Assembly (NCBI GenBank): GCA_021811325.1
Contig: JAJZPE010000015.1
Span: forward strand, 1 to 33,367
Direction: 5' to 3'
DNA: 33,367 bases
Origin: Bacillota bacterium
GTDB taxonomy: Bacteria > Bacillota > Sulfobacillia > JAJYWN01 > JAJZPE01
Below are positions 1 through 33,367 of this stretch, in pieces. The notes below the pieces were generated by a model, which was given only the letters and a program-made list of their open reading frames with translations, made no database searches and had not been told where the DNA came from. The first letter of the stretch is position 1. Every line of letters begins with the position of its first letter. The translations under genes were made by a program, and so were the position numbers.

Positions 1-1
1 G

Positions 2-625
2 ATCCTCAAATACAAGAGCCAGCTGACCCTCTTGCGGCGGTTCCTGACCAGCTTCGCCCGGGCCAACGAGATCTTCGGACAGCTCGGTGAGCTCCCGGCG
101 CGTTCGGTGGCCGACGGACAGATCAAGATGACCGGCAGCCTGCTCGAGTGGAGCGGCATCGATCCGGAGGTCCTCGACCCGATCCGCGACACCGTCGCCC
201 GGCGCCTTGAGGGGAGCGGAGACCTTCACGCCCTTTATGCCGCCACCGACTCGACCCACCTCTTCCTGCTCCTGCAGACACGGCGGCCGGTCTCGGCCGA
301 GCTGACCTACACCGTGCGGGTCATCCCCTTCGACCACACGGCCGGGCCCTACCGGCACCAGATCATTGTGCGAGTGCGGCCGCCGTCCCGGGTGAGTCTG
401 GTGAACCCGTTGGAGCAAGAGGTGTCCGGGGGCAGCCAGGTATTCGTCAAGTCAAACCGCAACACCATTGGGATCAGCCTGCCCCTGTGGGCCATCGGCT
501 CGCCGGCGCGGGTCTATCTGAGCGCGGAGACCTCGCTGGCCAACCTGACCATCGACCGCCTCGCCTGGCAGATGATCGGCCTGAACGAGGCCCGCGCCTT
601 GCCCACCTGGCCGGGCACGGAGTAG
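2..625 (+). CDS. C-terminal part of a larger protein of unknown function (5' truncated by window edge)
   Basis: Frame is open from base 2 (ILKYKSQLTLLRRFLTSF...) to stop at 625; the listed TTG start at 32 is probably only the first internal start-like codon. Confidence 0.6.
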   Translation: MLKYKSQLTLLRRFLTSFARANEIFGQLGELPARSVADGQIKMTGSLLEWSGIDPEVLDPIRDTVARRLEGSGDLHALYAATDSTHLFLLLQTRRPVSAELTYTVRVIPFDHTAGPYRHQIIVRVRPPSRVSLVNPLEQEVSGGSQVFVKSNRNTIGISLPLWAIGSPARVYLSAETSLANLTIDRLAWQMIGLNEARALPTWPGTE

Positions 626-647
626 ACGGGAGTTGTGACTGCGGGTT

Positions 648-1478
648 ATGTCGTCTTTACCCGAGCGGTACGCAATGTTGCAGGTGGGAAAGTCTCCGGT
701 CAGGTTTCATTATGTCACTGCCGGAGGCGCCGGGACGCCGGTCTTATTGCTCCATGGCTTCGGGGGTAACCTCGAGCACTGGAAAGCCCTCCTGCCCTCT
801 CTGGGCAGGCGCTTCCGGGTCTATGCCATCGACCTGCCCGGCTTCGGCCGGTCCGGCGCGCTGAGCCCGGGATACCGGCTCGAGGACATGGTCCAGGCGG
901 TGAACGCCTTCATCAAGACCTTCGAGTTGGCTTCCCTGACCGTCATCGGCCACTCCTTCGGCGGGCTGGTCGCCGTGGAAGTGGCCAGGCTCAACCAGAG
1001 CCGGGTCGACCATCTTGTGCTCGTCGACAGCGCCGGGGTCGAGCCGCCGGCCCACCTGGATAGGCCACTGATGCGAGCCCTCTGGCGCTTCCCGGCCTTG
1101 GGGCGGGTGGCCGTCCGGCTGATGACGACCCGCCCTCTCTTCTCGCGCCTCGTCAGGGGCATGGTCGCCGACGAGGGGCGCCTGAACGAAAAGCAACTGG
1201 CCGCCCTGCGCGAGGGCGTCCGCCAGATGCGGCTGCCCCCGACCGGCCGGGCGGCCTGGTTCGCCGACCGCTTCCTGGACCGGGTGGCCCAGGTGCCCTG
1301 CCTGACCCTGGTCCTGTGGGGGGCGGAGGACCGGGTCATCCCGGTCGAGCACGGGGTGGCCATCTTCAAGCAACTTCAGCACGGGCAGATGCGGGTCATC
1401 GACCAGTGCGGGCACGTCATGCCGATGGAATGCCCCGAGGAGATGCTCGGGGCGCTGTTTCAGTTCCTGCAGGAGTGA
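648..1478 (+). CDS. alpha/beta-fold hydrolase
   Basis: VLLLHGFGG oxyanion region, GHSFGG nucleophile elbow, late GHVMPME His motif. Confidence 0.9.
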   Translation: MSSLPERYAMLQVGKSPVRFHYVTAGGAGTPVLLLHGFGGNLEHWKALLPSLGRRFRVYAIDLPGFGRSGALSPGYRLEDMVQAVNAFIKTFELASLTVIGHSFGGLVAVEVARLNQSRVDHLVLVDSAGVEPPAHLDRPLMRALWRFPALGRVAVRLMTTRPLFSRLVRGMVADEGRLNEKQLAALREGVRQMRLPPTGRAAWFADRFLDRVAQVPCLTLVLWGAEDRVIPVEHGVAIFKQLQHGQMRVIDQCGHVMPMECPEEMLGALFQFLQE

Positions 1479-1498
1479 GAGCGGGACCCGCCCGTAGT

Positions 1499-1648
1499 TC
1501 ACCAGCGGCGGGTGACGGCTTGATAGCACATGGTCAATATGGCCAGGGCGATGGCCGCCCACCAGACCCGCATGAGCACACTGAGGATGAACGTGACGGC
1601 GTGACCGAGGTAGTGGAGCGCGGCGAAGACCCAGTCCGTAGGCCACAC
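1499..1648 (-). CDS. Candidate small single-pass membrane protein (49 aa), not in ORF track
   Basis: Manual reading of minus strand: MWPTDWVFAALHYLGHAVTFILSVLMRVWWAAIALAILTMCYQAVTRRW*, GTG start overlapping an AAAGGAGGT purine tract; fills an otherwise empty intergenic gap. Confidence 0.4.
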   Translation of the reverse strand: MWPTDWVFAALHYLGHAVTFILSVLMRVWWAAIALAILTMCYQAVTRRW

Positions 1649-1729
1649 CTCCTTTCCATCCGTGGCGGCACTTCCAGCCCATAGCTTTTCCGGCTGGTCA
1701 CCAATTCTAGCAAGCAGGGGGAGAGAGAG

Positions 1730-2293
1730 ATGTACTGGCCATCACCGGGCCCCGCCAACACCCGGCCCACCCTGGAACTCGCCCTGGCCAGGGCCAAGGA
1801 GCTCGGCATCAAGCACATCGTCGTGGCCTCGAACACCGGCGAGACCGTCGAACCGCTGCTGGAGATGGGCGCCCTCGAGGACGGCATCAACCTGGCCTGC
1901 GTCACCCATCACGTTGGCTACGCCGCGCCCGGGGCGGATCAGATGGCCCGGGAGAACAGACAGCGCCTGGCCGCCAGGGGTGTCCAGCTGCTGACGACGA
2001 CGCACCTCTTTGCCAACGTCGAGCGGGCCATCACCAACAAGTTCGGCGGCCTCTACCCCGGCGGCATCATCTCCCACACCCTGCGGACGATGGGCCAGGG
2101 GGTCAAGGTGGCCTACGAGATCGCCGTCATGGCCCTCGACGCGGGGCTCATCCCGTTCGGCGAAGAGGTCGTGGTCGTCGCCGGGACCGGGCGCGGGGCC
2201 GACACGGCCGTCGTCATGCTGCCGTCCCACGCCAAGACCTTCTTTGATACGATCTGCCTGGAGATCATCTGCAAGCCGCGGGCGCGCCGATAG
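1730..2293 (+). CDS. Stand-alone pyruvate kinase C-terminal (alpha/beta) domain protein
   Basis: GIKHIVVASNTGETVEPLLE ... GGIISHTLRTMGQGVKVAYEIAVMALDAGLIP resembles the PK_C fold family without the catalytic barrel. Confidence 0.75.
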   Translation: MYWPSPGPANTRPTLELALARAKELGIKHIVVASNTGETVEPLLEMGALEDGINLACVTHHVGYAAPGADQMARENRQRLAARGVQLLTTTHLFANVERAITNKFGGLYPGGIISHTLRTMGQGVKVAYEIAVMALDAGLIPFGEEVVVVAGTGRGADTAVVMLPSHAKTFFDTICLEIICKPRARR

Positions 2294-2411
2294 CCCGGCT
2301 GCGTAGGTGGCCCGGCCGCACCGACAACCAGCAGCGCTTCGACAAGGCGGGCGACATTTCGCGGGAAATGACCCGACTCGACCCGCCGCCGAGCGAGGGG
2401 GGATTGATGCC

Positions 2412-3278
2412 ATGGGCGATCTGACCGAGGCCGCGGGGCTCCCGCTGACCATCCAAGACAGCGGCCGGCTGTCCATCCCGCCGGCGGTGGGCGCCGCTCG
2501 CCCGGCGGTACGGACCCTCGAAGACATGCGGCCGTACCTGGCCGACCCGAACGCCGACGGCCGCGGCCCGGCCGAACTCTACTACATGTACCGTGACCTC
2601 GGCCCGGCTGCCGACCGCGCCGCTTACGCCCCCTTCGGTCTGCGCTTCGACATCACCGTCCTGGTCCCCGGGGACGTCGCGGGCGAACTGGTCAAGACCG
2701 CCGGGCACTACCACCCCGCTCCCGAAGGCCCCGGCGAGGTCTCATTCCCGGAGGTCTATGGCGTCATCCGCGGCCGAGCGCACTACCTGTTGCAGGACGG
2801 CCGGGTCGACGGTCCGGCCCAGGCCTTCCTGGTCGAAGCCGGGGAAGGCGAGGTCGTCGTCGTCCCCCCGGACTTCGGGCACGTGACCATCAACCCCGGG
2901 CCAGGCCCGCTGGTCATGGCCAACTGGGTTGAGGCCACCTTCGCTTCGGTCTACGGGCCCTATGCGGAGCGCCGCGGGGCCTGTCACTACGAGTTCGCCG
3001 GGCCGGGCGGCCGGGGGCGGCTGGAACCGAACCCGCGCTACCCGAGGCTGGTGCCCCTCAGGCGCCTGACCGCGGCCGAGTTCGCCGCTCTCTGTCCGCA
3101 AGGGAGGGCCCTCTGGCGGGCGTCGCGGCTCCCTGACCCGTCGTCTGGGGACGCGCCACCACCACCACCTCAGCCGCCCCGACCGCTCTACCGCCTCGGG
3201 GTCGAAGACCCGGAGCGCCTGGCGTTCCTGGTTCGGCCGGCGAGTTACGACTGGTCCGGCCTCATCGGGCGGAGGTGA
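2412..3278 (+). CDS. Cupin-type glucose-6-phosphate isomerase (archaeal-type PGI family)
   Basis: GHYHP and PEVYGVIRGRAHYLLQ cupin motifs; start chosen at ATG 2412 behind a purine-rich tract (track starts at 2307). Confidence 0.75.
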   Translation: MGDLTEAAGLPLTIQDSGRLSIPPAVGAARPAVRTLEDMRPYLADPNADGRGPAELYYMYRDLGPAADRAAYAPFGLRFDITVLVPGDVAGELVKTAGHYHPAPEGPGEVSFPEVYGVIRGRAHYLLQDGRVDGPAQAFLVEAGEGEVVVVPPDFGHVTINPGPGPLVMANWVEATFASVYGPYAERRGACHYEFAGPGGRGRLEPNPRYPRLVPLRRLTAAEFAALCPQGRALWRASRLPDPSSGDAPPPPPQPPRPLYRLGVEDPERLAFLVRPASYDWSGLIGRR

Positions 3279-3284
3279 ACCCCC

Positions 3285-4193
3285 ATTCCCGACAGCCTTC
3301 CTCCGACTGAACAGCGCCACCCGGGCACGACCGACCTCGACCTTCTGCCCACCGAAGAGATGCTGCGGCGGATCAACGCCGAGGACGCGCAAGTGGCCGC
3401 GGCCGTGGGCGCCGCCATCCCGGCCATCGCCCGGGCCGTCCACGCCGCCACCGCGGCCCTGGCCGAAGGCGGTCGCCTGGTCTATGTCGGCGCGGGGACC
3501 AGCGGCCGGTTGGCCGTGCTCGACGCGGCCGAGTGTCCGCCGACCTTCGGCGTCGACCGCGGCGCCGTCACCGCGGTCATCGCCGGCGGACGTGAGGCCG
3601 CCTGGCGCTCGGCGGAGGGGGCCGAGGACGACGAGGCCGCGGGCATCCGCGACCTGGAGGCCGCCGGGGTGAGGGCGGTCGACGTCGTCGTCGGGCTGGC
3701 GGCCAGCGGTCGAACGCCATACACCGTGGCCGCCCTCAGGCGCGCCCGCGAGCTGGGTTGCCGCACCGTGGCCGTGACCGGCAACCCGGGCACGCCCCTG
3801 GCGGCGACCGCCGACATCCCGATCGAGGTCCTGACCGGCCCCGAGGTCATCGCCGGCTCGACCCGCCTGAAGGCCGGCACGGCCCAGAAGATGGTCCTCA
3901 ACCTCATCAGCACGGGAGCCATGGTCCGGTTGGGCCGGACCTACTCGAACCTGATGGTCGGCGTCCAGGCGACCAATGCGAAGCTCGTCCGCAGGCTGGC
4001 TCTGATCGTCGCCGAGGCCGCCGGGGGTCCATCGATCGGCCCGGCGGAAGCGGCCGAGCTTGTCGCGAAGGCCGGGGGCGACGCGAACGTGGCCATCCTC
4101 ATGGCCAGGAAGGGCCTGACGGCCGAGGACGCCCGGGAGGTGCTGGGGGCGGCGGGGGGTTCGCTCCGGCGGGCCCTCGGTGAGAGGCCATGA
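3285..4193 (+). CDS. murQ: N-acetylmuramic acid 6-phosphate etherase
   Basis: SIS-domain etherase with YVGAGTSGRLAVLDAAECPPTFG; conserved N-terminus TEQRHPGTTDLDLLPTEEMLRRIN lies upstream of the track's ATG (3360). The only in-frame start with a good SD is ATT at 3285 (in-frame stop TGA at 3276-3278). Confidence 0.88.
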   Translation: MPDSLPPTEQRHPGTTDLDLLPTEEMLRRINAEDAQVAAAVGAAIPAIARAVHAATAALAEGGRLVYVGAGTSGRLAVLDAAECPPTFGVDRGAVTAVIAGGREAAWRSAEGAEDDEAAGIRDLEAAGVRAVDVVVGLAASGRTPYTVAALRRARELGCRTVAVTGNPGTPLAATADIPIEVLTGPEVIAGSTRLKAGTAQKMVLNLISTGAMVRLGRTYSNLMVGVQATNAKLVRRLALIVAEAAGGPSIGPAEAAELVAKAGGDANVAILMARKGLTAEDAREVLGAAGGSLRRALGERP

Positions 4194-5896
4194 ACGGCCA
4201 GGCCTTGCGGGCGGCCGAGCCCGCGGAGGAGCCATCAATGACCACCATCGCCCGGACCACCGGCCTCCTCGACCGTCTGACCATCGAAGAGAAGGTCGGG
4301 CAGATGTTCATGTTCGGTTTCCCGGGGACCGCGCCGAGCCCTGAGATTGAGGAGTTCATCGGGCGCCGCGGCCTCGGGGGCGTCATCTACTTCGCCCGCA
4401 ACGTGGCCGACGTGGCCCAGGTGGCCGCGCTCTCCGAAGAGCTTCAGGAGGCGACCGGGCGCGGGCGCCAGAACCTCCCGCTGTTCATCGCCGCCGATCA
4501 GGAGGGGGGCATCGTCGCCCGCTTCACGGGCGCTTCGGGCATGGCCCGGATGCCAGGCAACATGGCCCTCGGCGCCACCCGCGACGCGGTCCTGACCGAG
4601 GCCGTCGCCGCGGCCGTCGGCGAGCAGCTCTCGGCTTGCGGTATCAACGTCAACTTGGCCCCCGTCCTCGACGTCAACGTCAACCCGGCCAACCCGGTCA
4701 TCGGTGTACGCTCCTTCGGCGAAGCCCCGGCCCTCGTCGCCGACCTCGGGGCGGCCGCCGTCCGCGGTTACCAGAAAGCGGGCGTGCTGGCCACCGGCAA
4801 GCACTTCCCGGGTCACGGCGACACCGACGTCGACTCGCACCGGGCCCTGCCCCTCGTCCCCCACGGGCGGGACCGCCTGGAGGCCGTCGAGCTGCTGCCC
4901 TTTAGGGAGGCCATCAAGGCGGGACTCGCCGCCATCATGACCTCACACGTCTTCTTCCCGGCCATCGAGCCCGAACCCGGGTTGCCGGCGACCCTTTCGC
5001 CGCGGGTGCTCACCGGTCTCCTCCGCGGGGAGCTCGGCTTCGACGGCCTGATCATGACCGACTGCCTGGAGATGAAGGCCGTCACCGACAACTTCCCGGC
5101 CGGCGAGGCGGCGGTCCGGGCGGTCAAGGCCGGGGCCGACCTCGTCCTCGTCTCGCACACGCCGGAGCGGCAGGCCGAGTCACTGGAAGCGGTCCTCGCC
5201 GCCGTTCGCCGGGGGGACCTCGGGGAGCGGCGCATCGACGAGTCGGTGGCCCGCATCCTGGCCTACAAGGCCAGGTATGGCGCGGGTCGTCGGTCGGCGC
5301 CGGACCTCGCCCGCCGGGCCTGCGGGACGATTGCCCAGCGTGGGCTGGCCCTCCAGGCCGCCCTCCGGGCGGTGACCATCGTCCGCGATCGGGATGGTCT
5401 CGTCCCTCTGCCCGGCATGCCGAGCTCAAGACCCGTGAGCGTCGGCGTGGTCGGCGTCTCGCCGGAACCCCTCAGTGGCGTTGAAGAAGGAGCCGGGGCC
5501 GGCGGGGCCGAGCCGCCACTGGCCGTGGCCCTCAGCCGGGCAGGCGTCAAAGCCCGCGGGACGCGAGTCAACCTGCGACCAACGGAGGCCGAGGTCGAAC
5601 GGGCCGTGTCCCTGGCGGCGCGGGCCGATGTGGCCGTCGTGGCCACGGTCGCCGCCCACCGTTTCTCCGAACAGGTCGCGCTGGTCAAGAGGCTCCTCGC
5701 CGCAGGGCGTCCGGTCATCGTCGTCGCTTTACGGGAACCTTACGACCTGACGCGTTTCCCAGAAGCCGGGACGTTCATCGCCGCCTACGATGACAGCGAG
5801 CCGGTCATCGAGGCGGTGGCCCGCGTCCTCGCCGGACAAGACAAAGCGGCGGGGCGTCTCCCGGTGACCATCCCCGGGATCGACCCCACCGCCTGA
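4190..5896 (+). CDS. nagZ: GH3 beta-N-acetylhexosaminidase (NagZ-like); start 4190 or 4238
   Basis: KHFPGHGDTDVDSHRALP GH3 motif, DQEGGIVARF; ATG overlaps murQ stop; alternative ATG 4238 has a GGAGGA SD. Confidence 0.88.
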   Translation: MNGQALRAAEPAEEPSMTTIARTTGLLDRLTIEEKVGQMFMFGFPGTAPSPEIEEFIGRRGLGGVIYFARNVADVAQVAALSEELQEATGRGRQNLPLFIAADQEGGIVARFTGASGMARMPGNMALGATRDAVLTEAVAAAVGEQLSACGINVNLAPVLDVNVNPANPVIGVRSFGEAPALVADLGAAAVRGYQKAGVLATGKHFPGHGDTDVDSHRALPLVPHGRDRLEAVELLPFREAIKAGLAAIMTSHVFFPAIEPEPGLPATLSPRVLTGLLRGELGFDGLIMTDCLEMKAVTDNFPAGEAAVRAVKAGADLVLVSHTPERQAESLEAVLAAVRRGDLGERRIDESVARILAYKARYGAGRRSAPDLARRACGTIAQRGLALQAALRAVTIVRDRDGLVPLPGMPSSRPVSVGVVGVSPEPLSGVEEGAGAGGAEPPLAVALSRAGVKARGTRVNLRPTEAEVERAVSLAARADVAVVATVAAHRFSEQVALVKRLLAAGRPVIVVALREPYDLTRFPEAGTFIAAYDDSEPVIEAVARVLAGQDKAAGRLPVTIPGIDPTA

Positions 5897-5931
5897 CTGT
5901 CCGAAGCCGCGGTCGCAGTCGCGGCGTCGCT

Positions 5932-7032
5932 TCAATACCCCAACAGGTGCCAGGTCTGCTGGTCCACCTCACCGGTGGCCGGCAGGCTGTTGGTCTTCTG
6001 CAGTTCACGGATGGCCTTCTGGGTGTCGCTGTTGTAACGGCCGTTGATGGGACCCTTGTAGAGGCCCAACTCCGTTAGGGCCTCCTGGACCCGGATGACG
6101 TCCGTGCCGCAGACGCCGGCGCCGATGACCCTCGGCACTTCGCCCCAGTAGCGGAGCGGTTTGCCGACGATCTTTACGGGCGTGCCCACCTGGACCCAGT
6201 TATAGAGTTCAATGACGTGGCGGTTGTACATCCGGACGCAGCCATGCGAGGCCCGCGTGCCGATGGACCCGGGGTTGTTGGTCCCGTGGAGCCCATAGAC
6301 GCCCCAGGGGACGCTCAGCCGCATCCAGCGGGCCCCGAAGCCGCCGCCCCAGATGGCTTTCTCCTTGATGTAGAAGTCACCGTGCGGAGTGGGCAACGAC
6401 GGCCGCCCTACGGCCACCGGGTACTGCTGGTACGGCTCGCCGTCCACCATCACCGTCAGAGTCCGGGAGTCAGTGTCGATGACCAGGCGGATGTCGTCGC
6501 TCTCCGGCTTTGGTTTCGGCGTCCAGGTAGCCCTGGTCTTGGCCGCCGTCTCGATGGAGCCCGCGAAAGTCAGCAGTTCGTCCACGGTACCCGGGTCCAG
6601 CGCCCCCGTCGACAGCAGGCCGTGGGTCGTCTGGAAGAGAACGAGGGCCTTGGCGGTCATCGGGCCGAAGATGCCGTCGATCCGGCCTTCGTAGAACTCA
6701 CCGTTTTGGAGTAAGGCCTGCAACCCGCGGACATCGACCCCGCTCATCCGCGGCTGAGCCAGGGCCAGGCGGCGCGGGAAGTCCGCCGTCGTCAGGCCGC
6801 TCTGGGGTTGCGCCCCTTGGGCCAGGACTGTCCCATCGCCGACGGCCCTGGTCGCCGGCCCGCCGGCCAGCGCGAGCCCGCTTGCCAGCGCGAGCCCGCT
6901 TGCCAGCGCGAGCCCGCCGGCCAGCGCGAGCCCGCCGGCCCATGCGAGGGCCGGGAACGCCCGCGTAATCAAGACCGCCGGATAGGCCGGCGGCCGTCCC
7001 ACCAACCCCTTCCGCCTTGGAACGGACCGCAC
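5932..7032 (-). CDS. L,D-transpeptidase with two flanking peptidoglycan-binding domains and signal peptide
   Basis: YkuD motif HGTNNPGSIGTRASHGCVRMYN; PG-binding repeats on both sides; GTG start with SD GGAGGA. Confidence 0.9.
   Translation of the reverse strand: MRSVPRRKGLVGRPPAYPAVLITRAFPALAWAGGLALAGGLALASGLALASGLALAGGPATRAVGDGTVLAQGAQPQSGLTTADFPRRLALAQPRMSGVDVRGLQALLQNGEFYEGRIDGIFGPMTAKALVLFQTTHGLLSTGALDPGTVDELLTFAGSIETAAKTRATWTPKPKPESDDIRLVIDTDSRTLTVMVDGEPYQQYPVAVGRPSLPTPHGDFYIKEKAIWGGGFGARWMRLSVPWGVYGLHGTNNPGSIGTRASHGCVRMYNRHVIELYNWVQVGTPVKIVGKPLRYWGEVPRVIGAGVCGTDVIRVQEALTELGLYKGPINGRYNSDTQKAIRELQKTNSLPATGEVDQQTWHLLGY
6866..6937. repeat. 18-bp tandem repeat, 4 copies (GCCAGCGCGAGCCCG[CTT/CCG])
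   Basis: Read directly: 6866-6883, 6884-6901, 6902-6919, 6920-6937; copies differ only in the last 3 bases. Confidence 0.95.
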
Positions 7033-7287
7033 TCACTCATTCCTCCGCCACGATTGGTGTCGCGAGGCCGCCCGCCGGGCCTGCTGCCACTGTCTGAAGT
7101 TGTCTTGAAGGGCCATCGACCCGACCCAGAGGGCCGTCACCGCCACGGCTGTCTTCCACAGGCTGCCCGAGGTGATGCTGACCACGGCTGAGTAGAGGCC
7201 GAGGCAGACGATGGCGACACCGGCCGCGACCATGTATAGGAGATGACGTCTTTGCCGCTGGACTGGGTCTTCGGGCAGCTGATTCAT
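7033..7287 (-). CDS. Small membrane protein with two predicted TM segments
   Basis: MNQLPEDPVQRQRRHLLYMVAAGVAIVCLGLYSAV...LWKTAVAVTALWVGSMAL; stop abuts the L,D-transpeptidase start (track begins at 7296). Confidence 0.6.
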   Translation of the reverse strand: MNQLPEDPVQRQRRHLLYMVAAGVAIVCLGLYSAVVSITSGSLWKTAVAVTALWVGSMALQDNFRQWQQARRAASRHQSWRRNE

Positions 7288-7372
7288 GTGAATCACCGAG
7301 AACCATTGTCCCCCGCGACCGCTCGCCGTATGTGAACGGGCGGCCGTGACGGTTCAACCGGAGGGCTGATGA

Positions 7373-8320
7373 ATGCGCGTCCTGGTCTATCGCCGCCAGA
7401 GTGGCTCACGGTACCTGCCGCTGGTCCGCGAGGGCCTGGCCCGGCGCGGCGTCGAGGCGACGGTGGTCGCCTGTGATACGCCCGAAGAGGCCGAGGCCGC
7501 CCTGCCCGAGGCGGACGTCCTTCTGAGCTGGGGCCTGCCGGCCGGGCTCTACGGGAAAGCGCCCGGGCTGCGTTGGGTCCAGTCGATCGGGGCCGGCATC
7601 GATGATCTGCTGGCCGACCCGTCGCTGCCGGCCGGCGTCTCGGTCACTCGGGTGACGGGCTTCTTCGGCCCGCAGATCGCCGAGTACGTGATGGCCCACC
7701 TGCTGGCGGTGTCCCAGGATCTGCGGCGGGCATACGCCACGCAGGCCCGCCGGGCCTGGGAGCAGTGGGAGCCCTCGCACCTCCGCGGTAAGTGCCTCGG
7801 GGTGGCCGGGGTCGGCGAGATCGGGCGGGTCGTCGCCGCCCGGGCCAGGGCTTTCGGCCTGACCGTGCTCGGCCTCAGGCGCGGCCCTTCACCGTGCCCG
7901 GAGGTCGACCGGGCCTACAGCCTGGAGCAGATGGGCGAGTTCCTGCCCCTCCTCGACTACCTCGTCGTCACCCTCCCCCTGACGCCGGAGACGCGCCACC
8001 TCTTCGGCCGGCGGCAGTTCAGCCAACTGAAGCGCGGGTCTTGGCTGGTCAACGTGGGGCGGGGGCCGGTCGTCGACCCCGCCGCCCTCATCGAGGCGCT
8101 GCGAGACGGTCACCTGGGCGGGGCCGTCCTGGATGCCCACGAGGTCGAGCCGCTCCCGGCCGACAACCCGCTGTGGGCCATGCCCAATGTGACCATCACC
8201 CCGCACATCTCCGGTCTCAGCGACCCGGTCTATGTGGCCGACTACTTCGGCGACAACGCCCGCCGCTTTGTCGACGGCCTGCCGCTCAAGGGCCTCGTCG
8301 ACCGCCGGCGGGGTTACTGA
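7373..8320 (+). CDS. D-isomer-specific 2-hydroxyacid dehydrogenase family protein
   Basis: GVAGVGEIGRVVAARARAFG Rossmann motif, VNVGRGPVVDPAALIEAL, NVTITPHISG. Confidence 0.92.
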   Translation: MRVLVYRRQSGSRYLPLVREGLARRGVEATVVACDTPEEAEAALPEADVLLSWGLPAGLYGKAPGLRWVQSIGAGIDDLLADPSLPAGVSVTRVTGFFGPQIAEYVMAHLLAVSQDLRRAYATQARRAWEQWEPSHLRGKCLGVAGVGEIGRVVAARARAFGLTVLGLRRGPSPCPEVDRAYSLEQMGEFLPLLDYLVVTLPLTPETRHLFGRRQFSQLKRGSWLVNVGRGPVVDPAALIEALRDGHLGGAVLDAHEVEPLPADNPLWAMPNVTITPHISGLSDPVYVADYFGDNARRFVDGLPLKGLVDRRRGY

Positions 8321-8366
8321 TGGCGGGCTCGGTGCGCAGCCCGGCGGCGAGAGGAGGGCGCTTCAA

Positions 8367-9656
8367 TTGACTGAAGCAAAGCGGCGACGCCTCCGGTCAC
8401 TGGGCCAGGCCCTCGACCGCCTGGCAAGGAAACCGCGCCGGCTGGCCATCGGCCTGATGTCGGGAACCTCGGTCGACGCGGTGACCGCCGCCGCCGTTGA
8501 GATTTCCGGCCGTTACACGTTGGAACGCGGCCGGCCGCGCCTACGTCTTCTGGGGCTGGCCCACGTGCCCTACCCGTCCGAGTTGCGCCGGAGCGTCTTT
8601 GAAGCGTTCGAGCCCGGCCGGGCCGGGGCCGACAAGCTCTCGCCGCTCAACGCGGCCATCGGCGAGGCCTTCGCGACGGCCGCGCGGGCCGCGGCGGCGG
8701 AGGCCGGCCTGCCCATCGGGGGCTTCGACTTCATCGGCTCCCACGGCCAGACGGTCTGGCACCAGCCCGACCCGGTGGAAGTGGACTTGCCCGGCGGGGC
8801 CCGGCCCATCGTCTCCACCCTGCAACTCGGCGAACCGGCGGTCATCGCCGAGCGGACCGGACTGACCGTCGTCGCCGGCTTTCGCGGGCGTGACATGGCC
8901 CTTGGGGGGCAGGGGGCGCCCCTCGTGCCGCTCTTCGACTTCCTCGTTTATGGGGACGGCCGCCGCTCCCTGGCCTTGCAGAACCTGGGCGGCATCGCCA
9001 ACGTCACCATCCTGCCGGCCGGGCGCCGGCTGGCCGACGTCTTCGCCTTCGATTCGGGTCCGGGGAACATGCTCATCGACGCCTTCATCGAGGAGGCCAC
9101 CGGGGGGGCCGAAGGCTTCGACCGCGACGGGCTGCGGGCCGCCCGGGGCCGCGTCTCCCAGGAACTGCTGGCCGAACTGCTGGCCCATCCCTACTTTTCC
9201 CGGACGCCCCCGAAGTCAACCGGTCGCGAGGAATTCGGCCGGCCGTTCGCCCGGCGGGTGAGGGCCAGGGCCCTGGCCTTGGGCCTTTCGGACGACGACC
9301 TCGTCGCCACGGCCACCGAGTTCACCGCGGCTTCCATCGCCGACGCCTATGGCCGCTTCGTCCGGCCGCGCTGCCGCTTGTCACGGGTGGTCCTGGCGGG
9401 CGGCGGTAGCCGCAACCCGGTTCTGGTGGCGGCGATCAAACGGCGACTGGGCGGCCCCGGCGGAATCGGCCTGAAGCCGGGTCAAATCGTCTTCCAAGAC
9501 GAACTCGGCCTCCCGGCCGAAGCCAAGGAGGCCGTCGCTTTCGCTCTTCTCGCCGATGTAACCCTACGCGGCCTGCCCGGCAACGTGCCGGGGGCCACCG
9601 GCGCGTCCCGCCCGGCCATCCTTGGAGTGATCGCGCCGGCACCCTCGGCAAGTTGA
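8367..9656 (+). CDS. anmK: Anhydro-N-acetylmuramic acid kinase
   Basis: GLMSGTSVDAVTAA, SHGQTVWHQP, NLGGIANVTILP, FDSGPGNMLIDA. TTG start at 8367 behind GAGGAGGG preferred over track start 8232. Confidence 0.9.
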   Translation: MTEAKRRRLRSLGQALDRLARKPRRLAIGLMSGTSVDAVTAAAVEISGRYTLERGRPRLRLLGLAHVPYPSELRRSVFEAFEPGRAGADKLSPLNAAIGEAFATAARAAAAEAGLPIGGFDFIGSHGQTVWHQPDPVEVDLPGGARPIVSTLQLGEPAVIAERTGLTVVAGFRGRDMALGGQGAPLVPLFDFLVYGDGRRSLALQNLGGIANVTILPAGRRLADVFAFDSGPGNMLIDAFIEEATGGAEGFDRDGLRAARGRVSQELLAELLAHPYFSRTPPKSTGREEFGRPFARRVRARALALGLSDDDLVATATEFTAASIADAYGRFVRPRCRLSRVVLAGGGSRNPVLVAAIKRRLGGPGGIGLKPGQIVFQDELGLPAEAKEAVAFALLADVTLRGLPGNVPGATGASRPAILGVIAPAPSAS

Positions 9657-9692
9657 CCGATTGAGCCCTCGTTCGAGCGCCTTTCGTCTGTC

Positions 9693-9721
9693 TTTACTGG
9701 CAGCTGAACACCTGCTACAAT
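9693..9721 (+). promoter_or_regulatory. Sigma-A-like promoter with extended -10
   Basis: TTTACT (9693-9698), 17 bp spacer, TGC-TACAAT (-10 9716-9721), about 57 bp before the 9779 CDS. Confidence 0.6.
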
Positions 9722-9778
9722 GGAGTGTCTTAGCTGAGCACCAGATCTGTTTTTGGGTGCATCGGGAGAGGATCACTC

Positions 9779-10705
9779 ATGAATGTCCCGCTTCAGCCGG
9801 TCGCCGGCGGACGGCTGTTAATCCGTCCGCGACGCCGGGCTAATAGAGTGTTGCGCACCGCCCTCATGAGCCTCGTCGCCCTGGCCGTCGTTGCGGCCGC
9901 CGTCGTCGGCTATCTTTCTCATGTCGACGCCAGGCCGGTCGCCGGCGCGGCTGTGCTCACGGCCGTCGCTCAAGGACCGGCTTTGACCTCGGCGCGCCCG
10001 CTGAAGGTCATGACCTTCAACATCCGCCACGCCGAGGGCCTCGACGGCCGCGTCTCCACCGAACGCATCGCCGAAGTCATCCGGGCCTCCGGCGCCGACG
10101 TGGTCGGCCTCCAGGAGGTCGACCGGCGCCTGCCGCGCAGCGGCTGGCAAGACCAGGTCCGGCAGATCGCCACGCGGCTCGGCTACGACTACGCCTTCGG
10201 CCGGAACCTGGGGGCCGGGCCGGTCGGCTTCGGGAACGCTATCCTCAGCCGCTACCCGATCGCCGGCCGCGAGAACCTCGCCCTGCCCGGCCGGCTCGAG
10301 CCGCGTGGGGCGCTGGTCGTGACCATCGACGTCGGGCCCAAGTCGCCGGTGACTTTCATTGACACCCACCTCGGCCTGTCCACGGCCGACCGCCAGACCC
10401 AGCTCGGCGCCATCGTCGAAGACCTCAGGAAGCTCATCGGCCCGGTCATCCTGGTCGGCGACTTCAACGACCCGCCCGGGGCCCCGGAGCAGGCGAAGCT
10501 CACCGGGCTCCTGCACGACAGCTACGCCGGCAGTGAGAAGGTCTCCGGCGAGGGCACCTTCGGCGTCGAGGCGGGCAAGCCGGGCGAGCGCATCGACTTC
10601 GTCTGGTTGTCCCCCGACCTCAAGTCGCTCTCCTGGAGCGCCGTCCCGTCTCAGGCCTCGGACCACCTGCCCGTCGTCGTCGAGGTCGCGCCGGCCTCAC
10701 GCTGA
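9779..10705 (+). CDS. Endonuclease/exonuclease/phosphatase family protein with N-terminal TM anchor
   Basis: KVMTFNIRHAEG, VGLQEVDRR, VILVGDFND, SDHLPVVVEV. Confidence 0.9.
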   Translation: MNVPLQPVAGGRLLIRPRRRANRVLRTALMSLVALAVVAAAVVGYLSHVDARPVAGAAVLTAVAQGPALTSARPLKVMTFNIRHAEGLDGRVSTERIAEVIRASGADVVGLQEVDRRLPRSGWQDQVRQIATRLGYDYAFGRNLGAGPVGFGNAILSRYPIAGRENLALPGRLEPRGALVVTIDVGPKSPVTFIDTHLGLSTADRQTQLGAIVEDLRKLIGPVILVGDFNDPPGAPEQAKLTGLLHDSYAGSEKVSGEGTFGVEAGKPGERIDFVWLSPDLKSLSWSAVPSQASDHLPVVVEVAPASR

Positions 10706-10777
10706 ATGGCCGCCCCAACGGCCGACCGGTGCGGCTCCATTCCCGTGGCTCACTCACGCGGCTCTGGGGGTGACCCG

Positions 10778-11506
10778 TTGAAGCTCGTCGTGGCCCCGGA
10801 CTATGAGACCCTCACCGAACTCGCGGCCGACTTCATCGCCGAGACGGTGGCCGACAAACCCGATGCGGTGCTGGCCCTCCCGACGGGGAGCACGCCGCTC
10901 GGCGCCTACCGGCGTCTCATCCTCAAGGCCCGTCACGGGCACCTGGACCTCAGCCGGGTGACCACTTTCAACCTCGACGAGTACGTCGGGGTGGGTCTTC
11001 GCGACCCGCTCAGTTACCACGCCTACATGACCGAGCACCTCTTCAGCCAGGTGAACGTCGACCCGGCGCGGATTCACCTACCGGACGGGCTGGCCCCCGA
11101 CCCCGAGGCCGAAGGTCGCCGTTACGAGGCCGAGATCACCCGGGCCGGCGGGATTGACCTGGCCGTCCTGGGCATCGGGGCCAACGGGCACATCGGCTTC
11201 AACGAGCCGGGCGGTCCGTTCGAGTCGCGGACCCGGCCCGTCCGCCTATCGGCCGAGACCATCGTCGCCATGCAGGCCGAGGCGCCCAGCGAAGGCCGCC
11301 TCCCCGTGACCGCCCTGACCCTGGGCATAGCCACCATCATGGAGGCCCGCCAGGTGCTCCTGCTGGCGGCCGGCCCGGAGAAGGCCGAAGCCGTCGCCCG
11401 CGCCCTCCAGGGGCCCGTCGACGTGGCCGTTCCGGCCTCCGTATTGCAACGCCACCCCCGGGCCACGTTCCTCGTCGACCGGGAGGCGGCCTCGCGGCTG
11501 AAGTGA
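10778..11506 (+). CDS. nagB: Glucosamine-6-phosphate deaminase
   Basis: ALPTGSTPLGAYRRL, FNLDEYVG, GIGANGHIGFNEPG; TTG 10778 behind GGGGGTGA preferred over track start 10706. Confidence 0.92.
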   Translation: MKLVVAPDYETLTELAADFIAETVADKPDAVLALPTGSTPLGAYRRLILKARHGHLDLSRVTTFNLDEYVGVGLRDPLSYHAYMTEHLFSQVNVDPARIHLPDGLAPDPEAEGRRYEAEITRAGGIDLAVLGIGANGHIGFNEPGGPFESRTRPVRLSAETIVAMQAEAPSEGRLPVTALTLGIATIMEARQVLLLAAGPEKAEAVARALQGPVDVAVPASVLQRHPRATFLVDREAASRLK

Positions 11507-11597
11507 CACCGCATCCAAGCAGCCCCGCGCCGCCCGCCCGAGGCGGGCATAATAGGCTGGAACGCCAGGCGCACGAAAGGGGCTGAACTATAGGGCC

Positions 11598-12560
11598 ATG
11601 ACCGACGACAACGGGTTCTCCTGGAACCAGCCGCGACCGCTCGACCCGAGCCTGCGCGCCCGGGACTTCGAGATCTTCGCCGACTACCACACCCACACCG
11701 TTTACAGCCACGGCAAGGGGACGATTGAGGACAACCTCCTCGCCGCCAGGGAGAAGGGTCTCAGCGAGGTGGCCATCACCGACCACGGCCCGTCCGCCCT
11801 TGGCATCGGGATCCGCGAGGTCAAGACCCTCGAGGTCATCAAGGCCCGGACGACGCACTACAACCGGCTCTTCGCCGACATCCGCGTCCTGGCCGGCGTC
11901 GAGGCCAACGTCATCACCACCGACGGCCGCCTCGACCTGCCCAAGGAGGCTCTCAAGGACCTCGACCTCCGCGTGGCCGGCCTGCACTGGCAGATCATCC
12001 CGGCGTCGGCGGCCGACGGCTTCGACCTCGTCCTCAACAACCTCGTCCTGGCCAAGCTCAGCCGGCGGATGCGGCGCCGGGCCCGCCGGGTCAACACCAA
12101 GGCCATCGTCGAGGCCATCAACCGCTACGACCTCGACATCATCAGCCATCCCGGGCTGAAGATGGACGTCGACACCCACGAGCTGGCCCGGGCCGCCGCC
12201 CGCCGGGGCACGGCCCTGGAGATAAGCGCCGGCCACCCGTACATGACCGTCGACTTCATCCGCATCGGCCTGAAAGAAGGGGTCAAGTTCTCCATCGACA
12301 GCGACGCCCATCGGCCGGCCAACGTCGGCCGCCTGGAATCGGGGGTGCGCCTGGCCGAGCGGGCGGGCGTGACCGCCGCCGACCTGATCAACGCCCGCCC
12401 TGTCCGCGCCCGCCAGGCCGCCGCCGCCCGCCGCGCCGAGGCCCGCGTCGCGCTGGCCGAGGAGCTCGCCCCGCCGCCGCCCCCTTCGCCTGCGCCGGGA
12501 CGCTCGACCGCGCCAAAACGCGATAATTACAGGAAAATCCCCCGGGTCCGCCGAACTTGA
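11598..12560 (+). CDS. PHP-domain phosphoesterase
   Basis: DYHTHTVYSHGKGTIEDN, AITDHGP, GVEANV, ISHPG, SIDSDAHRP. Confidence 0.9.
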   Translation: MTDDNGFSWNQPRPLDPSLRARDFEIFADYHTHTVYSHGKGTIEDNLLAAREKGLSEVAITDHGPSALGIGIREVKTLEVIKARTTHYNRLFADIRVLAGVEANVITTDGRLDLPKEALKDLDLRVAGLHWQIIPASAADGFDLVLNNLVLAKLSRRMRRRARRVNTKAIVEAINRYDLDIISHPGLKMDVDTHELARAAARRGTALEISAGHPYMTVDFIRIGLKEGVKFSIDSDAHRPANVGRLESGVRLAERAGVTAADLINARPVRARQAAAARRAEARVALAEELAPPPPPSPAPGRSTAPKRDNYRKIPRVRRT

Positions 12561-12594
12561 GCAGTCAAGAAGGGCGTCCCCGGGAGGCCAGGCC

Positions 12595-13482
12595 ATGAAG
12601 AACGTCCGCTTCGTCATCATCTCCGGGCTATCCGGCGCAGGCAAGACCCGCGTCCTCCAGTCATTGGAGGACCTCGGCTATTTCTGTGTCGACAATCTGC
12701 CGCCCGGGCTGATCCCGAAGTTCGCCGAGCTGTGCTCGCAGCCCGAGAACAAGCTGACGCGGGTGGCCCTGGTGACCGACATCCGCGGTGGGGAGTTCTT
12801 CGACAGCCTCTTCGAGTCCCTCGAATACCTCGAAGAGAGCGGCTTCCCCTACCAGATCCTCTTCCTCGAGGCCGACGACGAGACCCTGATCCGGCGATAC
12901 AAAGAGACCCGGCGCCGCCACCCCCTGGCGCAGCAAGGGAGCGTCCTCGAGGGCATCCGCGAGGAACGCCTGCGCCTGCAGGAGTTGCGCGGCCGGGCCA
13001 CCTGGATCATCGACACCACCGACCTGACCCCCCAGAAGCTGCGGGAGCAGATCGTCGAGATCTTCTCCCGGGACGAGGGCCTGCAGCGGCTGATCATCAC
13101 CCTCGTCTCCTACGGGTTCAAGCACGGCCTGCCGCTCGACGCCGACCTCATCTTCGACGTCCGCTTCCTGCCCAACCCGCACTACGTGGACAACCTGCGG
13201 CCCTTGGACGGCAACGACGAGCGGGTCCGCGAATACGTTATGAAGTGGCCGGCGGCCCAGAAGTTCCTGCGCCGCGTGCAGAGCCTGGTCGAGTTCCTCT
13301 TGCCCCACTATGAGAACGAGGGCAAGTCGCAGCTCACCGTGGGCATCGGCTGCACCGGCGGGCGTCACCGCTCGGTGGTCATCGCCGAGCGCCTGGCCGA
13401 GTGGCTCCGTGGGAAGGGGTACACCGTGCTGGTCGAACACCGTGACATCTCCCGCGAACCGGTGGGGGCGGGGGAACGATGA
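12595..13482 (+). CDS. rapZ: RNase adapter protein RapZ (P-loop)
   Basis: IISGLSGAGKTRVLQSLEDLGYFCVDNLPP; GCTGGRHRSVV near C-terminus. Confidence 0.97.
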   Translation: MKNVRFVIISGLSGAGKTRVLQSLEDLGYFCVDNLPPGLIPKFAELCSQPENKLTRVALVTDIRGGEFFDSLFESLEYLEESGFPYQILFLEADDETLIRRYKETRRRHPLAQQGSVLEGIREERLRLQELRGRATWIIDTTDLTPQKLREQIVEIFSRDEGLQRLIITLVSYGFKHGLPLDADLIFDVRFLPNPHYVDNLRPLDGNDERVREYVMKWPAAQKFLRRVQSLVEFLLPHYENEGKSQLTVGIGCTGGRHRSVVIAERLAEWLRGKGYTVLVEHRDISREPVGAGER

Positions 13483-14798
13483 GGTTTTTCCGCTGGCTCT
13501 ATCCCGGTCTGGGGGTCAAGCGCTGGCTCGCCCTCTTCACCCTGGGGGTCTTCCTGATCGCCGCGGGCCTCGCCGTGGCCGTCGACGTCCACGTCCTCGG
13601 TCAACTGGAGGAGGGCATGCGCAACCTCACCACGGCCGCCACCGGGCGCTTCGTGGCCAGGGGCATCCGCGGGGCGGTCCTCATCGTCCTCGGCGCGTTC
13701 CTGGCCTTCGTAGCCATGCAGCGGATCGTCCGCACAATCGTCCTCGGCGTGCTCCCGGCGGGCATCCAGGGCATCGCCAACACCATCTATCAGCGCCGCC
13801 AGCTGGCCCGCGGACCGCGGGTCGTGGCCATCGGCGGCGGGACCGGGCTGTCCGTCCTCCTCCGCGGCCTCAAGCAGTACACCAGCAACATCACGGCTAT
13901 CGTCACCGTCGCCGACGACGGCGGCAGCTCGGGGCGGCTCCGCCAGGAGATGGGCGTCCTGCCCCCCGGCGACATCCGCAACTGCCTCGTCGCCCTGGCC
14001 GACGCCGAGCCGATGATGCAGTCGCTCTTCCAGTACCGCTTCAAAGGCGGGCGGCTCGAGGGGCACAGCTTCGGCAACCTCTTCATCGCCGCCATGTCCG
14101 AGCTCACCGGTGATTTCGAAGAGGCCGTCCGGGCGTCCAGCAAGGTCCTGGCCATCCGCGGGCGGGTCCTCCCTTCGACCCTCGCCAAGGTCACCCTCAA
14201 CGCCGAGTTCGAAGACGGCACGGTCATCCGCGGTGAGACGAACATCTCGAAAAGCTTCAAGCGGATCAAGCGTGTTTTCCTCAAACCCGAGGACCACGAG
14301 GGGGAAGTCATCGAGGCCGTCCCCGAGGCCGTCGAAGCCATCGGCTCGGCCGACCTGGTCATCCTCGGGCCCGGTAGCCTCTACACCAGCGTCGTGCCCA
14401 ACCTGGCGGTGTCCGGACTGGCCGAGGCCGTCCGGAACACGCCGGCCCGGGTGGTCTACATCGTCAACGTCATGACCCAGCCGGGGGAGACCGACGGCCT
14501 TGACGCCGCCGACCACGTCCGGGCCGTGCTCAGCCAGCTTGGACCCGGGGCGGTGGACTCCGTCGTGGTCGCCGGTGACTCCATCCCTCAGGCCCGCCTG
14601 AGGGCCTACGCCGAGTTGGGGGCCCACCCGGTCACGGCCGCCCCCAAGAGTCTCGAGGAACTGCCTGTGAAGACGGTCAGGGCCCAGGTCATCGCAGCTA
14701 CCGGTCTGATCCGGCACGACCCCGACCGGCTGGCCAAAGCGGTCCTGCGGCTGGCGGAGGTGAACCGGCCTGTCGTTCGCCGAGACGACCAAGGATGA
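13479..14798 (+). CDS. yvcK: Gluconeogenesis factor YvcK/CofD-like with N-terminal membrane region
   Basis: VVAIGGGTGLSVLLRGLKQYTSNITAIVTVADDGGSSGRLR; two hydrophobic segments in first ~95 aa; ATGA overlap with rapZ. Confidence 0.95.
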   Translation: MRFFRWLYPGLGVKRWLALFTLGVFLIAAGLAVAVDVHVLGQLEEGMRNLTTAATGRFVARGIRGAVLIVLGAFLAFVAMQRIVRTIVLGVLPAGIQGIANTIYQRRQLARGPRVVAIGGGTGLSVLLRGLKQYTSNITAIVTVADDGGSSGRLRQEMGVLPPGDIRNCLVALADAEPMMQSLFQYRFKGGRLEGHSFGNLFIAAMSELTGDFEEAVRASSKVLAIRGRVLPSTLAKVTLNAEFEDGTVIRGETNISKSFKRIKRVFLKPEDHEGEVIEAVPEAVEAIGSADLVILGPGSLYTSVVPNLAVSGLAEAVRNTPARVVYIVNVMTQPGETDGLDAADHVRAVLSQLGPGAVDSVVVAGDSIPQARLRAYAELGAHPVTAAPKSLEELPVKTVRAQVIAATGLIRHDPDRLAKAVLRLAEVNRPVVRRDDQG

Positions 14799-15756
14799 AC
14801 TGGCCCGCCTGCCCATCGACCGCGACTGCTGCCGCCTCGCCGAACTGGCGGGGCTGGCCCGTTCCGTGGGGAGCCTGGAGATATCCGGGCCCGAGGGCGC
14901 CGGCGGCACCGGCCACCTCCACCTGAAGCTGGCCTCGGAGAACGCGGCCGTCGCCCGCAAGGCCTTCTCGCTGGTCAAGGGCCTGCTCCACACGAGCAGC
15001 GAGGTCACTGTCGAGCGACAGCAGAGGCTTCGCCGGGCCAACCGCTATGTGGTCCGGGCCATCGTCCCCGGGGGTTCGGCCCACCCGATGCTCCACCACC
15101 TGGGGCTGCTGGACCGGCGCGGCGCGGTCACCGGGTCGAGCCCCAGCGCGCTCATCGGTCGGGCCTGCTGCCGCCGGGCCTTCCTGCGCGGGGCCTTCAT
15201 GGGTTCAGGCTTCGTCAGCGAACCCAAGCACCCGTACCACCTGGAGCTGGTCTTCAGCCGCCGCGAACTGGCCGACCAGGTCATCGAACTGATGGCCTCT
15301 TTCGGCCTCCGGGCCCGCGTCGCCGCCCGCAAGGACTCGTTCCTCGTCTACCTGAAAGATGGCGAGCAGATCGGCCAGTTCCTGAACGTCATCGGGGCCC
15401 ACCGGGCTCTCCTCAACTACGAGAACGTCCGTATCACCAAGGGCATGCGCAACCGGGTCAACCGGCTCGTCAACATGGAGACGGCCAACCTGGCCAAGGT
15501 CGCCCAGGCCGCGGTCAGGCAGCGGGAGGCGATCGAGAAGATTACCCGGACCACCGGGCTGAGATCCCTGTCGCCGGGCCTGGTCGAAGCGGCCAAACTG
15601 CGTCTCGATCACCCGGAAGCGACCCTCGAGGAACTGAGCCAGCTGTCCAGCCCGCACGTCAGCAAATCGGGCATCAACCACCGCCTCCGCCGGCTCGTCC
15701 GCCTGGCCGACGAACTGGCCGAAGACCCAAAGGAACTCGCCGACCATCCCACCTGA
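14770..15756 (+). CDS. whiA: Sporulation/division transcription factor WhiA
   Basis: N-terminal SFAETTKDELARLPIDRDCCRLAELAGLARSVGSLEISG extends upstream of track start 14866; in-frame TGA at 14761-14763 leaves CTG 14770 as the best start; C-terminal HTH LTLEELSQLSSPHVSKSGINHRLRRL-type motif. Confidence 0.92.
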   Translation: MSFAETTKDELARLPIDRDCCRLAELAGLARSVGSLEISGPEGAGGTGHLHLKLASENAAVARKAFSLVKGLLHTSSEVTVERQQRLRRANRYVVRAIVPGGSAHPMLHHLGLLDRRGAVTGSSPSALIGRACCRRAFLRGAFMGSGFVSEPKHPYHLELVFSRRELADQVIELMASFGLRARVAARKDSFLVYLKDGEQIGQFLNVIGAHRALLNYENVRITKGMRNRVNRLVNMETANLAKVAQAAVRQREAIEKITRTTGLRSLSPGLVEAAKLRLDHPEATLEELSQLSSPHVSKSGINHRLRRLVRLADELAEDPKELADHPT

Positions 15757-15815
15757 GGTCGGCCGTCGCCATCGCTGTCGTCCCCAGCCAGAACCACTAA
15801 ACATTACCGGCGCAA

Positions 15816-15840
15816 GCCCCCGCACTGGCGGGGGCCATTT
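15816..15840 (+). terminator. Hairpin terminator after whiA
   Basis: GCCCCCGC-ACTG-GCGGGGGC perfect 8-bp stem followed by CATTTTGCTT. Confidence 0.65.
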
Positions 15841-16142
15841 TGCTTCTAGCTGAAGGAGAAAACTCGGGTGTCGTGGAAACAAAAGAAAGTTATGCTGCGT
15901 GCAACACAGCACAGTCCGGTTTCGGGGGGTGGTTCCATCCCGGGGCCCCGCCAATGGCCGTAGATTCCGCCGCCGGAACCCGCCGTTCGCTCTCTCAACC
16001 GCATGAAGACTCTATCGGTGGCCTTATCTTGCAGTAAGCGTTGTGCTTGTTTTCTCTGTCACAACCGGCCGTCGCCTCGGGACAAGCGCTTGGAACCCTT
16101 CTGCCGGCCCCGTGAGATCTGACATCCGCGAGGAAGAAAGGG

Positions 16143-16778
16143 ATGGAGATGGAGGTCTTAAACTTAACCGCGGTCGGCCCCGCCGGACCCGCCTTCGCCG
16201 CCCAGGTGGGCGCGGAGGCCGGCACGAACGCCTTCAGCTGCTATCAATGCGGCAAGTGCTCGGCCGGCTGCCCACTCTCGTACGCCATGGACTACCAGCC
16301 GCGCCAGATCATGCGGTTGGTGCAACTCGGGCTGAAGGACGAGGCCCTCAAAAGCTCCACCATCTGGCTTTGCGCTTCCTGCGCGACCTGCACCACCCGC
16401 TGCCCGCGGGAGGTCCAGATCGCCGCGGTGATGGACACCCTCAGGGCCATGGCCCGCCGCGAGGGATACCCGTACAAGGAGCGGAGCGTAGCCGCGTTCC
16501 ACCGGGCCTTCCTCAACGGCGTCGCGTCCGGCGGCCGGGCTTATGAACTCGGGATGATCCTCGGGTACAAGCTATCCACGTTCGAAATGTTCAAGGACAT
16601 CGACCTCGGCCTGACCTGGCTGCGCCAGGGTAAGCTCAAGCTCCTCCCCGAGCGGATCAAGGGTTCGGCGAGCGTCCGGGACATCTTCGAGAAAGTCCGG
16701 AAGCTCGAGCAGGAAGAGGTTGCCAGGCAGCGCGAGGGCCGTCCGGCCGCCCACGAGGGAATGGAGGGACATTCATGA
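16143..16778 (+). CDS. hdrC: Heterodisulfide reductase subunit C-like [4Fe-4S] protein
   Basis: CYQCGKCSAGCP and CASCATCTTRCPREV ferredoxin motifs. Confidence 0.92.
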   Translation: MEMEVLNLTAVGPAGPAFAAQVGAEAGTNAFSCYQCGKCSAGCPLSYAMDYQPRQIMRLVQLGLKDEALKSSTIWLCASCATCTTRCPREVQIAAVMDTLRAMARREGYPYKERSVAAFHRAFLNGVASGGRAYELGMILGYKLSTFEMFKDIDLGLTWLRQGKLKLLPERIKGSASVRDIFEKVRKLEQEEVARQREGRPAAHEGMEGHS

Positions 16779-17644
16779 AGTACGCCTACTACCCCGGGTG
16801 CAGCCTCCACTCGACGGCGACCGAGTATGACGCGACGACGCGGACGGTCTGCCAGACCCTCGGCGTCGAGCTTGAAGAGATACCCGATTGGAACTGCTGC
16901 GGGGCGACCTCGGCCCACGCCACCAACCACCTGCTCTCGCTGGCCCTCCCGGCCCGCGACCTGGCCAAGGCGGAACAGATGGGCCTCGACGTCGTCGCTC
17001 CTTGCGCCGCCTGCTACAACCGGATGGCCCAGACCATCCACGAGACCAAGGACAACGAGGTCCTCCGCGGCCGGGTGTCCGCGGTTATCGGCGCCGACTA
17101 CGAGGGCACGGCGAAAGCCAAGTCGCTCCTCGAGGTCCTGGCCGCCGACGTCGGGCCGAAGGTCGTTGAGGCCAAGGTGCAAAAGCCCCTCAAGGGCCTC
17201 AGGGTCGCCGCTTACTACGGCTGCCTGCTGGTCCGGCCGCCGGCCGTGACCGGTTGGGACGACGCCGAGAACCCGCAGAGCATGGATAAGCTGATGACCG
17301 CCCTCGGCGCCGAGACCGTCGACTGGTCGCACAAGACCGAGTGCTGCGGGGCCAGCCTGACCGTCAGCCGTACCGACATCGTCCTCAAGCTCACCCGCGA
17401 CATCCTTGACGCCGCCAAGGCCGCCGGCGCCGACGCCCTCGTCTGCGCCTGCCCGATGTGCCAGGCCAACCTCGATGGCCGGCAGGGCGCGGTCGAGAAG
17501 ACATATAAGACCAACTACCACTTACCGGTGTTCTACTTCACCCAGTTGATGAGTTTGGCCTTTGGTATCGAGCCGTACAAGCTGGGATTCGCCCGGCATT
17601 CGATCGACCCGCGCGAGCTTCTCCACACGAAGGAAATCGCCTAA
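16775..17644 (+). CDS. hdrB: Heterodisulfide reductase subunit B-like, two CCG domains
   Basis: PGCSLHSTA, NCCGATSAHATN, CAACYNR; second set ECCGASLTV, CACPMCQANLD. Confidence 0.95.
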   Translation: MKYAYYPGCSLHSTATEYDATTRTVCQTLGVELEEIPDWNCCGATSAHATNHLLSLALPARDLAKAEQMGLDVVAPCAACYNRMAQTIHETKDNEVLRGRVSAVIGADYEGTAKAKSLLEVLAADVGPKVVEAKVQKPLKGLRVAAYYGCLLVRPPAVTGWDDAENPQSMDKLMTALGAETVDWSHKTECCGASLTVSRTDIVLKLTRDILDAAKAAGADALVCACPMCQANLDGRQGAVEKTYKTNYHLPVFYFTQLMSLAFGIEPYKLGFARHSIDPRELLHTKEIA

Positions 17645-17662
17645 TCCACTGGCAGGAGCGAT

Positions 17663-19648
17663 GTGAACATGCGAAGAGTAGGGGTTTTCGTTTGCTGGTG
17701 CGGCTCGAACATCGCCGGCACGGTCGACATCGAGCAGGTCAAAGCCGCCGCGGCGAAGATGCCCAACGTCGCGTACGTTGAAGACAACAAGTACACTTGC
17801 TCAGAGCCCGGTCAGGCCGCCATCCAGAAAGCCATCAAGGAACAGAAGCTCGACCGGGTGGTTGTCGCGGCCTGCTCCCCGCGGATGCACGAGAACACCT
17901 TCCGGCGCACCGTCGGGGGGGCCGGGCTGAACCCGTACCTGCTCGAGATCGCCAACATCCGCGAGCACTGCTCGTGGGTCCACCCCGACAAGGTTGCCGG
18001 CACCAGGAAGGCCGTCGACCTCGTCCGGAGGGCCGTCTACAAGGTCGCCAAGAACGTCCCCCTGCAGCGGGCGTCGATTGACGTCACCAAGCGGGCCCTG
18101 ATCATCGGCGGCGGCATCGCCGGCATCCAGGCCGCCCTGGACATCGCCGACGCCGGGCAGCCGGTCGTCGTGGTCGAGAAGACCCCGAGCATCGGCGGGC
18201 ATATGGCCCAGCTCGACAAGACCTTCCCGACTCTCGACTGCTCGGCCTGCATCCTGACGCCGAAGATGGTCGACGCCGCCCAGAACCAGAACATCACCCT
18301 GATGACCTGGTCCGAGGTGGAGAAGGTCGACGGCTACATCGGCAACTTCACCGTGACCATCCGCAAGAAGGCCCGCCACGTGGACACGACCAAGTGCACG
18401 GGCTGCGGCATCTGCTGGTCCAAGTGCCCGGCCAAGGTCTCCAGCGAGTTCGACCTGGGCATCGGCAAGCGCAAGGCCATCTATGTGCCGTTCCCGCAGG
18501 CCATCCCGAACAAGCCGGTCATCGACGAGAAGAACTGCATCTTCTTCAAGACCGGCAAGTGCAAGGCCTGCCAGATGTTCTGCCCGACCGGATCGATCAG
18601 CTTCGACCAGAAGGACGAACTGGTCGAGGAGAAGTTCGGGGCGATCATCGTCGCCACGGGTTACGAGCAGTGGGATCCCTCACCATACGGGGAATACGGC
18701 TACGGCCGTTACAAAGACGTCATCACCGGGCTCGAGTTCGAGCGGCTGGTGAACGCCTCCGGCCCGACCGAGGGCAAGATCAAGCGGCCGTCCGACGGGA
18801 AGCTCCCCAAGGATGTCGTCATCATCCAGTGCGTCGGCTCGCGGGACGAGGCCAAGGGCATCCCGTACTGCTCCAAGACCTGCTGCATGTACTCGGCCAA
18901 GCACGCCATCCTCCTCGAAGAGAAGATCCACGCCCATTCGTACGTCTTCTACATGGACGTCCGGACCCCGGGCAAGGGCTACGAGGAGTTCTACAAGCGG
19001 GCCACCGAGGAGCACCACGCCACCTACATCCGCGGGCGCGTCTCGCGGGTCTACCAGAAGGGTGACAAGCTAGTCTGCCTGGGTGAGGACACCCTCCTCG
19101 GGAAGAAGGTCGAGGTCGAGGCGGACCTGGTCATCCTGGCCTCGGCCATGGTCCACCAGAACGGAGCCTCCAAGCTGGCCCAGACCCTGGGCATCTCCTA
19201 CGACCAGAACGAGTTCTACACCGAGGCCCACGCCAAGCTGCGCCCGGTCGAGACGAACACGGCCGGTATCTTCCTCGCCGGCGCCTGCCAGGGCCCGAAG
19301 GACATCCCCGAGACCGTCGCCCAGGCCGGCGCGGCCGCGTCGAAGGTCATCAGCCTCCTCTCCAAGCCCAAGCTGGAGACGGAGCCCTTGGTGGCCCAGG
19401 TCAATGAGGCCATCTGCTCCGGTTGCCTGTGGTGCAAGCCGATCTGCCCGTACAAGGCGATCGACGGCAAGGTCGTCAAGGAGCGCATCGCCGGCGGCAA
19501 GACCATCGAGCGCCCCGTGGCCGCCGTCAACGCCAGCCTCTGCCAGGGCTGCGGGGCCTGCACGGTGGCCTGCCGGACGGGGGCCATGAACGTCCTCGGC
19601 TTCACCAATGAACACATCCTGGCGGAGGTGGACGCGCTGTGTCTGTAA
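17663..19648 (+). CDS. hdrA: Heterodisulfide reductase subunit A-like flavoprotein with multiple [4Fe-4S] sites
   Basis: [20 protein letters not shown] motif; [45 protein letters not shown]. Confidence 0.96.
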
Positions 19649-20127
19649 ACGAGAAAGCGGCCCCGGCCGCCGGCCCAGCGACCAACCCGACCACGGCGAC
19701 CCCGGCCCCGGAGGGGTGGGAGCCCAAGATCATCGGCTTCGCCTGCAACTGGTGCACCTACGCCGGAGCCGATCTGGCCGGGACGAGCCGCATCCAGTAC
19801 CCCCCGAACATCCGGGTCATCCGCGTCCCGTGCTCGGGCCGGATCAACCCGCAGTTCGTCGTCCGCGCCTTCCAGCGCGGGGCCGACGGGGTCCTGGTGG
19901 CCGGCTGCCACCCCGGTGACTGCCATTACTCGACCGGCAACTACTTCGCCCGCCGGCGCTACCTCCTGGCCAAGCGGTTCATCGAGTACCTCGGGGTCGA
20001 GCCGGAACGCCTGCAGGTCCGCTGGATCTCGGGCTCCGAGGGCCAGAAGTTCGCCGACACCGTCCGCGAGCTGACCGAGAAGCTCAGGGCCCTCGGCCCC
20101 CAGAGGAGGCTCAGGGAGACGTTATGA
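19639..20127 (+). CDS. flxD: MvhD/FlxD-type hydrogenase iron-sulfur (delta) subunit
   Basis: [51 protein letters not shown] start overlaps hdrA stop. Confidence 0.88.
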
Positions 20128-21095
20128 GCGCCACCTTCACGGACCACCAGGCGGCCCTGCGGGATGAGGTCAAGAAGCTCCTGACCGACGGGTCGATCAA
20201 GGGCTTCATCGGTTACGCCCGCGGCCGCGACTCCTACCACCCCGTGCCGGCCATCGTCACCCGGCCCGATCAGGTCGACGGGCTGATCCTCGACCAGTTC
20301 TCCATCTTCGGCCTGACCAAGTACCTCCTCGATTACATCTTCGAAGACGGCAAGATGGGCATCGTCGTCAAAGGCTGCGACGCCCTGGGCCTGGGGCGGC
20401 TCATCAACGACCACCGGGTCGACCGCAACAAGGTCCACGTCGTCGGGTTGCCCTGCGCCGGCGTCCTGAACGGCGAGAAAGTCGCCAAGCTGGGCCTGGG
20501 CAAGGTCCAGAGGGTCACCGACAAGGGTTCGGCCTTCCTCGTCGAGGGCGACAAGGGCTCGAAGGAGCTCCCCAAGACCGAGTACCTCTGGGACAAATGC
20601 CTCTGGTGCGAGAACCACAACCCGGCCGGCGCCGACACCCTCCTCGGCTCCGAGGTCGAAAACGTGGCCATGAAGCCGCGCGACTTCTCGGACATCACCG
20701 CCCTGGAGAAGATGCCGTCGGCCGAGCGGGCCGCCTTCTGGACGCGCCAGTTCTCGCGCTGTATCCGCTGTTATGCCTGCCGGAACGTCTGCCCCGCCTG
20801 CAACTGCCGCGAGTGCGTCTTTGACATCGCCGACCCGCGCTGGGTCGGGAACACGGTCAAGCTCTCCGAGCAGCAGATGTTCCACTTCACACGGGCCTTC
20901 CACGTCGCCGGTCGCTGCGTCGATTGTGGCGAGTGCGAGCGGGTTTGCCCGATGGAGATCCCCCTCATGAAGCTGCAGCGGAAGCTACAGAAGGACGTCA
21001 TCGAGCTGTTCGGGAATCCCAAGCCGTTCGTGCCCTCCGAGGTCGAAGTGCTCGGCCAGTTCCGAGTGACCGAAGACCCGGAGGAGTTCATGTGA
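20124..21095 (+). CDS. flxC: FlxC-like / FrhB-related multi-[4Fe-4S] protein
   Basis: [42 protein letters not shown]; position between MvhD-like and AsrA-like genes. Letter assignment by position. Confidence 0.75.
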
Positions 21096-21109
21096 GGAGG
21101 TGACGCCGG

Positions 21110-22141
21110 ATGCTCCTGACCATCACCGCCGATAACCTCAAGAGCCTGCTGGATAAACTAGCCCGGGACAGCCTCTTGGTCGCGCCGGTACTCGAAGACG
21201 GCGTCACCCGCTTGAAGCCGGTCAAGGCGGCCTCCGAGATCGCCTTGGACTACAGCAACACAGCCACGTCGATCAAGGACTTCCTCTTCCCGCAGAGCGA
21301 GGACCTGCTGCGGTTCGTGACCGACGGGACCCTCAGCATCGAGGAGATCAAGCCGGAGCGGGCCCAGGTCGCCTTCGGCATCCGCCCGTGTGACCTGGCC
21401 AGCGTGGCCCTGATGGACAAGGTCCTGACCACCGGGGAGTACGCCGACACCCACTACCAGGCGCGCCGTAAGAACACCGTTCTGATCGGCCTGGCCTGCG
21501 AGAGCCCCGCCGACACCTGCTTCTGTACCAGCTACGGGTATAACCCGGGGCACAGCGCCGGGGCCGATGTGATGCTCTACAAGGACGGCGACCAGTACCT
21601 GGCCGAAGCCCTCAGCGACAAGGGCCGGGAGGTCGTCGGCGGGCCCGGCGAGGGCCTCTTCAAGCCGGCCGACGAGGCCGCCGGTCAGGCCGTCAAGAAG
21701 GCCTACGCCGAGAAAGAGGTGCCCTTCGGCAAGGAAGTCGACGTCGAGGGCATCGACCAGCTCCTTGACAACTTCTTCGACGACCAGTACTGGGACGATG
21801 TCTCCAAGAAGTGCCTTGGGTGCGGCACCTGCACCTACGTCTGCCCGACCTGCCACTGCTTCCTCCTCACCGACGAGGCCCGTGGCGGCGAGGGGCTGCG
21901 CTTCCGGTGCTGGGACTCGTGCATGTTCGCCAACTACACAAAGATGGCCGGCGGCCATAACCCGCGCCCGTCCAAGAAGGAGCGGGTCCGCCAGCGCTTC
22001 ATGCACAAGCTGAACTACTACCCGCATCGTTACCACAGCTACCTGTGCACGGGGTGCGGCCGGTGCGTGGCCATGTGCCCGGTGGGCCTGCACATCGCCG
22101 GCGTCATCAAGGACGTCAAGGGGGTGAAGGCCCATGCCTGA
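21110..22141 (+). CDS. flxB: FlxB-like (sulfhydrogenase beta/AsrA-type) [4Fe-4S] protein
   Basis: FGIRPCDLASV, GLACESPADTCFCTSYG, CLGCGTCTYVCPTCHCF, CTGCGRCVAMCP. Confidence 0.82.
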   Translation: MLLTITADNLKSLLDKLARDSLLVAPVLEDGVTRLKPVKAASEIALDYSNTATSIKDFLFPQSEDLLRFVTDGTLSIEEIKPERAQVAFGIRPCDLASVALMDKVLTTGEYADTHYQARRKNTVLIGLACESPADTCFCTSYGYNPGHSAGADVMLYKDGDQYLAEALSDKGREVVGGPGEGLFKPADEAAGQAVKKAYAEKEVPFGKEVDVEGIDQLLDNFFDDQYWDDVSKKCLGCGTCTYVCPTCHCFLLTDEARGGEGLRFRCWDSCMFANYTKMAGGHNPRPSKKERVRQRFMHKLNYYPHRYHSYLCTGCGRCVAMCPVGLHIAGVIKDVKGVKAHA

Positions 22142-22973
22142 GAATCCACTCGTGCCCAGCGTGGCGACGATTGACCGGATCACGCCGGAGACGGCCGCCT
22201 CGGACGTCAAGACCTTCCAGGTGACCTTCGACGACCCGGCCGTCATGGAGCGCTTCAACTACATGTCCGGCCAGTGCGCGATGCTCTCCATGTTCGGGGT
22301 GGGCGAGTCGATGATCTCCATCACCTCTTCGCCGACCCGCCGGGGGTTCCTGGAGTTCTCCGTCAAGCGGACCGGCCGGGTCACCGACGTCCTCCACGAG
22401 GCCGTCGAGGGGCAGAAGATCGGCGTCCGCGGGCCTTACGGCAACCACTTCCCGCTGGAGATGCTAAAGGGTAAGAACCTGGTCTTCATCGGCGGAGGCA
22501 TCGGTCTGGCCCCGCTTCGTTCGCTTATCAACAACGTGTTGGACAATCGAAAAGAATATGGTAGAATTGATGTCGTATATGGAGCCCGGTCCCCCGGGGA
22601 CCTGTGCTTCAAGTACGAGGTCCTGGAGAACTGGACCAAGTACGAGAACGCCCAGGTCCATGTGACTGTCGACCGGGGCGACGAAACCTGGACCGGACCG
22701 GTCGGGTTCGTGCCGGCCTTTCTGGAACAGGTCAATCCGTCGCCCAGGGACGCGGTGGCCGTCACCTGCGGGCCCCCGATCATGATCAAGCTCGTCCTGC
22801 AGTCCCTGGCCAAGCTCGGCTTCACCGACGACCAGATCGTCACCACCCTCGAGATGAAGATGCAGTGCGGGGTGGGGAAGTGCGGGCGGTGCAACGTCGG
22901 TGACAAGTACGTCTGCATCGACGGCCCGGTGTTCACCTTGTCGCAGCTCAAGCAGCTTCCGCCGGAGTTCTGA
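22134..22973 (+). CDS. flxA: FlxA-like NAD(P)H/FAD oxidoreductase (sulfhydrogenase gamma/AsrB/PyrK-like)
   Basis: FIGGGIGLAPLRSLI NAD-binding, CGPPIMIK, C-terminal MQCGVGKCGRCNVGDKYVCIDGPVF [2Fe-2S] motif. Confidence 0.9.
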   Translation: MPENPLVPSVATIDRITPETAASDVKTFQVTFDDPAVMERFNYMSGQCAMLSMFGVGESMISITSSPTRRGFLEFSVKRTGRVTDVLHEAVEGQKIGVRGPYGNHFPLEMLKGKNLVFIGGGIGLAPLRSLINNVLDNRKEYGRIDVVYGARSPGDLCFKYEVLENWTKYENAQVHVTVDRGDETWTGPVGFVPAFLEQVNPSPRDAVAVTCGPPIMIKLVLQSLAKLGFTDDQIVTTLEMKMQCGVGKCGRCNVGDKYVCIDGPVFTLSQLKQLPPEF

Positions 22974-23002
22974 CGGTCACCGGAGGCGTAAAAGTCAGAA
23001 AA

Positions 23003-23032
23003 GGTCCCGGCCCGGACAGCCGGGCCGGGACC
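23003..23032. terminator. Long GC hairpin after flxA
   Basis: GGTCCCGGCCCGG-ACAG-CCGGGCCGGGACC, 13-bp perfect stem; U-tract is better on the minus strand (TTTTCTGACTTTT). Confidence 0.6.
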
Positions 23033-23096
23033 GTCATGTTGGGCTTCCGGCTCGTCCTAGCGCCGTGGCCGATGCAGCCTTAAGTTGGGGGTCAGG

Positions 23097-24065
23097 ATGA
23101 AGACCACAGAGCTGTTGGGGGAAGTCGCCCCGGATCTAGCCCGTCTCGAACAATACATGGCCGACTACCTGGAGAACCCGGAGCCGGTCCTCAAGGACGC
23201 CTCCCTCCATCCTCTGCAGGCCGGGGGTAAGCGGCTCCGGCCGGCCCTTGTCTTCCTGGCGGCCAAGTTCCACCACTACGACTTGGAGAAGCTGATGCCG
23301 GTGGCGGCCGGGGTGGAGTTCATGCACATGGCCACCCTCGTCCACGACGACGTTATCGACCAGGCCGCGACCCGCCGGGGCCGGCCGACGGTCAATTCAC
23401 GCTGGGGCAACAAGCTGTCGGTGCTGGTCGGAGACCACCTCTTCGCCACCGCCGTCGACCTCATCGCCAAGAGCAGCAGCAACGACACCATCCGGCTGCT
23501 GGCCAGGACGATCAACGAAGTCGTCCGCGGGGAGATCCAGCAGACCAACGCGGCCTGGCGGCTCGACCTGACCCAGGGCGAGTACATCGAACGCATCGGC
23601 CTGAAGACGGCCTCGTTCTTCGGCGCCTGCTGCCACGTGGGTGCCCGCATCAGCGGGGCGCCCGAAGAGGCCGGGCGCCGGCTCGAGCGGTTCGGTTTCG
23701 AAGTCGGCGTGGCCTTCCAGATGATGGACGACATCCTCGACATCAACGGGGACGTCCGAGACACCGGCAAGCCGGTCGGCAGCGACCTCCTCGGCGGCGT
23801 CCTCACCCTGCCGGTCATCTACGCTCTGGAGCACTCGGCCGAGCGCGACCGCCTGCGGGCCCTGATCACCGCCGGGAGCTTCAACAACGGGCAGCTGCAG
23901 GACGTCCTCGGGGTCGTCAGGAAGAGCGGCGGCCTGGAGTACACCCTCAACCTCGCCGCGCGCTACGTCGATCAGGCCAAGGCGCGCCTGCGCGACCTGC
24001 CCGACCACCCGGCCAAGGAGACCCTTTACGGCGTGGCCGACTTCATGGCCAACCGGCCGGTGTAG
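23097..24065 (+). CDS. Polyprenyl diphosphate synthase family protein
   Basis: GGKRLRPAL, LVHDDVIDQA (DDxxD-type), MMDDILD second Asp motif. Confidence 0.95.
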   Translation: MKTTELLGEVAPDLARLEQYMADYLENPEPVLKDASLHPLQAGGKRLRPALVFLAAKFHHYDLEKLMPVAAGVEFMHMATLVHDDVIDQAATRRGRPTVNSRWGNKLSVLVGDHLFATAVDLIAKSSSNDTIRLLARTINEVVRGEIQQTNAAWRLDLTQGEYIERIGLKTASFFGACCHVGARISGAPEEAGRRLERFGFEVGVAFQMMDDILDINGDVRDTGKPVGSDLLGGVLTLPVIYALEHSAERDRLRALITAGSFNNGQLQDVLGVVRKSGGLEYTLNLAARYVDQAKARLRDLPDHPAKETLYGVADFMANRPV

Positions 24066-24104
24066 GGCGAAGCCAAGAGCGGTCAAATTCAGACGGTCAA
24101 ATTC

Positions 24105-24133
24105 AAGCACCGGCGCTGTAGGCACCGGTGCTT
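24105..24133 (+). terminator. Hairpin after polyprenyl synthase
   Basis: AAGCACCGG ... CCGGTGCTT perfect 9-bp arms, 11-nt loop, short T run. Confidence 0.45.
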
Positions 24134-24265
24134 TCCCGCGCTCGCCGCCGATTGGATGCCCGGCCACGGGGGAGAATAAGGCCGCCGGGCGGTCTGTCAT
24201 CCGTCGGTCTGGCGCGTGTTGGCCGGCCGACCGCCGCCCGGCACAACGCAGGAGGTGATTGGGCC

Positions 24266-24556
24266 GTGGTGACCACGCCTGACGAGGAGAACATCAAGGC
24301 CAGAAAGGCCGTCCGGCCGAAATTCGAGTTCAACCTCGACCTCGACCGGTTGCAGATGGAGATGGCCTCTGAGCTTGGTCCGGAGAAGGGGCCGCGGAGC
24401 GAAGGCAAGGGTGTCGCCGGGCGGACCGAGGCCGAGGGGCGGGCCTGGAAGGAAGGCGGGCTCGAGGAGGAGAGCCGCCGCCAGCAGACGCTGAGCCGCG
24501 AGGCGGCTGAGGAGTTCGCCAAGCGCGAACCGCGCGGGCGGACCAAGGAGCAGTAG
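24266..24556 (+). CDS. Small highly charged protein (96 aa), possible divergent alpha/beta-type SASP-like protein
   Basis: GTG start behind AGGAGGTGA; LDRLQMEMASELG and LSREAAEEFAKR segments resemble the two conserved SASP blocks; track start 24128 is upstream of the SD. Confidence 0.55.
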   Translation: MVTTPDEENIKARKAVRPKFEFNLDLDRLQMEMASELGPEKGPRSEGKGVAGRTEAEGRAWKEGGLEEESRRQQTLSREAAEEFAKREPRGRTKEQ

Positions 24557-24578
24557 GGGAGACAGCCGAGGTTGCTGG

Positions 24579-24603
24579 GGCCCGGGACGACCGGGCCTTT
24601 TCG
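24579..24603 (+). terminator. Rho-independent terminator
   Basis: GGCCCGG-GACGA-CCGGGCC followed by TTTTCGTGCTT. Confidence 0.7.
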
Positions 24604-24730
24604 TGCTTCCTAACAGGAAACACCCTGACTACGGCGAATTGCTCCGGAGCGGCCGGCGACCGGGCGGTCAGCCCCGGCCAGGCCTGGGCACGAGCCCGGG
24701 GACACCGGCCGCACGAAGGAGGGCGCTGCC

Positions 24731-26119
24731 TTGCGAGTCAGCTTTCACGGCGCGGCGGAGACCGTCACCGGCTCTTCCCACCTTCTCGAGAGCGGGGGCC
24801 TGAGAGTCCTCGTCGATTGCGGGATGCACCAGGGCGGCCGGGAGGCCGACGAGTTGAACCGGGGCCCTTGGCCCTACGAGCCCGCGTCCATCGACTACCT
24901 CGTCCTCACCCACGCCCACATCGACCACAGCGGCCTCGTGCCGCGGCTGGTCAAGGAAGGCTTCCGCGGGCGCATCCTGGCCACGCCGGCGACCATCGAC
25001 CTCCTGGCGGTGATGCTCGCCGACAGCGCCCACATCCAGGAGATGGAGGCCGAGTGGCAGAGCCGCAAACGCCAGCGGGCCGGTCTGCCCCCGGTCGAGC
25101 CGCTCTACACCGTGGCCGACGCCGAGCGGTGCCTCGTCTACATCCGGCCGCTGCCCTACGGGACGCCGGCCGACCTCGGGCACGGGGTGACCGTGACCCT
25201 TCATGACGCCGGGCACATCCTCGGCTCGGCCATCGCCGAGTTCGAGGCCGAAGGCAAGCGGGCCGTCTTCTCGGGCGACCTCGGCAACCGCGGTACGCCC
25301 ATCATCCGTGACCCCGAGCGGCTGGCCGCGGCCGACGTGGTGGTCATGGAGTCGACCTACGGCGACCGGCTCCACCCCGGTAAGGAAGACAAGCTCAAGG
25401 AGTTGGCCGAGGCCATCCGGCAGACGAAGGCCCGCGGGGGCAACCTGATCATCCCGGCCTTCGCCGTCGGGCGGACCCAGGAGTTGCTCTACGACCTGGG
25501 CCAACTGGTCGAGAAGGGCGCGGTACCGCCCGTTCAGCTGTTCATCGACAGCCCTCTGGCCATCTCGGCGACAGAGATCTTCGAGCGGCACCACGAGTGC
25601 TTTGACGAGGAAGCCCGCGGACTCTTCACCTCGGGCGAAGACCCCTTCGCCTTCTCCGGGGTCCACTACGTCCGGACCAGCGATGAGTCGAAGGCCCTGA
25701 ACAGCCTGACCGGCGGGGTCATCATCATGTCGGCCAGCGGGATGTGCGATGCCGGGCGCATCCTGCACCACCTGAAGCACAACCTCTGGCGTCCCGAGGC
25801 GACCATCCTCTTCGTGGGCTTTCAGGCCCAGGGGACCCTCGGCCGCCGCCTCCTCGAGGGCGAGAAGCACATTCACATCTTGGGCGAAGAGATCGCCGTC
25901 AAGGCCAAGGTGAAGTCGATCGAGGCCTTTTCGGCCCACGCCGACCAGGCCGGGCTGCTCGACTGGCTGACCGCCTTCGGCCAGAACGGGCGGCGCCCGG
26001 GCCGGGTCTTCCTGGTCCACGGCGAGCCCAGGGCCATCGATACGCTGGCCGGCCTGGTCCGCGACCGCCTGGGCTACCCGGTGACCGCCCCCCAGCCGCA
26101 CGAAAGCTTCGAACTATAG
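24731..26119 (+). CDS. MBL-fold / beta-CASP RNA metallohydrolase
   Basis: LTHAHIDHSGLVPRL, DAGHILGSA, SGDLGNRG, ESTYGDR, ASGMCDAGRILHHLKHNL, FSAHADQ, VHGEP; TTG start with AGGAGGG. Confidence 0.95.
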   Translation: MRVSFHGAAETVTGSSHLLESGGLRVLVDCGMHQGGREADELNRGPWPYEPASIDYLVLTHAHIDHSGLVPRLVKEGFRGRILATPATIDLLAVMLADSAHIQEMEAEWQSRKRQRAGLPPVEPLYTVADAERCLVYIRPLPYGTPADLGHGVTVTLHDAGHILGSAIAEFEAEGKRAVFSGDLGNRGTPIIRDPERLAAADVVVMESTYGDRLHPGKEDKLKELAEAIRQTKARGGNLIIPAFAVGRTQELLYDLGQLVEKGAVPPVQLFIDSPLAISATEIFERHHECFDEEARGLFTSGEDPFAFSGVHYVRTSDESKALNSLTGGVIIMSASGMCDAGRILHHLKHNLWRPEATILFVGFQAQGTLGRRLLEGEKHIHILGEEIAVKAKVKSIEAFSAHADQAGLLDWLTAFGQNGRRPGRVFLVHGEPRAIDTLAGLVRDRLGYPVTAPQPHESFEL

Positions 26120-26155
26120 ACACAAGACCTTCATCGGAGGTGAGACTGGACAACC

Positions 26156-27496
26156 ATGAGCGCTGATAGACCGAACGCCAACAGCGGGCCACCGGCCGAC
26201 GCCGGCCGCGGCACTCAGAGGAGCGAGGAGCTCTTCGCCCGGGCCAAGGAACTGATGCCGGGCGGGGTGAACAGCCCCGTTCGGTCCTTCCGTGGGGTGG
26301 GCGGCAGCCCGCTCTTCATCGCCCGAGGCGCGGGCTCGCACCTGTGGGATGTCGACGGCCACGAGTACATCGACTATATCGGCTCCTGGGGCCCGCTCAT
26401 CCTGGGGCACAGTCACCCCGAAGTCATCGCCGCCATCAAGCGCACGGCGGAGGACGGGACCAGCTTCGGCGCCCCCAGCCCCCTCGAGGTGGAGCTGGCC
26501 GAATTGGTCATCGACCTCGTGCCCGGGGTCGAGATGGTCCGCATGGTCAATTCCGGCACCGAGGCCACCATGAGTGCCCTGCGCCTGGCCCGGGCCTGCA
26601 CCGGCCGGAACAAGATCGTCAAGTTCATCGGCTGCTACCACGGGCACGCCGACAGCCTGCTGATCAAAGCCGGCTCGGGCGCGGCCACGTTGGGCATCCC
26701 GGACAGCCCGGGGGTCCCGGCGACCGTCGCCGCCACGACCATCGCCGTGCCCTTCAACGACGTCGCCGCCCTGGAGGCCGCCTTCAAGGCCAACGGCGGG
26801 GACATCGCCGGCGTCATCCTCGAGCCGGTGGTCGGGAACATGGGCGTTGTCCCGCCGCGGCCGGGCTACCTCGAGGCCGTCCGAGAGATCACCCGCGACT
26901 ACGGCGCCCTGCTCATCTTCGACGAGGTCATGACCGGTTTCCGAGTCGCCCTCCACTGCGCCCAGTCGCTCTACGGCATCGATCCCGACCTGACCTGCCT
27001 CGGCAAGGTCATCGGCGGCGGCCTACCGGTGGGTGCCTACGGCGGTAAGCGCAAGTTCATGGAGATGGTGGCCCCGGCCGGGCCGATGTACCAGGCCGGG
27101 ACACTCTCCGGCAATCCGCTGGCGATGGCCGCCGGCCTCGTCACCCTGAGGAAGCTGAAGGAACCCGGGGTCTTCGAAGGCCTGGCCGCGCGGACCGACG
27201 AGCTGGTCGACCTGCTCCGCCAGACCCTGCGACGCCTGAACCTGAAGTATCAGGTCAATCAGGTCGGGGCGATGTTCACCCTTTTCTTCACCGATAGGCC
27301 CGTCTGGAATTGGGACGACGCCGCCACCTGCGACGCCAAGCGGTACGCCGCCTTCTTCCACGCCATGCTCAAGCGCGGGGTCCACCTCGTCCCCTCGCAG
27401 TTCGAGGCGTGCTTCATGAGCGCGGCCCACACCGCCGCCGACGTCGAGGCCACGGCCCGGGCGGCTCAGGAAGCCCTCAAGGAGGTCTGTGGTTGA
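26156..27496 (+). CDS. hemL: Glutamate-1-semialdehyde 2,1-aminomutase
   Basis: [71 protein letters not shown]. Confidence 0.97.
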
Positions 27497-28019
27497 CATG
27501 ACCGGCCCAACGGACCTCGACCGCCTCCCCCGCGAACGCCTTCTCCAGTTGCTCACCGACCTGGCCAAGCGCTGGCTGGCCCACGACGGTCTCTGGTTCC
27601 AGGCCGTCGAGGGGGCCCACGGGATGGACGAGGCCATCGCCCTAGACGCTCAGGCCTGGGAGAAGTTCACGGTCGTCGAGGCCGAGCGGATCAAGCGCTT
27701 CCTCGGGCTGCCCGAGCGGGGCGGCCTGGACGCCCTCGAGCAAGCCCTGCGCTTCAGGCTCTACGCCTTCATCAACGAGCAGGAGGTCGAGCGGCCGGAC
27801 GACCGGACCTTGCTTTTCACGATGAAGGCCTGCCGCGTCCAGGAGGCCAGGAAGCGGAAGGGCCTGCCGGACTTCCCGTGCAAGGCCGTGGGCCTGGTCG
27901 AGTACGCCGGGTTCGCCCGGACCATCGACCCGCGCATCGAGACCGCCGTCGTCGCCTGCCCGCCGGACGAGCACCCCGCCACCCACTGGTGCGCCTGGCG
28001 CTTCACCCTCGCCGAGTGA
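27489..28019 (+). CDS. Cys-containing conserved hypothetical (looks like DUF6125-type)
   Basis: Four spaced Cys: [18 protein letters not shown] ... [15 protein letters not shown]; overlaps hemL stop. Family name is from recollection. Confidence 0.55.
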
Positions 28020-28049
28020 GCCGCTCGCTGGGTGAGCCGCTCGCTGGGT
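28018..28049. repeat. 16-bp tandem direct repeat x2 (GAGCCGCTCGCTGGGT)
   Basis: 28018-28033 and 28034-28049 identical; followed by diverged GAGCCCGCCGGCTGAGC. Confidence 0.9.
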
Positions 28050-28139
28050 GAGCCCGCCGGCTGAGCAAGCCGCGCCCACCGTGCCCACCGTGCACCCTGA
28101 AAGTCACCCAACCCACTTGTTGCACAGGAGAGAGAGACA

Positions 28140-28976
28140 ATGCCCATCGTCGGCGCTTGCATCACCCCACACGCCGGAGAAGTCCTGCCCGAGCTGGCGG
28201 GCGAGAGGCTCGAGGCCTTCGCCCCCACCCGCCAAGCCATGGAGGAACTGGGACGGCGGATGAAAGGACGCCGTCCCGAGATCATCGTCCTGGCCACCCC
28301 GCACGGCCTCCGCATGGAAGGCTTCATCTCTGTCGTCACGTCCGAGCATAGCCGCGGGACGATGGCCGGTCCGGGCGGCGAGGTCCGCCAGGAATTCCGG
28401 GTCGACCGCGAGATGGCCCGGGCCATCGTCCGGCGCGGCCGCGGGGCCGGCCTGCCCATCGTCGGCTGCAACTACGGGGCCCTCGAGGGCCCGAGCTCCA
28501 ACGTCGAGCTCGACTGGGGGGCCATCATCCCGCTCTACTACTTCGGGGCCGACCTGCCCGAGACCGAGCGGCCCAAGGTCGTCCTGGTCGGGCCGGCCAG
28601 GGAAATCCCCCTGCCCAACCTGATCCAGGTCGGCCGGGTCATCGCCGAGCTGGCCGAGGAGAGCGACCGCCGGGTGGTCTTCGTGGCCAGTGCCGACCAG
28701 GCCCACGCGCATAAGAAAGACGGCCCATACGGGTTTGACCCCGCGGCCGCCGAGTATGATTCCCAGGTGCAGGAGCTGGTCAAGGGGAACCGGTTGCACA
28801 AATTGCTCGAGATGAGCCCCAAGTTCGTCGAGGACGCCAAGCCGGACAGCCTCTGGCAGATGCTCATCCTCTACGGGGTGAGCCAGATCGTCCCGCTGCA
28901 CTCGGAGTTCCTGTCGTATCAGGCCCCGACCTACTTCGGGATGCTCGTCGCCGATTATCCGGTGGATGGTCGCTGA
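28140..28976 (+). CDS. LigB-type class III extradiol ring-cleavage dioxygenase family protein
   Basis: GACITPHAGEVLPE N-terminus, LATPHG, WGAIIPLYYFG, VFVASADQAHAHKKDGPYGFD. Confidence 0.82.
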   Translation: MPIVGACITPHAGEVLPELAGERLEAFAPTRQAMEELGRRMKGRRPEIIVLATPHGLRMEGFISVVTSEHSRGTMAGPGGEVRQEFRVDREMARAIVRRGRGAGLPIVGCNYGALEGPSSNVELDWGAIIPLYYFGADLPETERPKVVLVGPAREIPLPNLIQVGRVIAELAEESDRRVVFVASADQAHAHKKDGPYGFDPAAAEYDSQVQELVKGNRLHKLLEMSPKFVEDAKPDSLWQMLILYGVSQIVPLHSEFLSYQAPTYFGMLVADYPVDGR

Positions 28977-29091
28977 CTCACGCCCTTCCAGTAGATGGAT
29001 GACCCGGAGGTGGCCGTGTTCCTCGGCTCCGTCCAGGCCGGCGGCGAGCTCCGGGTAGACCTCGATGGCCATCTCCGGGCCGGCCCCGCTG

Positions 29092-30096
29092 CTAGACGTG
29101 CAGCTCGATGACGTCGCCGTCGCTGAGGACGCAGTCGCGTTGGACCATCTGGCCGTCATAGGCGTTGCGCCCCCAGAGGCGGGCGTACTTCAGGTTCTTG
29201 GCGAAGTCCTTGTGGACGGCGGCGGCTGCCTCGATGACCGTCGTCCCCCGCTTTAGAACGAAGGGCGCGTTGTGGTCGGCTTTCTTGCCCGGGGCCTTGG
29301 TGTAGACGCGGATCAACCCGAGGACCTCGAAGAAGCCGCGCCGCAGGGAGTCCAGGCCGGCCCCGGTCCGACCGGAAACGACGAAGGGGGCCGGATATTC
29401 CTCCGAGCCGCCGAGTTCTCCGACGGAGGCCCGCCACTCTGCGGGCATCCCCGAGCGTAACAGGTCGCGGAGCATGAGAAGACGGTCGACGGCGCCGCCC
29501 GAGTCGGCCTTGTTGGCGACGACCATGGCCCGCCCGATGCGCTTCGGGATGGACGTCCCGTCCAGGTAGCCGAGGACCTCGTCGGCCCGCGACAGGAGGT
29601 CGTCGTCACCGAGGTCGAAGACCAAGGCCACCGCGTCCGTCCGGTGCAACAGGCTGGGGAGCCAGGACGGGGACATCTCCGGCGCCACCGGCGGCAGGTC
29701 GACCACCTGGACCTGCACGTTCTGAAAGATAACAATGCCCGGGATGGGCACCCGGGTGGTGAAAGGGTAATCGGCGACCTCCGGCTCAGCGTTGCTCATC
29801 GACGCCAGGAGCTGAGACTTCCCGGCGTTCGGTGGCCCCACCAGGGAGACCTGCCCGGCTCCGGCCCGCTCCAGCAGCCAGTAGGGGCGTTGGGCGGCCG
29901 TTGACGGGCGCCGCTGCATCTCCTCCCGGAGGCGGGCGATCCTTCGCTTGATGTCGGCCTGCATCTTCTCGGTCCCCTTGTGCTTGGGGATCGTCGAGAG
30001 CATCTCCTGCAGGGCATCGAGCTGTTCCTGCGGGTCGACCGCCTCCCGGAAACGGCGCTCGGCGGCCATGTAGTCAGGCGTCAGGTTGGCCGGCAC
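29092..30096 (-). CDS. TGS-domain DRG/Obg-like GTPase
   Basis: [32 protein letters not shown] (G1/G2), [13 protein letters not shown]-terminal TGS-like region; GTG 30096 behind GGGGGTGA preferred over track start 30222. Confidence 0.88.
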
Positions 30097-30265
30097 GATG
30101 GTCACCCCCGTCGTGTCTGGATTGCGTCCATCCATAGGATGGGCTGAACTGGCGAGGGGATACTGGTTTCCACGGGCCACCGGTCTTTTTCGAGCCCGCC
30201 TCCTCGGGTGGGCTGATTTCATGGTTCGGCGGGATTCTCCCCGTCACCTTCAAGGGGGCGTCGGT

Positions 30266-31498
30266 ATGGCAAGCCCGGTCTTCACGGGCCGGCGGCGCTG
30301 GCCTCGCGTCATCGCCGTGGGTCAGGAGCTGCGCGGGGACGCAGTCCAGGACCTCGAGGGCGCCGTCCGCCGCGAGCTGGCGGCCATCGGTCTCGAGCGG
30401 CGGGTCCGGCCTGGGACCAGCGTGGCCATCACGGCCGGCTCTCGCGGTTTCCCGTATAACGTCCGCCTCCTCCGGGCGATGGCGGCCGAGGTCCGGCGGC
30501 TGGGCGGCGAGCCCTTCATCGTCCCGGCCATGGGCAGCCACGGCGGAGCCACGGCCGAGGGCCAGGTCGAGGTGCTGCGCGGCCTGGGCGTGGCCGAGGA
30601 CAGCGTGGGTTGCCCCGTCCGCTCGTCGATGGAGACGGTGCTGCTGGGACACACGCCCGACGGCATCCCCGTGCACGCCGACAAGAACGCCATGTCCGCC
30701 GGGGCCATCCTCCTCTTCAACCGGGTCAAGCTGCACACGGACTTCCGCGGCCGGGTCGAGAGCGGGCTGACCAAGATCATGGTCGTCGGCCTGGGGAAGC
30801 AGGTCGGCGCCGAGACGACGCACAAGGCCGGCCTGGGCGAGGCCATCGTCCGGATGGCCGAGGTGTTCCTGCGGAGCGCGCCGGTCGTCGGGGGCATCGC
30901 CACCGTCGAGAACTACAAAGAGGAGCCGGCCATCATCAAGGGGCTCCCGGCTGAAGGCCTCGTCGACGCCGAAGCCGAGCTCTTGCAGCGGTCCCTGGAC
31001 TACTTCCCGCGCCTGCCCTTCGACGACATGGACATCCTCGTCGTCGACCGGATGGGCAAGGACATCAGCGGCAACGGGATGGACACCAACGTCATCGGGA
31101 TGCACCGGCGCATCGGGGGCGTCTCCAAGCCGGACATCAAGACCATCGTCTGCCTCGACCTGACCGAAGGCGGCCACGGCAACGCCCTGGGCATCGGCCT
31201 CGCCGACCTGATCCCGCAGGCTATGGTCGACAAGGTTGACTGGGAGAAGACCTACGCCAATTCGATAACCACCGGCTTCTACGGCACGGCCAAGCGCCCC
31301 ATCGTCCTGCCGACTACGGAGGACTGCGTCGACGTGGCCATGCGGCCCTTCGAGCCCGAGACCGTGAGGCTGGTAAGAATCAGGGACACCAAGCACCTGG
31401 AGACGTTCTGGGTCTCCGAGGCCCTCCTGCCCGAGGTGCGGACCGACACGCGGCTGACGGTTCTCGGGGAGCCGAAACCGCTAAGCTTGAGGGGATGA
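30266..31498 (+). CDS. LarA-like / lactate racemase-domain (DUF2088-type) protein
   Basis: ITAGSRGFPYN, PAMGSHGGATAEGQ, FNRVKLHTDFRG, GLTKIMVVGLGKQVGA; ATG 30266 preferred over track start 30086. Confidence 0.75.
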   Translation: MASPVFTGRRRWPRVIAVGQELRGDAVQDLEGAVRRELAAIGLERRVRPGTSVAITAGSRGFPYNVRLLRAMAAEVRRLGGEPFIVPAMGSHGGATAEGQVEVLRGLGVAEDSVGCPVRSSMETVLLGHTPDGIPVHADKNAMSAGAILLFNRVKLHTDFRGRVESGLTKIMVVGLGKQVGAETTHKAGLGEAIVRMAEVFLRSAPVVGGIATVENYKEEPAIIKGLPAEGLVDAEAELLQRSLDYFPRLPFDDMDILVVDRMGKDISGNGMDTNVIGMHRRIGGVSKPDIKTIVCLDLTEGGHGNALGIGLADLIPQAMVDKVDWEKTYANSITTGFYGTAKRPIVLPTTEDCVDVAMRPFEPETVRLVRIRDTKHLETFWVSEALLPEVRTDTRLTVLGEPKPLSLRG

Positions 31499-31995
31499 TG
31501 GCTGTTTCCGACCGTCGACCCGTCATTCGTCGCGCCGAGGAGCGCGACTTCCCGGCTCTGGTCCGGCTCTACCGCGAGTTCCACCGGTTCCACGTGGCCG
31601 GGGTGCCCACCCGCCTATGCGATCCGGAGCGGGTGGACGAGGACGAGGTCGTCGGGATGCTGAGGAAAATCGCCGGCAACGAGCGGGCGGCCCTCTTGGT
31701 GGCCGAAGCCGAGGACCGGGTGGTCGGCCTGGCCGAAACCTACCTGAAGGAGACCGAGCCCAGCCCGTACGTCGTCCAACGCCGGTACGCCCTACTGCAA
31801 AGCCTGGTGGTGACAGAGGCCGAGCGGGGGATGGGCGTCGGGGCGAGGTTGGTCGCCGCCGTGCACCAGTGGGCCCGCGACCGAGGGGCTTCCGAGGTCG
31901 AGGTGGAGACCTGGGAGTTCCCTGCCGGACCACTTCGGTTCTACGAGTCGCTCGGCTACCGAACGGTCAAGCGCAGGCTGGCCAGAGACTTGTGA
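31495..31995 (+). CDS. GNAT-family N-acetyltransferase
   Basis: IRRAEERDFPALVRLYREF, LQSLVVTEAERGMGVGARLVAAVHQWARDRG, FYESLGYRTVKRRL. Confidence 0.9.
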   Translation: MMAVSDRRPVIRRAEERDFPALVRLYREFHRFHVAGVPTRLCDPERVDEDEVVGMLRKIAGNERAALLVAEAEDRVVGLAETYLKETEPSPYVVQRRYALLQSLVVTEAERGMGVGARLVAAVHQWARDRGASEVEVETWEFPAGPLRFYESLGYRTVKRRLARDL

Positions 31996-32008
31996 TTCCG
32001 GAAAGATG

Positions 32009-32048
32009 CAAGCCCCACGCGACGAACTCGCATGGGACTTGTGTTTTC
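32009..32048 (+). terminator. Imperfect hairpin terminator after GNAT gene
   Basis: CAAGCCCCACGC ... GCATGGGACTTG (two mismatches) followed by TGTTTTCG. Confidence 0.5.
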
Positions 32049-32106
32049 GACCGTCCGACCGCGTCTGACAGGACTTCGCCCTCGACCGGTCGAATGGACA
32101 ACACCT

Positions 32107-33367
32107 ATGCGCGTCGACACCCTCATTCCACCCCTCGGCCGGCGAGCCTGGTGGCTGTTGTTCGGCTACACCCTGGCCAACCTCGGGCTCGGCCTGACTG
32201 GGCCATTCCTGCTTATCTACCTGCACTCGGTCAGGGGCCTCGACCTGGGGCCGGCGGGTCTTGTCATCGCCTCCGCCGGCCTGGCCGGAGTGCTGTCCGT
32301 GCCGGCCTCCGGCTGGCTGGTCGACCGGGCCGGCGCCGGCTCAGCGGTGGTCGTCGGGCTTCTCGCAAGCGCCGGCGGAGCCCTGGCCTACCTGGCCGCT
32401 CGGGGACCGGCCGCGACCTTGCTTGCGGCCCTTCTGGCCGGGGCCGGGGCGGCCGGGTACTGGAACGGCCTGACCTCGCTCCTCGCCGTCGCCGTCCCGC
32501 CCGAGGGCCGGACGGGCATCTTCGCCGTGGCCTTTGCCCTCCAAAACCTGGGCTACGGGGTCGGGGCGGCGGCCGGCGGGCTCATCGTGGACGTCCAATC
32601 CCCAGCCTCTTTCGCGGTAGCTTTCATGGTCCAGGCCGCTCTGATGCTCTCGTTCGCCGCCGTGGTCGTCTACCGCCGCGAGGCGAGGCGCGAGCCCGAT
32701 GGCGCCGGCGAGCGGCCGACCGGTCCGGCCGCGCCGCTTGTCGGCTACGCGGTCGTCCTGCGTGACCGCGCCCTGCTGGTCCTCGCTGTCATCGAGGTCC
32801 TCGTCGGCGCGGTGACCATGGCCCTGCTGGCGACGGCCTTCCCGGCCTGGGTCACGGGACCGGTGGGGGCCTCTTCGCGTCTGCTCGGCCTGGCTTTCAC
32901 CGTCAACACCTTCACCATCGTCGTCGTCCAGATTGTCGTCCTCGGCCTCACCTGCGGCCGCCGGAGGACAGGTTCCCTGGCTGCGTCGGCCTATGTCTTC
33001 GGCCTAGCCGTGCTCCTGGTTCTGGGCGCGGGGATGGCCGGCGGGCCGCTCGGTGCGGTCGGCCTGCTGGCCGCCCTCGGCCTCTACGGTGTCGGCGAGA
33101 CGTTGTTCCAGCCAAGCATCATGGCTCTCGTCAACGACCTCGCCCCGGACGCCGAGCGCGGCCGGTACAACTCGGTCATCAACCTGTCCTTTCAAGCTGG
33201 GGCTATCGCCGGGCCTTCCGTGGCCGGCGCTGTCCTGGCTCGTGGCTGGTATGTGGGGCTCTTTGTCGGGCTCGCGGCGGTCTGTGGTCTCATCGCCCTG
33301 ACCGCACTCTGGTCGCGCCGAGTCATTTCAGCCGCGGCCGACCTGGGCCGCCACACCTCACGGGGTT
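32107..33367 (+). CDS. MFS transporter, 3' truncated by window end (absent from ORF track)
   Basis: ATG 32107: MRVDTLIPPLGRRAWWLLFGYTLANLGLGLTGPFLLIYLHSVRGLDLGPAGLVIASAGLAGVLSVPASGWLVDRAG...; lines read in frame stay open to the last base. Confidence 0.85.
   Translation, partial: MRVDTLIPPLGRRAWWLLFGYTLANLGLGLTGPFLLIYLHSVRGLDLGPAGLVIASAGLAGVLSVPASGWLVDRAGAGSAVVVGLLASAGGALAYLAARGPAATLLAALLAGAGAAGYWNGLTSLLAVAVPPEGRTGIFAVAFALQNLGYGVGAAAGGLIVDVQSPASFAVAFMVQAALMLSFAAVVVYRREARREPDGAGERPTGPAAPLVGYAVVLRDRALLVLAVIEVLVGAVTMALLATAFPAWVTGPVGASSRLLGLAFTVNTFTIVVVQIVVLGLTCGRRRTGSLAASAYVFGLAVLLVLGAGMAGGPLGAVGLLAALGLYGVGETLFQPSIMALVNDLAPDAERGRYNSVINLSFQAGAIAGPSVAGAVLARGWYVGLFVGLAAVCGLIALTALWSRRVISAAADLGRHTSRG

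Follow-up and report, generated by a model that had tools for sequence, protein, structure and literature searches.

A probable AUU start codon for murQ, and further probable near-cognate starts behind strong Shine-Dalgarno sequences, in a lineage of Sulfobacillia

Introduction

With infC, which encodes initiation factor IF3 and starts with AUU, AUC or AUA, the feedback acts on the discrimination factor that the gene itself encodes. The murQ gene described here resembles infC in its AUH start, its extended Shine-Dalgarno (SD) sequence and its lack of a canonical start, but we know of no link between MurQ and translation initiation. Near-cognate starts have also been described outside the initiation factors. 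Escherichia coli pcnB, like murQ an enzyme gene unrelated to these factors, uses AUU (Binns & Masters 2002, as cited in PMC13009471); its start was tested experimentally, although in another organism and for another gene. In Staphylococcus aureus, cvfC1 (AUU) and ccpN (AUA) combine a near-cognate codon with an extended SD and are conserved among relatives (PMC13009471), as is probably the case for murQ. Those starts were demonstrated by Ribo-Ret and reporters (PMC13009471); that of murQ is predicted from sequence, and murQ differs further in lying inside what is probably an operon. The view that AUU initiation is known mainly from infC, expressed in an initial annotation of the DNA studied here, is thus out of date.

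Results

The murQ start region

The window, that is the whole 33,367-nucleotide stretch of DNA analysed, was read directly, and the initial annotation proved right in all its murQ positions (SD, TGA 3276–3278, the CCCCC run, ATT 3285 and ATG 3360; Table 1). The TGA is the stop codon of the upstream isomerase gene and lies both inside the murQ SD, GGAGGTGA, and in the murQ frame, which is open from there to TGA 4191–4193. Positions 3279–3359 hold no ATG, GTG or TTG in this frame, the first in-frame ATG is that at 3360, and GTG 3275 is one base out of frame. Of all the murQ homologues scanned, only the window's gene lacks a canonical codon on the way from its upstream stop to the residue that aligns with M26. 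As in infC, the lack of a usable canonical start is accompanied by an extended SD at normal spacing. The 2.79-Mb genome contains the arrangement GGAGGTGA-N6-ATT a single time, and about one occurrence of such an 11-base motif is expected by chance; its weight therefore lies in its position rather than in its rarity. The 3' end of 16S rRNA was not found in the window's genome (G000), a congener (G001) or a sister genus (G002), and the anti-SD is therefore taken as standard. In the folded 80-nt murQ start region, the SD lies within a stem of moderate stability, which counts against initiation at ATT 3285.

We consider it highly likely that murQ is initiated at AUU 3285. The initiator tRNA would be positioned on this codon by the 8-nt SD that ends in the isomerase stop codon, and the predicted product would be (f)M-PDSLPPTEQRHPGTTDLD..., a protein of 302 aa with Met as its first residue. 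Given that ribosomes finishing the isomerase gene would halt 6 nt from the AUU, coupling by termination and reinitiation is likely.

Table 1. Features of the murQ locus and further genes with probable or candidate near-cognate starts. Positions without a locus label are those of the window.
Feature	Position	Strand	Remarks
murQ, N-acetylmuramic acid 6-phosphate etherase	3285..4193	+	302 codons + stop
ATT, probable murQ start codon	3285..3287	+	ATC at the aligned codon of congener G001/L034
GGAGGTGA, 8-nt SD of murQ	3271..3278	+	spacing to ATT 6 nt, or 9 nt when measured from where GGAGG ends
Spacer ACCCCC between SD and ATT	3279..3284	+	probable seam of namZ gain or loss
murQ N-terminal stretch	3288..3359	+	missing if ATG 3360 were the start
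Upstream gene, cupin-type glucose-6-phosphate isomerase	2307..3278	+	PF06560
Downstream gene, glycoside hydrolase family 3 (NagZ-like)	4238..5896	+	in-frame ATG also at 4190
GGAGGTGA before whiA	14756..14763	+	anatomy as at murQ
whiA, probable CTG start at 14770	14770..15756	+	conserved in the congener
rny loci with AUC	L268, L269, L270, L274		also L271, L278
HD-domain protein, candidate AUC start	L228:10399-10935	-	G000
Short zinc-ribbon protein, candidate CUG start	L187:292-528		G000
BadF/BcrA-type ATPase, candidate AUC start	L159:10491-11234		G001

The N-terminus upstream of ATG 3360

The conserved MurQ N-terminus had been placed upstream of ATG 3360, and the alignments with homologues and structures bear this out. 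Those with the solved MurQ structures 4s12, 4lzj and 1nri begin at residue 8 (T8) of the AUU product, and the match to 4s12 (E = 2.1e-87) extends over residues 8–298, a full-length alignment for MurQ. In the 25 codons that begin with ATT and precede ATG 3360, 17 of the 25 residues are identical in the congener, and the mismatches fall mainly at the third codon position (5/3/11 at positions 1/2/3). This pattern is the signature of a translated stretch and, as far as the comparison of the two sequences goes, these codons are under protein-level selection. In a relative of the same order (L016), an ATG stands 25 codons before M26, at exactly the distance of the window's ATT.

Translation from ATG 3360, the first in-frame canonical codon, would make the similarity upstream of it a relic. 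Such a start is extremely improbable, because positions 3285–3359 retain protein-level selection and the upstream stretch belongs to the region that is aligned in the solved structures and conserved in homologues; moreover, ATG 3360 is preceded only by GAAGAG, which abuts it with no spacing.

The congener and the namZ seam

One congener with murQ was found (G001/L034; also L005), with a protein identity of 75% between the two MurQs. Its start region reads AAGGAG-TGAGTCCC-ATC, the ATC standing at the codon aligned to the window's ATT and 8 nt after AAGGAG. Together with the homologue scan, the structure alignments and the N-terminal codon pattern, this ATC makes the start at ATT well supported. 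The congener also has an in-frame GTG 9 nt upstream of the ATC, and conservation of the AUH start is therefore probable rather than proven. Since the SD overlaps this GTG and leaves almost no spacing, SD-directed initiation there would be disfavoured, although reinitiation at the GTGA overlap is conceivable. In the window, the GTG is out of frame and the AUU is the sole start candidate with an SD. The ancestor of the genus probably already had a near-cognate AUH start for murQ.

The congener's gene order is isomerase–namZ–murQ (namZ carrying PF07075 and PF20732), with the junctions CGGAGGTGAACGCCATG between isomerase and namZ and AAGGAGTGAGTCCCATC between namZ and murQ. The window's isomerase–murQ junction reads CGGAGGTGAACCCCCATT, and no NamZ match was found in the whole genome assembly to which the window belongs. 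The window junction looks like the end of the isomerase gene joined straight to the start of murQ, with the CCCCC run as the probable seam left by a gain or loss of namZ; loss in the window's lineage would be a simpler reading than gain in the congener. Given that the gene upstream of murQ is namZ in the congener and the isomerase gene in the window, the AUH codon stands at the same place behind two different genes and SDs. The congener's muropeptide-recycling cluster (L034 909-6718, versus 2307-5896 in the window) holds, besides namZ, a serine-hydrolase-like gene (L034 3906-5057, recognised by eye only), and both are absent from the window's cluster.

If the true sequence had four Cs, murQ would start at GTG 3275 in a GTGA overlap, and the window would read GTG AAC CCC ATT in frame, parallel to GTG AGT CCC ATC in the congener. 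We regard such an assembly error as highly improbable. Over 71,188 residues of G000 aligned to the congener there are no frameshift junctions, and 304 C/G runs of five or more lie in intact aligned coding sequence, so that, judged from the assembly, a homopolymer error at murQ is very unlikely; the rule of three puts the rate of error for a run of this kind at about 1% at most. GTG 3275 also lies within the SD, so it would be without an SD of its own. The absence of namZ from the window explains the different spacer, and the one-base frame offset with it, so no error is required. AUC at this place in the nearest relative, and unusual start codons in other genes of the lineage, likewise make the AUU of murQ look genuine rather than a product of faulty sequencing.

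Ribosomes might instead initiate at GTG 3275 and then slip by +1 on the CCCCC run, CCC-C being a slippery context, or they might read through TGA 3276 into an isomerase–MurQ fusion, the two frames being in phase across this codon. Recoding of either kind is barely plausible: neither could operate unchanged in the congener, with its in-frame GTG and with namZ upstream of murQ, and both would be superfluous if the AUU initiates directly.

Probable near-cognate starts elsewhere in the lineage

Starts of the kind proposed for murQ recur in other genes. In both G000 and the congener, infC reads GGAGGTGAAGGGTC-ATC, with SD, in-frame TGA and spacing as at murQ. In other members of the class, AUC or AUA stands where the infC start is expected (L118, L119, L122, L124). 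In both genomes, whiA reads GGAGGTGAACCGGC-CTG with an in-frame TGA and no canonical start nearby. The RNase Y gene, rny, has AUC behind a strong SD, and no canonical in-frame codon upstream, in G000, in G001 and also in G002, the sister genus. Among the more distant genomes, AUC stands at the aligned codon in G004 and likewise in G003 and G007, the last two with a GTG three codons upstream. Further candidates are listed in Table 1.

An ortholog scan gave many false genes with no apparent start, produced by alignments entering non-coding sequence or wrong frames, and near-cognate cases were retained only with an SD, a coding shift and no canonical start nearby. Across 957 kb from G000 together with 1,136 kb from G001, start-like sites behind a strong SD at a spacing of 7–10 comprise 94 ATG, 49 GTG and 38 TTG; clean near-cognate cases in the same sequence, counted by eye, number about nine. 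After GGAGGTG, 15 of 25 ATH codons fall at a spacing of 7–9, that is in 3 of 13 positions, a count that is no more than suggestive, since some of the sites lie within genes. A count of the SD-N-ATH pattern in 61 genomes was uninformative: its control spacing falls within the early codons of genes.

A permease gene (BPD_transp_2; L188:13593-14903, minus strand) has ATC in G001 aligned to a TTG start in G000; both stand behind AGGAGGTGA, with an in-frame GTG inside the SD.

Discussion

From the recurrence of near-cognate starts in infC, rny, whiA and the HD-domain protein, it seems that this lineage habitually combines weak starts with extended SDs, in the manner reported for S. aureus (PMC13009471). 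Judging by the same scan, such weak starts may be more frequent here than one would suppose from the textbook examples. The initial annotation saw in the AUU of murQ a rare translational brake on the lactyl-etherase step, with infC-type autoregulation as the precedent. This part of it finds no support apart from AUU being weak in general: at least four other genes of the genome (infC, rny, whiA and the HD-domain gene) have no usable canonical start either, so that AUU is not a murQ-specific device.

The AUU and AUA starts of S. aureus, with their extended SDs, give roughly 10% of the output of AUG, a value that reaches as much as 30% for ccpN when the medium is rich (PMC13009471). For ATT in E. 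coli, a figure near 0.3% of that for ATG has been given (Hecht 2017, as quoted in PMC10666635). From these values, the output of murQ would be expected to be lower than with AUG.

A functional reading compatible with the AUU start is that IF3 proofreading at this codon sets the output of murQ, together with that of rny and infC. The combination of extended SDs and AUH starts common to the three genes is consistent with this proposal, as are the reduced output of the S. aureus near-cognate starts and its dependence on the medium for ccpN. However, a tolerance of weak starts behind strong SDs would explain the pattern with no need for regulation, and we advance control by IF3 only tentatively, as a possibility that is rather unlikely. 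That the genes with extended SDs and AUC, AUU or CUG starts (infC, rny, murQ, whiA and others) form an IF3-sensitive set is, in our view, doubtful. If true, RNase Y, the main nuclease of mRNA decay, and a cell-wall recycling enzyme would be tied to the level of an initiation factor.

Initiation at AUU 3285 has a practical side, since gene callers limited to ATG, GTG and TTG would shorten MurQ by 25 residues. It would also place a metabolic enzyme among the few genes that start with AUU. The weak starts of the lineage include a conserved AUC start for RNase Y, and the possible existence of an IF3-sensitive set of genes becomes directly testable.
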